From assembly GCF_030506325.1 (NCBI RefSeq), contig NZ_CP120683.1, forward strand, positions 6,638,501 through 6,702,500: DNA of 64,000 nt, given 5' to 3'. Below, in pieces: positions 1 to 64,000 of the stretch. The position numbers and the translations under genes are program-made. The first letter of the stretch is position 1, and each line of letters starts with the position of its first letter. Under the pieces are notes generated by a model that ran no database searches, was not told the DNA's origin, and worked only from the letters and a program-made list of their open reading frames with translations. Source of the stretch: Tunicatimonas pelagia (GTDB lineage Bacteria; Bacteroidota; Bacteroidia; Cytophagales; Cyclobacteriaceae).

Positions 1-51
1 CTTAAAAACTAGATTTCTACCAGAGTGGGTTTTAACTAACTTACAAGTGCG

Positions 52-89
52 AAGAGCGAGGGGGTATTTAGCCACTCGCTCTTTTTTTT
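52..89 (+). terminator. Rho-independent terminator of an upstream gene
   Basis: A perfect 9-bp inverted repeat (AAGAGCGAG at 52-60, CTCGCTCTT at 75-83) with a 14-nt loop runs directly into a stretch of eight T residues (82-89). This is the classical intrinsic terminator form reading rightwards. The gene it ends lies left of the window. It also insulates sbcD, which starts 38 bases further on. Confidence 0.85.
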
Positions 90-127
90 GGCTTGGTCAC
101 GCCGAATCGTTTTCCTACTTTTAGCCC

Positions 128-1345
128 ATGAAGATTCTACACACGGCTGATTGGCATTTGGGAAAGCGACTGGGAGAATATTCCCGTTTGCCGGAGCAAG
201 AATTGGTATTAGACGAAATTTGCCAGATCAGTGAGCGGGAAGAGGTAGATGTGGTGCTGATTGCAGGAGACCTGTTCGATACTTTCCACCCAGGAAATGA
301 TGCGGCAGAGCTACTGTACCGAACCGTTCATCGCCTATCGGATGGCGGCAGACGAGCCGTAGTGGCCATTGCCGGTAATCATGACTCACCCGATCGGGTG
401 GATTCTACTGATCTGTTAGCCCGTAGCTGTGGTATCATATTTCAGGGTCGCCCCAATAATCAGGTACCGCTCTTCCGTACCGAAGGGGGCGTAGAAGTGG
501 TTCAGTCTTCACCGGGTTTTTTAGAAATTCGTCTTTCCTGCCGGGATTATCCGCTCCGATTGCTGTCTACTCCTTACGCCAACGAACTAACGTTAAAGCG
601 CCATTTGGGTACAAAAAAGAGTGAAGCACTACGAGAAGTCTTAAAACAGCACTGGAGTGAGTTGGGCGAACAGCATTGCAACGACCAAGGAGTAAATATA
701 TTAATGGCTCATCTATACGCCGCTGCGCCCGGTGAACCAGCTCCCGAAGAGCCGGAAGACGAAAAGCCAGTGCTTCATATTGGTGGAATTTCTGCCGTTC
801 ACCCGGATACCTTTCCCGAGCAAGTACAGTACGTGGCGTTGGGTCATCTGCACCGCCATCATACAGTAGGTAAATTTCCTTGCCCCATCGTATACAGCGG
901 AACGCCCCTCAGCTACAGTTTCAGTGAAGCGGGACAAACCAAGTGCGTAACATTGGTAGAAGTATCGCCTGGAACCACAGCGAAAGTAACTCCTGTGGCA
1001 TTGACCCAGGGCAGGCCACTCATTCGAAAACGTTTCTCTCAGATCGACGAAGCCCTTAACTGGCTAGAGGCTCACCCGAACACATTTATAGAATTAACGC
1101 TAGTAAGCGATACCTACATTGATGCCAAAACAAAGAAAGCCCTGTACACAGCGCATTCCGGCATTGTTAGTATTATTCCTGAAATTGTTCGTCCAAAAAC
1201 GGAGGTAGAGGATAAACCAAAAATAAACCTTCAGGATAATTTGCCCTCGCTATTTTCTCGCTACTTTGAGCATAAGCGAGGGCAACAACCCAACACTGAA
1301 CTAGTTGCTCTGCTTCAGGAGGTAATAGAAGTTGATGAAATTTAG
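128..1345 (+). CDS. sbcD: Exonuclease SbcCD, nuclease subunit SbcD
   Basis: Mre11-type Mn-dependent nuclease subunit of the SbcCD complex, which opens hairpins and trims protein-blocked or broken DNA ends. The metallophosphoesterase motifs are all visible: DWHLG at residues 8-12, GDLFD at 47-51, GNHD at 83-86 and GHLH at 239-242, with the capping domain following to residue 405. The length of 405 residues is usual for the family. The ATG at 128 starts immediately before the conserved N-terminal strand, so the start is secure. The ATPase partner sbcC begins 33 bases downstream on the same strand, so the two form an operon. No strong Shine-Dalgarno sequence is visible, as is common in Bacteroidota. 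Confidence 0.96.
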   Translation: MKILHTADWHLGKRLGEYSRLPEQELVLDEICQISEREEVDVVLIAGDLFDTFHPGNDAAELLYRTVHRLSDGGRRAVVAIAGNHDSPDRVDSTDLLARSCGIIFQGRPNNQVPLFRTEGGVEVVQSSPGFLEIRLSCRDYPLRLLSTPYANELTLKRHLGTKKSEALREVLKQHWSELGEQHCNDQGVNILMAHLYAAAPGEPAPEEPEDEKPVLHIGGISAVHPDTFPEQVQYVALGHLHRHHTVGKFPCPIVYSGTPLSYSFSEAGQTKCVTLVEVSPGTTAKVTPVALTQGRPLIRKRFSQIDEALNWLEAHPNTFIELTLVSDTYIDAKTKKALYTAHSGIVSIIPEIVRPKTEVEDKPKINLQDNLPSLFSRYFEHKRGQQPNTELVALLQEVIEVDEI

Positions 1346-1378
1346 CTAGCACAGAAACAACTACGTCTTAACCTATCT

Positions 1379-4300
1379 ATGATTCCGGTTCATCTTACGT
1401 TTAGCGGATTATACTCCTATCAGAAAAAGCAATCTATCGACTTTGAGAAGCTGATGGCGGCTCAGCTGTTCGGTATTTTTGGTTCGGTAGGCAGTGGAAA
1501 ATCCAGCATTCTGGAAGCTATTATGTTTGTGCTATTTGACCGTAGCGATCGGCTTAATAAATCGGGTGATAACCGTTACTACAACATGCTGAATCTTCAA
1601 TCTACTAAACTAGAGATTGACTTTACCTTTCGGGCTAACGCTAAAAGCAATACCAAGTATCGGGCGTATTTTAGTGCTCAGCGCAAAAAGCGGGACTTCG
1701 AGAAAGTGGAGGTAAAAGATCGGGGCTTCTATGAGTGGAAAGACGATCAGTGGGTTCCACTACCCAATGGTGACGCTGCCCAGTTGCTGGGCATAACCTA
1801 CGAAAATTTTATGCAGACCGTGATTATTCCGCAGGGAAAATTCCGGGAGTTTATCGATCAGCGACCGAATGTCCGCACTCAAATGCTCAAGGATTTATTC
1901 CAACTGCATCGTTTTGATTTGGGCGCAAAAACCGGCTTACTGCTACGAAAAACCGAAACGGCAATTACTGATTTGCAGGCGCGGTTACTGGAGATTGGGC
2001 AAATTTCGGAAGAAGATATTATTGAGCAGCAGCAGGTGCTGAAGACAGCCGAAGCTGAACTTTTACGAAAGCAGCAGTTAGCAATCCAGTTAGATCAGCA
2101 GTGCCAGAAATTAGATGCACTAAAAAAACTGTTGGATAAAATTGACGATACCGATACTGAGCTAAAGCAGCTAACCGCCCAGTCTGAGCACTTCAATGAC
2201 AAAGAAAAACAACTGCGAGCGTATACCAAAGCGGAAACCTTTTTCAATGAGAAGTTTCGCTTACTAGAGGATACAACGGTTGAGGCTCAGCAGGCTCAGC
2301 AAGAGCTTGATACGTTGAAAGGTCGCATTGAGGTAGGGAGCAAAAAAACGGAACAACTTAACCAGGAAGTAGTCCAAAAGAAAGAAGCGTACGAGCAACG
2401 AGAGCAAATTCACCAGCAGTGCCAGGACTTACTACACTTGATCGAAATCAAAAAAGCGCAACCTCGTCGGCAACAACTGACCGACAGCCTTACTCAAATT
2501 GAACAGCAGCAAAGAGCACTGGAACGGTCAATAACTGAGCAGCAGGCTCAACTAGAAGAGTATGAAAATCAGCTATTGGCCGCTGAAGATGAGCGTAATC
2601 AGTGGTTGGTACTTAAGGAAGTAGCAAACTGGGTGCAGCGACGAGAGGAGCTCGTAGCAGAACAGCAAAGCGTTGCCAAGCAAGTGTATCAGTACGAACA
2701 ACAGCTCTCCGCCTTAGCAGAGAAGTATGAAAGTATACTGACGGCTCACGGCTGGCCCGAAAGTAGTCAACCGGATACGTTGAATGATGATTTTGCTCAA
2801 TTTCAAACAAACTTGCATCAGCAGCAAGATACCGCCAATAAGGAGCTGAGCGAATTACGATTACAAGAACGCTTAACCCAAGCCGCCAGCCAGCTTACTC
2901 CCGGTCAACCATGCATGTTGTGTGGTTCTACTGAGCACCCTCGGATTATCCATAGCCCATCGGTGAAAAAAGCACTGAGCGATAAGCAGGAAGAACTAGC
3001 GGAACTGAGAAGAAAAGAAACCAGTTTTCGTGAGCTTCAGCGCGATATTCAGCAGCTATCCTCTCAGGATGAAGCCGTACGAAAGATGCTAGGGCAGGAG
3101 CAAAAACGGGCGAAAGAATTGGGCGAAAAGCAAGCTAAGCACGAAGCCTTGCATCACTGGCCGGAGTTCAAAAGCCTGAGTGGGGAAGAAATCAACCGTC
3201 AGTTAGAGATTAAATATCGGGAGCAACAAAAGGCGCAGCAGTGGCAGCAGATGCGCCAACAGGGTCAGAAAAAGCTGAAAGAATTACAGCAGAAATTGGA
3301 GCATCAGCGAAGCCAACAGCAAACACTGCTACAACAGCAAACTAGCCTGCAAGCTACCGAAGAGCAGCGGCAATCTATGCTACAAGTCTACCAAATTAGC
3401 GATTTTCAGGATACTGCGGTGGATAAAATGCAGAAAACATGCCATCAAAAGCAAACTCAGCTAACTAATATTGAGCAACAATACGAGCAAGCGCAGCAAA
3501 CGCTTCAGGAGTACCAAAATGCTTTAGGGTTGCTGGAAGGAAGATACGAAGCTTTGCAGGAAAACCAGCAAAAACTATCTCAAAAGGCCGAGTCATTAAA
3601 CGAAGAAATTCAGGCGTTATGCACCGAAAAAGAATTTGATAATCTGGGGGAGATCAGAAAGCTTATCGACTTGGAACTTGATATTGATGCTGAGAATCAG
3701 GTAATTCTAACCTACCGCAACCGTCGCCACAATGCAGAAGTTACGCTTCATAAACTACAAGCCGAATTGCAGGGGCAGCAGTACGACCCGCAGGAACACC
3801 GGCAGCTTCAACTAAAAGCCCAGTCTCTCACCCTGGAAGTGCGGCAGCAGCAGGAGCAGTGCGCTTTGTTGCGGCAGCAGATTCGCGATTGGCAGAGCAA
3901 GCGGGCGCGAACTCAAACTATTCAGCAGGAGCTGGCTCAACAGCAATTGCGGGAAAGCAACCTAAAAGAGCTGGCAAGCTTGTTTCGCGGTAGTGGCTTT
4001 GTGAAGTACGCTTCTACTGTATTGCTGGAGAATCTGTGCTTAGCGGCTAACCAACGGTTTATGAAGCTAACACAGAATAGTCTAAGCCTGGAACTAAATG
4101 AGGAAAATGAGTTTGTGGTACGCGATTATCTTAACGATGGTAAAACCCGCCTGTTAAAAACCCTATCGGGTGGGCAGACTTTTCAGGCATCACTCTGTTT
4201 GGCGTTGGCCTTAGCCGAAAATGTAAAGTCGCTCAACCAGGCGGAGCAAAGTTTTTTCTTCTTGGATGAAGGTTTTGGTTCGCTGGATAGGGAATCATTA

Positions 4301-4459
4301 CGAGTGGTGTTCGACACGCTGAAATCGCTTCGTAAAGAAAACCGGATTGTGGGCATTATCTCCCACGTGGAAGATATGCAACACGAAATCGACGTGTACC
4401 TCACCATTACTCGCGACCGCCAGCACGGTAGCCAGATTCAAGCTAGCTGGGAAGCATGA
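1379..4459 (+). CDS. sbcC: Exonuclease SbcCD, ATPase subunit SbcC
   Basis: Rad50-like SMC-family ATPase that pairs with SbcD. Walker A (GSVGSGKS) is at residues 35-42. Two long Gln/Glu-rich coiled coils follow, interrupted near residue 510 by a zinc hook with the C-M-L-C pattern that dimerises the arms. The C-terminal half-ATPase carries the LSGGQ signature near residue 930 and Walker B (FFFLDEGFGSLD) near residue 957. The length of 1026 residues fits the family. The stop codon TGA (4457-4459) overlaps the first unit of a perfect heptamer array, so the repeat abuts the gene end exactly. Confidence 0.96.
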   Translation: MIPVHLTFSGLYSYQKKQSIDFEKLMAAQLFGIFGSVGSGKSSILEAIMFVLFDRSDRLNKSGDNRYYNMLNLQSTKLEIDFTFRANAKSNTKYRAYFSAQRKKRDFEKVEVKDRGFYEWKDDQWVPLPNGDAAQLLGITYENFMQTVIIPQGKFREFIDQRPNVRTQMLKDLFQLHRFDLGAKTGLLLRKTETAITDLQARLLEIGQISEEDIIEQQQVLKTAEAELLRKQQLAIQLDQQCQKLDALKKLLDKIDDTDTELKQLTAQSEHFNDKEKQLRAYTKAETFFNEKFRLLEDTTVEAQQAQQELDTLKGRIEVGSKKTEQLNQEVVQKKEAYEQREQIHQQCQDLLHLIEIKKAQPRRQQLTDSLTQIEQQQRALERSITEQQAQLEEYENQLLAAEDERNQWLVLKEVANWVQRREELVAEQQSVAKQVYQYEQQLSALAEKYESILTAHGWPESSQPDTLNDDFAQFQTNLHQQQDTANKELSELRLQERLTQAASQLTPGQPCMLCGSTEHPRIIHSPSVKKALSDKQEELAELRRKETSFRELQRDIQQLSSQDEAVRKMLGQEQKRAKELGEKQAKHEALHHWPEFKSLSGEEINRQLEIKYREQQKAQQWQQMRQQGQKKLKELQQKLEHQRSQQQTLLQQQTSLQATEEQRQSMLQVYQISDFQDTAVDKMQKTCHQKQTQLTNIEQQYEQAQQTLQEYQNALGLLEGRYEALQENQQKLSQKAESLNEEIQALCTEKEFDNLGEIRKLIDLELDIDAENQVILTYRNRRHNAEVTLHKLQAELQGQQYDPQEHRQLQLKAQSLTLEVRQQQEQCALLRQQIRDWQSKRARTQTIQQELAQQQLRESNLKELASLFRGSGFVKYASTVLLENLCLAANQRFMKLTQNSLSLELNEENEFVVRDYLNDGKTRLLKTLSGGQTFQASLCLALALAENVKSLNQAEQSFFFLDEGFGSLDRESLRVVFDTLKSLRKENRIVGIISHVEDMQHEIDVYLTITRDRQHGSQIQASWEA

Positions 4460-4492
4460 GCAATGAGCAATGAGCAATGAGCAATGAGCAAT
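4458..4492. repeat. Heptamer tandem array (GAGCAAT)x5
   Basis: Five perfect copies of GAGCAAT lie end to end, starting inside the sbcC stop codon, followed by a degenerate AGCAAAT. One of a series of period-7 arrays in this window whose sequences differ but whose unit length does not. Confidence 0.95.
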
Positions 4493-4543
4493 TAGCAAAT
4501 TTACGATGTTCAAGTTTGGAAAAACAACGCATCAAAAATAACT

Positions 4544-4575
<32 letters not shown>

Positions 4576-4606
4576 ACAACAAGCGAGTAATCAGTCATTG
4601 AAAGAA

Positions 4607-5062
4607 CTACTCCTGCATTATGGCTTCTTTTCGTAGCTGTATCGTTGGGTTAACAGCTAGCAGTGTTTCAATGAACTCCTCAGTGTGCTTCGGGGAAATA
4701 TCCACGTACTGACCGTAGCTGTACACTACCCGTAAGCGTACTTCAGAAAAGCTGTATACATTAGGCTGGTTATAAAAACTTCGTACCCAACGAACACTGC
4801 TAATTTGAAAAATGTCAATCTCTTTCTTAGAGAATAATGACGAAATTATTAAGGAACGGTCGGTAATTTGATACCTAAGGTTAAAGTACAGAATAGATAA
4901 AGCGAGAACTGCCGTTGCCGTGGTTACGATAGCCCCAACAGCATCACTCAAAAAAAAGTACTGCGACAAAGCTAACGTTGCAATTAATAATATAATAACG
5001 ATAAACGTAAACTTGCCTACGGTTGAGCGATAGGTGTTCGTAGTTGTTTGCTTCATCTTCAC
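4607..5062 (-). CDS. Membrane protein with bacterial PH-like domain
   Basis: A 151-residue protein with two hydrophobic segments (about residues 17-36 and 42-60) followed by a compact strand-rich domain. The pattern Y-x-I-x-D-x-x-L-x-I, a Lys/Glu-rich turn and I-x-x-I-x-x-V-R (about residues 63-95) resembles small bacterial pleckstrin-homology-like (bPH) domains found behind one or two membrane helices. The role of these proteins is unknown. It is transcribed towards sbcC, with the two heptamer arrays between the gene ends. The family assignment comes from pattern only. Confidence 0.6.
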   Translation of the reverse strand: MKMKQTTTNTYRSTVGKFTFIVIILLIATLALSQYFFLSDAVGAIVTTATAVLALSILYFNLRYQITDRSLIISSLFSKKEIDIFQISSVRWVRSFYNQPNVYSFSEVRLRVVYSYGQYVDISPKHTEEFIETLLAVNPTIQLRKEAIMQE

Positions 5063-5538
5063 TACCGAATTCGTTCAATCATATAACCAAGAACTTAGGT
5101 GAAAGTTATCAATTTGGTAGCAAATATGAACCGTAAAAAAGATGAGAAGGCGTGGCTGATTAGCGCGGCTTCTAGTATAACATTGTAAGCTCTTCCGTAA
5201 AAACTGCAATTACCAGCTAACAGTGTTAGTAACAAATCAATTGTATCCGATAGGCTGACAACACGGGAAGTGCCGTATCGGACATGTCTGATAGCCAGCC
5301 TCCCGTGTTAGGAAGGTATCGGATGCGTTTGATAGTCAAATTCCCGTGTCGGTAGGGTGTCAAATTGTTCCGACGGGGCAATTCCCGCGTCGGCAGGGTA
5401 TTAAACTATCTCGATAATGTAATCCCTCCAATGAAAAGCTAATAAAACTATCATCAGGCCTCGATAATTACACTATTAACTCAAGTTAGCGAGTTAGGCA
5501 ATAAATTTTTATCTTTCTGCACTGACACATCCTACCCT
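5063..5538. other. 476-bp intergenic region with direct repeats
   Basis: This divergent gap between the PH-domain gene and the GH5 gene has no convincing ORF. It contains three degenerate ~41-bp repeats (5275-5399) and an AT-rich stretch just before the GH5 start that presumably holds its promoter. No exact TAnnTTTG box was found near the GH5 start. Confidence 0.6.
5275..5399. repeat. Three degenerate ~41-bp direct repeats
   Basis: Units start near 5275, 5316 and 5358. The first two share GTATCGGA, a TGATAG core and CCCGTGT. The last two share an AATTCCCGYGTCGGYAGGG block. A 9-bp inverted repeat (AACACGGGA near 5250, TCCCGTGTT near 5301) links the first unit to the sequence before it. Unit boundaries are approximate. 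Confidence 0.6.
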
Positions 5539-7488
5539 ATGAGAAAGTATCGTTCTTTTTGGTTGTTGTTACTCGGTTTTATCTCCACAGTGTCTGCTCA
5601 GGCACAAGAAACCCCCTTTAACCGAGGCATTAATCTTACTGGCTGGTTTCAGGCCGGAAGTGCCCAGCAAGTACAGTTTACCCGGTATACTAAACAAGAT
5701 TTTGAGCAAATTAAAAGCTTAGGCTGTGATGTAATTCGTTTGCCAATCAATCTTCACTACATGACCAACGGAGCACCCAACTACGTAGTTGATCCGCTAT
5801 TTTACAACTTTCTTGATCCGGTAGTTGACTGGGCTGAAGAGCTGGATTTACACCTGATTTTAGATAACCACACCTTCGATCCTGCGGAAAGTACCGATCC
5901 GGCAGTAGGAGAAATTTTAAAGAAAGTATGGCCCCAATTGGCGGCTCGTTACCAGAATCGGTCTGAGAAGCTGTACTACGAAGTGCTAAACGAACCTCAT
6001 GGTATTGCCGGTGACGTCTGGAATGCTATTCAGGGCGAGGTAATACAAGCTATTCGAGCGGTTGATACTAAACATACTATTATTGTTGGCCCCACTAATT
6101 TTAACAGTTACAATAGCCTCAACGAGATGCCGGTGTACGAAGATGATAACCTCATCTACACTTTTCACTTCTATGATCCGTTTATCTTCACCCACCAAGG
6201 AGCAAGTTGGACGACCCCTTCAATGCAGCCTCTACAAGACGTTCCTTTTCCATATCAGGCAGGGGAAATGCCGGAGTTTCCGGCCGAGCTACGAGAAACT
6301 TGGATTGAATCGGCTTTTAATGACTACGATCAGGAAGGGTTTGTTACTCAGGTGCGCTCGTTGGTGGAGGTCGCCGCTAAATTTCAAGAGGAGCGGCAGG
6401 TTCCGGTATTTTGTGGTGAGTTTGGGGTGTATATTCCCAACAGCGACGAGCGTTCCCGGGTATTGTGGTACGAGACGGTACAACAGGCATTAGAAGAATC
6501 AGGTATCTCCTGGACAATTTGGGACTATCACGGTGGGTTTGGCTTATTTGAAGAGGGAGGTAACGGGCTGTTCGAGCATGATCTAAACACAGATCTGCTC
6601 CAAGCGCTGGGCTTTACGGTTCCAGATCAAACTGAGTACCAGCTTCGTCCCGATAGTACTGGTTTTGTTGTTTACAATGATTTTGTGGGCGAGAGAATTA
6701 CTGTAAGCAGTCCTGTAGATGGACAAGTAAATTTGTACACCACCGACCAGCCCAACAACGGGCAATATTGCTTGTATTGGACTGAAGCCCAACAGTATAG
6801 TACAATCTCTTTCAATTTTGCCCCTAATAAAGATTTATCGCGGTTAGTAAATGAAGATTATACGCTCAGCTTTCTGATTAGGGGTACTGATCCCTCGCTT
6901 CGGTTTGACATTCGTTGGCTGGACACAGATAATGGTGCGAATGATTTGCCTTGGCGTATGGGAACGACTGTTGGTGAAGACGTTGCTTCGTTTGATCGCT
7001 TTTGGCACGTAGTCCGTATTCCGCTCGAAAGCTTCGTTGAGCAGGGTGCCTGGGATGGTGAGTGGCACGAGCCCGAAGGCAAGTTTGATTGGTCGGCGAT
7101 AGATCGCCTGGAGATTGTAGCCGAACGCCAGGATTTTGGCAGTGCTCAACTGTGGTTTGATAACATTCAGCTTACGAATGAAGACACCGTAGAGGTTCTG
7201 GACCCCACTGCCTTTGAAGAAATAATCACTACCCTGCCAAACAATAATTTTAGCGAAATTGCGGTCAGTCTGTACCCCAATCCGGCGCAATCGTATCTGC
7301 AAGTGGTTGGTAAACCAGCTCAACAGTATCACTATCAGCTTATAAATTCGGCGGGACAAATTCTTCAGCAAGATATATTTACGGAAGCAACCGAGCTGAC
7401 TGTTTCTGAGCTGAATTCCGGGCTTTATGTACTTCGAATCGATAGTAGTGAAGAAAATCTTGCCGTTCGGCGGTTTATTATCCGCTAA
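5539..7488 (+). CDS. Secreted GH5-type glycanase (cellulase-like) with T9SS sorting domain
   Basis: A signal peptide (residues 1-22) precedes a GH5-like TIM barrel. The putative acid/base is E152 in N-E-P-H and the putative nucleophile is E294 in C-G-E-F-G, both followed by family-typical contexts. After about residue 370 comes a beta-rich accessory module that looks like a carbohydrate-binding domain (ending near 545). The C-terminus (about 575-649) carries the Y-P-N-P and L-x-S-G-L-Y-V-L-R-I pattern of a type A T9SS sorting domain, so the enzyme is probably exported by the gliding-type secretion system and attached to the surface or released. Beta-1,4-glucan or mannan is the likely substrate class; specificity cannot be read from sequence alone. 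It is convergent with the next gene, stops 20 bases apart. Confidence 0.88.
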   Translation: MRKYRSFWLLLLGFISTVSAQAQETPFNRGINLTGWFQAGSAQQVQFTRYTKQDFEQIKSLGCDVIRLPINLHYMTNGAPNYVVDPLFYNFLDPVVDWAEELDLHLILDNHTFDPAESTDPAVGEILKKVWPQLAARYQNRSEKLYYEVLNEPHGIAGDVWNAIQGEVIQAIRAVDTKHTIIVGPTNFNSYNSLNEMPVYEDDNLIYTFHFYDPFIFTHQGASWTTPSMQPLQDVPFPYQAGEMPEFPAELRETWIESAFNDYDQEGFVTQVRSLVEVAAKFQEERQVPVFCGEFGVYIPNSDERSRVLWYETVQQALEESGISWTIWDYHGGFGLFEEGGNGLFEHDLNTDLLQALGFTVPDQTEYQLRPDSTGFVVYNDFVGERITVSSPVDGQVNLYTTDQPNNGQYCLYWTEAQQYSTISFNFAPNKDLSRLVNEDYTLSFLIRGTDPSLRFDIRWLDTDNGANDLPWRMGTTVGEDVASFDRFWHVVRIPLESFVEQGAWDGEWHEPEGKFDWSAIDRLEIVAERQDFGSAQLWFDNIQLTNEDTVEVLDPTAFEEIITTLPNNNFSEIAVSLYPNPAQSYLQVVGKPAQQYHYQLINSAGQILQQDIFTEATELTVSELNSGLYVLRIDSSEENLAVRRFIIR

Positions 7489-7508
7489 AAAGAGCCACTC
7501 GTAGTTAA

Positions 7509-9386
7509 TCAGTAGTCTAGGGGGACGGTTTCTTTTTTAGGGTACTTCACTTCGTAACCAAAAGTGCGTTTTTGTTGAGTCTGCGGGGGAAGGGAGAGTC
7601 GCCAAGTGACTTGTCCAGATTTTTCGTTGAGTATGCCTCCCGAAAGCTGAGTCGGTTCTACGGAAATAGTGCTTATCACCGCTAGAGGTAGCTGGTCGCG
7701 CACTGTAAGCTCAATGGATTGCGATTTCTTGTTTCTCACCAATATCTCGAAGGCTTGGCTCTCAATTTTATTAGCTCCTAAAATTCTGCGCTGGGTATAA
7801 TCCTCAACTTGCGTTCGCCCTACTACAATATTTCTATCCCGCCCCAATGAAATACTGATGGTATCTTTCAGAGCGCGAGCGTCTAGTACTGAGCGACCCA
7901 CGTAGGTATCTTCAAAATATAAATTCGCTTCGCCTTCCAATAAGTGATACTGATCCCAACCAACCACGTGGGCTACCAGAAACGCATCTTTATCCAGCTT
8001 GGGTACGGCAAAATACTCGTACTTGGCCTCGATATCGTATTGCTTCAGTGTGATAGATTGCTTTTCGCCATCGGAACGAATGGAGTAGGGGGTAGCCACC
8101 TCAAACGCCACAGTTGTTTGGTTTTCCACAGTAGTTGTAATCACTGGTTCAGCTTCAGCCTTTCGCGAAACACCCCGAATTTGCACTCCGGCTACCTGGC
8201 CTTGTAAATCCTGTGATGCTCCGTATCCTACGGTAACCACTTCGGTAAGTGCAGCAATATCTGGTTGCATTATCACATCAATTTCGGCTTTATTAACCCC
8301 AATTTCCCGGGTAGCGTAGCCAATGGAGGAAAAAACCAACGTGCTGGCCCCATTGGGTAAAGTTAAGCTATAATCACCTCTCAGATCGGTAACTGTACCA
8401 AAGGTGCTTTCTTTCACCAATACATTAACGCCGGGTAAAGGTTGTTTGTCATCGCTAGAGAATACAGTCCCACTGATTGTCTGACCCGGTTTTCCGTACA
8501 GGTTAGGGCGACGGTATACGGTGTTTCGGGTGTAGTTTAGTCGCCAAGTCGTTAGTGTAGGTACAGTACTACTTTGATTAGGGGTAGCGTTAGAAAAATA
8601 TAGTTTTACGTCATTCCAATCAACTCCGGTACGCTGATAAACATCAGCTTTGTAATCAAGTAGTAGGGGCTGGTCAACACTTTCTACTCGTACATCGTAG
8701 GTGGGGTACCATCCCGCGTTTTCTACTAAATAGGTAATCACAAATGCTGCTTGCGTAGGTTGCTTAGCTGCTACCTTAATCTGAACCTCACTATCGGGAA
8801 AATCGGCTTGTCGGGAAATGTCGGCAATTTGCTGCTCAATGGTAGTCTTCTGCTCTTCCAACTTCTCAACTGTCTGCCTGATGTTCAATTCTTCTGATTT
8901 AATAGCCGAAAGGGCTTCATCGAAAAATATAATCGCCTGCTTTAGTTGCGTGAGCGAAACTCCTGATTCATCACTACCCAAGTATTTGTTTTCGTGTAGC
9001 AGACTTTTCTTTTCACTTAAAATAGCCAATCGGGCTTGGTATTGAGCAATTTTAACTTCTGCCGAGTCAATCAGTTGTTGCAAGCGATCACCTTCTCGGT
9101 TGCGTTGCTGTTTATCCAGAAAATTGAAGGCGTGGTTAACAGAGAGAATCGTAAAATCACCCTTGGCTCTCACCTGAATACTTTTACTATCCAGGTAAGG
9201 CGAAAGCGATTTTACGGTTACGGTAGAAGTGCCGGCTTGAAGCTCAGTAGCACCTGCGCGAGAAATATGCGCTCCTTGAAGAAATACAGTTACTTCCTTA
9301 ACTAAGGTGTTCAATTCAGTAGTAGGTATTTCCTGAGCAATAGTTTGGTATCCGCCAATAAGTAGTCCGAGTAAAAGCCGTCTCAT
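7509..9386 (-). CDS. MuiA-like DUF4140/DUF4139 protein with inserted CarboxypepD-reg domain
   Basis: A secreted 625-residue protein with an N-terminal signal sequence, an N-terminal DUF4140-like part, a coiled coil (about residues 100-190) and a DUF4139 beta-rich body, as in proteins annotated mucoidy inhibitor A. Unusually, a carboxypeptidase regulatory-like domain of the SusC/TonB-receptor type (about residues 300-385, with S-G-T-V ... P-L-P-G-V-N-V and ending in E-V-V-T-V-G-Y-G) is inserted in the DUF4139 body. That tail is the extended TonB-box-like motif normally seen before SusC plugs. Molecular function is not established for the family. Confidence 0.8.
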   Translation of the reverse strand: MRRLLLGLLIGGYQTIAQEIPTTELNTLVKEVTVFLQGAHISRAGATELQAGTSTVTVKSLSPYLDSKSIQVRAKGDFTILSVNHAFNFLDKQQRNREGDRLQQLIDSAEVKIAQYQARLAILSEKKSLLHENKYLGSDESGVSLTQLKQAIIFFDEALSAIKSEELNIRQTVEKLEEQKTTIEQQIADISRQADFPDSEVQIKVAAKQPTQAAFVITYLVENAGWYPTYDVRVESVDQPLLLDYKADVYQRTGVDWNDVKLYFSNATPNQSSTVPTLTTWRLNYTRNTVYRRPNLYGKPGQTISGTVFSSDDKQPLPGVNVLVKESTFGTVTDLRGDYSLTLPNGASTLVFSSIGYATREIGVNKAEIDVIMQPDIAALTEVVTVGYGASQDLQGQVAGVQIRGVSRKAEAEPVITTTVENQTTVAFEVATPYSIRSDGEKQSITLKQYDIEAKYEYFAVPKLDKDAFLVAHVVGWDQYHLLEGEANLYFEDTYVGRSVLDARALKDTISISLGRDRNIVVGRTQVEDYTQRRILGANKIESQAFEILVRNKKSQSIELTVRDQLPLAVISTISVEPTQLSGGILNEKSGQVTWRLSLPPQTQQKRTFGYEVKYPKKETVPLDY

Positions 9387-9471
9387 AAGATCGTTTACTC
9401 TCAGGATGCCAGTACGAGTGATATTCCATAAGATGACGCTAAAATTTTTCAGAAATACCGAATTAGCCGTC

Positions 9472-9894
9472 CTAATTGGCTATCAATTCTCGCTCGTAGA
9501 GCCAGCTAAAAATAATCTGATCGACCGGGCCAACTTCCGGTAGTTGAGCATGAGTAAACCACTCAATCTCCGCAATTTCTGCGGCCGCTTCTAATGTGCC
9601 TTGGTAGTCGGCAGTATAGCACGTCATCCGTACTTCTACTCCTTTCGGTTGCCCGTGTGCTTGGGCTTGAAACGTGCCTACTAACTTGAGTGATGCTGGA
9701 ACTAAAGTAACGTTCAATTCTTCTTTAATCTCCCGAGTTAAGGCTTGGGCATCGCTCTCGCCGACTTCTCGCTTACCGCCCGGAATGTAAAATGTGTCTT
9801 TGTTGTGGCTACGGGCCATCAAAATCTTTTGATCTCGGAGCAATATCCAAGCGAGCTTATCAATGATGGGAGCAGGCGGGGTTAGATTATTCAT
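9472..9894 (-). CDS. NUDIX hydrolase
   Basis: A small NUDIX pyrophosphatase of 140 residues when started at the internal ATG (9894). The NUDIX box is complete: G40-x5-E46-x7-R54-E55-x2-E58-E59, preceded by F-Y-I-P-G-G-K. An upstream ATG at 9957 would add 21 residues that look unlike the family and would leave only 37 bases to the divergent gene, so 9894 is preferred. The family hydrolyses nucleoside diphosphates linked to another group. The substrate cannot be inferred. Confidence 0.88.
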   Translation of the reverse strand: MNNLTPPAPIIDKLAWILLRDQKILMARSHNKDTFYIPGGKREVGESDAQALTREIKEELNVTLVPASLKLVGTFQAQAHGQPKGVEVRMTCYTADYQGTLEAAAEIAEIEWFTHAQLPEVGPVDQIIFSWLYERELIAN

Positions 9895-9958
9895 GAAGGT
9901 GGAAGTTAGACCGCAATTTACAAATAATATTACGTACCTTTTATGACAATTTGCCACC

Positions 9959-9966
9959 TAAGTTTG
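9959..9966 (+). promoter_or_regulatory. Putative -7 box TAAGTTTG
   Basis: An exact match to the Bacteroidota -7 consensus TAnnTTTG, 28 bases before the ATG of the SGNH-like gene. No clear -33 TTG at the expected spacing. Confidence 0.45.
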
Positions 9967-9994
9967 ACTAACTACCAAACCTAATTATCCAACT

Positions 9995-11233
9995 ATGTCC
10001 CGACAACCTTTGCCTGGTCACACCGAAACAGAATTTGTTACCAACATCCTGGAAACCTTCATGCAAGCTCCTGAAGAAGTTAGTCAGGAACAGATGTTTA
10101 CTTTGTTAAACGTATCCAAGTCAGAAGGTGATAAACCGTTTCGGAGCGATGAGCCAATTAGTACTGCCGATCTGCGAAAACTAATGCTTCGCATCTTTGA
10201 TCAAAACGATGACTTTAAGTTTGATAATGCCAATGTTGGCTATCTTAACACATTGAATAACATTAGCCAGCGTAGGCGTAACAAAGCATTTTTTCGCACT
10301 ATTCGTTCGGGAGCCAATGTAAAGCGAATTGTTGCCGAGGGCGATTCCTGGTTTGAACATCCAGTGGTATACGACGTAATTGACTGGCTCAGTGATCTGG
10401 GAAAAGATCAGTACGCCATTTATAGTATTGCCCGTGGGGGAGATTTTCTGACCAATATGCTTGAGGAACGAGAATATATTACTGAGCTTTCCCTAATTCG
10501 TCCTGAAGTGTTCTTGCTCAGTGCCGGCGGCATTGAGTTGGTAAACGGCCGTCGGGTAGCATTGATGGTAGACCAGCATAGCAAGTACGTAACCGAAGAG
10601 TATATGTACGCGCATCCGCTTATTCGGAACGTGCTGATAAAAGGAGACTTGAGTAGCAGGCAGCAGCAAACGCTGATTCGAGGTATGTCATTTCTCACTA
10701 AAGAATATTTCGTACTACTCGCTGTTTTGGAGCTAAGCTATAAGTATCTTATTAAGCAGTTACGGAAGAAATTCTTTGATTTAAAGATTATTACGCATGG
10801 TTATGATTACACGGTACCTTCTTTTCAGCGCGGACCGGGAGTGGTTAAAACGCTAATTAACCTAGTGGGTGGCAACGGACAACATTTTAAAGAACCCATG
10901 CTACTACGGGGAATTCGCAATGCCGAGGATCAGCGGGCAATCAGCTTTGCTATGATCCACCTGTTTAATGAGATGATGGTGAAGGTTGTGCTTGATCCGG
11001 TTTTCGGCCGAGGTGTTCACCATATCGATTGCCGAGGTTACGCTCGGGATGAAGACTGGCACGATGAGCTTCATCTACGGCCCCGTAGCCTAAAGCGGGT
11101 TGCTCAAACCTATTTGGAAGCAATTAATTCTAATAACCCTGACCAAAAGATTTTTTTCGTTCGCCAGTTAGCACAAAAGCAAGGTGATAGTACTACTTTA
11201 GTTAATAATCCTTACGCTAATCCTGATCAGTAG
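9995..11233 (+). CDS. SGNH/GDSL-hydrolase-like protein
   Basis: A 412-residue cytoplasmic-looking protein without signal peptide. Block I of the SGNH fold is visible as G-D-S-W-F at residues 116-120 (candidate nucleophile S118), an A-R-G-G-D turn follows, and the C-terminal D-W-H-D-E-L-H (354-360) matches the D-x-x-H catalytic pair of block V. The usual G-x-N-D block III is not obvious; the S-A-G-G-I-E-L-V-N-G stretch may replace it. The first ~100 residues are outside the hydrolase core and unrecognised. A lipase/esterase or acyl-hydrolase role is plausible, with no substrate evidence. Confidence 0.6.
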   Translation: MSRQPLPGHTETEFVTNILETFMQAPEEVSQEQMFTLLNVSKSEGDKPFRSDEPISTADLRKLMLRIFDQNDDFKFDNANVGYLNTLNNISQRRRNKAFFRTIRSGANVKRIVAEGDSWFEHPVVYDVIDWLSDLGKDQYAIYSIARGGDFLTNMLEEREYITELSLIRPEVFLLSAGGIELVNGRRVALMVDQHSKYVTEEYMYAHPLIRNVLIKGDLSSRQQQTLIRGMSFLTKEYFVLLAVLELSYKYLIKQLRKKFFDLKIITHGYDYTVPSFQRGPGVVKTLINLVGGNGQHFKEPMLLRGIRNAEDQRAISFAMIHLFNEMMVKVVLDPVFGRGVHHIDCRGYARDEDWHDELHLRPRSLKRVAQTYLEAINSNNPDQKIFFVRQLAQKQGDSTTLVNNPYANPDQ

Positions 11234-11598
11234 TAGCTTATCTGAGTGAAGTATGGTACTCAACCTATGCTTATAGGGAGCTATTGAAGATGGGTAAGCA
11301 TAGTCTGGCTCGGGCTTTTATGGATTTATTTGGCTTAGCTGCTGTATAATTTGTGACGAAGTATAGTTATTTACATAAATGCATAGTAGGTTTACACCGA
11401 ACGGTAGAAGTATTGTGAATAATTAAGAAAAGGGGATTGATTTATTTAGTTTCTAAATAAATTCACTTCATCATGATAAAGGGACACCCCGAAGTCGAAC
11501 CACAGGCTTAGTCACCTTTACAAGTAATAACACAAAACTGGTAACGAAAAATGTAAGGATACTACTTGGGTAAGCGTAACCCAAAGTGAAAATAATGT
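11234..11598. other. 365-bp intergenic region with two inverted repeats
   Basis: It contains a perfect 9-bp inverted repeat with a 21-nt loop (CTATGCTTA 11265-11273, TAAGCATAG 11295-11303), a possible weak terminator for the SGNH-like gene since a short T run follows about 15 bases later. It also contains the palindrome at 11441-11461. No ORF of note. Confidence 0.5.
11441..11461. promoter_or_regulatory. Palindrome upstream of methyltransferase gene
   Basis: TTTATTTAG and CTAAATAAA form a perfect 9-bp inverted repeat around a TTT spacer. It is AT-rich, has no T tail and lies 137 bases before the methyltransferase ATG, so an operator is more likely than a terminator. The binding protein is unknown. 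Confidence 0.4.
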
Positions 11599-12438
11599 AT
11601 GGGATCAAAGAAAACTATCTATAGCCAGCCCCGGCTACTAGAGAATATTTTAGCTAAACTTCGAGAGATGGGGCTGCGAGAAAAGAAAATCACACGGCAA
11701 GATATTACGAATATGGATGAGCTGCATTTGCAAGGAGGTGCCGTATCGGAGTATCTCGCAGATAAGCTAAACATTAGTAACCGGAGCAAAATATTAGACG
11801 TAGGATGTGGTATCGGTGGCCCCTGCCGAATGCTGGCTGATAAGTTTGATTGTTCGGTAGTGGGGGTTGATTACACCCCCGAATTCATCCAAACAGCTCA
11901 GGCATTAACTAAGATGATCGGGCTAACCCAGAAGGTGTCTTTTCAGGAAGCAGATGCCCTTCAACTACCTTTTGAAGATGCTTCGTTTAGCATTGTTTGG
12001 ACCCAACATATTCTAATAAACATTGCTGATAAAACTCAGTTTTTTGCTGAGGCACAACGCGTACTGAAGCCGGGGGGGAGGTTTATCTACTACGATATTT
12101 TTAGTGCCGATCGGGGCCATATCAACTTTCCTATGCCCTGGGCCGAAAAAGCCTCAGAAAGCCATTTGCAACATCACGAAGAAGTTGACCGTTATTTTGA
12201 CTACTTGGCGTATCGGCGCGTGTATACCGAAGACCATACCCCATCGGCAATACTGTTTACCAAGGCCGCCGAGGAAACGTTACGTTCCGGTAAACCTACT
12301 GGGCTAGGCATAGATATAGTGTTACCAGATCCTAACAAAAGAAAGTTTTCTAATTTGCTAAATGCTCTGTTTGATAAAAAAGTAGAGGTGCACGCTGGCA
12401 TTTACGTAAAAAGAGTAGAACGGCTAGATGCGGAATAA
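11599..12438 (+). CDS. Class I SAM-dependent methyltransferase
   Basis: A 279-residue Rossmann-fold methyltransferase. Motif I is I-L-D-V-G-C-G-I-G-G (residues 65-74), the ribose-binding acidic residue follows in G-V-D-Y-T-P, and L-P-F-E-D-A-S-F and L-K-P-G-G-R-F are motifs II/III. The L-H-L-Q-G-G-x-x-x-S lead-in and P-M-P-W-A segment resemble the gamma-tocopherol, sarcosine/dimethylglycine and sterol methyltransferase group. Small-molecule methylation is likely; the substrate is not determinable. Confidence 0.82.
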   Translation: MGSKKTIYSQPRLLENILAKLREMGLREKKITRQDITNMDELHLQGGAVSEYLADKLNISNRSKILDVGCGIGGPCRMLADKFDCSVVGVDYTPEFIQTAQALTKMIGLTQKVSFQEADALQLPFEDASFSIVWTQHILINIADKTQFFAEAQRVLKPGGRFIYYDIFSADRGHINFPMPWAEKASESHLQHHEEVDRYFDYLAYRRVYTEDHTPSAILFTKAAEETLRSGKPTGLGIDIVLPDPNKRKFSNLLNALFDKKVEVHAGIYVKRVERLDAE

Positions 12439-12521
12439 TCGCTAAAGCGAACACTGGTTCGCAAAACACATTGGTTTTTGAGCCGTAATTCCTAACTTCA
12501 CCGGGCATAAAATCGGTGATT

Positions 12522-15095
12522 ATGATACCTCGCTTTCTGTTTTTCTGCATTGGCAGTTTATGTATTCTGTTCAACACTTCTTTCGCTCAGGCACCCAAAA
12601 AGCTATCAGCTAGTGAGGTTCAGCTAGCACTAAAAAAACTTAATGTACTAGGGAGCGCTTTGTACGTAGCCGCTCATCCCGATGATGAGAACCAAGTAGT
12701 GATTGGTTATATGTCGCAGGTAGAGCTGCTAAATACGGGTTATTTGTCCCTAACTCGGGGTGACGGAGGGCAAAATCTCATTGGTTCGGAAATTCGTGAG
12801 CGACTGGGTGTAGTACGGACACAGGAACTTATTCAGGCTCGTAGCGTAGACGGCAGCCAGCAATTCTTCACCCGAGCCATTGACTTTGGCTACTCCAAAA
12901 CTTCTGATGAAACCCTTAAACTCTGGGAACGAGAAAAAATTCTCTCGGATGTGGTGTGGGTGATTCGGCAGTTCCGTCCCGATGTAATCATCACTCGCTT
13001 TCCTCCCGATTCACGAGCGGGGCACGGTCATCATACTACTTCCGGTATTCTGGCTGCAGAAGCTTTTGATTTAGCTGGTGACCCTGATCAATTTTCTAAT
13101 CAACTGGAGTACGTAGAAGCTTGGCAACCCACCCGGTTGATGCTGAATGAAACTAGTTGGTTTACCAGTAAAATTGATTCTATTGCTACGGCTAACGATT
13201 CTGTGTTGGTAGTAGATATGGGAGTGTATCTGCCGCTACTTGGGAAATCGGTACCTGAGATTGCTTCTCTGAGCCGTAGCAAGCACGAATCACAGGGATT
13301 TGGTTCTACCGGAGTCCGGGGGCAGCGGGTAGAATACTTTCGCCACGTGAAGGGCAAAATGGCTAAAGACCATCCGTTGGATAATATTCCCACTAGTTGG
13401 TCGCGTTTAGAGGGCGGTGCGGTAGTGGGAGAGTTACTTCAACAAGCTTACCAGAATTACAACCCTGAGCAGCCGTCGGCTATTGTACCTACGCTATTAC
13501 AGGCCTACGAAGCTCTGAACAAACTGCCCGAAGGGTACTGGAAGCAAGTAAAAGCGAAGGAACTCACTACCGTCATTCAGGCTTGTCTGGGCCTATACGC
13601 CGAAGTGCGGAGCGGTACCAACGCTTTAGTTCGCCGGTTTCGCGGAGCGCAAACCCGACCGGATATTGCTGAATATTCGGCTACGCCGGGAGATAGCATC
13701 ACGCTTAATTTTGAAGTAATTCAGCGAAATCCTCAAGTTGAGGTACAGCTAAACAAAATTGAAGTAGCCCAGATTGGTTATGATACCTTGATTAGTAATG
13801 CGCTAGAAGACAATGCGTTAGTAGCGTTCAACAAACAAGTAAAACTGCCGGATAGTCTTCCTTACACCGAGCCGTACTGGCTTCGAGCGAAGAATGACGG
13901 TTTTACTTTTTCAGTAGATGATCAAATGTTGATTGGTCGCGATGAAACCCCGCCCGCTTTAGAAGCAGCTTTTTCGTTTACGGTAAACGGACAGGCATTA
14001 AACCTTACTAGTCCGGTTATTTACAAGAGAAACGATCCTCGCAAGGGTGAGATGTATCGGCCTTTCGTGATTATTCCTCCGGTGCTGGTAAGCCTTCCAG
14101 AAAATGTTTACGTGTTTGCTTCGGCAGAGTCACAAACGGTTACCGCCACGGTAGAAGCGGGGCACTCGAATGTTCAAGGCAATGTATCTTTGAAGGTTCC
14201 CTCGGGTTGGTCGGTAAGTCCGGCGCAGTATAATTACGCTATTGCCCTCAAAGGACAAGAGCAGGAGTTCACCTTTACCGTGACGCCACCCACCGGAGCG
14301 AGTACCGGAAAGGTTCAGGTAATGGCCGAGTACAAAGAACAATCTTACCAACAGAGTATGGTAACTATTGACTACGAGCACATTCCCACCCAAACATTGC
14401 TGCCGCTCGCCACCGCCAATTTGGTGAAACTGGACATTCGGAAAGAAGGAAATCTGGTTGGCTATGTGATGGGAGCTGGAGATGACGTACCCAAGGCTCT
14501 GAAGCAAATCGGCTACGAAGTGGCTTTGCTGGAGGAGGAAGATATTCGGATGCCCTACTTATCAAACTTTGATGCTATTATCATCGGAATTCGAGCCTAC
14601 AATACGGTAAACTGGTTGCGCTACCGCAATGATCGGTTATTAGAATATGTAGAGCAGGGAGGAACTTTAATTACCCAGTACAACACCAGTTCTCGCCTCG
14701 TGATGCAAGACTTTTCTCCCTATTCCTTGCAAATGTCCCGTGACCGAGTATCCGACGAAACTGCTGAGGTACGAATTCTGGCTCCCAGCCATCCGGTGCT
14801 CAATACTCCTAACGAAATTACTGTCAATGACTTTCAGGGTTGGGTGCAGGAGCGGGGGTTGTACTTCCCCAACGAGTGGGATGAGAAATTTACCCCAATT
14901 CTTTCCATGAATGATCCGGGGGAAGAAGAAAAGAAGGGAAGTTTGTTGGTAGCCCCCTACGGCAAAGGCCACTACATTTACACTGGTATTTCTTTCTTTC
15001 GTGAACTACCCGCCGGAGTACCCGGAGCCTACCGTCTACTTACCAATCTGATATCAGTGGGTAAAGATGAGCAGATAGAACGGGGAAATGAATGA
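12522..15095 (+). CDS. PIG-L family deacetylase (LmbE-like), secreted
   Basis: A large secreted PIG-L/LmbE-type enzyme that would remove N-acetyl groups from GlcNAc-containing substrates. The ATG at 12522 is preferred over an in-frame GTG at 12516 because it gives a clean signal peptide. The zinc motif A-H-P-D-D-E is at residues 51-56 and the partner histidines G-H-G-H-H occur near residue 166. After about residue 370 the protein becomes beta-rich (NEW3/Ig-like region) and ends in an N-I-I/Y-x-G-T-L-like glutamine-amidotransferase-type fold (about 640-855). Multidomain architectures of this type are common in Bacteroidota. It is followed 93 bases later by the glycosidase gene on the same strand, so the two may serve one glycan pathway. 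Confidence 0.85.
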   Translation: MIPRFLFFCIGSLCILFNTSFAQAPKKLSASEVQLALKKLNVLGSALYVAAHPDDENQVVIGYMSQVELLNTGYLSLTRGDGGQNLIGSEIRERLGVVRTQELIQARSVDGSQQFFTRAIDFGYSKTSDETLKLWEREKILSDVVWVIRQFRPDVIITRFPPDSRAGHGHHTTSGILAAEAFDLAGDPDQFSNQLEYVEAWQPTRLMLNETSWFTSKIDSIATANDSVLVVDMGVYLPLLGKSVPEIASLSRSKHESQGFGSTGVRGQRVEYFRHVKGKMAKDHPLDNIPTSWSRLEGGAVVGELLQQAYQNYNPEQPSAIVPTLLQAYEALNKLPEGYWKQVKAKELTTVIQACLGLYAEVRSGTNALVRRFRGAQTRPDIAEYSATPGDSITLNFEVIQRNPQVEVQLNKIEVAQIGYDTLISNALEDNALVAFNKQVKLPDSLPYTEPYWLRAKNDGFTFSVDDQMLIGRDETPPALEAAFSFTVNGQALNLTSPVIYKRNDPRKGEMYRPFVIIPPVLVSLPENVYVFASAESQTVTATVEAGHSNVQGNVSLKVPSGWSVSPAQYNYAIALKGQEQEFTFTVTPPTGASTGKVQVMAEYKEQSYQQSMVTIDYEHIPTQTLLPLATANLVKLDIRKEGNLVGYVMGAGDDVPKALKQIGYEVALLEEEDIRMPYLSNFDAIIIGIRAYNTVNWLRYRNDRLLEYVEQGGTLITQYNTSSRLVMQDFSPYSLQMSRDRVSDETAEVRILAPSHPVLNTPNEITVNDFQGWVQERGLYFPNEWDEKFTPILSMNDPGEEEKKGSLLVAPYGKGHYIYTGISFFRELPAGVPGAYRLLTNLISVGKDEQIERGNE

Positions 15096-15188
15096 GCAGT
15101 TGTTCGTGATAAGCTCTAACTAAACCAGGTTTGTCGGTCTCCGTATATCTGTTTTTACAAATTTCAATTACTTACTAAGACAACCTGT

Positions 15189-16826
15189 ATGAAAACGTAC
15201 TGCCTACTTACTTGCTTTTTTATTCTGACGCTTACCGCTAGTAGCCAGACTTCTATCAGGGCAACGCCCCGCTGGGCGAAATTCGAGCAGAACTTTACGA
15301 GCTCTCAGACTTACGACAACCCCATTTACGATCTGAAAGATTTTCACGCCGTGTTCACTGCTCCCAGCGGACGAACCACAAAGATTAACGGTTTTTGGGA
15401 TGGCGGTACTTCGTTCAAGGTACGCTTTGCGCCGGATGAGATAGGGGAGTGGCAGTACCAAACCGTCTGCTCTGATACTGCCAATACCGGACTACACGCA
15501 CAGCAGGGAAGCTTCATCTGTGAGGCCAATGATAGTGATCTGGCACTCTACCAACGCGGTACGCTTATTCAACCGAAAGGAACCTATCATCTGGCGTACC
15601 ATGATGGCACTCCTTTTCTCTGGATTGGTTGCACTGCCTGGAACGGAGGGTTAAAGTCTACCGAAGAAGAGTGGGATACTTACCTTGAGCATCGGGTAGA
15701 TCATCACTACAATGTGATTCAGCTCGTCACTACCCAGTGGCGCGGGGGCGACCAGAACAGTGAGGGGCAAACCGCTTACGAGTATTCTGATGAGCTTCGG
15801 GTGAACCCGGAGTTTTATCAGCATATGGACGGAAAGATTGACCGAGTGAATGAATACGGGCTGATTGCTGCCCCGGTGCTACTGTGGGCTTTGCCCTCGG
15901 TAACCGGTCGGTACCTAAGCCCAGGTTACAGCTTACCACTGGAGGAGGCGGTGATACTAGCCAAGTACCAAGTAGCCCGCTACGGCGGTAATCAGGTAGT
16001 GTGGATGTTAGGGGGCGACGGTCGCTACGCCCGAGAATACGAACAGCGTTGGCTAGAGATTGGTCGCCGGGTGTTTGCCGATAATCCTCCCGGATTAGTA
16101 GCCCAGCACCCGCACGGACGGCTCTGGATTGGCGATAACCACGCTGCCGAAGACTGGCTGGATATTGTTGGCTACCAGTCGAGCCACTCCGATGGGCAAG
16201 GCACCGTAGATTGGATTAACAAAGGCGAAGTTGCTACCCGTTGGCCGCACTTACCCGCTCGCCCGGTAATTAACCTAGAACCTAATTACGAAGAGATTCG
16301 CCCGACTATTGATGCTGAAGATGTACGCAATGCTTCTTATTGGAGCTTGTTCGCTACGCCAATATCGGGTATCACCTACGGAGCCAATGCTATCTGGCCC
16401 TGGATTCGAGAGGGCGAAAGCATTCTGAACCACGGCACTCCCAAAAATCTAAGCACTTGGCGGGAGAGTATGAATCTCCCCGGTAGCTTGCAGATTGGCT
16501 ACCTAGCTGAATTTCTACACCAGTACGAGTGGTGGAATCTCCGTCCCGCTAACGAACTCTTGGTAGACCAACCTGGCGACGAGCAGTACAACCACTTCAT
16601 TTCGGTAGTACAATCAATTGATAAAAATACTGTAATGGCCTACATCCCGCACGCTAGTACCCTCAAACTCTACAATCCTAGCAACGCTGAGTACGAAGCT
16701 ACCTGGTTCAACCCCTCCGATAATTCTACCGTTGATGCCCAGCTAAAAACATCCACCGGAATGATTGAAGCAGCTTCGCCTTCGGAAACTGATTATATTT
16801 TAGTACTACAAAAGATTGACGAATGA
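15189..16826 (+). CDS. DUF5060/DUF4038 apiosidase-like glycoside hydrolase
   Basis: The 545-residue protein has a signal peptide (1-19), an N-terminal beta-sandwich of the DUF5060 type (about 25-110, with N-G-F-W-D-G and W-x-Y-Q-T), then a TIM barrel of the DUF4038/apiosidase (GH140-like) kind (about 120-450) with W-I-G-C-T-A-W at its first strand and a final small beta domain resembling the putative collagen-binding domain. It probably cleaves a plant or algal side-chain glycan outside the cytoplasm. The substrate is inferred only at class level. Confidence 0.82.
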   Translation: MKTYCLLTCFFILTLTASSQTSIRATPRWAKFEQNFTSSQTYDNPIYDLKDFHAVFTAPSGRTTKINGFWDGGTSFKVRFAPDEIGEWQYQTVCSDTANTGLHAQQGSFICEANDSDLALYQRGTLIQPKGTYHLAYHDGTPFLWIGCTAWNGGLKSTEEEWDTYLEHRVDHHYNVIQLVTTQWRGGDQNSEGQTAYEYSDELRVNPEFYQHMDGKIDRVNEYGLIAAPVLLWALPSVTGRYLSPGYSLPLEEAVILAKYQVARYGGNQVVWMLGGDGRYAREYEQRWLEIGRRVFADNPPGLVAQHPHGRLWIGDNHAAEDWLDIVGYQSSHSDGQGTVDWINKGEVATRWPHLPARPVINLEPNYEEIRPTIDAEDVRNASYWSLFATPISGITYGANAIWPWIREGESILNHGTPKNLSTWRESMNLPGSLQIGYLAEFLHQYEWWNLRPANELLVDQPGDEQYNHFISVVQSIDKNTVMAYIPHASTLKLYNPSNAEYEATWFNPSDNSTVDAQLKTSTGMIEAASPSETDYILVLQKIDE

Positions 16827-16834
16827 TAGCAGAT

Positions 16835-16869
16835 ATTAACCATTACTCATTCATTATCAATCATCAATC
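16835..16869. repeat. Heptamer array, five degenerate units (ATCAATC-like)
   Basis: Units ATTAACC, ATTACTC, ATTCATT, ATCAATC, ATCAATC follow in exact 7-bp phase between two convergent genes and run into the last codons of the cytochrome gene. Confidence 0.75.
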
Positions 16870-17343
16870 CAACTCGTACCACTCAACATCCGCTAGGGGC
16901 TTTCGTCGACCCTGATACTCTTCGGGAGCGTAGTTAGCCGCTAAGTAATCCAGAATGATAGGTTCGCTATCTCCCAAATCCCAGAGACCTTGGGTTTCCT
17001 GCATCCATACGATTTTCTTATGCCAGCCTTCGCGGGTAAAGCGGTTTTGCAAAATTAGCGCACTAGAATGACACGCCAGGCAATGACTCTTTACAGTATT
17101 CAATCCTTCTCCGGCAGCAAGTCCGGTAGCCACATCCTTCCCATTCTGCACTTGCGCCTCCTCCAAAGGAAGTGGCTCCGTAGCGACGGGTTCTTTAGCA
17201 TCTGTATTAGAGTTACAGGCAACGAGCATTATTTGTCCTATCAAGAAAAGCGTCAAACTTGGAGACCAGAAACCGGAGACCGGAAACCGGAATCGGGATA
17301 TTAGAGTCGGTAGCTGCTTAATATAAATAGAAAGTACTGTCAT
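16864..17343 (-). CDS. Monohaem c-type cytochrome lipoprotein (SorB-like)
   Basis: A 159-residue protein with one haem-binding motif C-L-A-C-H (about residues 90-94) and a lipobox-like L-V-A-C after a hydrophobic stretch, so it is probably a periplasmic or surface lipoprotein. It follows the sulfite-oxidase gene by 63 bases on the same strand, and the pair matches the SorAB sulfite:cytochrome c oxidoreductase layout, with this as electron acceptor. Oddity: residues about 16-28 of the leader are encoded by a heptamer repeat array (17263-17297), so the reading frame passes through a repeat that elsewhere is intergenic. The true start may be inside or after it, but no better ATG exists that keeps a signal sequence. 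Confidence 0.78.
   Translation of the reverse strand: MTVLSIYIKQLPTLISRFRFPVSGFWSPSLTLFLIGQIMLVACNSNTDAKEPVATEPLPLEEAQVQNGKDVATGLAAGEGLNTVKSHCLACHSSALILQNRFTREGWHKKIVWMQETQGLWDLGDSEPIILDYLAANYAPEEYQGRRKPLADVEWYELD
17263..17297. repeat. Heptamer array, five units (AGACCGG family)
   Basis: Units AGACCAG, AAACCGG, AGACCGG, AAACCGG, AATCGGG in exact phase. AGACCGG is the reverse complement of the CCGGTCT unit at 4545, so the family occurs in both orientations. The array lies inside the predicted leader of the cytochrome gene. Confidence 0.85.
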
Positions 17344-17383
17344 TTTCGTGAAGAGACATTAGTATTACGCTTATTCCATTTTT

Positions 17384-17404
17384 CGAACTCCGGACTCCTG
17401 TCTC
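17384..17404. repeat. Short heptamer array, three units (CNGACTC-like)
   Basis: CGAACTC, CGGACTC and CTGTCTC in phase between the sulfite oxidase and the cytochrome, ending just before the sulfite oxidase stop codon. Confidence 0.6.
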
Positions 17405-17406
17405 CA

Positions 17407-18672
17407 TCATTTCACTTTTACCGCAATCCGGTGGCAAGCATTGTTCAAATAACCTTTAGGATTCCAGCCGGGAATGACCATTGGTTGGGCTACGCCCTGA
17501 TCGTCAGTGGCTTTCGCCCATACTTCGTAATAACCCGCTATGGGAAACTCCAGTTCAGTAGACCAATGCTGCCAGGCTAGTCGATTAACAGGCTTTTGCA
17601 GCGTGCAGCTTTGCCAAGTAGCTCCAAAGTCAGTAGACACTTCCACCTGGGCTACGCTACGTTCGCCAGCCCAGGCATGACCACGTACTTCCAGCTTTCT
17701 GAATTTATCGAACATCGCCCCTGACTTAGGGTAGGTAATTAGCGACTTCACGGGCATAGACTCTATAATCTTAAAGTCTTCTTCCGATACTTCTTCACCA
17801 GGAGCTACCGGGTACTCAGGCACTCGGTAAGAATTACCGCCCATCTTGGGGCCATCGTGTATCTGGTTGCGAACATCAATTCGGTGTATCCATTTTCCCG
17901 AAGCTGAAGCAGGCCAACCACCGCAGACCAAGCGTAGCGGGTAACCATGTTCAAGTGGAATATCCTTGCTGTTCATCGCCCAGGCAATTAGCGTTTCATC
18001 CTGAATGGCTTTTTCTATTGGTACGCCTCGTGAAATTACTACTTTATTGGGGTCACCACTTAGGTGTTTATCTTTGCCATAGTAGCCAATATACACTGCA
18101 TCATCTTTAATACCTACATCGGTTAGTACATCTCGCAGACGAACTCCCGTCCACTCCGCACAGTATATTGCCCCCTCCTCCCACTGGTTGCCCGAGGCCG
18201 GAGGGTAATATCCAGCTCGCCCGTTACCTCCGCATTCTAATGTGAGTTGATAGGTATGTGACTGAAATTTTTGCTTTAAGTCAGTCATATTATAAGATTT
18301 CTCCGACTTTACCGATTCTCCGCCAATAGCCAACGTCCAGGTTTTGGCATCAATATTTTGGGGAATAACTCCGTTGTTTCGGATGAAAATATTCGGAAAG
18401 GTAGTAATCTCTTCATCCAGTAGGTGAGGGGGAGCTTCTACGTTCCAGGGGCGTTCGCTACGTACAATCATCGCTTCGTCTTTACCATCCATCGGGTTAT
18501 TTTCTACCGTAAAAACTAACGGAAGGTACCCCGCAGGTAAGTTAGCGGAATGAACAATGTGAGTTCCTAATGCTGCACTCATAGCAGATAACGCACTTTT
18601 TCTAAGAAATGACCGGCGGTTCCAGACTGAACCTTGAAAAACAACTGGGCGATTTTGATCGGCTTTCAACAT
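17407..18672 (-). CDS. Molybdopterin sulfite oxidase/dehydrogenase (SorA-like), Tat-exported
   Basis: A 421-residue sulfite-oxidase-family molybdoenzyme. The N-terminus carries a twin-arginine signal (N-R-R-S-F-L-R-K near residues 18-25), so it is exported folded. The molybdenum-ligating cysteine is C147 in L-E-C-G-G-N-G-R. The C-terminal third (about 300-421) is the Mo-cofactor dimerisation domain (R-G-H-A-W-A-G ... V-E-V-S-T-D-F-G). The downstream c-type cytochrome is its likely electron acceptor, so sulfite is oxidised to sulfate in the periplasm. Other members of the family use different sulfur or sulfoxide substrates, so sulfite is an inference from the pair. Confidence 0.87.
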   Translation of the reverse strand: MLKADQNRPVVFQGSVWNRRSFLRKSALSAMSAALGTHIVHSANLPAGYLPLVFTVENNPMDGKDEAMIVRSERPWNVEAPPHLLDEEITTFPNIFIRNNGVIPQNIDAKTWTLAIGGESVKSEKSYNMTDLKQKFQSHTYQLTLECGGNGRAGYYPPASGNQWEEGAIYCAEWTGVRLRDVLTDVGIKDDAVYIGYYGKDKHLSGDPNKVVISRGVPIEKAIQDETLIAWAMNSKDIPLEHGYPLRLVCGGWPASASGKWIHRIDVRNQIHDGPKMGGNSYRVPEYPVAPGEEVSEEDFKIIESMPVKSLITYPKSGAMFDKFRKLEVRGHAWAGERSVAQVEVSTDFGATWQSCTLQKPVNRLAWQHWSTELEFPIAGYYEVWAKATDDQGVAQPMVIPGWNPKGYLNNACHRIAVKVK

Positions 18673-18747
18673 GGTTTCTAGTTACGTAATGGTAGGCAAA
18701 AACCAAAATCGTGCTAGGAGCTTATCTAACTTAACCCTGGTGAAGGA

Positions 18748-19728
18748 ATGAAAACTACGGTAATTGGTGTAGATTGCCCTATGAATCTTCCTGAGCATTT
18801 TATTAGTTGCGATTGGGGAACATCCAATTTTAGACTACGAGTGGTAGAGACGCACTCACTGGAGGTGCTGGCTGAACATAAAACTGATCGGGGGATAAAA
18901 GCACACTATGAAAAATATCAGTGTCAGCAGGAAGTCAGCCAGTTTCAGTTTTTTGCTCATTACCTTAAATCTCAACGGCAACAGTTACCGGAGGGGCATC
19001 GGCAGCACCGAATAGTGGTAGCGGGTATGGCTTCGTCCAATATCGGTTTGTGGGAGTTGCCCTACGCTACTCTGCCATTTTCCCAAGATGGTAAACAATT
19101 AGTACGGAAGCAAGTGGCTAAAGATGACCTAGACTTGCTGCTTATCTCCGGAGTTAGGAGCACCAACGGAATTATGCGCGGCGAAGAGGTTCAGGCCGTA
19201 GGCTTGGAAGAGCCTCTCCGACCTTATTCTGAGGGAATACTATTGCTCCCGGGGACTCACAGCAAGCATATTACTTTCGCTAATCAAGAGTTTCGGAGTT
19301 TTCGTACCTACATGACGGGCGAACTGTTTGACATAATTTCTAAACAAAGTATTCTATCCCGTTCGGTAGAGCCAGCTTCTTGGTCAGATGATCGGGCTCA
19401 AGCTTTTCAGGAAGGATTAGAGCTAGGGTTTTCGGGCCAGCTTTCGGCTAGCCTGTTTACTATCCGGGCTAACCACATTATCAGTAAACACAACCCAAAA
19501 GATAGTTATTATCAGCTCAGCGGTATGCTCATTGGCGATGAGCTAGCTTATTTGAAAGATAAATCGGAAACCATTATTTTAGCCGCGCCCGATCCGGTGT
19601 TTAGTCTTTACCAGCAGGCACTAAAGTCGATAATTGAGCCTCAGCAGCTAGTGCTCTTAGGCGGTAAAGTACTAGAGAAAGCATTGTTAATTGGCCAAAA
19701 GAAAATACTAGCGTTACATGGCAACTGA
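18748..19728 (+). CDS. dgoK: 2-keto-3-deoxygalactonate kinase
   Basis: A DgoK-family sugar-acid kinase that phosphorylates 2-dehydro-3-deoxygalactonate in the De Ley-Doudoroff galactose/galactonate route. The ATP-binding D-W-G-T-S-N-F-R motif stands at residues 25-32 and the family-typical G-T-H-S-K-H-I and G-E-L-F-D-I are near residues 177-200. The length of 326 residues is usual. An internal ATG 36 bases in is a possible alternative start. The gene overlaps the aldolase by 11 bases, a sign of translational coupling, and the two complete the last steps to pyruvate and glyceraldehyde-3-phosphate. Confidence 0.92.
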   Translation: MKTTVIGVDCPMNLPEHFISCDWGTSNFRLRVVETHSLEVLAEHKTDRGIKAHYEKYQCQQEVSQFQFFAHYLKSQRQQLPEGHRQHRIVVAGMASSNIGLWELPYATLPFSQDGKQLVRKQVAKDDLDLLLISGVRSTNGIMRGEEVQAVGLEEPLRPYSEGILLLPGTHSKHITFANQEFRSFRTYMTGELFDIISKQSILSRSVEPASWSDDRAQAFQEGLELGFSGQLSASLFTIRANHIISKHNPKDSYYQLSGMLIGDELAYLKDKSETIILAAPDPVFSLYQQALKSIIEPQQLVLLGGKVLEKALLIGQKKILALHGN

Positions 19729-20368
19729 CTCATCATTTTCTTGGGAAAGGTACTACCAAGCTCCGATAGTTGGCATTGTCCGGAGTTTGCCATTAGACAC
19801 TATCCGTCCGATCACGCAAGTTTATCAAGATGCCGGGCTGTTTACATTGGAAATTACCATGAACACTCCAGGAGCACCCAAAATAATTTCATTACTAAGG
19901 AAAGAGTTTCCGGGCATGAATATCGGGGCTGGAACTGTTTGTACGATGAATGACCTTACGCTTGCTCTGAATGCCGGAGCGCAATTTATCGTAACTCCAA
20001 TTTTAGACGAGCGGGTGGTTAAGCACACAGTAGCCCGGCAAATACCGATTTTTCCGGGTGCCTATTCTCCCACAGAGATTCACCAGGCTTGGTCGTGGGG
20101 GGCAGCCGCAGTGAAGGTGTTTCCGGCTACCCAACTAGGCGTGCAGTTTATCAAAGACATTTTAGCTCCTCTCAATCAGATTAAGCTACTTCCCACTGGG
20201 GGTGTTTCCCAGGAAAATATTCGCTCATTCTTCGTCGCTGGGGCGGTAGGCGTAGGCATGGGAAGTTCGCTGCTGGATAAGCAGTTAATCGAAGAGAAAG
20301 ATTTTGATAGCCTAAATCAGCACTTCATTAAAATAAAGGGTGAAATACAAGATTTTATCCAGTCGTAG
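19718..20368 (+). CDS. dgoA: 2-dehydro-3-deoxy-6-phosphogalactonate/gluconate aldolase
   Basis: A class I KDPG/KDPGal aldolase of 216 residues. The Schiff-base lysine is K133 in A-V-K-V-F-P-A, the general acid/base E45 is in L-E-I-T-M, and phosphate-binding G-A-G-T-V and P-T-G-G-V are present. Coupled to dgoK by an 11-base overlap, which argues for the galactonate branch, although Eda-type enzymes can act on both epimers. Confidence 0.92.
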   Translation: MATDSSFSWERYYQAPIVGIVRSLPLDTIRPITQVYQDAGLFTLEITMNTPGAPKIISLLRKEFPGMNIGAGTVCTMNDLTLALNAGAQFIVTPILDERVVKHTVARQIPIFPGAYSPTEIHQAWSWGAAAVKVFPATQLGVQFIKDILAPLNQIKLLPTGGVSQENIRSFFVAGAVGVGMGSSLLDKQLIEEKDFDSLNQHFIKIKGEIQDFIQS

Positions 20369-20402
20369 GTCCTTCCGCCGAAGAAAGCGATTGTAATTTA
20401 AC

Positions 20403-21419
20403 TTACTTCGCACTTAAAACGCCGCGCCTTAGCTGGCTGGGAGGCACTCCAAATCGCCGTTTGAAAGCAGTGGTAAAGTGAGATGCATACTGGTAGCCAC
20501 ACTGTTCGGAAACTTCAGTAATGGTTTTGTCTTTTTCTTCTAATAGCATCTCACGAGCTTGTACCATTTTTCTTTCAAGAAGATAACCAAAGACAGTGGT
20601 GCCAAATAAAGATTTGAAGCCTTTCTTGAGCGTAAACTCGTTCGTGCCTACTTGCTTGGCTAATGCGCCTAATGAATGAGGAGTGTTCACATTGGTTTCA
20701 ATAATTTCTCGAACAGCGTACATCCGGTCTATATCGGCTTTTTTCAAATAATTGGACGATGCCTGATGATGAGTATTCTGATCGGCGATTATTTGCTCTA
20801 GTTGAAGCAGTAACAATTCAATGACCCGGGCCTCTACCAGCATTTTCTTCAGTGGCCCGGTTCGCTCGCAGTGCATGATTTCGTGGATAATCATTCGCAT
20901 ACGGGCACTAATCGGTCGGTTCCGATCAACGAGTAGGCTTGTTCGTTGCTGAGTAAGTGATTTTCGGAATTCCTCAAATGCTACATGTTCCGGTAGATAT
21001 TTCTTAAAAAGACTAGGCATAACATTCACTTCAAACACTTCCATACGAGGGTTAGTAGCCCAAGTTGACCGCCCCTTAAAACCCGCTGCGTACAAAATAT
21101 TATGTTCGTTCTGGCTGAAGTTATACTGCTTTTTGGTGTGCAGATCAGTAGTTTGCACCTGACCGCCGAGAGCAAAATGCATTTCTACCGATTCAAAATC
21201 ACTCTCAAAGTTTATGAGCGTATTTTTTCTAGGAGCTAAATGCCCGTAGCCAATGTGCATCCCTTCAAAAAAAAGCTCTCGATAATCTCCTTGCCCAAGC
21301 CAAGGGTCGGCTCGATGAACCCGTTCGGTGATAGCTTTGGTATTATCATGAAAACCAGCCGGGTAGTGGTGCTCAATTTTATTATCAACTATATCGGTGG
21401 CGTGCAGTCGTACTTTCAT
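20403..21419 (-). CDS. AraC-family regulator, PchR-like
   Basis: A 338-residue regulator with an N-terminal ligand-binding part (F-F-E-G-M-H-I-G-Y-G near residue 49 is the family hallmark) and two C-terminal AraC helix-turn-helix motifs (about 240-338, with T-N-E-F-T-L-K-K-G-F and Y-A-S-H-F-T-T-A-F-K-R-R-F-G). It is paralogous to the regulator at 45087 and to the broken copies at 42473 and 43213. PchR-type members sense ferric siderophores and activate uptake genes. A Fur-like palindrome lies 85-101 bases upstream of its start, which supports iron control. Confidence 0.88.
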   Translation of the reverse strand: MKVRLHATDIVDNKIEHHYPAGFHDNTKAITERVHRADPWLGQGDYRELFFEGMHIGYGHLAPRKNTLINFESDFESVEMHFALGGQVQTTDLHTKKQYNFSQNEHNILYAAGFKGRSTWATNPRMEVFEVNVMPSLFKKYLPEHVAFEEFRKSLTQQRTSLLVDRNRPISARMRMIIHEIMHCERTGPLKKMLVEARVIELLLLQLEQIIADQNTHHQASSNYLKKADIDRMYAVREIIETNVNTPHSLGALAKQVGTNEFTLKKGFKSLFGTTVFGYLLERKMVQAREMLLEEKDKTITEVSEQCGYQYASHFTTAFKRRFGVPPSQLRRGVLSAK

Positions 21420-21503
21420 CTTTTCCGTTTTGCGTAGATTTTATTCCGCGTAGAGTTACCTACCCGGATGATTTCGTCAATTTCTTTGTGGAAGATATAA
21501 TTA

Positions 21504-21520
21504 TTTAGAATAATTCTAAA
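21504..21520. promoter_or_regulatory. Fur-superfamily-type box, perfect palindrome
   Basis: TTTAGAATAATTCTAAA is a perfect 8-1-8 inverted repeat containing the 7-1-7 layout of Fur/PerR/Zur boxes. On the minus strand it is preceded by TATTTTG, one base short of the TAnnTTTG consensus, so it would sit just downstream of a promoter for the AraC gene. Two near-identical sites are at 36550 and 46336. Confidence 0.7.
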
Positions 21521-21590
21521 CAAAATAGTGAAAAAATGCGTAATAATTTTTAGGTTTTACTAAAAAAATTTTTAGCTTAATCTAAATTAG

Positions 21591-21598
21591 TATATTTG
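21591..21598 (+). promoter_or_regulatory. Putative -7 box TATATTTG
   Basis: Exact TAnnTTTG match, oriented towards the 21829 gene but about 230 bases before it. The long leader is unexplained. Confidence 0.4.
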
Positions 21599-21828
21599 TA
21601 AAGGTTTTTTTGTGATTATTTAGCTGCACCCTATGGTCAGGGTAGTGATAAAAAATAGCGATAGATGAATCTGCGTAGTCAGTGCTTGGTAGTATTTAAC
21701 AAGACTTCCTAAGTTTTGTGCCTCAATAGTACGAAGGTGTATTGTTGCGGAAATTTCGGAAGGCTCCGGCAACTAGTAGAATGCTTCTTCCACCACCACA
21801 TAAGATCACTTAGAGTTTAAAAAATGAT

Positions 21829-22689
21829 ATGAGGAAGAAAATTAAATGGGGATTATTAGCAGTTTTTGGGGGAATAATAGCTTTTGTGCTTTTCGTATTT
21901 ATTGAGGACTTGACTTATGACAAAAGCAAAACAGATACTGAAATGAAAGAGCAGAAGAAGGCATTGGTTCTAACTTGGGAAGCTGATAATCAGCGTGATT
22001 TTTGGAATAGCTACAGGAGTGATATACACCCTATCATTGATGATTTGCACCAGAAACAACAGATCAGTCAGGTGCTTCCTTTTGAACACAAGCCGTTACG
22101 TTATCAGGAGAGTGCGAAGCGTTGGACTAACTGTATTATACTGATGCTATCCGATGAAGTCTATCATTCTGAATTCTCTTTGTCTCTCATTTCCTCAATT
22201 GAAAAATCTGCCTTACGTGAAGATTTTCGCTCATTAGATGTAATGAAAATTCAGCGAGGATTAGACATGTTTTATCCGGCGAAAAATGGAATTGAAAGAG
22301 AGCCTAAACTCAATCAAACCATAGAGTATCTTTTCTCCAAACCTGAAGCAAGAGAGCAGTACTACGAAGACCAATACCGCTTTTCCGGTCCGGCTATGCA
22401 GGACTTACACCATCGGGATAAAGCGGGCAGATTTATTGGTTTTGAGTTGGAAGAACGGATATTCGCATCAGCAAATGTGCCCCAGTGGGATGTAATCCAC
22501 ATTATTGGCTTCACCACTTGGCAAGAGATTAAAGCTGCTCCCTTTTTTTATGGAACTTGGAATAAGCACGCCGAAAGAGCTTTTGGTGAGGGAATGACCT
22601 TTAAGAAAAAAGTGGCGGAGTGGAATAAAATCCGCACCAATGTGAAAAGCTCAGCCAAACAAAATTTTTCCATGACTTTAAGGAAATAG
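21829..22689 (+). CDS. Membrane-anchored protein of unknown function
   Basis: A 286-residue protein with one N-terminal transmembrane helix (about residues 8-26) and a soluble remainder rich in charged residues. I do not recognise the family. A conserved-looking segment near the C-terminus (W-D-V-I-H-I-I-G-F-T-T-W-Q-E-I) has the strand-helix pattern of dimeric alpha-beta barrel domains, which is only a suggestion. The next gene follows after 6 bases, so the two are almost certainly co-transcribed. Confidence 0.7.
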   Translation: MRKKIKWGLLAVFGGIIAFVLFVFIEDLTYDKSKTDTEMKEQKKALVLTWEADNQRDFWNSYRSDIHPIIDDLHQKQQISQVLPFEHKPLRYQESAKRWTNCIILMLSDEVYHSEFSLSLISSIEKSALREDFRSLDVMKIQRGLDMFYPAKNGIEREPKLNQTIEYLFSKPEAREQYYEDQYRFSGPAMQDLHHRDKAGRFIGFELEERIFASANVPQWDVIHIIGFTTWQEIKAAPFFYGTWNKHAERAFGEGMTFKKKVAEWNKIRTNVKSSAKQNFSMTLRK

Positions 22690-22695
22690 GTTAAA

Positions 22696-23424
22696 ATGGC
22701 TTCATCGAAAAATCAAGGTAGTATGAAAAGTGACTTCCACATTACACTAAGCATACAGTCTATTAGACTATGTATACTTATAGGTCTTTTTGCATCAGTA
22801 ACTGTTGTTGTCTGTAATACAATTCTCTATTCTTATGGGAATATAGCATTTTGGCCTCAATGGGCATTAAACCTAGCCTATTGGGCGGGATCGATGGTAT
22901 TGGCTTTCGCCGCATTGGGATTTGTTCCCACTTACTTTGCTCTTAGACCTGCTGGACAATTTTGGGCAATCGTTACCAGCGGGTTCTTAGCCTACTTTGT
23001 TGCTCTCGGCTCCGTAGGTCACGGTTCATTCTTTCCTTATTACAGTATTTTACAAGCAATTGAAGTCAATCCAAAAGAAAAAATAATAGAAGATTTGCTC
23101 GTTCCCATTCAGACGTATAATCAATTTCTTTTCCTGGTTTGCATCCTTATTTTATTGTTAGGTTCTGTGTTTTATTCGGTTTTGATACTGGTAAAACCAA
23201 CCGTTTACCCCAAGTGGATGGCATTCTGTAATCCGGCCTTGATTACATTACCAATTTATATATTAGCAAGTACCGAAGGCATATATCCACCACTAAAAAT
23301 AGTAGCTAATGGCATTGGGTTCCACTTAGGGCTTTCCAGTCACTTTCTTCTCACTTATTATTTTCTTCGTCAAAGCTCAGAACGAGGAAAAATGCGAACT
23401 GATATAAAAGTTAGTACCGACTAA
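22696..23424 (+). CDS. Six-helix membrane protein of unknown function
   Basis: A 242-residue protein with about six hydrophobic segments (near residues 18-38, 50-70, 75-95, 140-160, 170-190, 205-225) and a short polar tail. The layout resembles DUF6796-type membrane proteins, but this was judged by eye. It starts 6 bases after the preceding unknown gene. An internal ATG 45 bases in would also serve as a start. Confidence 0.7.
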   Translation: MASSKNQGSMKSDFHITLSIQSIRLCILIGLFASVTVVVCNTILYSYGNIAFWPQWALNLAYWAGSMVLAFAALGFVPTYFALRPAGQFWAIVTSGFLAYFVALGSVGHGSFFPYYSILQAIEVNPKEKIIEDLLVPIQTYNQFLFLVCILILLLGSVFYSVLILVKPTVYPKWMAFCNPALITLPIYILASTEGIYPPLKIVANGIGFHLGLSSHFLLTYYFLRQSSERGKMRTDIKVSTD

Positions 23425-23504
23425 AATTACAAACACACTAAAAAGCTGGGTATAATGCCAGACGACAAGTCGTCATATGCCCTTCTACTAAAATCGTCAA
23501 CTCT

Positions 23505-24893
23505 ATGGATATAAGCAGTCAGCAAAAAGTATTGGTACTTCAAGAGGACCTTAAAAAAGTGATGTGGAAGCTATCGCTCCCGGCTATAGCCGCTATGGTA
23601 CTGTTTGGGCTTAATGCCTTTATGGATACCGTATATATCGGGCGATTGATGAACGAGACGGCACTAGCAGGAGTAGCCTTGGCTTATCCTCTCACTGCTA
23701 TTATGATGGGACTTGGTTCTTGGGCAGGTACGGGCGCGGGTAATTTGCTCAGTATTGTTCTAGGGAAAAACGATGAGAAAACCCAACGAAAAATAATAGG
23801 AAACGCCACCTTGTTCATGCTGCTAACAACCACGGTGTTTGCCCTTCCGGCCTACCTTTTCGCCGATAGTTTGATCCAGATAATGGGCGGTTCCGGCGAA
23901 GTGTTGACTTACGGGACAGAATATCTACAAATAACCCTGTTGGCTTCACCACTTTGGGTTTACGGCCTAGGTCTCAATTTCATTGTTCGAGCCGAAGGCA
24001 AGATGAAGGAAGCGGCGATCATGATGAGCTACGGCCTCGGGGTTAACTTAGTACTGACCCCAATCTTTATATACTACCTAGATATGGGAGTGGCCGGGGC
24101 TGCCTGGGCGACTAACATTGGAATGCTGATCTACTGCCTGACGGGTTATCTTTATTTCCAGCAGGGGCGAGCCTCCTTTCGTGCCGATATCCATTCACTT
24201 TCTTATGATCAGTCTGTGTTTCAGTCCATTGCTAAAATGGGCTTTCCAGGATTTATTCTTACGGTTATGAGTTTGGTACAGGCGGTGGTAGTTTTTAATG
24301 CTATCACCGGGATAGGAACTGAAGACGATCTAGCCTTTTTTGCGGCGGCGAACCGTATCCAGCTTTTTCTTATGACTCCACTGTTTGGGTTAATGCGTGC
24401 CCTGCAACCCGTAGTGGGCATCAACTTCGGGGCAGGACAGTACGAGCGAGTGAAGCAAGCCCTGCTGTTATTTTGTAAAACTGGCTTCTGGCTCATCGCT
24501 CCTTTCTGGTTATTGCTGACGCTCTTCCCCGCCGCCAGTCTCAGTTTGGTATTGCCCGATATGGTGTTTAGCCCGGCTGATTTATTCCACTTTCGGGTGT
24601 ACGCGCTCGTACTTCCTTTTTTACCTTTCGTCTTTATGTCGCTCACCTACCTACCCGCCATTGAGCAACCCAAGTACGCCAGCATTGTCGGCCTCGCCCG
24701 GCAGGTAGTTTTTTACGTGCCTGTAATGCTACTGCTACCGAAGTGGATTGGTATTGGCGGGGTATACTATGGGTCTACGGCCATTGATATTATACTAACC
24801 GGCTGGTTAGTATACATCGTTTGGCAAACATTCCGCTCATTCCGAGCGGATCAACCTGAAACTGAAAAACCTAAAGTAAAAACTGCACTTTGA
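23505..24893 (+). CDS. MATE-family multidrug/sodium antiporter
   Basis: A 462-residue protein with twelve hydrophobic segments and the MATE signature features: L-P-A-I-A near the first helix, Y-I-G-R-L in the first loop, and the mirrored L-I-V/L-Q-P pattern (A-L-Q-P-V-V-G-I-N-F-G-A-G) at the start of the second half near residue 303. It exports organic cations in exchange for sodium or protons. It stands alone between unknown genes, with an inverted repeat after it. Confidence 0.9.
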   Translation: MDISSQQKVLVLQEDLKKVMWKLSLPAIAAMVLFGLNAFMDTVYIGRLMNETALAGVALAYPLTAIMMGLGSWAGTGAGNLLSIVLGKNDEKTQRKIIGNATLFMLLTTTVFALPAYLFADSLIQIMGGSGEVLTYGTEYLQITLLASPLWVYGLGLNFIVRAEGKMKEAAIMMSYGLGVNLVLTPIFIYYLDMGVAGAAWATNIGMLIYCLTGYLYFQQGRASFRADIHSLSYDQSVFQSIAKMGFPGFILTVMSLVQAVVVFNAITGIGTEDDLAFFAAANRIQLFLMTPLFGLMRALQPVVGINFGAGQYERVKQALLLFCKTGFWLIAPFWLLLTLFPAASLSLVLPDMVFSPADLFHFRVYALVLPFLPFVFMSLTYLPAIEQPKYASIVGLARQVVFYVPVMLLLPKWIGIGGVYYGSTAIDIILTGWLVYIVWQTFRSFRADQPETEKPKVKTAL

Positions 24894-24929
24894 TTTTAGA
24901 AGTAGAAATATGGTAAACCATTGTAGCTC

Positions 24930-24958
24930 TCTTGTAATCTGGTTTTCTGCTTACAAGA
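24930..24958 (+). terminator. Possible weak terminator hairpin
   Basis: TCTTGTAA and TTACAAGA form a perfect 8-bp stem with a 13-nt loop 37 bases after the MATE stop codon. There is no T run, so termination is uncertain. Confidence 0.3.
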
Positions 24959-25042
24959 TTCTCCGAACTCTTCGTAAAACGCTCGTTGGTTTTGGCAAGG
25001 ATAGGTTTCTTTTTTACCTTACTCTCTAATTACTAAGACTAC

Positions 25043-26263
25043 ATGGAAACAACACTTGCTTCTAAAACTGTTGCTGCCCCTTTGCCTCAGGCAAGTGCAG
25101 CTTCCCTGCTGCTCAATATCCCTTGGTTTATCTACGCCACCGTGTTTGCCTCTTTATGCATTGTGGTGGGCCTAATCTGGGATATTTCCTGGCACATGAG
25201 CATTGGTCGCGACGGATTACTATCCCCTCCTCATCTAGCTATGTACTTGGGGGCTATCATTGCGGGCACTTTCTCTGGCTACCAGGTACTTCAGACGACT
25301 TTCGCGGGAAAAGAAGTCCAGAAGAAGCAATCGGTGCGTTTCTGGGGCATTTTCTACAGCTCATTAGGAGCATTATTCTGTATCTGGGGAGCGTTGGCAA
25401 TGCTCACCTCAGCCCCTTTTGACGATTGGTGGCACGATACCTACGGACTGGATGTAACGATTCTTTCCCCGCCCCACACCGTGCTGGCTCTCGGTATGAT
25501 GACCATTCAGTTCGGGGCGATTATTTCCGTGTTGGCTCTGCAAAACCGAACGGATGCTACGGATTTGCCTGTCGACCTTCAGCAGCGACGGCAACGTAGG
25601 CTTCAAGTATTTTACATTATTGCTGCGGGATTTTTTCTGACGATGCTATTTATAATTGCCTCGGAGTTTCAGGGGCGGCATGACATGCATCGCAGTAGTT
25701 TTTATATCATTGGTGGAGGACTTTACACTTTTCTGCTCAGTGCCATCGCCCGCTCATCCCCCCTGAAGTGGGCGGCTACTGCTACCACTGCGGTATATAT
25801 GACGGTACTCATGCTGATGAACTGGATACTGCCGCTATTTTCAGCTAAGCCGATGCTAGGGCCCATTCTGAATCATATCGATCACTTTCAGGCTTTTGAC
25901 TTTCCACTCTTACTGATTTTTCCGGCCCTCACCATTGATGGGGTACTTAACCGTTTCCGTGGTAAAAACGATTGGCTACAAGCTTTGGTGATAGCGGTGC
26001 TATTCATTGGGGTTTTTGCGGCAGTGCAGTGGCCTTTCGGTGATTTTCTGATGTCGCCCTACGCTCGTAATGGGTTCTTCGGCACCGAGACATGGTACTT
26101 TAGTAATAACCCTGACTGGGAGTACCGTTATGCCTTCGCTCCCTGGATGGAGACGACCGGATGGAATCTGGTTGTCGGATTACTAACGGCGGTAGGAGTG
26201 TCGGTGCTGACTACCCGCTTAGGCCTGTACTGGGGCCGTTGGATGCAGCAAGTTCGTCGGTAA
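25043..26263 (+). CDS. Polytopic membrane protein with duplicated WH...LSPPH motif
   Basis: A 406-residue protein with roughly ten hydrophobic segments. Two copies of an unusual motif are visible: W50-H51-x3-G-x-D-x2-L-S-P-P-H64 and W130-H131-x3-G-x-D-x3-L-S-P-P-H145, each at a membrane boundary. Four paired histidines in equivalent positions suggest haem or metal-ion coordination. I do not recognise the family. The next gene starts 20 bases downstream and encodes a protein with duplicated H-x-H motifs, so the pair probably works together. Confidence 0.72.
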   Translation: METTLASKTVAAPLPQASAASLLLNIPWFIYATVFASLCIVVGLIWDISWHMSIGRDGLLSPPHLAMYLGAIIAGTFSGYQVLQTTFAGKEVQKKQSVRFWGIFYSSLGALFCIWGALAMLTSAPFDDWWHDTYGLDVTILSPPHTVLALGMMTIQFGAIISVLALQNRTDATDLPVDLQQRRQRRLQVFYIIAAGFFLTMLFIIASEFQGRHDMHRSSFYIIGGGLYTFLLSAIARSSPLKWAATATTAVYMTVLMLMNWILPLFSAKPMLGPILNHIDHFQAFDFPLLLIFPALTIDGVLNRFRGKNDWLQALVIAVLFIGVFAAVQWPFGDFLMSPYARNGFFGTETWYFSNNPDWEYRYAFAPWMETTGWNLVVGLLTAVGVSVLTTRLGLYWGRWMQQVRR

Positions 26264-26282
26264 CCTAATTAAAACGAATCAG

Positions 26283-27944
26283 ATGAAGGTTGTAAAAATT
26301 CTTTTGACAGGTATGGGCTTTCTGCTGGCTTTGAGTACCCAAGCCCACGTAGGGAGTCCCGGAGTGGTGTTTGAGGGTAAAGCCGGGCCGTATTCGCTAC
26401 TGGTGAGTATTGACCCGCCCGAGGTAATCCCCGGGACTGCTCAAGTGCAAATCATTGTCGATAACGGGATAATTGACCACATTTGGGTGAAGCCGATCTA
26501 CTGGTACGCGGGCGATGAAGGCTCACCTTCGCCCGATGAAGCCCTGCCTTCCGAAGAAAATTCCCTTCAATACGAAGGAATGGTTTGGCTGATGTCTAGT
26601 GGCACGGCTAGTTTAGAAATAACTGTAGAAGGTGCTCAAGGAAAGGGAGTAGTGGTGGTACCGGTAATGGCTGCATCCACCGCTCAAAAGGAGATGGAGC
26701 CATTATTAGGATGGGTACTGGCTGGACTAGGCATACTATTGGTCGTGCTGATGGTGACGATCATTGGGGCTAGCGTCAGCGACGGAACATTGTCACCCGA
26801 TCAGCCGTTTACACCCCGCCATCGTCGTCAGCGCTGGGTAGGGGCCGGAATAGCCCTGCTCGTATTGAGCTTGGTGCTATACGGGGGGAACTCTTGGTGG
26901 CAAAATTGGGCGGATCGTTATCAGCGCTACATGTACCGCCCGTTCCAGGCCACCTCAACAATTCTGGAAACGGAGGAAGGGAAAGTATTGAACTTCGCTA
27001 TTGATACTACCTACCTTTCGTACCGGGGGGAAGGTAGCCGAACCAGCTACTTCATTCCCGACCACGGTAAGCTGATGCATATGTTCTTGATTCGGGAGGG
27101 AAGCTTAGATGCCTTTGCCCATTTGCACCCTCAGCGGGTAGATACGCTAAACTACCAAGTAAAACTACCACCGCTGCCGCAGGGTCGGTACTTCGTCTAC
27201 GCCGACGTAGTTCGTTGGAACGGTTTTGCTGAAACCATCGCCGATACGGTAGATATCCCTGAAACTCCACTACCCGCTCGCCTCGCCTCGGTCACTGAAG
27301 CTGATCTTTACGTCGATCCCGACGATACGTATATCATCTCTAATCCGGTGGGAAACCAGAAACCACAGTTACAGGCTAATCAGATTGTAGTCTGTGGCAA
27401 ACCCGGCATTGATACACCGCTGCCGGACGGTTCTACGGCTATCTGGGAGCACGAGGCCAATGAGCCACTCGTAGTTGGTAAGCTATATCCGATGACCTTT
27501 GCCATTCAAGATCCAGAAGGGAATCCAGCCCAACTAGAACCCTACATGGGTATGATGGGACACATGGTGGTATTTAAAAACGACGGCAGTGTGTACGTTC
27601 ATCTACACCCGGTCGGAAACTACTCTATGGCCTCGCAGTCGGTACTGGAGAGCCGCATTGCCGAGGATCAAACCCTGCCTACCTTGCCTGACCCTGTACA
27701 GTTCACGGATAGCATCAACCAATTGGTAGCATCCATTCGGGCAATGAGTGATCCAGAGCGGGAAGGTTTTTTGATGGAAGACATGGGGCACGATACGGAT
27801 GATGAAAGCGGAGCGCACGTTGGCCACTCCGTTGTCACTTTTCCCTACGTGTTCCCTGAAGCAGGCGACTACCGCATCTGGATACAGATGAAGCGGGTCG
27901 GACAGGTGCTCAACAGTGCTTTTGATGTAACGGTAAGTGAGTAG
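26283..27944 (+). CDS. Secreted/membrane protein with duplicated HLHP motifs
   Basis: A 553-residue protein with a signal peptide whose likely cleavage (T-Q-A before H-V-G) would leave a histidine at the mature N-terminus, as in CopC-like copper proteins. A beta-rich domain follows, then two transmembrane helices (about 140-165 and 183-203), then a large extracytoplasmic part with two similar modules: L-M-H266-M ... H280-L-H282-P and M-G-H427-M ... H440-L-H442-P. The His/Met content suggests copper or another soft metal. It is translated just after the 25043 gene. The function is not established. Confidence 0.7.
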   Translation: MKVVKILLTGMGFLLALSTQAHVGSPGVVFEGKAGPYSLLVSIDPPEVIPGTAQVQIIVDNGIIDHIWVKPIYWYAGDEGSPSPDEALPSEENSLQYEGMVWLMSSGTASLEITVEGAQGKGVVVVPVMAASTAQKEMEPLLGWVLAGLGILLVVLMVTIIGASVSDGTLSPDQPFTPRHRRQRWVGAGIALLVLSLVLYGGNSWWQNWADRYQRYMYRPFQATSTILETEEGKVLNFAIDTTYLSYRGEGSRTSYFIPDHGKLMHMFLIREGSLDAFAHLHPQRVDTLNYQVKLPPLPQGRYFVYADVVRWNGFAETIADTVDIPETPLPARLASVTEADLYVDPDDTYIISNPVGNQKPQLQANQIVVCGKPGIDTPLPDGSTAIWEHEANEPLVVGKLYPMTFAIQDPEGNPAQLEPYMGMMGHMVVFKNDGSVYVHLHPVGNYSMASQSVLESRIAEDQTLPTLPDPVQFTDSINQLVASIRAMSDPEREGFLMEDMGHDTDDESGAHVGHSVVTFPYVFPEAGDYRIWIQMKRVGQVLNSAFDVTVSE

Positions 27945-28535
27945 CGTATGTATTACCCCTTACATTTCCTACGTCTTAAGTACTTTTTATGCGATCACAA
28001 CTTTTGGTCTATGATAAGCGCATCAACATAAGATTATATTGACTCGAGTCAGTAGGGGTGTACGACAATTTTACAAAAATAACGTTATCTCCAGGAGGCC
28101 CTGCGTCCGGCGAATTTCGGTGGATGCCACGCGCCCATCGGGGGTGCCGACCAGCGTAGGGCGGGGTATCCCGTAGCATAGAGGGAGATACCGGAACAGG
28201 TTCGTCAAGACAATATGCACTTCTGTCGTATACCCGCCAGTAGAGCAGCCTTTCAAATGTTGAACTACTTTAGTTACGCATAGGCTTTACCATCTTGAAA
28301 TCATGCTTTCACATTCAAAAATTCGTGGATAGTGCTACCGAGTTAGTGCTCTACGACAAACCATCGGAGAAGCCTAATCAATTCCGCCCCCACGCTCATC
28401 GCTCTTCTCGAGCGGGCCAGAGTACGCTAAATCAGGCAAATTGTTTACTTTTGCTACCGGGAAAGAATTTAGTAATCTCTTTTTTTGTTTTCTAATATGA
28501 TTCATGGCTTTCCCTTACGTTAACAAAATATTTCT
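27945..28535. other. 591-bp region with transposase-like remnant and palindrome
   Basis: The gap before acnB holds a perfect 12-bp palindrome TGACTCGAGTCA (28040-28051) and a GC-richer block (28071-28256) with a short minus-strand reading frame discussed separately. The remaining sequence up to acnB is AT-rich and should contain the acnB promoter, though no exact TAnnTTTG box was seen. Confidence 0.5.
28071..28256 (-). pseudogene. Possible IS5-type transposase remnant
   Basis: A 61-codon minus-strand frame contains S-T-G-G-Y-T-T-E-V-H-I-V, which resembles the G-G-x-T-T-K-x-H segment near the first catalytic Asp of IS5-family transposases. Nothing else of a transposase survives and no terminal repeats were found. 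It may equally be chance; the higher GC content against its AT-rich surroundings is the second hint. Confidence 0.35.
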
Positions 28536-31340
28536 ATGAGTAGATACAGTGAATACCTGAAGGAGATTGAAGAGAGAAAAGATCAAAACCTCCATCCCAA
28601 GCCGATTGATGGGGCAGCATTGCTAAGCGAGATTATCGAGCAAATCAAAGATGTAGATAACGAGCACCGATCTGATTCCCTTCACTTTTTCATTTATAAT
28701 GTGTTGCCTGGCACTACCCGTGCGGCTGAGGTAAAGGCCACGTTCTTGAAAGAAATTATCCTGGGTGAAGCTGCGGTAGAAGAAATTTCACCGGCATTTG
28801 CCCTCGAGCAACTATCGCACATGAAGGGCGGACCTTCCGTGGAGGTACTCCTCGACCTGGCGTTGGGCGACGATAAGGCCATTGCCGAAGAAGCCGCTGA
28901 GGTATTGAAGACCCAGGTGTTCCTCTACGAAGCCGATATGGATCGTTTGGGAAAAGCGTATGACTCGGGCAGCGAAATTGCCCGGGATATTCTCGAAAGC
29001 TACGCGAAAGCCGAGTTTTTCACTAAGCTACCGGAGATAGAAGAAGAAATTGAGCTAGTGACATTTATCGCGGGCGTAGGAGATATTTCTACCGATTTGC
29101 TTTCTCCGGGTAGTGACGCTCACTCTCGGTCAGACCGCGAGCTACACGGTCAGTGTATGTTCGAACATAATAAGGAGCAACAAAACGCACTCCGGACACT
29201 GCAAGAAAAGCATCCGAACAAGCGAGTAATGCTGATCGCCGAAAAGGGGACAATGGGGGTAGGCTCTTCCCGAATGTCGGGGGTAAATAACGTAGCCCTT
29301 TGGATTGGAAAACAAGCGAGTCCGTACGTACCCTTTATTAATATTGCTCCGGTGGTAGCGGGTACCAATGGTATCTCACCCATCTTCCTGACCACCGTGG
29401 GCGTGACCGGAGGTATCGGCCTGGACCTTAAAAATTGGGTGAAAAAACACGATGACGCGGGTAATCTCGTCGTAGACGAAGCCGGTGAACCCATTCTGGA
29501 ACAAACCTACTCCGTCGATACCGGCACGGTGCTCACCATCAATACGAAGACGAAAAAACTGTACAAGGGGGATCAAGAATTGATGGACGTCTCTTCGGCA
29601 TTTACGCCTCAGAAAATGGAGTTTATGCGAGCGGGAGGATCCTACGCCATCGTGTTCGGTAAAAAGCTACAGACGTTTGCCGCCCAGACGCTGGGCATGG
29701 ACGTTCCGCCTGTGTTCGCCCCGTCGAAAGAAGTTTCCCACGAAGGGCAGGGGCTTACAGCGGTAGAGAAAATCTTCAATAAAAACGCCGTGGGCACTTC
29801 AGGAGCCACGCTACACGCGGGTTCGTACGTACGAGCGGAAGTCAACATCGTAGGCTCCCAGGATACTACCGGCCTGATGACTTCCCAAGAACTGGAAATG
29901 ATGGCGGCCACGGTGATTTCGCCCATCGTAGATGCTGGCTATCAGTCGGGGTGCCACACCGCTTCCGTATGGGATCGTAAATCGCAGGAAAATATCCCGA
30001 GGCTGATGAAGTTTATGCATGATTTCGGGCTGATTACGGCGCGTGATCCTGAGCACAAATACCACCCGCTGACCGATGTCATCCACAAGGTACTCAACGA
30101 TATTACGATAGACGATTGGGCGATCGTTATAGGGGGCGACTCGCACACCAGGATGTCTAAAGGCGTGGCTTTCGGAGCCGACTCGGGAACGGTGGCCTTG
30201 GCCCTGGCAACGGGAGAGGCTTCTATGCCCATCCCCGAATCAGTGAAAGTGACGTTCGAAGGGAAAATGAAGGACTATATGGATTTTCGGGACGTCGTTC
30301 ATGCTACCCAAGCGCAGATGCTTAAAAAGTTTAAGGGCGAGAATGTATTCCAAGGCCGGGTAATTGAAGTTCATATCGGGACACTACCTTCTGACCAGGC
30401 ATTTACCTTTACGGATTGGACCGCGGAAATGAAGGCGAAGGCTTCTATCTGTATTTCACAAGACGATACGCTGATCGAGTCGCTGGAAATAGCCAAAGGG
30501 AGAATCCAGATCATGATTGATAAAGGGATGGACAACGAGCAACAGGTGCTGCAAGGACTCATTGATAAGGCCAACGAAAGAATAGCCCAGATCCAATCCG
30601 GCGAAAAACCGGCCCTGGCCCCGGATGCCAATGCTCACTACTACGCGGAATTTGTCGTTGACTTAGACATCATCAACGAGCCGATGATCGCCGACCCGGA
30701 CGTGAATAACGAAGACGTCTCTAAACGATATACCCACGACACCATTCGGGAGCTTACTTATTATGCGGGGGAGAAAAAGGTAGACCTCGGGTTTGTGGGT
30801 TCTTGTATGGTACACAAGGGTGACATTAAGATCGTTTCTAAGATGCTTAAGAACCTGGAAGAAAAATACGGTAAGGTTGAGTTTGGAGCCCCTTTGGTCG
30901 TAACGGCCCCTACCTACAACATCATTGATGAACTCAAAGAAGAGGGCGACTGGGAAGTACTCCAGAAGTATTCTGGTTTTGAGTTTGATGATGCAGCTCC
31001 TAAAAGCACCGCGCGTACCGAATACGATAACATTCTGTATCTAGAGCGACCGGGTTGTAACCTTTGTATGGGTAATCAAGAGAAAGCCGAAAAAGGAGAT
31101 ACTGTGATGGCGACTTCTACCCGTTTGTTTCAAGGACGGGTTGTCAAAGACTCAGACCGCAAGAAAGGCGAATCTTTATTAGCATCTACCCCTGTCGTAG
31201 TTCTTTCGGCTATTCTGGGCCGAACCCCTACAATTGAGGAATATAGAACAGCAGTGAACGGCATTAAGCTCACGCAATTTGCCCCTCCCCTCAAGCAGTT
31301 GACTTCGGGTCCAGCACCATCACACCAGATTTCCTACTAG
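28536..31340 (+). CDS. acnB: Aconitate hydratase B
   Basis: AcnB-type aconitase/2-methylisocitrate dehydratase of the TCA cycle, interconverting citrate and isocitrate. The N-terminal HEAT-like domain (about 1-160) distinguishes AcnB from AcnA. The three cysteines that hold the 4Fe-4S cluster are C757 (G-S-C-M-V-H) and C841/C844 (G-C-N-L-C-M-G-N-Q). At 934 residues it is somewhat longer than the E. coli enzyme, chiefly by inserts in the middle of the protein, as in other Bacteroidota. No neighbour is functionally linked except that the iron-uptake island begins just downstream. Confidence 0.96.
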   Translation: MSRYSEYLKEIEERKDQNLHPKPIDGAALLSEIIEQIKDVDNEHRSDSLHFFIYNVLPGTTRAAEVKATFLKEIILGEAAVEEISPAFALEQLSHMKGGPSVEVLLDLALGDDKAIAEEAAEVLKTQVFLYEADMDRLGKAYDSGSEIARDILESYAKAEFFTKLPEIEEEIELVTFIAGVGDISTDLLSPGSDAHSRSDRELHGQCMFEHNKEQQNALRTLQEKHPNKRVMLIAEKGTMGVGSSRMSGVNNVALWIGKQASPYVPFINIAPVVAGTNGISPIFLTTVGVTGGIGLDLKNWVKKHDDAGNLVVDEAGEPILEQTYSVDTGTVLTINTKTKKLYKGDQELMDVSSAFTPQKMEFMRAGGSYAIVFGKKLQTFAAQTLGMDVPPVFAPSKEVSHEGQGLTAVEKIFNKNAVGTSGATLHAGSYVRAEVNIVGSQDTTGLMTSQELEMMAATVISPIVDAGYQSGCHTASVWDRKSQENIPRLMKFMHDFGLITARDPEHKYHPLTDVIHKVLNDITIDDWAIVIGGDSHTRMSKGVAFGADSGTVALALATGEASMPIPESVKVTFEGKMKDYMDFRDVVHATQAQMLKKFKGENVFQGRVIEVHIGTLPSDQAFTFTDWTAEMKAKASICISQDDTLIESLEIAKGRIQIMIDKGMDNEQQVLQGLIDKANERIAQIQSGEKPALAPDANAHYYAEFVVDLDIINEPMIADPDVNNEDVSKRYTHDTIRELTYYAGEKKVDLGFVGSCMVHKGDIKIVSKMLKNLEEKYGKVEFGAPLVVTAPTYNIIDELKEEGDWEVLQKYSGFEFDDAAPKSTARTEYDNILYLERPGCNLCMGNQEKAEKGDTVMATSTRLFQGRVVKDSDRKKGESLLASTPVVVLSAILGRTPTIEEYRTAVNGIKLTQFAPPLKQLTSGPAPSHQISY

Positions 31341-31671
31341 ACTTTGAAATAGTACCTGGGCAAAAAACTGGTGGCGAAGTAAGGCTTACATACTCGAATA
31401 AGGAGGAAAATATGTTCACATGAGCGTACGGCCGTATGCCGTGGAGAACAGACATGTTTAACGGACTCAGTGAGGAAGGGGAAGAAAGGTGTCTGACATC
31501 TCTTTCGGGTAGGTGGAATCAGGCATCAGCCGAAGGTGCCTTGGTTACTGCTAAGGACTCAGTGAACGTTCTCTTTGGAAGGTGGTACCTGCCGTAACAT
31601 CCAGCAGGTACCACTGTTTAGCCTACCGGTAAACGCGGCAGTAGATAGTTTACGTACGACAAAATGGTGGC
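31341..31671. other. 331-bp convergent intergenic region
   Basis: Between acnB and the DUF4374-like gene. It contains the strong hairpin at 31582-31614 and, near 31488, AAAGGTGTCTGACATCT, which resembles one arm of the ~100-bp inverted-repeat element found further right. No ORF. Confidence 0.5.
31582..31614. terminator. Perfect 11-bp hairpin, possible bidirectional terminator
   Basis: GTGGTACCTGC (31582-31592) and GCAGGTACCAC (31604-31614) pair perfectly around an 11-nt loop. It lies between two converging genes, 57 bases beyond the end of the lipoprotein gene. It lacks a T run, so it may act as a transcript-end stabiliser rather than an intrinsic terminator. Confidence 0.45.
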
Positions 31672-32886
31672 TTATCTTATTTTCTGAATAGTTACTGGCC
31701 AGGAATTATCGGCTTCGTAAAGCAGTTCAGCCCCCGAAGAAGTCACGCGGAATAAGCGAGTATTAACCGTAGCGTAATCGTTGTCAGGAAACTCACCGGC
31801 AGGAAAAAAGAGCGCATCGCCCACGATAAAATCTACATTATTGATCCAAGACTGCACATTTTCACCCACGATGGTGTAATTGGTCACTTGCTCATCCGAT
31901 ACGCTGACCTTCTTGAGGGTTGCTCGCGCCACGGCGTAGTAGTTGTCCGGGGTAATGCTCTCGGGCAGGGGTTCCACTGTGGTTTCTACCACCATTTCGT
32001 TGTCGTTTAGCAGATAGACGTGCGAAGGTGGCCCTTCTACCAACGCCCCTAAATCCATCTCGAAGGAAGGATCGAACTCGCCGGTATTCATATCAAAACG
32101 CAGCATTTTACCAAAATTGGTTACATCCGCATTATTGCCGAAGACCATCGGAAAATGAATTCCCCGGTTTGGAGTCAAATAAACGATCCCCTGGCTGTCC
32201 ATAACGCTGGAAGAGGTAGTTGACATGCGCGCATCCGTTTTATACTCCATCGTTTTGCTGTTTACATCGTATAAACCCACCATCACCATATCATCTACTT
32301 TAAATCCACTGTCGGGATCAATATTATTGACCACCAGCAGTATTCTGTCGTTATGTACCTGTACATGGCGATAGGCTGGAGAAGAGTAGCCGTTGGGTGC
32401 CGTTGTAATAGTGGTTGTTTCGGTGATCGACATGTCGGCGGGGTTCCACTCTACTACCTGACCGTTCAACACGTCAAATACAAAGGCTCGCGTTTCGGAA
32501 TGAAAGGTGAACGGAGCATAAGCGGGGATGCCGATGTTGGCAAAACTAATAGTGGTACCCCGGTTCAGTGCCAACTCCGGAGATACTTCCCATTTGGTTA
32601 CAGTACGGGTGTCCCAGTTAAAGGAGAACACATCGCCATTATAAGTCACGGCGTCGGACAAACTACCCAACTCGACCATATTGGCTCGGTCGGGTTCCGT
32701 TTCCGGAAACTCAGCGTAGGCTCCCATGTACATAATAAAGCCATCGGGAGAACTGGTATTAATGGCGTACAATACAGCGGAAGTAGATTCAGTGTTGAGA
32801 TTGTCTCCCGCATCATCCGAATCACAAGCAGCGAAACTGACGATGGCAAATAGGGCGGCAAGCCATAAACTTTTCGTGGTAATCAT
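31672..32886 (-). CDS. DUF4374-like beta-propeller surface lipoprotein (XusB-like), module 1
   Basis: A 404-residue lipoprotein: signal peptide ending in F-A-A-C followed by D-S-D-D, an acidic tract like the Bacteroidota lipoprotein export signal, so it is probably exposed on the cell surface. The body is made of repeated beta-strands as in propellers. DUF4374 proteins such as Bacteroides XusB bind ferric siderophores and work with the adjacent TonB-dependent receptor. The ATG at 32886 is chosen; an upstream in-frame ATG at 32916 would overlap the receptor stop codon and spoil the signal peptide. The siderophore bound is unknown. Confidence 0.8.
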   Translation of the reverse strand: MITTKSLWLAALFAIVSFAACDSDDAGDNLNTESTSAVLYAINTSSPDGFIMYMGAYAEFPETEPDRANMVELGSLSDAVTYNGDVFSFNWDTRTVTKWEVSPELALNRGTTISFANIGIPAYAPFTFHSETRAFVFDVLNGQVVEWNPADMSITETTTITTAPNGYSSPAYRHVQVHNDRILLVVNNIDPDSGFKVDDMVMVGLYDVNSKTMEYKTDARMSTTSSSVMDSQGIVYLTPNRGIHFPMVFGNNADVTNFGKMLRFDMNTGEFDPSFEMDLGALVEGPPSHVYLLNDNEMVVETTVEPLPESITPDNYYAVARATLKKVSVSDEQVTNYTIVGENVQSWINNVDFIVGDALFFPAGEFPDNDYATVNTRLFRVTSSGAELLYEADNSWPVTIQKIR

Positions 32887-32915
32887 GTTTATGTTGTTTG
32901 AATGATGATAAAACA

Positions 32916-35000
32916 TTAAAATTGAATGGTGTTTTTTAGAAAAAAAGATCGTCCCGGACGCTGAGCCCCGAAGAAGTCATAGACTCGAGCATCAGCTGCG
33001 TTAAACATCTCAGTAGTAACTACCCATCGGATTTTGCCTACTTCCCGTTCGGAGGTGAGCTGTCCGCCCAGTTCGCCCCCCAACGAGCGGGCGGTGAACA
33101 CATTGTCGTAGAGCGAACTACGCCCAATTCCCTGCAAAAATACAATGTGGTCGTTAATCTCTCGCCAGAAGAACACCGGATTGACCGTCCACTGCCAAGC
33201 ACTTCGGGCTGACGGGCGCAGCTGTAGCTCGACATTGGTATTGTGCCCACGTTCGGGGTTGAGTTCTAAGTTGTCGGAAATAAACGCGCCATCACCCAGT
33301 ACCTCATCAACCCGGGGCAACCGGGTGGCCCACTCGTAGGATAGCTTAGCCAGTAAAGTGGGGGTGAAGCGATAGCGTAAACTAGTTCCGGCTCCCCATC
33401 GGGATTTACCGTTGCTTTCAGTACGTATTCCTTCACCATCGCGAGAGGGTTCCTCTGACGCATACGCTACCTGATAATACTTAGCGAAGGTATTTATTTC
33501 TAGTCGATCGCTGCGCGAACGAACGGTGTGAGCCAACGAAGAAATCTGGGTGCGGTAGGTACTCAGTGTACCAAACGGATCAAAAGCTCCGGCAAAGCGG
33601 TCGTCTCCGGTACGATATACATAGGTTCCGAAGGTTTGGGCGAGTAAACTATGCTGCTCGTTGAATTCGTAGGTCAGGTTTACTTTGTGGAAGAGGCGAT
33701 GCGTCCACAAAAACTGATGCGCTGGGCTGCCCGATTCCACTTCCCCTTGGGTATTTCGCCGATCAATCACCTCGCCGTACCAGTTATAGAAGTTTTGGGC
33801 GCTGTCCACATACTCCGTTTCGGTGTAGTTGTAGCCCAGGGCGGCAGTCACCTTCCAGGGTTGAGCCAGTTGATGTTCGTAGCGAAGCGTGGCACCCGAA
33901 GTTTTTCGGCTGAAGTTGACCTCCCCGAAAGGGATCCCCAAGATCAGGGGAGGATTACCTGGACGTTCTACTCCCAGTTGGGCGTGCTGTATTTCTTGAT
34001 CGTTGGTCGAGACGTACAACTCTAAGCTAAGTAAATCTAGGTTTTTTCGTCCCTTAATTCCTGTTTCGGCAGTTATTCCGTAGCCCTGGTAGGCATCGTG
34101 AAACTTCTCTACGGGTTCTTCGGTGAGCCTTCCTTGTTCATCGGGGATACCCATAAAAATAGCGTAGTCATTACGAGCAAAGTCATAGTAAAGGCCGGTA
34201 TTGGCGAAGAAGTGATTGTCTCCGTAGTAGCTCACATTGGCTTCGGCTCGTTGGGTGCCAAATGAGCCAAACTGATAGGATGCTGACCCGTGCCAGCCGG
34301 GGGGTACAGGCTTCGGAATCACGTGCACAGCTCCTCCCAGGGCATCGGCTCCCAGAGCGGTAGGTACCACTCCCTTGTAAATATCTACCCGCTCGAGCAT
34401 ACCCACCGGAATATTGGCCAGGCCAAAACCAAAAGCCGAAAAATCTAACGGCACATCGTAGTAAAAATAACGAATCTGGTCGTCGGTTAAGCCGTTTAGA
34501 CTCAACCGGATGGATGAACCAAGCCCGCCGCTGCGCTGCACACTCACCCCTTTAGTTTGGGCAAGTACCTGCCCCAAATCGGCTGAGCGAACCACAGCTT
34601 TCTGAAGAGAGACTACTTCAATGCTGTTCGCCGATCTTTTCATTACACTCGCCTCTGACTCGCCCACCACCACTACTTCCTCCATCCCGGTCACACTGGC
34701 GGACAGTTGAGCGTTCCAAACAGCGGTCTGCCGAGCCTTTAGGGTCAACCGCCTGGTTTGTTGTTCGTAGCCTACCGACGAGGCTTCCAGTGCATAACTA
34801 CCAGAGGCTACATTTGGTATCTGATACGTTCCATCGGTATTGGTAATCGCTCCCAGCGATGAATCAAGTATCCGGACAGTCGCCCCGGGTAACGCTTGTC
34901 CTTTCTTATCGGTTACCTTACCCCGAATGCTACCCACCTGCGCCATACTAGGCAAAACTATTCCCCCGCTAATCATCAGCCACGCCAGTAATTTTTTCAT
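32916..35000 (-). CDS. TonB-dependent outer-membrane receptor, module 1
   Basis: A 694-residue receptor: signal peptide, carboxypeptidase-regulatory-like domain (about 24-100, G-S-I-R-G-K-V-T-D ... G-A-T-V), plug (about 115-225, with L-N-G-L-x-D-D-Q-I-R and the A-L-G-A-D-A-L-G-G-A-V-H-V motif) and a 22-strand barrel ending in F. It belongs to the FecA/siderophore class rather than SusC, having no SusD partner. Gene order on the minus strand is sigma factor, anti-sigma, receptor, lipoprotein, the classic cell-surface-signalling cassette, although an N-terminal secretin/signalling (STN) domain is not evident. Confidence 0.92.
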   Translation of the reverse strand: MKKLLAWLMISGGIVLPSMAQVGSIRGKVTDKKGQALPGATVRILDSSLGAITNTDGTYQIPNVASGSYALEASSVGYEQQTRRLTLKARQTAVWNAQLSASVTGMEEVVVVGESEASVMKRSANSIEVVSLQKAVVRSADLGQVLAQTKGVSVQRSGGLGSSIRLSLNGLTDDQIRYFYYDVPLDFSAFGFGLANIPVGMLERVDIYKGVVPTALGADALGGAVHVIPKPVPPGWHGSASYQFGSFGTQRAEANVSYYGDNHFFANTGLYYDFARNDYAIFMGIPDEQGRLTEEPVEKFHDAYQGYGITAETGIKGRKNLDLLSLELYVSTNDQEIQHAQLGVERPGNPPLILGIPFGEVNFSRKTSGATLRYEHQLAQPWKVTAALGYNYTETEYVDSAQNFYNWYGEVIDRRNTQGEVESGSPAHQFLWTHRLFHKVNLTYEFNEQHSLLAQTFGTYVYRTGDDRFAGAFDPFGTLSTYRTQISSLAHTVRSRSDRLEINTFAKYYQVAYASEEPSRDGEGIRTESNGKSRWGAGTSLRYRFTPTLLAKLSYEWATRLPRVDEVLGDGAFISDNLELNPERGHNTNVELQLRPSARSAWQWTVNPVFFWREINDHIVFLQGIGRSSLYDNVFTARSLGGELGGQLTSEREVGKIRWVVTTEMFNAADARVYDFFGAQRPGRSFFLKNTIQF

Positions 35001-35036
35001 AATATCGTCTCAAATTCTTTTAGGCATCACGCAGGT

Positions 35037-35642
35037 TTAGGCTTGCACGCACTTCACCGAAAAGTTACTTGTTTGGTAGGGCGAGTAGGTAGGGGCGATG
35101 ATGAAGTTGTTGATTCTTTTGATGACCAGCTCCTGGTGGGGTTTGGTCAGGTGATAAATTTGGTGGGGTTCTAAATCAAGTCGCTCACCGTGGCAGCGAA
35201 CGGTCTTACGGGTAGTGGAAGTATTTTGAAGCTGTACGATACCCTGAAACTCAATTTCGCACACCTGATCCGTTACCTTTTCTGATTTTCCACTTCCCGT
35301 CAGTACCAATACGTACCCTTCTGGCTCAGTAGAGGCCGTTCGGTCATCATAGCCAAACTCATGGACAGATACCCAATACCCAGCATTGAGTAAACCGAAC
35401 AAAAAGCAGGCAGCCGCTAGGTAGCGGACAACTTTTTTGTGTACCGGAAGTACTTTTGCTTGGGAATGGCCTATGGTTTGGGAAATACTGTTCCACCCAC
35501 GGGTACGTTCTGCGGCGAAGGTCGATAGGGGCGAAGAGGCACTCAGGTTATCGTCGGCGAGCCACCGCTCAACGCGACGACGTTCTTCTTCGGAGCAGGT
35601 GCCCGCCGCGTACTTTTTTAGTAATTCAGGAGAAATATTCAT
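35037..35642 (-). CDS. Short FecR-like anti-sigma factor
   Basis: A 201-residue protein that starts with the FecR/anti-sigma N-terminal pattern Y-A-A-G-T-C-S-E-E-E-R-R-R-V-E-R-W-L (residues 10-28), has one transmembrane helix (about 72-90) and a short periplasmic part of about 110 residues. A typical FecR is over 300 residues with a FecR domain and STN-interacting tail; most of that is missing here, though a beta-rich stretch remains. It presumably holds the sigma factor at 35920 inactive until receptor 1 signals. It is separated from the sigma gene by 277 bases holding one copy of the inverted-repeat element. Confidence 0.72.
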   Translation of the reverse strand: MNISPELLKKYAAGTCSEEERRRVERWLADDNLSASSPLSTFAAERTRGWNSISQTIGHSQAKVLPVHKKVVRYLAAACFLFGLLNAGYWVSVHEFGYDDRTASTEPEGYVLVLTGSGKSEKVTDQVCEIEFQGIVQLQNTSTTRKTVRCHGERLDLEPHQIYHLTKPHQELVIKRINNFIIAPTYSPYQTSNFSVKCVQA

Positions 35643-35812
35643 CAGACCGTAGTATTGCTTTCTATACTACTATCCGAACGGGCGGGGCATTAGGTGAAGG
35701 TCAGTGGTGAAAAAATATCGAATTTATTTCGAACGTAAGTGTAATCGGCTCACATTGAGATATTTATATTTTCGGTTTCAGGCGATCTGATGTGGTTGTA
35801 GAAGAAGACTAG

Positions 35813-35905
35813 ACTGCTAAGTGGTCACGGAAGATGTCCGACGTTTGAGTGCCAAAGTATTTCTCTGACGATAGCGATTAAAACGTCGGACATCTCTTTA
35901 AACAG
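35813..35905 (-). repeat. Inverted-repeat element, copy D
   Basis: Arms AGATGTCCGACGTTT (35832-35846) and AAACGTCGGACATCT (35881-35895) pair perfectly over 15 bp around a 34-nt loop. Compared with the other three copies it lies in reverse orientation. It sits in the gap between the sigma and anti-sigma genes. Confidence 0.85.
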
Positions 35906-35919
35906 GTGTAAAGCAACTG

Positions 35920-36480
35920 TCAAGGCTGGGCGCGAGTGTAATCCGGTAGTTTTTCGCGTAAAAAGGTTGTGGCCTTAGCCAGGTGATACGCCACGGCCCG
36001 TTCGGAGATCAGCAGCGACGAGGCAATCTCTTTATTGGATAACCCCTGTTCGCGACTCATTCGATACACCCGACGACATTGGCAAGGAAGCCGATCCACC
36101 AGTGTATCTACGTTATCTTTCAACTCGGCATAAGCAATCTCCTGTTCGGTGCAGTGACTGGCATCGCAGTAGTCGAGGGTGGCTTGCTGATGGTGATGCC
36201 GCTGTCGGGCTTCTTTTCTGAAGTGGTCGATCAGGCGATACTTGAAAAGTCGCAGTAGATAGTACTCTACTTTTTCCTTGGCAACCAACGTATCTCTCTT
36301 CTCCCAGGCCGATATAAAAAGCTCCTGAATGAGTTCGCGGGTAATCTCAGTATCTTTAGTTTGTGCGTAGCCAATTTCGTACATCGTATCAAAACATCGT
36401 TGGTAGATCTGCTCCAGCCCTTCGGGGGTACTGATATCCGGTTCGGAAGGTTTGGGCTTCTTTCTAAAAAGCAGAGACAT
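35920..36480 (-). CDS. ECF-type RNA polymerase sigma factor
   Basis: A 186-residue sigma-70 family ECF factor with region 2 (about 22-95, F-K-Y-R-L-I-D-H-F-R at its end) and region 4 (about 125-180, with Y-R-M-S-R-E-Q-G-L-S-N-K-E-I-A and I-S-E-R-A-V-A-Y-H-L-A-K-A as the helix-turn-helix). The Bacteroidota FecI-like group pairs with a FecR-like anti-sigma and a TonB receptor, exactly as here. A Fur-like palindrome lies 70-86 bases upstream of its start, so iron starvation probably gates the cassette. Confidence 0.9.
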   Translation of the reverse strand: MSLLFRKKPKPSEPDISTPEGLEQIYQRCFDTMYEIGYAQTKDTEITRELIQELFISAWEKRDTLVAKEKVEYYLLRLFKYRLIDHFRKEARQRHHHQQATLDYCDASHCTEQEIAYAELKDNVDTLVDRLPCQCRRVYRMSREQGLSNKEIASSLLISERAVAYHLAKATTFLREKLPDYTRAQP

Positions 36481-36549
36481 ACAATTTTACTGGCTAGGAA
36501 GGTATGATAAATTGCTTGCTTGTGATAAATACAATAATAAACTATATTG

Positions 36550-36566
36550 TTTAGAATAATTATAAA
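36550..36566. promoter_or_regulatory. Fur-superfamily-type box (one mismatch)
   Basis: TTTAGAATAATTATAAA differs from the perfect 21504 palindrome at one base. It lies upstream of the ECF sigma gene and could also serve the rightward DinB-SIP-ABC genes. Confidence 0.65.
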
Positions 36567-36636
36567 TAACAGAAAAAGTTGACTAGATTGGCTGTTGGAT
36601 GACTTTGAGGGGCATAAATAAATCTACGTGGTTAGT

Positions 36637-36736
36637 GGCCAGCAATAGCGAAAAAGGCATCTGATGTTTCGGGCTCTACCGTTAAAGGTGACGCTTCGTC
36701 GCTCCAACGTTAGGTGTCTTCCGCAATTAGTCAAAT
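36637..36736 (+). repeat. Inverted-repeat element, copy A
   Basis: The arms GGCATCTGATGTT (36656-36668) and AACGTTAGGTGTC (36706-36718) are divergent, but the four differences from perfect pairing are all transitions that leave G-U or U-G pairs in RNA. The flanks AATAGCG (left) and the reverse complement of CGCAATT (right) continue the inverted repeat outward. Confidence 0.75.
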
Positions 36737-36841
36737 ATCCTTTCCGCGTAAATCTTATTCCGTCTAGCGTTAGCACAGTCGAGAAACTCCTTAATAAGTT
36801 TACACGAGCATTATACACCATACTGACAAAGCAGTCTGACT

Positions 36842-37360
36842 ATGAGGCGAAATATACTGTTAATCGGAATTGTTATTCTCTTTTTGGGTTGTTCAAAAAA
36901 TAAAGATAATACGGAGGTTAAATCCTTACTAGCCGACCTAATGAAAAAAAGTCATACGGAACAACATTGGTTCGTTCCGACAAAAACTGCGCTTGAAGGA
37001 CTGACAGTAGAGCAATCAAACTGGAGAGATAGCACAGAAAACCACTCAATTGGAGAATTGGTATCACACTTGGTTTTTTGGAATGGAATCAACTTAAGGG
37101 CTTTCAACGGAGAAGATATGACTGATTTTGAGGTTGATAATGAAACCACCTTTAGAATGTATACTGAAAATGAGTGGGTAAGCCTCGTTAACGAACTTGA
37201 TAGTATCCAAACGGAATGGGAGTCAATAATTGTACAAGCCACTGATGAACAATTGGCAGAATGGAGTAAAGAAATTGCTAATATCCAAGCGCATAACGCT
37301 TATCATGCTGGACAAATCATTTATATACGGAAACGTAATGGTTGGTGGAATAAAAAATAA
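36842..37360 (+). CDS. DinB-like lipoprotein
   Basis: A 172-residue protein with a lipobox (L-F-L-G-C, Cys 17) and a four-helix DinB/DfsB-like domain. Likely metal-binding histidines are in H-S-I-G-E-L-V-S-H-L-V-F-W (about 62-74) and N-A-Y-H-A-G-Q-I (about 155-162). Exported DinB-fold proteins are uncommon; most members are cytoplasmic metal-dependent enzymes of thiol chemistry. It begins the rightward gene set leading into the siderophore reductase and ABC pair, 62 bases before the next start. Confidence 0.72.
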   Translation: MRRNILLIGIVILFLGCSKNKDNTEVKSLLADLMKKSHTEQHWFVPTKTALEGLTVEQSNWRDSTENHSIGELVSHLVFWNGINLRAFNGEDMTDFEVDNETTFRMYTENEWVSLVNELDSIQTEWESIIVQATDEQLAEWSKEIANIQAHNAYHAGQIIYIRKRNGWWNKK

Positions 37361-37385
37361 ATCTTGGCCAAGAACGGGAAGTAAA

Positions 37386-37413
37386 ACTATCAACTTTCCA
37401 TTATCAATTTTCA
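37386..37413. repeat. Heptamer array, four degenerate units
   Basis: ACTATCA, ACTTTCC, ATTATCA, ATTTTCA in exact 7-bp phase, ending 9 bases before the ATG of the siderophore-interacting protein. Confidence 0.65.
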
Positions 37414-37422
37414 GCTAACAGT

Positions 37423-38151
37423 ATGCCTAGTTTACCCAAGTGGATTGCTAACGGTACCGAAGTGCTTTTTAGCCGCATGATGCACCCTGTGGAAGTTAGC
37501 CAGATTGATTACCTGGATGACAAACTGAAGCGCGTTCGATTCTTCGGCGATTTACGTTCAGCCAGCTATATTCCCGGTCAAGTCATTGAGTTTCGGGTAA
37601 ATGAAACTGAGTTTCGGCATTATACTCCGGCTCACTACGATCAGGAACAAGGAGTCTGCGAAGTTCTCTTTTATCTCCACGATTACGGTCCCGGTAGCCA
37701 GTGGGCGGAACGGCTGCAAGTGGGTGATACTACGAAGCTGATGGGACCGGGCGGTAAGATGCAATTTCAATCTGAATACCAATACCACTTTATTTTTGGC
37801 GATGAATCTTCTTTGGGCTTATGCAGGATACTGAAGTCAGCGGCCGATGCCCAGCATCAAGAGTACCTCTGTCTACTGGAGCTAGCCCAAGCTCATTGTC
37901 ACTGGCCAAGCTTGGTAGATCTTCAGGCAGATATAGTCACTAATACTAACCAAAACCCCGCTCAAGAAGCCGTTCGGGTGCTGCGCGATATGCAAGGCAA
38001 GCTGTGGAACACCTGGCAACGAGCCACTTTCTACCTCACCGGACGAGCGAAATCTATTCAGGCTGTTCGCCAAGCATTAATTAAAAGAGGAGTGGGGGCG
38101 AAACAAATCATCACCTTCCCGTACTGGGCGGATGGTAAAACCGGATTGTAA
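37423..38151 (+). CDS. Siderophore-interacting protein (ferric-siderophore reductase)
   Basis: A 242-residue SIP/ViuB-family flavoprotein that reduces Fe(III) in imported siderophores so iron is released. The FAD-binding R-H-Y-T-P motif is at residues 65-69, P-G-Q-V-I-E-F precedes it, and G-P-G-S-Q-W-A and G-P-G-G follow; the NADPH-side half has F-G-D-E-S-S-L and ends in Y-W-A-D-G-K-T-G. It abuts the first of two ABC half-transporters. In mycobacterial IrtA this same domain is fused to the ABC subunit, so the gene order here reads as an unfused IrtA. Confidence 0.9.
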   Translation: MPSLPKWIANGTEVLFSRMMHPVEVSQIDYLDDKLKRVRFFGDLRSASYIPGQVIEFRVNETEFRHYTPAHYDQEQGVCEVLFYLHDYGPGSQWAERLQVGDTTKLMGPGGKMQFQSEYQYHFIFGDESSLGLCRILKSAADAQHQEYLCLLELAQAHCHWPSLVDLQADIVTNTNQNPAQEAVRVLRDMQGKLWNTWQRATFYLTGRAKSIQAVRQALIKRGVGAKQIITFPYWADGKTGL

Positions 38152-38152
38152 T

Positions 38153-39901
38153 ATGGAAAAGAAGAAAAAAGATGGCATCGCCCGATTGCTGGAAATTGCG
38201 GGCCGTAAAAAGTACCAACTGGCGTTATCGGGATTACTAGCCGTACTGCACGCAGCTCTGGCCTTAGTGCCCTACGTCTTGGTTTACTATATTCTTCGGG
38301 AGTTAGTGAATCCCCCGCTGGATACCGAATTAGTGCAGCGTTACCTAGGTTGGGCGATTGCTGCAGGAGTGGGAAGCTACGCACTGCTCTACGCTTCGGG
38401 GATGACTTCGCACGTGGCCGCTTTTAACATCTTGTATGAGCTTCGTCAGCAAACCGCCGCCAAACTGGGGCAGTTGCCCCTGGGGTTTATCGGTACCTAC
38501 TCTTCCGGGACACTCAAAAAGATTGTGGCTGACGATATTGAACGCATCGAGAACTTCATCGCTCACCAGATTCCGGATTTTGTTAAAGGCTTTACCCTAC
38601 CGGTGGTTACGATTGGCTATTTGTTTTACGTCGACTGGCGGTTAGCCGCGATTAGCTTTGTACCGCTGCTGGTGCTGGCGGTGTGGATGCCGCTGATGTT
38701 TCGCTCGGCCTACACCAAAGAGATGATGAAAAAACACCATCAGGCGCAAGAAGATATGAACAGTGGCATTGTAGAGTTCGTGCGAGCCATGCCCGTGATG
38801 AAAATATTCGCTCAAACCGCCGATAGCTTCCGGCAGTACAGCGGCTCCGTAAATGAATATGATACGATGGCCAAGCGATGGATGCGAAAGAGTTCTCCGC
38901 CTTTTGCCGTATTTATGAGTTTTATGAGCAACGCCACTTTGCCCGTACTCGTGCTGGGCACGTATCTGTACCTGCAAGATGGCATTACTTTCGCTACGCT
39001 GGTGTTGTTCTTGATCTTGGGAGTAGGCTACATCAAACCTATGTTTGCCCTAGCCAATATGGGTATGCAAATCACCCTGATTAATCGGGGAGTGCAGCGC
39101 ATGGATGATATTTTACAGCACCCCGTCCAATCGGGGAGTAAGGAAGCCACTCACTTCTCAGATCATTCTATTGAATTTCGCCACGTGAGTTTTGCCTACG
39201 CCGAAGAAGTCAAGGTGCTTGATGATGTTTCCTTCACCATGCCCGCCGGTACCATCACGGCGTTGGTAGGGCCATCGGGTGCTGGGAAGTCGACCACGGC
39301 TCAACTGGTAGCCCGCTTCTGGGATGTACAGGAAGGTAAAGTTCTGATCGGAGGCATTGACATTCAAACCATTCCGGTGGCTACCCTTATGCAACAAGTT
39401 TCCTTCGTTTTTCAGGACAGCTTCATGTTTCAGGAAACGATGTACGAGAACATCCGCATGGGCTTGGATAAATCTGAAGCAGAGGTTATAGCTGCGGCAG
39501 AAGCTGCCCAATGCCATACGTTCATCAGCCAACTACCCCAGGGCTATCAGACTCGCTTTGGAGCGCAAGGAGTTCACCTGAGCGGTGGGGAACAGCAGCG
39601 CATCCAACTGGCGCGAGCCATTTTGAAAGATGCACCGATTCTGATCCTCGATGAAGCAACAGCTTTCAGCGATCCTGAAAATGAGTATCTCATTCAGCAG
39701 GCCTTCGGTCGTTTGATCCAAGATAAAACGGTCATCATCATTGCTCACCGCCTCAGCACCATCACCGATGCCGACCAGATTGTGGTATTTGACCAGGGTA
39801 GGGTAGCGGCCAAAGGAGCCTACCCGGAATTATTAACCCAAAGTAAATTGTACGCCCAAATGTGGAATGCCCACGTACGCGCCCAAGAATTTTCACTGTA
39901 G
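38153..39901 (+). CDS. ABC half-transporter, IrtA/YbtP-like (exporter fold)
   Basis: A 582-residue type IV ABC protein: six transmembrane helices (about 20-320) and an ATPase with Walker A G-P-S-G-A-G-K-S near residue 372, signature L-S-G-G-E-Q near 475 and Walker B I-L-I-L-D-E-A-T near 497. The D-loop reads A-F-S-D-P-E-N-E instead of the usual S-L-D, as in the siderophore importers YbtP/IrtA, which transport inward despite the exporter fold. The ATG at 38153, one base after the SIP stop codon, is preferred over 38132, which would overlap the SIP gene by 20 bases. Confidence 0.85.
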   Translation: MEKKKKDGIARLLEIAGRKKYQLALSGLLAVLHAALALVPYVLVYYILRELVNPPLDTELVQRYLGWAIAAGVGSYALLYASGMTSHVAAFNILYELRQQTAAKLGQLPLGFIGTYSSGTLKKIVADDIERIENFIAHQIPDFVKGFTLPVVTIGYLFYVDWRLAAISFVPLLVLAVWMPLMFRSAYTKEMMKKHHQAQEDMNSGIVEFVRAMPVMKIFAQTADSFRQYSGSVNEYDTMAKRWMRKSSPPFAVFMSFMSNATLPVLVLGTYLYLQDGITFATLVLFLILGVGYIKPMFALANMGMQITLINRGVQRMDDILQHPVQSGSKEATHFSDHSIEFRHVSFAYAEEVKVLDDVSFTMPAGTITALVGPSGAGKSTTAQLVARFWDVQEGKVLIGGIDIQTIPVATLMQQVSFVFQDSFMFQETMYENIRMGLDKSEAEVIAAAEAAQCHTFISQLPQGYQTRFGAQGVHLSGGEQQRIQLARAILKDAPILILDEATAFSDPENEYLIQQAFGRLIQDKTVIIIAHRLSTITDADQIVVFDQGRVAAKGAYPELLTQSKLYAQMWNAHVRAQEFSL

Positions 39902-39909
39902 TTATGAAT

Positions 39910-39944
39910 AACAATTAGTCATTATTCATCAATCATTATTCATT
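39910..39944. repeat. Heptamer array, five degenerate units (ATTCATT-like)
   Basis: AACAATT, AGTCATT, ATTCATC, AATCATT, ATTCATT in exact phase in the 49-bp gap between the two ABC genes, ending 6 bases before the next ATG. Confidence 0.75.
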
Positions 39945-39950
39945 ACTTCC

Positions 39951-41693
39951 ATGATCAAAAACATCTTATACGCCTTTCGCTATGATTCTTCTGGTATCCG
40001 TCGGGCTCTGTTTTGGGAGTGGCTACACGGTTCGCTGATTGCGGCTCCGAGTGGCATCCTATTGGTTATTCTATGGGAACTCTTTCGGGATACCCCTGAC
40101 CAGACGACCATTTGGACCACGCTCGCCGTTATGGGCGGACTGTTTCTCGTCCAGCTCTACGTAGCCCGAAAAGCCATGTTCAGCTCTAACCAGGCTACCT
40201 TTGAGATGAGCCGTCGCCTACGCTTGGCACTAGGCAACAAGCTCCAACGGCTCTCACTGGGCTACTACAAGAAGCGTGATCCCGGAGACTTAGCTTCGGT
40301 GGTGCTGCAAGACGTAGCCAACTTTGAAAATATCTTCGGTCACAGTGTGGCCAACATCGCCAATGCCGTATTCGGCACGCTGGTGCTTTCGCTGTTCTTG
40401 CTCTGGCTGGACTGGCGGTTAGCAGTCACCTTACTTCTGGCCATCGTTATTGCTGTACCCTTGATTCAGCTCAGCAAACGGTTGGTAGAAAAATACGGCA
40501 AACAACAGATTGTAGCCCGCAATGCCACTGGAGCCCGTTTTCTGGAATACGTGCAGGGAATTCGCCACATCAAGTCGTACGGCATGACCGGTGAGCGTTT
40601 CCACTCGCTAGAGCAGGCTCTGGCTAGTTTGCGACGAGAAAGCATTAAAACGGAAGCTATTCCCGGCCCTATCGTACTGACGGTGGGCGTCCTGTTCGAG
40701 GTGTTTTTTGTGCTGATGGTATGGCTGGCGTTATTTTTTCTGGCGGACGGTAACCTGACCCCTCCGGTACTTATTGCCTTTCTGATTGTGGGCTATCGGC
40801 TCTACGAGCCCATGAAAATTTTGATGGTAGAGTATCCAGTGCTGAGCTACATGAACGTGAGCCTAAGCCGAATGATTGAAGTATTAGAAGCCCCCGAGCA
40901 GGAGGCCGGACAAAACCGTCGTCCCACCACTTACGATATTGCTTTCGATCAGGTAAGCTTCAGCTACGTGGACGATAAGCTCGTCCTTAATGATGTTAGT
41001 TTTCAGGCACCGGCGGGTACCATGACGGCCTTAGTTGGTCCTTCCGGGTCGGGTAAAACGACGATCACCTCCTTGATCGCCCGCTTCTGGGACGCTCAAC
41101 AGGGTACGATCAGTATCGGAGGTATTGACGTAAAAGATATGGCTCCCGCGACGGTCTACAGTCTCATTAGCGAAGTGTTTCAGGAAGTGTATCTTTTCAA
41201 TGATAGTATTTATCATAATATCCAGGTAGGTAATCCGCAGGCCAGCGAAGCGCAGATTATTGCCGTAGCAGAAAAGGCTCAGGTACTGGAATTTGCTGAG
41301 GCGCTACCGCAAGGGTTACACACACTCGTGGGGGAAGGGGGCAGTAAGCTTTCCGGGGGGCAAAAACAACGCATCAGTATCGCTCGAGCTCTACTCAAAG
41401 ATGCTCCGATTGTGTTACTGGACGAAGCCACCGCCAGTCTGGATCCGGAAAACGAGATTTATATTCAACATGCCATTGAAGAACTGGTAAAAGACAAAAT
41501 GGTGATCGTGATTGCTCATAAGCTAGCTACTATTCAACTCGCCGATCAAATCATCGTACTCAACGAAGGGAAGGTCGCTGAACGAGGAAAGCACCACGAG
41601 TTACTAGCTTACCAAGGATTATACTTTCGGTTATGGAGTACTCAGCAGCGAGCCAGCGGGTGGAAAGTTGAGCGAAATCTAAAGATGGCTTGA
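39951..41693 (+). CDS. ABC half-transporter, IrtB/YbtQ-like (exporter fold)
   Basis: The second half of the heterodimer, 580 residues: six helices (about 20-310), Walker A G-P-S-G-S-G-K-T near residue 362, signature L-S-G-G-Q near 467, Walker B I-V-L-L-D-E-A-T-A-S-L-D near 488. Its D-loop is canonical, in contrast to its partner. Together the two would take up a ferric siderophore from the periplasm, and the adjacent reductase would free the iron. An export role cannot be excluded from sequence alone. Confidence 0.85.
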   Translation: MIKNILYAFRYDSSGIRRALFWEWLHGSLIAAPSGILLVILWELFRDTPDQTTIWTTLAVMGGLFLVQLYVARKAMFSSNQATFEMSRRLRLALGNKLQRLSLGYYKKRDPGDLASVVLQDVANFENIFGHSVANIANAVFGTLVLSLFLLWLDWRLAVTLLLAIVIAVPLIQLSKRLVEKYGKQQIVARNATGARFLEYVQGIRHIKSYGMTGERFHSLEQALASLRRESIKTEAIPGPIVLTVGVLFEVFFVLMVWLALFFLADGNLTPPVLIAFLIVGYRLYEPMKILMVEYPVLSYMNVSLSRMIEVLEAPEQEAGQNRRPTTYDIAFDQVSFSYVDDKLVLNDVSFQAPAGTMTALVGPSGSGKTTITSLIARFWDAQQGTISIGGIDVKDMAPATVYSLISEVFQEVYLFNDSIYHNIQVGNPQASEAQIIAVAEKAQVLEFAEALPQGLHTLVGEGGSKLSGGQKQRISIARALLKDAPIVLLDEATASLDPENEIYIQHAIEELVKDKMVIVIAHKLATIQLADQIIVLNEGKVAERGKHHELLAYQGLYFRLWSTQQRASGWKVERNLKMA

Positions 41694-41747
41694 TAACTGC
41701 TTGGGTTATGAGTACGTATAAGTTAATATCTAACAACCTTAGCAACC

Positions 41748-42476
41748 ATGAAAAACTTTAGATTACTTTTTTTAATTCTTCCTTTGCTTGCCGCCTGCGA
41801 AGAAGACGAACCCGATGTTGTATCCGAAGAATTACGTGATTGGGAAACATTGATTATTCCCAATGGGCGGGAAGCTGAAGCTATTGTAGGTAATATTGAC
41901 GATACGCTCATGGTCACCACCATGATGAGTGCCTATTTTACTGCCGATGGCGGAGAGACTTGGCAGGAATCCGAAGGTTTGGGAGGGACTGTTTTCGATG
42001 TTCTGGAGCGTAACGACACTGTTTACGCTTTATGGGCCACCGGCTTAAGGGACTACGTAGGGCCACCGTTTGTCGCCAATCAAAGATACGCCGGTCTTGC
42101 TACTCAGTTCACAATGGATTACGGTATCACCTGGCAACGAACCCCTTATCAAGATCAGCACAGTATCAATAGCCCCGTAGGCATTGCTACATCTCCCAGC
42201 GGGGTTACCTATCGTATCAAAGATAATATCACTCCGTTGAACGCGGACACTACTTCTTACCGAACCAACTACTCTACTGTTGAGATGTACCATGAAGGAC
42301 GCTGGCAAACGATAGACTTTCCGTTTGAGTACGTGCTGAACAATATCCACGTAGACGAGGATAATCGATTATATGTATCGGCTGATTCGTGGCAGTACGT
42401 ACAGGATAATCAGATAACGGGGCCCGATGAGAACTATCCGGGGTTAGTATACATGTACAAGCATCCGCTGCCCTAA
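41748..42476 (+). CDS. Acidic-leader lipoprotein with beta-propeller-like repeats
   Basis: A 242-residue lipoprotein: signal peptide ending L-L-A-A-C followed by E-E-D-E, a surface-export-like acidic tract. The motifs T-A-D-G-G-E-T-W (about 65-72) and T-M-D-Y-G-I-T-W are Asp-box (BNR) repeats typical of sialidase-type propellers. No catalytic residues could be recognised. It may be the terminal gene of the SIP-ABC set. It ends overlapping by 4 bases the converging AraC fragment, so the right edge may be a rearrangement joint. Confidence 0.65.
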   Translation: MKNFRLLFLILPLLAACEEDEPDVVSEELRDWETLIIPNGREAEAIVGNIDDTLMVTTMMSAYFTADGGETWQESEGLGGTVFDVLERNDTVYALWATGLRDYVGPPFVANQRYAGLATQFTMDYGITWQRTPYQDQHSINSPVGIATSPSGVTYRIKDNITPLNADTTSYRTNYSTVEMYHEGRWQTIDFPFEYVLNNIHVDEDNRLYVSADSWQYVQDNQITGPDENYPGLVYMYKHPLP

Positions 42477-42694
42477 CACATCGCAATAATTGTTAGTGGT
42501 TCTTCAGTGGTATATCCTCCCCGTTGAACCATTATTTTGTCAAAACAAAACTGCTCCCCCTGCGAAACGGTATTGCCTTTATACGTGGCAGTCTGTTGAA
42601 CCGCGCGTGTACCGTCGATGCTTTGAAGGCGTGTTGGGTATTGGTATTCCCCCATGACGTCAACCAAATTATCAGCGGTGAGAGTTATCTTCAT
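42473..42694 (-). pseudogene. N-terminal fragment of a PchR-like AraC regulator
   Basis: The 73-codon frame from ATG 42694 begins M-K-I-T-L-T-A-D-N-L-V-D and contains Q-G-E-Q-F-C-F-D-K-I-M-V-Q-R-G-G-Y, aligning with the N-terminus of the regulator at 20403 (M-K-V-R-L-H-A-T-D-I-V-D; G-Q-G-D-Y-R-E-L-F-F-E-G-M-H-I-G-Y). It stops after that segment. The matching C-terminal part is found 500 bases away on the other strand. Confidence 0.55.
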
Positions 42695-42769
42695 ATTCGT
42701 CTGCTTTATACTAAAGTCGTAGGTTAAAGTACGGATCGCGAACGCGAATAACAAAATGCCGTCCCTTAT

Positions 42770-42781
42770 TTTGTATACAAA
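42770..42781. promoter_or_regulatory. Palindrome TTTGTATACAAA
   Basis: A perfect 12-bp palindrome in the gap between the divergent AraC fragment and serine-hydrolase fragment. It may be a relic operator of the original divergent promoter. Confidence 0.35.
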
Positions 42782-42858
42782 CTGTCTGTATCCGTGAAAA
42801 TACGAACGACTAAGAGATTGTTGAACGTAACCAGTAGCAAAGAATCTAACTATGAATT

Positions 42859-43218
42859 ATGAAGGAACCATTCAAAAAAGCTTACCTACAACTAACGAAG
42901 GCGCTGTCAGTGCTTCCTCATAAGTATATTGATAGGTATTGGGTTGGCCTTGTGGTTTCAATCTGGCCATTCATATTTGCCTACGGTCAGCAAAATCAGG
43001 CATCAATTAATAACATTGCCGAGCTTACGAGCGCGATTGAGCAGGTGATGAGAGAAACGCAAACTCCCGCCATTGGGGTGGCCCTGATTAATGCGGATGG
43101 AACGGGTTGGGTAGCCGGACTTGGCCAAGCAGATATTGAGAACGATGTAGCTGCCGATGAACAGACGATGTTTTGGATCGGATCGGTTTCAAAAATGTTT
43201 GTATCCCTCGCCATTATT
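42859..43218 (+). pseudogene. N-terminal fragment of a class C beta-lactamase-like serine hydrolase
   Basis: About 120 codons from the ATG align in pattern with the start of serine hydrolases of the beta-lactamase/DD-peptidase class: hydrophobic leader, P-A-I-G-V-A-L-I, then F-W-I-G-S-V-S-K-M-F with the catalytic S-x-x-K (S-V-S-K). Homology ends right after S-L-A-I near 43218; the frame runs on to a stop at 43251 through AraC sequence. The remaining two thirds of the enzyme are absent, so the product would be inactive. Confidence 0.7.
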
Positions 43219-43871
43219 TACACGAGGAAACGGGGCAGCAGGAGTGGATGAATCACTCTAATAAATCACATCAGGGATTAGAAATCTGTCTCACCCCAGC
43301 GTTCATCACCCAGTTTTTACCCGAAGATAGTCCGGATTTTCAACATTTCACTACCAGTATGACTAAGAACCAATCAACCGCCCTGACTAATTATTCTCCG
43401 GTCATTACCCCTACGATGATGCATATCATCCGTAGCATCATGCAAAGTGATACACCTACTTCCCTCAAAAAACTCTTTCTCTACTCCCGTATTATGGAAT
43501 TATTGATGCTACAGTTTGAGCAAATGTATCATAGTAGCGATAGCCGGGGAATATCCAAGCAGAACAAGGAACGCATGCTCGAGGTGAAGAGCTTTCTGGA
43601 AGTACAATTAGAACCTACCTTTTCCATTCGTTCGCTAGCAAAGGATTTTGCTACTAACGAGTTTACCCTCAAGAAGGAGTTTAAGCAGTTGTTTGGGAAG
43701 AGTATCTTTGATTACTGGAATGAAGTACGATTCAGCTATGCCGGACAATTATTGAAAGAGGGTTATTCTATTCAGCAGCTAGCGGATAAGATGGGCTACA
43801 GTAGTCCTCAGAATTTTTCTACTGCTTTCAAGAGAAGGTTTGGGGTCATCCCCAGTGCCTATGAAAAATGA
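43213..43871 (+). pseudogene. C-terminal fragment of a PchR-like AraC regulator
   Basis: From about 43213 the frame encodes the C-terminal two thirds of an AraC regulator paralogous to those at 20403 and 45087: L-E-I-C-L-T-P-A-F, then S-R-I-M-E-L-L-M-L-Q-F-E-Q, then both helix-turn-helix motifs (T-N-E-F-T-L-K-K-E-F; S-P-Q-N-F-S-T-A-F-K-R-R-F-G). The sensor N-terminus is missing. An ATG at 43173 (inside the hydrolase remnant, other frame) or at 43248 could still start a DNA-binding-only protein, so activity is not excluded. Confidence 0.7.
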
Positions 43872-44269
43872 CCGTTGAACCAGCAATTGGTTAAATCATG
43901 AAGTTTATTGTTTCTCGGCAACAATAGCGGAATAAAATGTTTGACGTTTCAAAATCTGTCATCAGCAGAGGCATTTCGCCGCTCAAACGTCGGACATCTT
44001 CCACAACTAGTCAGTGGGGCTTCTTCTACACACAAAATCATCTAGAATCAAATTAGACCTATTTTCGCCCCTATAAGCCTTTAAATTCACTTTCTTTGGT
44101 ATACGACTTGAGGTGAAAGACAGTTTCTCTCTGGCGACACTCAACGATGCATTGTTATTAGAGCAGTAGTTAGTCAGAAGCTGAGCTAAACCTTATCATG
44201 TTGAAGGACTCTAGCTTACCATCATGCTACCCGCTCAGCGTTCTGGTAAGCATACTCGTATTGTATGTT
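43872..44269. other. 398-bp convergent intergenic region
   Basis: It contains copy B of the inverted-repeat element. In the rest I see no supported gene or clear terminator. Confidence 0.5.
43914..44016 (+). repeat. Inverted-repeat element, copy B
   Basis: Arms AAAATGTTTGACGTTT (43934-43949) and AAACGTCGGACATCTT (43985-44000) pair over 16 bp with two U-G wobbles and one A-C mismatch. The left flank CAATAGCGGAA and right flank TTCCACAACTAGTCA match copies A and C. Confidence 0.85.
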
Positions 44270-44785
44270 CTACTCAACGATTAACTTGCCTTGCATGAGC
44301 GAGTAATGGCCGGGAAAGCTACAAATGTAATCGTAAGTACCTTTGGGAGGAGCTTCAAAAGTTATAGTATCTGACTCGCCACCCCCAATCAATTTGGTGT
44401 GAACAATAACCTGCTCGCTACCCTCCGGAATATATTCATTTTCCCGAGCGTCCAGTGCTTCATTGGCAAAGGTGGGAATATCCGTACCAGTCTTTAACAG
44501 CACAAAGTTGTGCCCCATTGCTTCCTTAGCCATCTGACCGTTATGATTTAATGTGAGCGTAACCGACTGCCCTTCCTTTACCCGAAGTTCGCTTTTGTCG
44601 TACTCCAACGCGTCGCCGGTGTTTAGTACCAGAGTAACTTCATCGGCTGATGAAGCATCGTTAGAACTTACCGAAGAAGTTTCGACTGCATCAGTGGTCT
44701 CTTCTTGATTGACATTACTACTGGAAGTGCCCCCGCATTGAAAAAAAAGGAAGGCAAAAGTTAAGGTTATAATTGATGTTTTCAT
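44270..44785 (-). CDS. Azurin-like blue copper lipoprotein
   Basis: A cupredoxin of 171 residues when started at the ATG at 44785; two further in-frame ATGs at 44800 and 44803 are possible. A lipoprotein signal (F-F-Q-C-G-G) precedes a Ser/Glu-rich linker and the azurin domain. The copper ligands are visible: H92 in A-M-G-H-N-F-V-L and C155, H160, M164 in C-S-F-P-G-H-Y-S-L-M-Q-G. It would shuttle electrons in the periplasm or at the surface. It is an isolated gene in the iron island; the redox partner is unknown. Confidence 0.9.
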   Translation of the reverse strand: MKTSIITLTFAFLFFQCGGTSSSNVNQEETTDAVETSSVSSNDASSADEVTLVLNTGDALEYDKSELRVKEGQSVTLTLNHNGQMAKEAMGHNFVLLKTGTDIPTFANEALDARENEYIPEGSEQVIVHTKLIGGGESDTITFEAPPKGTYDYICSFPGHYSLMQGKLIVE

Positions 44786-44906
44786 ACGGCTAAAACTCAT
44801 CATAAATAAAATTTGTTCTTAGTTTTATAAGTAAAGCGACAGCAGTATCCCCGAAGGGTAGGAGGCCTGCCAACTACTCCTTCTTAGTTCTAAGTGAACT
44901 TATGGA

Positions 44907-45013
44907 GCCAGTAGGCAATAGTAGCGAAAAAGATGTCTGACGTTTAGAAGCTCATCATTAAAAGAGAGGTTTCGTTACCCAAATGTCAGATATCTTCCCC
45001 AATCGGTCAACTG
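44907..45013 (+). repeat. Inverted-repeat element, copy C
   Basis: Arms AAGATGTCTGACGTTT (44930-44945) and AAATGTCAGATATCTT (44981-44996) pair over 16 bp with two G-U wobbles and no true mismatch, around a 35-nt loop. Flanks CAATAGTAGCGAA and CTTCCCCAATCGGTCAA match the other copies with a short insertion on the left. It lies in the 301-bp gap between the azurin and AraC genes. Confidence 0.85.
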
Positions 45014-45086
45014 ATTTTCATAGATAGTTTCTTGGCTATTACCTTCTATTCGTAAACGCATTTCAACAGATAAAACATCGATCGGC

Positions 45087-46076
45087 TTAATACCGAACTT
45101 TGAGTTCACTCGGGGAGTAACCAAAATATTTTTTAAAGGCCGTACTAAAATGCTGAGGATTCTTATACCCAACTTTCGAACTAATTTCGGTAACGTTCAT
45201 CATCCCTTCGGTCAGCAATGTTCTTGCCTCTTGCATCTTAATTTGATTCCAGTATCCGAAAACAGTGGTGCCAAACAGTTCTTTAAATCCCTTTTTCAGC
45301 GCAAATTCATTCGTGCCAACTTGCTGCGCGAGACTGTTGAGCGTAAAATTGGCATTGAGCTGCTGGTCTAGAATCTCCCGAGCCGCGTGTAATCGCTCCC
45401 AGTGCTGCTTGTCAATAGCACAAAACACGTTGCAGTCATGACTCGAAATCTGCTCTAGTTGCAGCATGAGTAGCTCGATAATATGCGACTCCAAAAACAT
45501 GCGCTTAAAATGCCCGGTACGATCACAGTGAATAATTCCCTGGATCAACTTCATCATTTGTGGGGTGATCGGATAGTTGTGGGGTGAGATAACAGCCGAT
45601 TGTTTCCTTTCCATGCTTTCCAGAAAAAGGTCAAATAAATGACCGTCAGGAAGGTACTTCTTCAGAAAAGAGGGCTGAACATTGATCTCCAGCAACTTCA
45701 CGCTCTCCTGAGCAAACCACTCAATAGCTCCCTGAAATCCACAGGCATAGATTAGGTTGTGTTGGTTAGCATTAAAGCTTATGTCTCGGGAAAAGTTAGG
45801 TGAATTAGTGCGGGCCAGCCCTCCCAAAGCAAAGTGCATTTCTACCGTCTCCATATCGGTATCAAAATAGGCTGAGGTGGGCTTCGTCAAAAGAAAATCC
45901 CCGTAACCAATATGAATACCTTCAAAGAAAGTCTCCTTATAATAACCTTCCCCTAAAAACGCGCTGGTAGTATACTCTTTTTCGTAGTAAGCAACCCCCG
46001 GTGTTACGAAAGAGTCAGGATAATTAACTTCAACAAGCAGCTCTTCTAGCTCGGCACCGTATATTTTCGTTCTCAT
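45087..46076 (-). CDS. AraC-family regulator, PchR-like, divergent to receptor 2
   Basis: A 329-residue regulator when started at M-R-T-K (46076); an upstream ATG at 46121 would add 15 residues. F-F-E-G-I-H-I-G-Y-G (about 50-59) marks the sensor domain, and the C-terminal helix-turn-helix pair (T-N-E-F-A-L-K-K-G-F; N-P-Q-H-F-S-T-A-F-K-K-Y-F-G) is intact. It faces the TonB receptor at 46369, and the shared promoter region carries a Fur-like box. This is the PchR-FptA layout, in which the regulator activates its receptor when the siderophore is present. Confidence 0.88.
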   Translation of the reverse strand: MRTKIYGAELEELLVEVNYPDSFVTPGVAYYEKEYTTSAFLGEGYYKETFFEGIHIGYGDFLLTKPTSAYFDTDMETVEMHFALGGLARTNSPNFSRDISFNANQHNLIYACGFQGAIEWFAQESVKLLEINVQPSFLKKYLPDGHLFDLFLESMERKQSAVISPHNYPITPQMMKLIQGIIHCDRTGHFKRMFLESHIIELLMLQLEQISSHDCNVFCAIDKQHWERLHAAREILDQQLNANFTLNSLAQQVGTNEFALKKGFKELFGTTVFGYWNQIKMQEARTLLTEGMMNVTEISSKVGYKNPQHFSTAFKKYFGYSPSELKVRY

Positions 46077-46321
46077 AAAATCCAGATAGTAATCGTGTAG
46101 CGTATTCAAACAAAGATGCATAGTAAATCAATGAACTTCAATACCTACGCATAGCGTATCAGACACTACTCATAGCTAAATTAACTAACATTTTCGGCAA
46201 TTTTCATGCGTTTGGAGGCAAAAGCTTGACAGTACTCACTTTGTCACGAATTGTTTTTCGTTACTCCGTATTACGTAGGTTTTTATCCGTTTCGCGTAGG
46301 TAGTTTATTTTAGGCAGTACT

Positions 46322-46329
46322 TAGATTTG
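46322..46329 (+). promoter_or_regulatory. -7 box TAGATTTG of receptor 2
   Basis: An exact TAnnTTTG match, 6 bases before the Fur-like palindrome at 46336 and 39 bases before the receptor ATG. The palindrome would therefore overlap the transcription start region. Confidence 0.6.
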
Positions 46330-46335
46330 AAATTA

Positions 46336-46352
46336 TTTAAAATAATTCTAAA
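46336..46352. promoter_or_regulatory. Fur-superfamily-type box of receptor 2 (one mismatch)
   Basis: TTTAAAATAATTCTAAA differs from the 21504 palindrome at one base. Its place just downstream of a consensus -7 box and 16 bases before the start codon is that of a repressor operator. Confidence 0.7.
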
Positions 46353-46368
46353 CTACCTACCCTCCTAA

Positions 46369-48777
46369 ATGATAATTGCAAAGAGCTCTGTTAATTGGCT
46401 CACCCTCGACCGCATTTGGAAGGTTGCCTTTAGTTTCTTTCTTACTGCTACGTTTCACCCTTCATTTGCGGAAGCGAACCAATGCCAGGTTACATTAACT
46501 ATCCTTGACGAAGACCGGAATGAAATAATAGGGGCCTATATTGAAATACCCGAAGTTAATCAGAAGGCAGTTAGTAATATCAGCGGCGAGGCTACTTTTC
46601 TGCTTAGTCAGGGTACTACCTATACCTTGTACGTTAGCTCACTAGGCTTTGAGACGGTTCAACACGCGATAAAAATACCAACTGATGGAGATTTTCAGCT
46701 ACAAATTATTCTGAAAGAATCGACTACGAGTCTGGACGAGGTAGTCATCAGCGGAAAGTCACAGAGAGCAGCCGCAGAAGAGCTACCGTATAAGGCGCAG
46801 ATCGTCAACTTAAGTACCTTAAGGGCTCAGCCAATTCAAGTTACTACCCTATTAAACCAACTTCCGGGGGTGCGAATACGGCAAGAGGGCGGAGCGGGGA
46901 GCGATGCGAATATTATGCTGAACGGAATCGATGGCAAAGGAGTAAAACTCTTCGTCGACGGCATTCCGGTATATCTACTGGGCGCAGGCTACGCGCTTAA
47001 TACCATTTCACCCGGAATGATTGAACATATAGAAGTCTACAAAGGTACCATACCGGTAGACTATGGTTCCGATGCATTGGGCGGGGTAATTAATGTAGTT
47101 AGTAGGTACGGTAACGCCGAATATGCGGATGTAAGCTATGGTTACGGTTCTTGGAACACCCACGAAGCATCCGTTACGGTTCGAGAAAACTTTGGGAGCC
47201 AGGATAATTATTTTATTAATCTGGATGGTTTTTATAATTATTCCGATAATAACTATTGGATGGATAATGTCGATGTTGTTGTCGATGATCTATTTAATAC
47301 TGAGAAGGGGCGGGCTCGTCGGTTCAATGATCGGTTTCAATCCCTACTTACCCGATTTCAGGCCGGGGTTAGAAATCAGCGCAGGGCTGATGAGTTGATG
47401 CTGATGTCCTCATTCTCACGTATTGACCGGGAGTGGCAGCATGGGCTCCGAGCCGAAGTACCTTGGGGCGAACCTGCCTCTATCCAAGACTCGTGGAATG
47501 CCGCTATCTCATGGAAAAAATACGGAAAATCAGAGCGATGGAACGCCTCCATCGTGGCGGGCTATACCTACGACCAACTCAATTTTGTTGACACCGCCCG
47601 AAGAACGTACTTCTGGGATCAAAACTTTACTTCCAAGATCAACGGCGGTGAAACGGGACTGTACTCCAACGGAACCCGCCCAGTGCTGACCACCCGGACC
47701 TTATTTAGTAGGGAAAGCTTTAGCTACTCGCTGAATAATCAGCATACACTCAATCTAACCATGCTCTTGACCAACGATGAGTTGCGTATTCAAAATGAAG
47801 TACTCCCACAAGAAGACCAAGAAGGACTATTACCTGCTCAAAAATTGCTTAAGAATTACACTGGTTTGGCGCTGGCTAGTGAGTTTTTCGGCAGTAAGCT
47901 AACCAACACCGTATCAGCCAAGCACTTTTACACCCGGTCGTCGGGAGTGACGTTTGACAACCGCATGGTAGGGCCAAGGGAAACGAACGAGTTTTCTATC
48001 TTCGGATACGGCGACGTGATTCAATATCAGATGAGTCCCCTGATAACCATGAATCTGGGGTACGAATTTACGGTAAGGCAACCGGACGATGAAGAGATTT
48101 TTGGTAACTACCTCACGGTAGCTCCCAACCCTTCTTTAAATCCTGAGCAGAGCCATAATATCAACTTCGGTACTGAATACAGCACTTACAAGAAGCGGTT
48201 TAATGCGGGAATGACATTTTTCTACCGCAACACCAGCGACCGGATTTTTCTGAACGCAGTAACCTTTGGGCTGGCCCGGTACGAAAACCTCATTGGAACG
48301 CAGGCAGTGGGCGCAGAATTTCATGCCGACTACTTGATCTTCGGAGGACTGAGAGCGGCGGTTAACGCTACGTACCAAGATATCACCTTACAAGAAACCA
48401 GCCCAGAGGGGAATATCCCCAATCGCTATCTAGGTTCTCGGGTGCCCAATACCCCTTATCTGTTTGGTAATGGACAATTATCCTACTCAAGAAAGTCAGC
48501 CTGGTTGGGCAACGGGACAATTAATGCTGGCTATGACTTTAATTATGTGCATGAGTTTTTTCTGAGCTGGGCCGAAGATGGTCGGGCAGAAACCAAGGAC
48601 ATTATACCTACCCAGGCATTGCACAATATTAACTTTTCCTGGATGGCTCCCAAAGACCGCTGGAGCATAGGCGTAGAATGCCGCAATTTGACCGACGCTC
48701 GAGCTTTCGACAACTTTTCAGTACAGCGACCGGGAAGAAGTTTTTATGTAAAAGCCAGAGTATTTTTTGGCACTTAG
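46369..48777 (+). CDS. TonB-dependent outer-membrane receptor, module 2
   Basis: An 802-residue receptor: signal sequence, carboxypeptidase-regulatory-like domain (about 42-118), plug (about 125-245, with L-N-G-I-D-G-K-G-V-K and D-Y-G-S-D-A-L-G-G-V-I-N-V) and a barrel ending in a Phe-rich last strand (K-A-R-V-F-F-G-T). It is of the siderophore/haem class. The next gene encodes a DUF4374-like lipoprotein 25 bases downstream, then DoxX and an ABC system, all on the same strand. Confidence 0.92.
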   Translation: MIIAKSSVNWLTLDRIWKVAFSFFLTATFHPSFAEANQCQVTLTILDEDRNEIIGAYIEIPEVNQKAVSNISGEATFLLSQGTTYTLYVSSLGFETVQHAIKIPTDGDFQLQIILKESTTSLDEVVISGKSQRAAAEELPYKAQIVNLSTLRAQPIQVTTLLNQLPGVRIRQEGGAGSDANIMLNGIDGKGVKLFVDGIPVYLLGAGYALNTISPGMIEHIEVYKGTIPVDYGSDALGGVINVVSRYGNAEYADVSYGYGSWNTHEASVTVRENFGSQDNYFINLDGFYNYSDNNYWMDNVDVVVDDLFNTEKGRARRFNDRFQSLLTRFQAGVRNQRRADELMLMSSFSRIDREWQHGLRAEVPWGEPASIQDSWNAAISWKKYGKSERWNASIVAGYTYDQLNFVDTARRTYFWDQNFTSKINGGETGLYSNGTRPVLTTRTLFSRESFSYSLNNQHTLNLTMLLTNDELRIQNEVLPQEDQEGLLPAQKLLKNYTGLALASEFFGSKLTNTVSAKHFYTRSSGVTFDNRMVGPRETNEFSIFGYGDVIQYQMSPLITMNLGYEFTVRQPDDEEIFGNYLTVAPNPSLNPEQSHNINFGTEYSTYKKRFNAGMTFFYRNTSDRIFLNAVTFGLARYENLIGTQAVGAEFHADYLIFGGLRAAVNATYQDITLQETSPEGNIPNRYLGSRVPNTPYLFGNGQLSYSRKSAWLGNGTINAGYDFNYVHEFFLSWAEDGRAETKDIIPTQALHNINFSWMAPKDRWSIGVECRNLTDARAFDNFSVQRPGRSFYVKARVFFGT

Positions 48778-48801
48778 TAATTAATCAATAATCAATTTCG
48801 T

Positions 48802-50088
48802 ATGAATTTTCTACTCAATTCAATTTCTAAAAAGATAGGAACCGTTGCCATTATTTCCGCACTGGTGTTCGTAGGCTGTGGCGATGATGATCCTGCCCCG
48901 GCTGAAGGGCTGGGAGAATATGCCATGGTCACGACCTCACTCAATGCCGATGGTCAGACCCGGGGCTTTTACCTTCAGCGCGTCTCGATCGATAATACTG
49001 AAACACTAGACAATAGTGATGCGACCGAGCTTTCGGCGGCTACATTCGCCATGATGCATTCTTTTGGCGGAAGTATTTATTTTAGTGATTATGGCAATGG
49101 GATGATGGAAAAGTGGAGCATTGATACGTCGAATAATGCTATCATGGAAGCTAATATGAATGTATCTGAATTATCCTTTCAAGGTAACACTGCTTTTAAG
49201 GATGAAAACACCGCTTTTGTGGGAGGTATCTCTACCAACATCATCATTTTTAACCCGACAACGATGCAGAAGACGGGAACAATCGACATAAGTTCTGCTC
49301 TGAATATTGGTAACACCACTGATTTTCCCCAACCCGGTGGAACCATCGCTGCTGAGCCAGTCACTGAAATACTTATTCGGGATAATCTACTTTTTGCGGC
49401 ATTGATGCCACTAGCAGACATTGCTACGTTTTCTCCGGGAGAGAAAGGCTGCTCCATCGTCATTATTGATACCGACAAAATAGACGCGAACGCTCAAGGC
49501 AATGCGGACGCGGTAGTCAAGCGTATTTTTGATGAGCGGGGTTCGGCAACCGGTGCCTGGGGTTCAGGTGGTGGCTCACCCTTTATGCACTTAGATGAGC
49601 GAGGGGATATTTACGTACTGTGCCACAACTCATGGGGTGGCTTACGAGCGGCTTTTGACCGCCCGGCCTGTGCTCTTAAGGTTGCGGCCGGCACCACCGA
49701 CTTTGATGAAAGCTACTACTTCGATTTGGAGTCAGCGGCCCGGGGCAACGGCAGCCCCGTCGTGAATATGGAGTACTACGGCAATGGCAAATTTCTGGGA
49801 GCAGCCCAAGACCCTTCGGCTATCGATCCTAATAATCCTGACTCTTACTTTGTTGACCCTATATTTCAGTGGTGGAGCTTTGATCTGTACAATCAGACCG
49901 CCGAGATTGTTGCCGAAGAGTACACCCGGGCGGCGGTAGCATCAGTCACTTATTTTGAAGATGGATTTGGCTACGTGCCCTTTGAAGCCAATGGGGAGCA
50001 ATACGTGATGAAGGTCGATTTGAACACCTTGGAAACCAGTAAGCAGTTCAATACTGTAGGAACGCCCCATCTTTTCAGTTTACAATAG
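48802..50088 (+). CDS. DUF4374-like beta-propeller surface lipoprotein (XusB-like), module 2
   Basis: A 428-residue lipoprotein: signal peptide ending V-F-V-G-C followed by G-D-D-D, an acidic surface-export-like tract. The repeats with T-A-F-V-G-G and V-F-N-P-T-T-style blades are those of DUF4374 propellers, and the H-S-W-G-G-L-style loop near residue 278 stands out. It should capture a ferric chelate for receptor 2, as XusB does for XusA. A short heptamer-like stretch (AATCAAT twice) lies between the receptor stop and this start. Confidence 0.82.
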   Translation: MNFLLNSISKKIGTVAIISALVFVGCGDDDPAPAEGLGEYAMVTTSLNADGQTRGFYLQRVSIDNTETLDNSDATELSAATFAMMHSFGGSIYFSDYGNGMMEKWSIDTSNNAIMEANMNVSELSFQGNTAFKDENTAFVGGISTNIIIFNPTTMQKTGTIDISSALNIGNTTDFPQPGGTIAAEPVTEILIRDNLLFAALMPLADIATFSPGEKGCSIVIIDTDKIDANAQGNADAVVKRIFDERGSATGAWGSGGGSPFMHLDERGDIYVLCHNSWGGLRAAFDRPACALKVAAGTTDFDESYYFDLESAARGNGSPVVNMEYYGNGKFLGAAQDPSAIDPNNPDSYFVDPIFQWWSFDLYNQTAEIVAEEYTRAAVASVTYFEDGFGYVPFEANGEQYVMKVDLNTLETSKQFNTVGTPHLFSLQ

Positions 50089-50109
50089 CAAAGTTATCGT
50101 CATTAGTTC

Positions 50110-50526
50110 ATGAATACTGTCCGATATATCATTCGGTTTTTGTTGGCACTAATCTTTGTTTACGCCGGGATAGAAAAACTATTCCTGCCTTACAACCCGT
50201 CTGTTTTTAAGTCAGACGTAGAAATGACCGACCCGAAGTTCTTTGAGTTTTACGATTTTCTGATGGGCACCGGTTATCTCTACTTCGTGGGATTCTTTCA
50301 ACTACTGAACGGATTGCTTCTCGTATTTCGGAGAACGTACCTTTTAGAAGCTATCATGATGATACCGCTTATGCTGTGCTTACTGATGACGCATGTGTTC
50401 ATTTCCCGATACATGGGCTTCATTGTCTTTGATAGTGTAATGTTTTTGATGAATGGCTTTCTGGTTTTAAGTCATTTCAGTGAATTGAAGACGATTTTCC
50501 TTAAACCGCAGACCAAGCTCATTTAA
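50110..50526 (+). CDS. DoxX-like four-helix membrane protein
   Basis: A 138-residue protein with four hydrophobic helices (about 5-22, 53-72, 80-100, 105-124) and the DoxX-type start R-F-L-L-A-L-I-F-V-Y-A-G-I-E-K-L-F. DoxX proteins are inner-membrane and often redox-linked. It starts 21 bases after the lipoprotein gene and 39 bases before the ABC ATPase, so it is part of the module 2 operon. The role in iron uptake is not known. Confidence 0.75.
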   Translation: MNTVRYIIRFLLALIFVYAGIEKLFLPYNPSVFKSDVEMTDPKFFEFYDFLMGTGYLYFVGFFQLLNGLLLVFRRTYLLEAIMMIPLMLCLLMTHVFISRYMGFIVFDSVMFLMNGFLVLSHFSELKTIFLKPQTKLI

Positions 50527-50565
50527 CACAACAACCTCCGCGTAAAATCATAACTAATTGTAATA

Positions 50566-51438
50566 ATGAAACTAGAAATACATAATCTCTCTAAAACCTA
50601 CTCTAATGGCGTCCAAGCGTTAAAGGGTGTTAGTCTTACCATCGGTAAAGGCATGTTTGGTCTGCTCGGTCAGAACGGAGCGGGTAAATCTACTTTGATG
50701 CGTACGATTGCTACCTTACAGGATGCCGATACGGGCATCATCCACTTTAATGGCGTTGATGTCGCCAAAGAACCTGAAAAGCTCAGAAAAACCCTTGGTT
50801 ACTTACCCCAAGAGTTTGGCGTTTACCCTAACGTTACTGCGGAAGAATTGCTTTTGCATATCGCCGACATGAAAGGAATTGTCCATAAGGGAGAGCGGAA
50901 GGATACAGTAGAGGCACTGCTCCAAAAAGTCAATCTGTACGATGTTAGAAATAAAAAATTGGATGGTTACTCGGGGGGGATGAAACAACGGTTTGGCATT
51001 GCCCAGGCACTGATTGGAAACCCCGATTTAATTATTGTGGACGAACCAACGGCAGGCCTGGACCCGATGGAAAGAAACCGCTTTTACAACTTACTTTCTG
51101 AACTGGGAGAAGACGCCGTAGTCATCCTGTCTACTCACATCGTGGAAGATGTAAGTACGCTTTGCACCGATATGGCCATTATCGGCCAAGGCCGGGTAGT
51201 ACTTACGGGCAAGCCTCACGAAGTAGAAGAGTCCCTTCGGGGAAAACTCTATGAAATGCCAGTGAGCAAAGATGAGCTCCCCCGTTACCAGGAAAAGTAT
51301 AACGTCATCTCTCATCGCTTTTTTGCTGGAAAAATGATGATTACCGTGCTGACGGATGACGTTTTATCTAATGGGTTTGATGCTAAAGCCCCTTCTCTGG
51401 AAGATGCCTACTTTAATATTTTGGCTACGAGTAGTTGA
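50566..51438 (+). CDS. ABC transporter ATP-binding protein (ABC-2 type)
   Basis: A 290-residue ATPase: Walker A G-Q-N-G-A-G-K-S at residues 35-42, signature Y-S-G-G-M-K-Q-R near 135, Walker B L-I-I-V-D-E-P-T-A-G-L-D near 155 and the H-loop S-T-H-I-V-E-D. It pairs with the permease-peptidase fusion at 51932, from which it is separated by an inserted four-helix-bundle gene and repeats. Confidence 0.92.
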   Translation: MKLEIHNLSKTYSNGVQALKGVSLTIGKGMFGLLGQNGAGKSTLMRTIATLQDADTGIIHFNGVDVAKEPEKLRKTLGYLPQEFGVYPNVTAEELLLHIADMKGIVHKGERKDTVEALLQKVNLYDVRNKKLDGYSGGMKQRFGIAQALIGNPDLIIVDEPTAGLDPMERNRFYNLLSELGEDAVVILSTHIVEDVSTLCTDMAIIGQGRVVLTGKPHEVEESLRGKLYEMPVSKDELPRYQEKYNVISHRFFAGKMMITVLTDDVLSNGFDAKAPSLEDAYFNILATSS

Positions 51439-51447
51439 GCGAGGAGA

Positions 51448-51503
51448 AGTTGCGAGTTATGAGCTACGAGCTGCATACAACTCGTAACTCAAAACTCGTA
51501 ACT
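51448..51503. repeat. Long hairpin made of heptamers, left border of the 4HB gene
   Basis: Arms of 26 nt (51448-51473 and 51478-51503) match at 22 positions around the 4-nt loop CATA. The right arm consists of the heptamers CGTAACT, CAAAACT, CGTAACT; the left arm is their inverted copy. It begins 9 bases after the ABC ATPase stop and ends 8 bases before the 4HB start. Confidence 0.85.
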
Positions 51504-51511
51504 TCACGCTT

Positions 51512-51871
51512 ATGAAGAATTATAAAGAACTATTGATCTGGCAAAAAGGAATGGATATCTGGAAAGAGACCTACCAGCTTAGCAAAGAACTTCCTCGTGA
51601 AGAAAAATACGGTCTGATTAGCCAAGTTCAGAGAGCCTCGGCTTCTATCCCGGCTAATATAGCTGAAGGAAGTGCGAGAGAAAGTACTAAAAACTATCAT
51701 TATTTTCTTCAGATAGCTTTAGGCTCATGCTTTGAATTAGAGACATTTATTATAGGTATGGTTGAAATGCAGATGGTAGATAAAGTAAAAGCTGATGAAC
51801 TTCTATCCAAAATTGATGAGGAACAAAAGATGATTATGTCATTCATGAAAAAAGTAAAATCCCCCTCGTAG
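51512..51871 (+). CDS. Four-helix-bundle protein of the 23S-rRNA-IVS/S23 family
   Basis: A 119-residue protein with the family's hallmarks: L-I-W-Q-K-G-M-D (about 7-14), S-Q-V-Q-R-A-S-A-S-I-P-A-N-I-A-E-G (about 37-53) and an L-x-I-A-L-G-S-C-F-E-L-E-T helix (about 67-80). The family was first seen as ORFs in intervening sequences of 23S rRNA genes and is related in fold to Avd accessory proteins of diversity-generating retroelements; its biochemical role is unknown. Here it is not in an rRNA gene but sits between the ATPase and permease genes of an ABC system, with heptamer repeats on both sides, so it looks inserted. Confidence 0.88.
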   Translation: MKNYKELLIWQKGMDIWKETYQLSKELPREEKYGLISQVQRASASIPANIAEGSARESTKNYHYFLQIALGSCFELETFIIGMVEMQMVDKVKADELLSKIDEEQKMIMSFMKKVKSPS

Positions 51872-51880
51872 CTAAAAGCA

Positions 51881-51920
51881 CACAACTCAAAACTCACAGC
51901 TCACAGCTCATAACTCAAAC
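51881..51920. repeat. Heptamer array, right border of the 4HB gene
   Basis: CACAACT, CAAAACT, CACAGCT, CACAGCT, CATAACT, CAAAC run in exact 7-bp phase, 9 bases after the 4HB stop. Unit type C-N-N-A-R-C-T is the same as in the right arm of the hairpin before the gene, in the same orientation. Confidence 0.85.
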
Positions 51921-51931
51921 CCCACCAACCT

Positions 51932-54900
51932 ATGATCTCAAGTATTATCAAACACGAACTAAAACAACGCTTATTCACTTGGGTATCGTTAATTTTCTTT
52001 CTGATGCTAGTATTCCAGGCTATTTGGTATACCAAAGGAGCGTTTGATTACTATGCCAACGAAAATGTGCTGATGAACGCCCCGAGTATTATCTACCGTA
52101 ATTACGCCGGAATGGGAATGCTCATGATCATCATCATCGCCATTGCCACCGGGGGAGTATTATACAAGGATATTCAGTACAAATCGGCTCAGTGGACCTA
52201 CGCTTTACCCATCAACGATAAACATTTTTTTATCGGACGCTTTTTGGCGGCATTTCTCTATCTCATCATTATCAGTACTGGGTTGATTGTCGGTCATTTT
52301 CTTCTTCCGTATTCCGGTATTGGCGTAGCCGAGCGTTTTGGCTCTGCCCCCGTCGGCCAAATATTTCACGGATGGCTGATGTTTACTGTCCCTAACCTGT
52401 TTGTTTATGTAGCACTGGTTTTTTTCTCCATCGTTTTTTCTAGACGCATTGCCACGAGCTACTTGGCTGTTTTTGCGGTTGTCATCACCTTTCTCATTGC
52501 CCAAACGTCCTACGAAACCGGAGGAGGGAATAATCTGCTAGCGTACCTCCTAGTAGACCCGGGTGGATATGTGGCCGCTCAATATTATGCTGACCTCCAG
52601 ACATCGATTGAGAAAAATACTGCCTACTTCCAACTGACCGGATATATTTTACAAAACAGACTGCTGTGGATTGGCTTAGCATTACTCCTTTCAATAGCGG
52701 CCTACTTTAAGTTCTCATTCAAGTATTTTATTCAAGCCGGAACGGATAAGTCTAAGAAAGTGAAGGAGGACAATAAAAGTATTCTTGCCAATGCTAGTAT
52801 ACAACTCCCGCAGGTGGTAAAGCAGTTTCGCATTCCCGATTTCTTGACAAAACTCTGGACGTTATCCAAGCTAGAGTTTCTCAATATTGTGCGTCCCACT
52901 TCTTTCAAGATCATCCTGGGAATTATCTTACTGATGGTCTTTTTGCAAAACGTAACTTGGAATGCTACTTTTTATATCGGTGAAGAATTGCCCATAAGCA
53001 GTAACATGACCTTCTTCCGCTTGCAGTGGGGAGTTTTTGTCAATATGTTGATTATGATTTGGGCGGGTGAGCTATTTTTCAAAGATAAAACGGTTAATAT
53101 CTGGCAGATTACCGATTCCTTACCCGTTCCAGTTTGGGTAACCCAACTGTCTCGCTTGGTGGCAGTTATGGGGCTTTCGCTGGTATTAAGCCTGAGTTTT
53201 ATTGCCGTTTCTATTTTCACGCAAATATTACTGGGTGGAATTTCCTACATCGATATGGGACGGTTTGCCGAAGACCTATTGCTCCATCGGTGGGCATTTT
53301 TAACATTTACGCTGTACACAGCTTTGGTCTTCTTCATTGCCGGTCTTACCTCCCAGCGAATAGTAACTCATATCTTGAGTGTTGGATTCTTTCTCTTTTT
53401 GATCGTTTCCTTTGATATGGGGATCATAGAAGATCTTCGCTTTGGCTATGCTTTGCCGCCCGGTATTGAAGATTTTTCTGAAACGAGCGGATACGGTATT
53501 TTTCAGCAATCGGCTAATTGGTTTTTCTTACTATGGCTCTCGCTAGCCGCCGCCTTGATAATGGCCGGGATATGGTTGTGGAAACGGGGCGCGGACAAGA
53601 AGTGGAGCAATCGTCTTTCTCTCAAAAGTGTACAGCTAAATCACGTCTCTAAAGTGGCCATGCTGATATGCTTGGGCGTATTCTTCGTGTTGATGTCATT
53701 TATTAGCAAAAACGTGTACAAAAGCGGAAACTTCACTCCTGAAGCTGAGGAAGAACGGCTGGATGCCACGTATGAGAAAAAGTATAAGTACTTAGAAGCG
53801 CGTTCTCAGCCAAAGTATGAGGCGGTAGATTTACAGCTAGACCTCTATCCATCAGAAAGAAAAGCATTGTATTCAGCCGATATAACTCTCACTAATTCTT
53901 CTGGTACAGATACCCTGTTCTTGAACTGGGAGGATTTTATTAACGTAAGCAGTCTCAAGCTAAATGATCAGGAACTGCAATTGGCGAAAGAAGATGAAGA
54001 GCAAAACCTAACGGCTTATCTCATTCCGAAGGCCGCTCGGACTGATAGTTTACTCCATCTATCGTTGGAAGCGGAGAAACAATACATTGGTTTTGTACAA
54101 AGTGATGCCCAAGCTGACTTAACCTACCAAGGGAGTTATGCGAGTGTACAGGATTTTCTTCCGGTAATTGGCTACGATAGCGAAAAAGAGCTAGTAGAAA
54201 ACCGGAAGAGAGAAGAGCAGGAGTTGACAAGACTTACCTCACGTATGGCACCCACCGATGACCCAGTGGCGAAGGCGCAAGATGCCTACGCCCCCGATGC
54301 TGGGCTGGTTAGAGGAAGTATCACCATCAGTACCGAAGCCGATCAAATACCATTTACCGCGGGAAAATTAATTAAAACGGAAGTGAATGAAGGGCGCACT
54401 ACTGCTTTTTACAACATTGAGAAACCGGCAGTATTCAACTGGCACCTAGGCTCTTCCGACTACGCTGTGGTGAACGGTGAGGCGAAAGGAGTAAACTATA
54501 CTATTCTTCATAAACCTTTTCATACGTTCAACATCGAGTTATACCAAGATGCTATGAACCAGGGCATTGGGTTCATGCAAGCACATTTCGGGACGGAAAC
54601 AGTAGCGGATAAGTTACAATTGGTGGAAATTCACCGTTGGCAAGACCCGGCTTACACCTTTGCCAATACGATTGTTTTGTCCGAAAAAGAAGGTTGGGTG
54701 GCCGATACCGAAGGGCTACAAGAAAAAGCTTACATCTACCAAACCGTCGGCAGTGGTTTAGCTAGTCTGTGGGTACAGCAACAACTTCGCGTGGCTAATG
54801 TGCAGGGAGCCGATATGTTGACCAAAGCATTACCCGAAGCAATAGGTTTGCAGTTTGTAGAGGAAACCTTTGGTGAAGAAGCCATGCAACTGCTGATAGA

Positions 54901-55189
54901 CAAGAAAATGGATAAATACGCCAAAGACCGAAACAACGAACCCAATACGGAACCTGCCCTCTTATATGCCGACGGAGCGGAGTACTTAGAAATAAACAAG
55001 GGATCCGTAGCCTTGTATCAGCTTAGTAGCAAGGTAGGAAAAGAAACTTTTATAAAGTCCGTAACCGATTGGACACTTCGCGCAGAAGGTGAATACGCAA
55101 CATTTAAGAGCATGTACGATTACTTGTACTCAAAATTAAACGAAGAAGATAAAGAGCAAGCAAAGCAGGATTTTGAGCAAGCCGTTTGA
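51932..55189 (+). CDS. ABC-2 permease fused to a peptidase-M1-like domain lacking zinc ligands
   Basis: A 1085-residue fusion. Residues about 1-575 form two ABC-2 permease halves (roughly twelve helices). A further helix near 585-605 leads to a C-terminal extracytoplasmic M1-aminopeptidase-like region. Where active M1 members have H-E-x-x-H-x-W, this protein has S-G-L-A-S-L-W (about residues 938-950) just before the conserved N-V-Q-G motif, and the downstream Glu of the third ligand (S-E-x-L-A) is replaced by T-K-A-L-P. The peptidase is therefore probably inactive and may serve as a binding or gating domain. Its ATPase is at 50566. The region belongs to the iron-linked module 2. Confidence 0.82.
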   Translation: MISSIIKHELKQRLFTWVSLIFFLMLVFQAIWYTKGAFDYYANENVLMNAPSIIYRNYAGMGMLMIIIIAIATGGVLYKDIQYKSAQWTYALPINDKHFFIGRFLAAFLYLIIISTGLIVGHFLLPYSGIGVAERFGSAPVGQIFHGWLMFTVPNLFVYVALVFFSIVFSRRIATSYLAVFAVVITFLIAQTSYETGGGNNLLAYLLVDPGGYVAAQYYADLQTSIEKNTAYFQLTGYILQNRLLWIGLALLLSIAAYFKFSFKYFIQAGTDKSKKVKEDNKSILANASIQLPQVVKQFRIPDFLTKLWTLSKLEFLNIVRPTSFKIILGIILLMVFLQNVTWNATFYIGEELPISSNMTFFRLQWGVFVNMLIMIWAGELFFKDKTVNIWQITDSLPVPVWVTQLSRLVAVMGLSLVLSLSFIAVSIFTQILLGGISYIDMGRFAEDLLLHRWAFLTFTLYTALVFFIAGLTSQRIVTHILSVGFFLFLIVSFDMGIIEDLRFGYALPPGIEDFSETSGYGIFQQSANWFFLLWLSLAAALIMAGIWLWKRGADKKWSNRLSLKSVQLNHVSKVAMLICLGVFFVLMSFISKNVYKSGNFTPEAEEERLDATYEKKYKYLEARSQPKYEAVDLQLDLYPSERKALYSADITLTNSSGTDTLFLNWEDFINVSSLKLNDQELQLAKEDEEQNLTAYLIPKAARTDSLLHLSLEAEKQYIGFVQSDAQADLTYQGSYASVQDFLPVIGYDSEKELVENRKREEQELTRLTSRMAPTDDPVAKAQDAYAPDAGLVRGSITISTEADQIPFTAGKLIKTEVNEGRTTAFYNIEKPAVFNWHLGSSDYAVVNGEAKGVNYTILHKPFHTFNIELYQDAMNQGIGFMQAHFGTETVADKLQLVEIHRWQDPAYTFANTIVLSEKEGWVADTEGLQEKAYIYQTVGSGLASLWVQQQLRVANVQGADMLTKALPEAIGLQFVEETFGEEAMQLLIDKKMDKYAKDRNNEPNTEPALLYADGAEYLEINKGSVALYQLSSKVGKETFIKSVTDWTLRAEGEYATFKSMYDYLYSKLNEEDKEQAKQDFEQAV

Positions 55190-55239
55190 TAGCAATCAGC
55201 CAAGCGCATCAGACCACCTCACAATTAGTTACAAGAGGC

Positions 55240-56758
55240 TTATTCGCTAACCCGACAGGGCTGATTGGGTCGGTCTTGGCAATGAATGGCTGAAGGCGTA
55301 CCCGCCGCCACTGGTAAATAAGGAACGCTAAGCCGCGAGGGCTCTTCTCCACCGCTCACGATGGTCACCTTTCCGGCGTAGGGCAAGGGGCTAAAGTCCC
55401 ATCCCAGGTGCAACGTAGCCACCCAGATAGGCACCAGGTCTAAGCGCAAACGAAACCCTTCGGACAGGCGGTGAGCCACCGGAGGAAAGCCAATACGCAG
55501 TTGGTACATTTGGTTGGGAACCAGAGGTTTAGAGTGCGTAAACGGATAGATCAAACGCCCCGCTTGCTCAGTAGCCGCTGTATATAGTGCTCGCTGTGAG
55601 GCGCGTAAAGCGGTTCGCATCACGTAGCTAACATCGCCGTTAGGAAATTCTTCAGAAAGAATTACCACCACATCTACATCCACGGTAGACACTTGCATGC
55701 TTACGGTAAGTTCCATTTCCCCGATTAGCTCCGCAGCGGTGGATAAGGGATCAGAACGATAAGTAAGAACGTTTTTTTCTACCCGATCCCAAGCTTGCCA
55801 GCCCGACGAAAAATCAGTACCCAGGGGAGGAAGGCGGGTTAACGGGCGCGGAGGTCGGTCGCTAAAGTCATAACCCGCTTTGCCTGATTCAGCCAATCCC
55901 TCAATGAGTTACCCATCCGCTTGCAGCTGCCAGTTCATATACTGTAAGCCTTTCGGAGGCCAGTCACTGAACTCCCGTGCGTAACTTTCTTTGAGGGTGG
56001 TTTTGTGAACATCAAACATAATGCTCACGGAATGCTCCTCTTTATCAATACCGTTGTCTTCGCCTTTCAGCCAACGGTCGAACCAACGAACGATCTCATC
56101 ATTCGCCCAGGGTGTTTTTGACATGCTGTGTCTCCCGTTAGAAAGGAGCAGTCTTTTGGGAGCCTGTACCTCGCAGGTTTCATCGGCCGTTCTAAGTACC
56201 CGTATCTCCTGCACCGGCTGACTATAGAGCGACCAACCCAGTGGGGAAAGAAAGGTGGGAATCCCGCCCAGATGCGTCATTCCGGTAAAGAAGTTGGCGT
56301 TGAAGGTTTGGGGAGCAATGGCCGCCAGCGAAGGCGGACGGGTGCTGGCCACGTGCCAGGTTGCGATACCACGGGCCGAAGGGCCACCCATACCCACCTT
56401 GTCAGTACTCCATTCCTGATCGGCAATCCACTCGATGAGTTCGTAGCCATCCTGCCGAAATCGTTCATCTCCCAAATTCAGTACGCCTCCCGAGCAGCCC
56501 GTTCCTCGCCAGTCTGCCACGACCACGGCGTAACCAGCCGCCAGCAACTGCGGCGCAGGCCGAAAATATCAAGACCGTCGGGAAGGGTCCCTCACCCGGC
56601 GGCTGTAGTATGGTCGCCGACAAGCTGACGCCGTCCGACATGGAGACGTAGTGCGGAGAAATGACCTGAACGCTATCCATCTCTGGCACTGCTGGAGATT
56701 GAGGGTACACTACTGAGGTTTGTGCAGAAAGCAGAATGGCTAACAGAAATCGGTACAT
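55240..56758 (-). pseudogene. Broken CocE/NonD-type alpha/beta hydrolase
   Basis: Three pieces of one secreted X-Pro-dipeptidyl-peptidase-like/CocE hydrolase. The first frame (56758 downward) gives signal peptide, S-M-S-D-G-V-S-L-S-A-T-I and P-F-P-T-V-L-I-F. A frameshift, probably with a small deletion near 56560, shifts to the second frame (L-L-A-A-G-Y-A-V-V-V-A-D-W-R-G-T-G), which carries the nucleophile elbow G-P-S-A-R-G (usually G-x-S-Y-x-G). That frame ends at a TAA (55911-55909), but the same frame continues straight on with L-A-E-S-G-K-A-G-Y-D and the C-terminal jelly-roll domain to 55240. So one frameshift and one nonsense codon inactivate it. It adjoins the module 3 genes. Confidence 0.82.
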
Positions 56759-56765
56759 AAGTTGA

Positions 56766-58421
56766 TCAATGAGTGCTGCGATTTGCGCCGTCGATTGCCC
56801 ACTGCGGATGGGTGTTCTGAGGTTCAGGCTTGGCAGTAGAAGACCTGACGCTGTGTTTCGTAGTGATAGAGGTAGATACGTTTAGTACCCTGAACACTAA
56901 GTACAAAGCAACCAGTCCCGTCGCAAGCCAAAATATATCCACCGCGGCCACCCACGGGAAAGTAGACCACGCTTGCCAGAACCAGTCACCTGTTGCTACC
57001 CCGTTTACCACTGGTACTCCGAGCGATAGTAACCCACCAATGAACAGGTAGTTGCGGTTGAGCCGGGCGTAGTTGTCCCAACGAAGGCCAATCAGGGTCA
57101 GCAGCAGCCAGCTGCCGAAGAAAATACCATTAACCCAACCTACCCGACCCACTACCTCCATCGGAACGAGCTTATTGGCCAGAAAGAGGATAGCAAAGGC
57201 CGGAAACATGCTCAGGCAAATGGCGAGATAGGTTTTTGTTACCCGGTGATGAAACTGCCGCTGCTGCGTTGTGTAGCGCTGGTTATCCCGAGCGGTCTGC
57301 CAGATCAGCACCCCACTGATAATCATGAATCCGGTGATCAAAGCCAACACGAAATACATGATCTTCATCAACAGTCCGCCAAACTCGGCGAAATGGAGTT
57401 TACCAATAACACTAATTACGGCGGGCCCATAAGGGGTTTGTCCTGGCAAAAGACTATAGTCATCGAGGACAACCCCGTCCTTCATGTACATGGTGAGGCT
57501 CCCCCGGGAAGCTACGCTTTCAGGATCATCTACGTACCAAGTGATTAACGCATTCTCCTGACCGTAATTCCGGATCATGGCGCGGGTCACACTGAAATCA
57601 GGATAGGCCTGTTGCACCTGATCCATCAGGGTGCTAAGGCGCAGGTGATCGGCCGCCGGGGCCTGCTCGTCGAGCACTACATTGCCCTCGGGGCGAATTT
57701 TGTTAAATACTTGAGAAGAGTCGCCGTCGTAGAGCAGCAGCACGCTGGGCAGTAGGATGAGTGTAAGCAAGCCAAAGAACGCCCCAGTCACGGCGTACAT
57801 CACCTGAAACGGAAATCCGATGACGCCCAGCACGGTGTGGGCGTTGGTCCAGATGAGCTTCCACTTGCCTTCGGTGATAAAGGCGTAAAATTTGGTGAAG
57901 AGGTTACGCCAGTGAATTAGTAATCCGGTTACTGAAGCGAATAAGAAGAACAAGGCCACGAAGCCCGATAGGTAAATGCCCACTACCGGAATCTGCCGAA
58001 AGTAATGTAGGTGATAGATCGTATCCCCCAGCGTCGTGAGGGGTTCGTTCATATCCTGCACGGCGTAGGTGCCGGGCACCACGGAGGCGGCTATGCGCTC
58101 AGTAGTACTATCGGTGTCGTGTACCGCTCCAAACACTCGCACGAAGGGATAGTGCTCGGTAGGCATCACAATGCTGGTTGCGGTGTGGTGATCTAAGCCG
58201 TAGAGGCTATCTACCTTCAGTAGTGCTTGGTCGTAGTCAACCGAGCGATCTACCTCAATCCGGGCTGACGGATTTTCCCATTGGTAGATATGGTGTCGGA
58301 ACAGCGCAAAGGCACCAGCGTAAAAAATAACGAACAGCGCGAAGCTAATGACAATACCAGCCACCGTGTGCGTATGGAATAGTACGTTGTACGCTCGATT
58401 TCCTAACCCTTTTAGCTTCAT
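56766..58421 (-). CDS. PepSY-domain inner-membrane reductase-like protein (XusC/FoxB-like)
   Basis: A 551-residue protein with an N-terminal helix (F-H-T-H-T-V-A-G-I, about 15-23), PepSY-associated segments and about six transmembrane helices. Histidines for haem are visible in H-T-H, I-H-W-R-N (about 170) and N-A-H-T-V-L-G (about 196-202). FoxB and Bacteroides XusC, of this class, reduce ferric siderophores at the inner membrane. It lies in the minus-strand module with the DUF3649-like and DUF3325-like genes and receptor 3. Confidence 0.88.
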   Translation of the reverse strand: MKLKGLGNRAYNVLFHTHTVAGIVISFALFVIFYAGAFALFRHHIYQWENPSARIEVDRSVDYDQALLKVDSLYGLDHHTATSIVMPTEHYPFVRVFGAVHDTDSTTERIAASVVPGTYAVQDMNEPLTTLGDTIYHLHYFRQIPVVGIYLSGFVALFFLFASVTGLLIHWRNLFTKFYAFITEGKWKLIWTNAHTVLGVIGFPFQVMYAVTGAFFGLLTLILLPSVLLLYDGDSSQVFNKIRPEGNVVLDEQAPAADHLRLSTLMDQVQQAYPDFSVTRAMIRNYGQENALITWYVDDPESVASRGSLTMYMKDGVVLDDYSLLPGQTPYGPAVISVIGKLHFAEFGGLLMKIMYFVLALITGFMIISGVLIWQTARDNQRYTTQQRQFHHRVTKTYLAICLSMFPAFAILFLANKLVPMEVVGRVGWVNGIFFGSWLLLTLIGLRWDNYARLNRNYLFIGGLLSLGVPVVNGVATGDWFWQAWSTFPWVAAVDIFWLATGLVALYLVFRVLNVSTSITTKHSVRSSTAKPEPQNTHPQWAIDGANRSTH

Positions 58422-58433
58422 TGTAAGGTTTGT

Positions 58434-58709
58434 TTACGTGAGAATTAGCAAAGCACTGATGCCCGTAAGCAGTGCATAAAGACTCCAGACATGGGCAACT
58501 TTTTTCATCCAAAACGCCAGCACCATTAAGCCCACCCACACCAAGAAAGATGAATAGGCCGCCGTCAGAATCACTGGGGTGTTGTTAGGGGCTACTTTGG
58601 CGGCAGCTACGTGCAGCAGCATGGTCACCACATAGCTGCCCACGATGGCGGCAGTTACCCGAGAGAAGCGGGCCCAGCCGCTGGATAAATATTTTGCTTT
58701 AGCAGGCAT
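58434..58709 (-). CDS. DUF3649-like small membrane protein
   Basis: A 91-residue protein with about three hydrophobic segments (near 18-36, 45-65 and 73-90) and the start S-R-V-T-A-A-I-V-G-S-Y typical of DUF3649 iron-uptake-associated proteins, which travel with PepSY and DUF3325 genes in many bacteria. The gene is 12 bases from the PepSY gene. Confidence 0.7.
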   Translation of the reverse strand: MPAKAKYLSSGWARFSRVTAAIVGSYVVTMLLHVAAAKVAPNNTPVILTAAYSSFLVWVGLMVLAFWMKKVAHVWSLYALLTGISALLILT

Positions 58710-58715
58710 AGATTC

Positions 58716-58743
58716 GTAATGGGCGATGAATAATGATGAACAA
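58716..58743. repeat. Heptamer-like array, four units
   Basis: GTAATGG, GCGATGA, ATAATGA, TGAACAA in approximate phase between the DUF3649-like and DUF3325-like genes. Confidence 0.45.
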
Positions 58744-58763
58744 CTTATTCACAAGTTACCGAG

Positions 58764-59078
58764 TTATAGCATCGGGTCGGTTATTAGAAACAGCACACAC
58801 AGCATACCCCAGCCGTAGAGCCAGCGCAGGTCGAGCTTCACCGTCAGAATCAGGGCCGAAAGTATCGTCGTCCCGGCCGTGAGCCAGATGGCAAAGGCGG
58901 TAAATCCGTCGTAGGTCTGATAGAAGCTAGCGAACGAGACTAATAACAACAGGGTCGCTCCGATCAGCATAACTTTTCTGTACTGTGCTATGTTCACGCG
59001 CAGGATGCTATCCACCGGAAAGTACCGGGACGGGGCGTAGAAAAGCAGACAAGAAAGAACCAGTATCGTGAGTTCCAT
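58764..59078 (-). CDS. DUF3325-like small membrane protein
   Basis: A 104-residue protein with about four hydrophobic segments separated by short loops, in the position DUF3325 proteins occupy next to DUF3649 and PepSY genes in iron clusters. Sequence resemblance is weak, and the identity rests partly on this context. It starts 12 bases after the lipoprotein gene ends. Confidence 0.62.
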   Translation of the reverse strand: MELTILVLSCLLFYAPSRYFPVDSILRVNIAQYRKVMLIGATLLLLVSFASFYQTYDGFTAFAIWLTAGTTILSALILTVKLDLRWLYGWGMLCVLFLITDPML

Positions 59079-59090
59079 AATATTAGCGTA

Positions 59091-60371
59091 TCAATTGTCG
59101 TTTGCGATATTAAAAGCTCCCTGAATATCGGCTCCGGTTATTACGAAGGCTTTTTCGGCCACCCCGGTGCTCGGGTCGTAGCGATAGTAAGCCCCTTCGG
59201 AGGAAGTAGGCGCAGGTATATAGAGGGCACCATCGTGCCGAAAAACGGTTCCTCCGGCAAAAATACCAACCGCTGGGATACCCTCAATCGGGGAGACAGT
59301 TTGCGCCTCTAAGTCCAGTACGCACCAGCGGGCACTTTCGGCAGTGAACAGTATCTGGAGAACCTGCTGCTCCTGCGCATCTGAGAGATTCTGCACCCCA
59401 CCGGCTCCGACGACAATATCGATAGCGGCCTGTGGGGTTTCGGCATTGACCCGGGCAATGGCTTGGCTTCCGCCGATGATATCAAAGGAGTTAGCCGTGG
59501 GCAGAAAGGTGTTCGCCGGATTTAGTACGACCGCCGGATAAAACGTGTAGGTATCATCAAAGGTATTGCTTCCGGCCGGAATTCTATTGATGGCCGCCGG
59601 AATACCCGCCCCGTCGTAATTTCCTCCGTCAGGAATATACAAATTACCTTGATCGTCCGTCAGGTTTTGCCCCATAGCGACCGTCAGGATGGTGTTGACG
59701 CCATTGCCGTCTCGTTGGGTGCTTCCTACGAAGGCATTCGTAGCCAAATTAGCTTGGTGTATTACCAGGGAAGGGAAGCTTTGTGCCCCCACGTTTCCCC
59801 GAACCGGCATAAAAACATCATCGTCTTGAAAGATAAAACGCTGGTAGCGCTGATCGGCATCGCCGGGTACGAATCCCTCACTCATATCAATGGTGTTGGT
59901 CACCGTGAAGGTAGTGGGGTTGAAGACCGTGATTTGATCAGGGGTAGCCCGGTCCTGAAAAACCCCGGTTTGAGCGTCTCGAACATCAATTCGGAAGGAA
60001 TTTTCGCCCTGCGCTGTTATCGCCCCTTCTTCTATGAGCTGCCCTTCGCTGTTGACCACATACTTGGCGAAGCCTGACGAATTATCGGGCCGGACCAGAA
60101 ACAGGGCGTGATCATAAACGGATGTGGGGACAAAACGAGGAAAGTCGGTACCATCCGATAGATCAAGCGTGCCAGTGGGCAGCTCTTCTACATACTTTAC
60201 TAACACCGATTCGGAACTCGTCGCCCCAACGAAGACAAAGCCTGAGGTTTTGTTGGAAGAGGAGGGACCATTGTCGTCACTGTCGTCTTCCGAGCAAGCG
60301 CTTAGCAGTCCTCCGAACAGAAGGATAGTTAGGGGGATAGCGAGTCGATAAATATTTTCTTTAAATAACAT
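59091..60371 (-). CDS. DUF4374-like beta-propeller surface lipoprotein (XusB-like), module 3 copy 2
   Basis: A 426-residue lipoprotein: signal peptide with L-L-S-A-C then S-E-D-D-S-D-D, an acidic surface-export-like tract. It is a close paralogue of the next gene upstream: both have T-S-G-F-V, L-V-K-Y-V-E-E-L-P-T-G-T and N-A-E-T-P-Q-A-A-I-D-I-V in the same places, so they arose by tandem duplication. Probably binds a ferric chelate for receptor 3. Confidence 0.82.
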   Translation of the reverse strand: MLFKENIYRLAIPLTILLFGGLLSACSEDDSDDNGPSSSNKTSGFVFVGATSSESVLVKYVEELPTGTLDLSDGTDFPRFVPTSVYDHALFLVRPDNSSGFAKYVVNSEGQLIEEGAITAQGENSFRIDVRDAQTGVFQDRATPDQITVFNPTTFTVTNTIDMSEGFVPGDADQRYQRFIFQDDDVFMPVRGNVGAQSFPSLVIHQANLATNAFVGSTQRDGNGVNTILTVAMGQNLTDDQGNLYIPDGGNYDGAGIPAAINRIPAGSNTFDDTYTFYPAVVLNPANTFLPTANSFDIIGGSQAIARVNAETPQAAIDIVVGAGGVQNLSDAQEQQVLQILFTAESARWCVLDLEAQTVSPIEGIPAVGIFAGGTVFRHDGALYIPAPTSSEGAYYRYDPSTGVAEKAFVITGADIQGAFNIANDN

Positions 60372-60391
60372 GCTGTGTTGTGTATAAAAGA

Positions 60392-61681
60392 TTAGTTATT
60401 GTTAGCAAGGTTAAACACTCCCACTAGGTCGGCTCCGGTCACATCGAAGGCTTTTTCGGCGGCACCAGTACTAGGGTCATAGCGGTAGTAAGCATTTTCA
60501 GCATTTTCACCGCCGACCACCACCGGAAGATAAAACTGCCCGTCATGCTCAAACATATCCCGTCGGGTAAACACCGTGACAGGTGGAATACCGGTAATAG
60601 GGGTAACGGTTTGGGCATTTAGGTCAAGGATGCACCAGCGGGCTGAGGCAGCCGAAAATAAAATACCCAAAATTGCCTGAGTCTGGTCGTCTGATAAATT
60701 CTGTACGCCCCCGGCGGCCGTTACAATATCAATCGCCGCTTGCGGGGTTTCGGCATTCACCCGGGCAATCGCCTGGCCATTGCCCGTCACATAGAAGTGG
60801 TTGAATGTGGGCAGAAACACGTTCTGAGGATTAAGTTCCAGCGCGGGTTCAAAGACATAGTCAGGATCGATTTCGTCACTGCCAGCAGGAATGCGATTAA
60901 TTCTTCCGGGAATTCCTTCTCCCTGGTAGTTTCCTCCGTCAGGTAGGTATAAGTTGCCCGCCTCGTCGAGATTGCTCAGGTGTAAATAATTAGTGAACTG
61001 AGAAATAGTACTCGTCCCGTTTCCATCTCGTTGGGTTTCTCCCTCAAACGTATTGGTCGCCAGATTAGCCTGGTGAACAATAAAAGAAGTGAATTCAGTA
61101 GGCCAATTATCAATGGAGGCAAATAGTTCATCACCTCTGAAGTAAAACTGGGTATAGCGTTGGTTCGCGTTGTTAAGTACAAACCCTTCGGACATGTCAA
61201 TGGTGCTCGTCACCGCCAAAGTGGTCGGATTAAAGACCGTAATTTGGTTAGGAGTACTTAAGTCTTGGAAAACACCAACATCAGCGTCTCGTACACTCAA
61301 CCGAAAGGGGTTCGCATCGACGGTGGGTATGGTGCCCGCTTCCACGAGTTCACCCGCCTCATTAACAATGTACTTAGCAAACCCACCCGAAGGATCGGGA
61401 TTTGTGACAAACAAGGCGTGGTCGTACAGAGCACGGGGGTCAAAGGAAGAAAAGTCGGTGCCGTCGGACAGATCAATCGTACCCGTTGGCAGCTCCTCTA
61501 CGTACTTCACTAGCGAAGAGTTAGAAGCAGTATTACCCACGATCACAAATCCTGAGGTTCTAATGCCAGACGGATTACCATCGGTCATGCTATTGTCATC
61601 TTCTGAACAGGAAGTAAATAGCAAGCCTACGGCCAGCGTAGCGGTACTCAGTAGGTGAAAAAGTGTATGGTGCGTTTTCAT
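60392..61681 (-). CDS. DUF4374-like beta-propeller surface lipoprotein (XusB-like), module 3 copy 1
   Basis: A 429-residue lipoprotein when started at the ATG at 61681; an upstream frame to 61771 only reads into the end of the receptor gene. The signal peptide ends L-L-F-T-S-C, followed by S-E-D-D. It directly follows receptor 3 and precedes its own duplicate by 20 bases. The two copies have diverged most in the loops between blades, which is where siderophore XusB-type proteins bind ligand, so they may recognise different chelates. Confidence 0.84.
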   Translation of the reverse strand: MKTHHTLFHLLSTATLAVGLLFTSCSEDDNSMTDGNPSGIRTSGFVIVGNTASNSSLVKYVEELPTGTIDLSDGTDFSSFDPRALYDHALFVTNPDPSGGFAKYIVNEAGELVEAGTIPTVDANPFRLSVRDADVGVFQDLSTPNQITVFNPTTLAVTSTIDMSEGFVLNNANQRYTQFYFRGDELFASIDNWPTEFTSFIVHQANLATNTFEGETQRDGNGTSTISQFTNYLHLSNLDEAGNLYLPDGGNYQGEGIPGRINRIPAGSDEIDPDYVFEPALELNPQNVFLPTFNHFYVTGNGQAIARVNAETPQAAIDIVTAAGGVQNLSDDQTQAILGILFSAASARWCILDLNAQTVTPITGIPPVTVFTRRDMFEHDGQFYLPVVVGGENAENAYYRYDPSTGAAEKAFDVTGADLVGVFNLANNN

Positions 61682-61682
61682 T

Positions 61683-64000
61683 TTAGCGGTTGGGTTGTAA
61701 AGAATAGCTGACTTTGAATTGATAATTGATGCCGGGGCGGGGGATGCGGAAGTTGTCAAACACCTCTGCATTAAAGACGTTTTGTACGTTCAGTGAGCAG
61801 CGTAGTCCTTCTTCTTGCAGGCGGTAAATCACGCCGGCGTTGTGTACCCGCTGGGCTGGAATGATAAACAAAGGATTGGCCCGGTCCAGGTCGGCCACCT
61901 CATTGATGCTAAACCGGTCGATGAACAAGTAATCCCAGAAAACTTCCAGCGTATTTAGCTCTTTAAACACATCCTCGAAGGTATAGCGAACGCCGGCGTT
62001 GTAGAATAGCTGGGGGATGTTAGGTACCTGGTTACCGATCAGTTGGCCGGGGGCAGCGTTTCCGCCCGCACCTATCTCGTTGCTTTGGTAGGTGAAGTTA
62101 CCCGAGAGCCGGAGGTTTTTGATGGGGCTGTAACGCACCGAAAATTCAGCACCCCGGCCCGCTACCTGCGCTTCATTGATAAAGCGCGTATTTTCCGGCC
62201 CGAAGGCATCGGGTCGGATCAAGTCTTCCTGGCTTCGCACAAAGCCGTCCAGGCGCAGAAACAGCTCTTGGTGAGTTGATAAGAACGTACTGTATTGAAC
62301 CCCCAGGTTGTAATTATTACTCTTTTCCGGGCGTAGCTCGTAATTGGGTAAGATGGCTCCGAAATCACCGAATATTTCTACTTCAGTAGGAATGCGCACC
62401 GCCCGCTCAAAGCTGCTGCGTACAAACATCGTGGGGTGCAACTGGTACTTCACGGCCAACCCGTAGCCGTTCTCATTGGCCTGCACCTCCCGAAGAGGCA
62501 ACCGGGTGGCCGAACGCTGCAAAATATCAATCGACTCAGCGTTGTAGTCGTAGTTTTTGTAGAACGCCACCGTAGTCAGCTTCTCTTTCAGTAGGGTAGC
62601 AGTGAACTCCGCCCCCACAATATTGCGACCCAGTCGCGAGGGAACAGTATTGGGGTCAAGAGAGGTATCACCGATACTGATGCGGGAGCCTACCGGATCA
62701 TTGCCCTCTATCTCGGTGTAGCGAAAGAACTCCGAAACGGTCAGGGCAAAGTGCTCACTGAGCGTATAGTTGAGCACCAGTCGGTGCGCCGTTCCCAAAT
62801 CGCGTCCCTCGCGCAGCGTAGGAATAGGAAACAACTCCGAACCGCTGGCATTGGTGGTAGTGAGCCGCTCACCCCGCCAGTTGTACCGAAACCGGCTGCT
62901 ATCTCGCACTTGCGACTGGGCCACCGAAAGCACGCCGTAGTAGCGTACATCCAGGCGATCGTTGAGCAGGGCCTTGCGGTAGTCGAGGCGCTGGGCCAGG
63001 GTGTTAATGTCAAATTCAGCCTCGCCGACAGCCGTATTCGTGATAAACGCACCGTGCTGGATTTCATCATCCCGCCGTGCGTAAGAAGTCGTGAGGTCGA
63101 GCCGGTCGGCCCACGCTAAATCCCGTAGCTGAATGCTGGCCTCGGCGTACCCTGAAACGTGCCGGTCGTGAAAACGGCGAACATCAATGGTTTCCTCCGA
63201 TCCCGCCACCACGCTGCCATTCGCCAGCGTATTTTCGGTGATGCTTCGGATATCACGCATTTCGTAATCGTTGTCCGAGTAGTTGAAATACGCCAGGGTA
63301 GAGATCGCTAGCTTACCCGACAGATTTTTGTGCGCGTTGAGGGTAAAGCGGTGGGTATTGAACGAGCCGATAGTGTAGGAAGTCTGCAAGTAGTCCTGGC
63401 TCTTTCGGGCCGGCACTAGGTTGATACCTCCGCCCAGGGCATCGGTACCAACCGCAATGGGCATTACGCCCTTGTACACGTCAATACGCTCCAATGCATC
63501 TACCGGAATGGTGTTGAGCTGCAACCCACCTCCGAATACGTTGATCGGAATGCCATCGAAGTAGATACGAACGGCTTGCCCGGACAGTCCGTTGAGGTTG
63601 ATATTGACGTTGCTGCCCAGTCCGCCCGTCTGCCGCACCACCACTCCGGTCGACACTTTAAGCAGCTGCTCAGCTCCCAGGGCTTGATCCATCACAGGTT
63701 TGGTATCCAGCGAATTGATGGCAATGGGCTGCTCACTCACCTCCCGGGCTTCGGTTTTTCCTAATACAACTATGTTATTTAGTTCCTGTACGCTAGGGGT
63801 TAGCGTAATGGTTAGGGTGCGGTTTTGATCAAGGACCACGCTTTCAGACCAAACTGCGTATCCTACCGCGCTGGCTTTCACTACGTATTCACCCGGCGGT
63901 AACGCTTCGATCTGAAATTGCCCTTCCTGATCAGCTACGGCGTACTGCTGGCCTTCTTCCAGCGAAACGTGCGCGTAAAAAACAGGGGCACCCTCAGCAT
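61683..64000 (-). CDS. TonB-dependent outer-membrane receptor, module 3 (partial, 5' end outside window)
   Basis: The frame is open to the right edge of the window; the first readable codons (from 63998) already encode the carboxypeptidase-regulatory-like domain (G-E-Y-V-V-K-A-S-A-V-G-Y), so the signal peptide lies beyond it. The plug follows (L-N-G-L-S-G-Q-A-V-R; G-T-D-A-L-G-G-G-I-N-L-V), then the full barrel with a Phe/Tyr-rich end. It is of the siderophore/haem class and heads the minus-strand module 3: receptor, two propeller lipoproteins, DUF3325-like, DUF3649-like and PepSY. Confidence 0.92.
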   Translation of the reverse strand, partial: AEGAPVFYAHVSLEEGQQYAVADQEGQFQIEALPPGEYVVKASAVGYAVWSESVVLDQNRTLTITLTPSVQELNNIVVLGKTEAREVSEQPIAINSLDTKPVMDQALGAEQLLKVSTGVVVRQTGGLGSNVNINLNGLSGQAVRIYFDGIPINVFGGGLQLNTIPVDALERIDVYKGVMPIAVGTDALGGGINLVPARKSQDYLQTSYTIGSFNTHRFTLNAHKNLSGKLAISTLAYFNYSDNDYEMRDIRSITENTLANGSVVAGSEETIDVRRFHDRHVSGYAEASIQLRDLAWADRLDLTTSYARRDDEIQHGAFITNTAVGEAEFDINTLAQRLDYRKALLNDRLDVRYYGVLSVAQSQVRDSSRFRYNWRGERLTTTNASGSELFPIPTLREGRDLGTAHRLVLNYTLSEHFALTVSEFFRYTEIEGNDPVGSRISIGDTSLDPNTVPSRLGRNIVGAEFTATLLKEKLTTVAFYKNYDYNAESIDILQRSATRLPLREVQANENGYGLAVKYQLHPTMFVRSSFERAVRIPTEVEIFGDFGAILPNYELRPEKSNNYNLGVQYSTFLSTHQELFLRLDGFVRSQEDLIRPDAFGPENTRFINEAQVAGRGAEFSVRYSPIKNLRLSGNFTYQSNEIGAGGNAAPGQLIGNQVPNIPQLFYNAGVRYTFEDVFKELNTLEVFWDYLFIDRFSINEVADLDRANPLFIIPAQRVHNAGVIYRLQEEGLRCSLNVQNVFNAEVFDNFRIPRPGINYQFKVSYSLQPNR

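Follow-up and report, generated by a model that had tools for sequence, protein, structure and literature searches.

Proteins of the family PF05635 (S23) are encoded within intervening sequences (IVS) of 23S rRNA genes. According to the available excerpts of PMC4990558, S23 proteins have no known function and the origin of the rRNA IVS is unclear; the same excerpts describe one IVS with two or three direct heptameric repeats, depending on the strain, just upstream of its S23p ORF, and report a homopentamer for a Xanthomonas PF05635 protein. A likeness between PF05635 proteins and Avd of diversity-generating retroelements is noted in the accessible part of PMC10053308.

Heptamer arrays have been described separately. 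In the sections of PMC4692102 (Rehm et al. 2015) at hand, such arrays are said to be over-represented in many bacterial genomes and to be without a detailed literature, while the GGGAATC repeats of Xanthomonas and the GGGGA(T/C)T repeats of Nostoc are treated as quadruplex-forming; four units are preferred, convergent pairs number 70 and 75 in two genomes, and Xanthomonas campestris has 186 GGGAATC arrays with 70 cases of convergent pairs. The main text of that paper contains none of the terms S23, XCC0516, accB and accC. For REP-RAYT systems, the excerpted text of PMC3686654 reports switched repeats as well as orphan repeats after gene loss. In the open-licence PMC literature we found no link between PF05635 and heptamers other than the IVS remark in PMC4990558, which the excerpts of that paper do not generalise.

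The locus described here lies outside 23S rRNA, in a stretch of 64,000 nt from Tunicatimonas pelagia (the window), with an ABC ATPase gene on one side and a long ORF on the other. Its features are as follows:

50566-51438, plus strand: ABC transporter ATPase gene (PF00005), a host gene outside the element, with its 3' end within the outer stem
51420-51431, plus strand: left half of the outer closing stem, within the ATPase 3' end (inverted-repeat search, minimum-energy fold)
51446-51473, minus strand: left heptamer arm, with AACTCNN-type units on the minus strand; also the left arm of the local hairpin
51478-51505, plus strand: right arm of the local hairpin, heptamers forward (repeat search, fold)
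51512-51871, plus strand: 23S_rRNA_IVP / S23 four-helix-bundle gene (PF05635 profile, AF2 model, fold match)
51865-51876, plus strand: right half of the outer closing stem, covering the PF05635 stop codon (inverted-repeat search, minimum-energy fold)
51879-51919, plus strand: downstream heptamer array, the right arm, pairing with 51454-51473 (TRF, at 51875-51919, and inverted-repeat search)
51932-55189, plus strand: large ORF after the element, a host gene without a Pfam match (open reading frame)

The ORF at 51512-51871 (119 aa) scores 117.7 bits against the PF05635 profile (cut-off 33.8) and matches PF05635 alone in Pfam, which confirms the initial annotation in placing a 23S-IVS-family gene beside an ABC ATPase gene; the far neighbour, without a Pfam match, is probably a permease by its context and the place of its homologues. 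The AF2 model of the protein has four helices (pLDDT 94.1) and resembles 2gsc (TM 0.84-0.89, by query length) and 2rld (TM 0.81-0.85, again by query length), and more weakly Avd (8ub7 and 4dwl, TM about 0.8). We know of no nuclease motif in the PF05635 family. Against 50,697 phage records, the window protein gave no match at E 1e-5.

A 60-nt hairpin (51446-51505, 25 pairs in the predicted fold) stands upstream of the gene, as had been claimed, and a period-7 array of 41 nt (51879-51919) stands downstream. The heptamers were said to share one orientation, which is true of the hairpin's right arm and the downstream array, while the left arm, overlooked at first, is inverted: 51454-51473 and 51897-51916 are 90% complementary over 20 nt in inverted orientation. 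Since the hairpin's left arm is thus the inverse of the downstream array, the PF05635 gene sits between inverted heptamer arms. The spacing is indeed tight, although it comes by coordinates to 7, 6, 7 and 12 nt and not to the 9, 9 and 8 first given. In the minimum-energy fold, 51420-51431 base-pairs with 51865-51876. Terminal inverted repeats therefore enclose the ORF, as in an IVS, and the predicted fold of the element region beats 100 of 100 shuffles (z -2.9).

We conclude that the locus probably represents a widespread type of insertion element, in which inverted arrays of a heptamer that tends to be specific to the protein lineage close off a PF05635 gene. The argument is comparative: inverted arms, units that follow the protein, dispersed cognate arrays (same-unit gene-less arrays sampled in two genomes, plus pattern counts in 25), placement at gene junctions and co-directional neighbours all point towards such an element. 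The patchy occupation of the site and the association of the family with heptamers support the initial proposal of an insertion unit made up of the gene and its period-7 repeats.

To find the ATPase-permease junction in 59 relatives, the N-terminal 400 residues of the protein encoded downstream were used as query, and 22 relatives match at E 1e-20. By eye, 2 of 30 inspected junctions hold a PF05635 gene, namely the window's own and that of G034. The closest homologues (97%, 91%, 83%, 50% and 49% identical) have the junction without a PF05635 gene, and in the 97% identical case a single base separates the ATPase stop codon from the next start codon; the gene is hence not fixed at this place in all relatives. 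In G034, where the downstream protein is 30% identical, a different PF05635 gene with CTACTCA-type arms occupies the same junction. The initial annotation expected an empty site with a single array, and none is found in the five closest junctions, while at the junction of a 24% identical homologue (L101) an array of heptamers without a gene is seen by eye. The window copy is thus absent from close relatives, congeners among them, and the junction may have been hit at least twice, or emptied in between. Filled and empty junctions are too diverged for exact ends; neither a target-site duplication nor a precise pre-insertion site was found, and movement of the element is an inference.

A second junction was found in three states: the element with one unit in G261, a gene-less heptamer hairpin with another unit in the relatives G356, G365 and G300, and nearly empty in G354. 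At the L205 junction, relatives (L287, L288, L290, L291 and L292) hold other small inserted genes in place of the PF05635 element, among them two-gene sets that by eye are like toxin-antitoxin pairs.

The association with heptamers was examined in several locus sets. The window's own genome and 39 relatives gave 163 PF05635 matches, of which 83 were fetched and 81 analysed (left out were L013, the same broken gene as L011, and L044, with a short flank). Thirty further loci are among the best-scoring ones in 296 genomes drawn from the phylum, and the genus of G261 gave 90 matches, 88 of which were kept (L252, below the cut-off, and L238 were dropped). The window's phylum is thus represented by 199 loci. 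For G-labelled genomes, the names of phylum and genus are presumed from recognition of sequence or place. Flank-to-flank similarity in inverted orientation was judged by a score threshold of 16, set in this analysis.

The window's own genome has 13 PF05635 matches, four of them with internal stop codons; at about 4501-4502.5 kb of G000:C1 (L008, L011, L013) a stop-free PF05635 gene lies close to a broken one. An inverted score of at least 16 is reached by 7/12 of its PF05635 loci versus 0/237 control ORFs (11/227 in a second genome). Only 5/12 pass the lag-7/8 array threshold, so the arms in this genome are often decayed. Throughout the 199 loci, 134 have an inverted score of at least 16.

Among the 81 loci, flank self-similarity is in excess at lags 7, 14 and 21, and weakly at 28; no such excess at lags 7, 14 and 21 was found in distal flanks or gene bodies, the lag-7 values being 0.067 and 0.069 for the flanks versus -0.020 and -0.008 for the distal flanks. 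Cognate flanks pair in inverted orientation with a median of 17 versus 10 for swapped flanks, and 59/81 loci exceed the 95th percentile of the swaps, while direct-repeat flanks pass the same threshold at 12/81. The lag excess and the inverted flanks recur, more weakly, in the 30-locus set (13/30 over threshold). A strict single-flank test on 398 flanks passes 155 at lag 7 and 42 at lag 8, versus 0, 12, 3 and 3 at lags 5, 6, 9 and 10, respectively. In the arrays over threshold (155/398 flanks), the median number of units is 4.4 both upstream and downstream of the gene, with the middle half at 3.6-5.1; because the threshold removes short arrays, the fit of this median to one heptamer per subunit of a pentamer is suggestive only.

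A wider set was drawn from a scan of a genome collection with one Nostoc protein, which gave the best 80 of 371 relatives; removal of L312 and of three loci with short flanks, and addition of ten loci from cyanobacterial plasmids (10/25 records examined), left 86 loci, mostly of other phyla. They were grouped into cyanobacteria, alpha- and betaproteobacteria, planctomycetes, Chloroflexi and others, and in every group lag 7 gives the highest value of those tested (0.058-0.130). Cognate medians are 17-21 versus 9-12 for swapped flanks. The within-group swap test is weak, with 31/86 over the 95th percentile; by eye, arms share units. The ten plasmid loci give lag-7 values of 0.154 and 0.134. The expected flanking of PF05635 genes by heptamer arrays elsewhere is thus borne out in several locus sets. 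Two of the cyanobacterial plasmid genes, L297 (895-1263) and L301 (901-1260), are annotated between cas6 and cas4 in CRISPR operons; L297 adjoins cas1d of type I-D. The AAAAGCT and AAAAGCC arrays of L301 are very long, and its arms are, by eye, in direct orientation.

Arms were compared for 164/199 loci with an arm score of at least 14, two loci being at different sites when no neighbour matched within 1.1 kb. For different sites, arm similarity rises with protein identity, from 13.4 below 30% through 15.9 at 50-55% and 23.0 at 60-70% to 29.4 at 70-80% (7 pairs) and 34.7 above 80% (6 pairs). The overall correlation over 7915 pairs is small (Spearman 0.167; Mantel, 0/200 permutations as high), since most pairs are distant; the top identity bins hold few pairs. 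Resemblance of arms between related genes at separate sites is seen, for example, in L172/L173 and L210/L215, and one protein clade, by eye, keeps GGG-type units across phyla. In some clades the arm period is 8 (L116, L124, L142, L163, L167, L169, L180, L181; also L234-L237, L175, L187, L042 and L047). These comparisons suggest that heptamer units tend to be specific to the protein lineage. The initial annotation left open whether the unit targets or carries period-7 repeats; carrying is favoured, because the arms of related proteins remain alike from one site to another, and targeting is little supported.

Many PF05635 sites are inherited, as 37 shared-site groups contain 130/199 loci. At shared sites, cognate arms score 19.6 with each other versus 15.9 with the arms of orthologues and are the better match in 88/130 cases; hence, both arms tend to change together.

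The longest frame on each side was used to orient the neighbours of the 199 loci, of which 174 are ++, 12 --, 8 +- and 5 unassigned; the element almost always runs in the direction of both its neighbours. The location of elements between co-directional genes and near start codons, and the co-variation of units with the protein, would also be expected of a regulatory network, in which a TRAP-like RNA-binding protein takes one repeat per subunit, the arms are autoregulatory and the gene-less arrays are targets in other operons. In the excerpted texts, TAACTGA heptamers are proposed to act post-transcriptionally (PMC4679880), and most of the Xanthomonas and Nostoc repeats studied are transcribed (PMC4692102). 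We consider this the main rival, albeit an unlikely one, given that the own genome's 13 matches have different units and four have internal stops, that presence at homologous junctions is patchy, and that different units at one junction would be odd for conserved regulation. Regulation and a mobile element are not mutually exclusive.

The proposed insertion element was put to a prediction fixed before looking. XCC0516 of Xanthomonas campestris is a PF05635 protein (2gsc), and genes of its type were predicted to carry GGGAATC arms. A match to the 2gsc stretch is present in 85/198 genomes of the xanthomonad family. Thirty loci were fetched and 28 anchored on a protein motif, which the two excluded loci, L400 and L417, do not have. 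Closeness to XCC0516 was judged by identity to the 77-residue 2gsc stretch: two genomes reach 91-92%, and the others of the 30 reach 71-83%. Both arms carry the predicted unit in 22/28 loci. Over all 28, GGGANTC occurs 32 times upstream and never reversed, and GANTCCC 49 times downstream and never reversed; the background is 14 in 65,746 nt elsewhere. All 28 are at one common junction (27 by pattern, L389 by eye), so they represent one lineage and not independent insertions; L413, L414 and L416 have a different unit at that junction. The gene names accB-accC, carA-carB and sdhA-sdhB, and the word operon, are our presumption from sequence or place.

Doublets of GGGAWTC (overlaps counted) number 81-230 in 10/10 chosen genomes with such a gene, versus 0, 0, 0, 1, 0, 0, 12, 1, 4, 0, 1 and 0 in 12 genomes without a detected gene. 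G488 and G392, where the gene at the common junction has GATTCAC arms, have 30 and 50 GGGAWTC doublets, respectively, and G408 has 1. The reversed control pattern of GGGAWTC occurs twice in G382 and nowhere else among the 25. GATTCAC doublets number 60 in G488, 383 in G392 and 0 in the other 23 genomes. The genomes were hand-chosen, and we regard the counts as strong support, not phylogenetically corrected, for the link between gene and repeat. The genome with 12 doublets and no detected PF05635 gene is G379, in which near-perfect gene-less heptamer hairpins adjoin genes (L421, L422, L423). Further PF05635 genes of G488 and G392 were considered as the source of their GGGAWTC arrays and rejected, as their arms are GGGACTC or GGTGAGC. 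L425 and L427 have no clear arms by eye. At a second xanthomonad junction, presumably resembling carA-carB, the arms are GGGACTC, GGGACCG or mixed (L419, L420, L426, L429, L430), which shows that the unit drifts at a single site.

Arrays of the same units also occur without a gene. In 464 kb of the own genome, there are 20 period-7 arrays, whereas each remaining lag between 4 and 13 has 0 to 4; the multiples 14 and 21 follow period 7. An N-run in L158 was set aside in this count and in array matching. Fourteen gene-less arrays match the genome's own flanks at 22.2 versus 14.0 (sd 2.6) for foreign ones (6/2000), and for 13/14 the own 12 loci give a higher score than foreign sets of 12. The 21 arrays in 400 kb of G261 give 22.1 versus 15.2 (sd 1.6; 0/2000). 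Against congener flanks the G261 arrays have a mean of 17.9 (16/2000), and for 13/21 the best match among 76 congener loci exceeds that among the own 12, an uneven comparison. Gene-less arrays of period 8 number 10 in G261 (one like a T run), where two PF05635 genes have this period, and 1 in the own-genome sample. Four such arrays lie in the window:

4456-4498, plus strand: gene-less heptamer array, its unit matching the flanks of L005, another PF05635 gene of the genome
4544-4575, plus strand: gene-less TCCGGTC heptamer array, matching the flanks of L004, of the same genome
17262-17298, plus strand: gene-less heptamer array of GAGACCG type, matching the flanks of L004
39914-39945, plus strand: gene-less array of ATTATTC type shortly before a start codon, resembling the L006 arms by eye and below the matching threshold

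A nearby inverted partner above null was found for 4/41 gene-less arrays. Most are single, and the notion that they are inverted pairs by rule was dropped. In L158, two CATCAAT arrays (143-223 and 13722-13778), 13.6 kb apart, are preceded by the same ten bases, hinting that an array may have been copied with its edge.

It is conceivable that the gene inserts into heptamer arrays already present, so that its arms derive from the target. Gene-less arrays are common in the two sampled genomes, the L004/L034 junction looks nested by eye, its outer array and its inner arms having different units, and the gene-less array of L101 stands at a distant homologue of the window junction. We nevertheless find this improbable, because the arms of related proteins are alike at different sites, because the GGG-type clade spans phyla by eye, and because arms are inverted while most gene-less arrays are single.

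RNA-based mobility by a reverse transcriptase, as for Avd in diversity-generating retroelements, would account for the shared fold (TM about 0.8), the strong co-directional bias and the IVS-like stem. An RVT_1 match is present in 18/39 relatives and was not found in the own genome; G000 (the own genome), G018, G019, G020 and G033 are all without one despite 13, 5, 8, 8 and 8 PF05635 matches, respectively. A standing need for such a reverse transcriptase is thus unlikely, and while past movement of this kind may have occurred, we hold this explanation to be very doubtful. Finally, a lack of any present mobility, with old copies inherited and arms kept alike by slippage and template switching between them, would agree with the 37 shared-site groups (130/199 loci) and the better cognate arms there (88/130), which correction between arms would also produce, yet it is scarcely credible because it yields neither dispersed same-unit arrays nor similar arms at different sites.

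For the insertion element that we favour, a mechanism may be sketched. A ring-forming four-helix-bundle protein would bind heptamer arrays in single strands or hairpins, each subunit perhaps taking one heptamer, and would bring the two arms together; enzymes of host replication and repair would then make copies at new gene junctions, often of the arms and rarely of the entire unit. Such a system would work like REP-RAYT with a binding protein in place of the transposase, and the 23S rRNA IVS would descend from copies inserted into rRNA genes. Once transcribed, the two arms could close an IVS-like stem around the gene, which may limit harm to the host, and the element RNA might be excised, as an IVS is by RNase III.

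A broader proposition, to which we would give even chances, is that PF05635 (S23) proteins are the spreading factors of pan-bacterial selfish heptamer repeats, each lineage recognising its own 7- (or 8-) base unit. The rRNA IVS and the heptamer arrays of cyanobacteria, Xanthomonas and Bacteroidota would then belong to one mobile repeat system, which has a sequence-specific ring protein and no transposase. If the link between the protein family and heptamers holds, one small protein family would explain heptamer arrays and the origin of IVS in several phyla, and each protein lineage could be listed with the heptamer that it is predicted to target. The nature of the heptamer repeats and the function of S23 would become directly testable by binding assay, on a natural series of proteins with changed repeat specificity and even a changed period (7 or 8).

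Of the known systems, TAACTGA repeats of Beggiatoaceae, cyanobacteria and Bacteroidetes are likewise intergenic heptamer arrays near start codons, as far as the excerpts of PMC4679880 describe them; two TAACTGA-like heptamers beside a PF05635 gene were found at 1/288 loci (L115), and a link is unsupported. Insertion sequences and MITEs differ in that the window gene matches PF05635 alone, without a transposase catalytic domain. Avd has the same fold (8ub7, 4dwl), whereas genomes rich in PF05635 genes can be without an RVT_1 match. The GGGAATC repeats of Xanthomonas have their counterpart in the GGGANTC unit of xanthomonad PF05635 arms.

The 23S rRNA IVS with an S23p ORF share with the window locus the protein family, the ORF in a loop and the terminal inverted repeats that close a stem; they differ in that elements of the window type stand between protein genes and have heptamer arms that follow the lineage, with the unit dispersed through the genome. 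REP-RAYT systems likewise have a gene within inverted repeat copies, many gene-less cognate copies and a repeat abundance tied to the resident gene. Dispersed gene-less cognate repeats are found for PF05635 too, with G379, G488 and G392 as exceptions, and even these resemble those of REP-RAYT, to judge by the excerpts on that system: orphan repeats in G379, switched repeats in G488 and G392. RAYT, however, has a catalytic tyrosine and metal-binding histidines, whereas the PF05635 protein is a four-helix bundle with no known nuclease, and REPs are GTAG/GTGG-tagged palindromes, whereas visual inspection and the lag values show PF05635 arms to be tandem 7- or 8-mers. By analogy, the PF05635 element would therefore work like REP-RAYT without being a member of it. 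Taken together, the element appears to be of IVS type outside rRNA and REP-RAYT-like without a transposase, in which the protein would bind the repeats and thereby take part in moving them.
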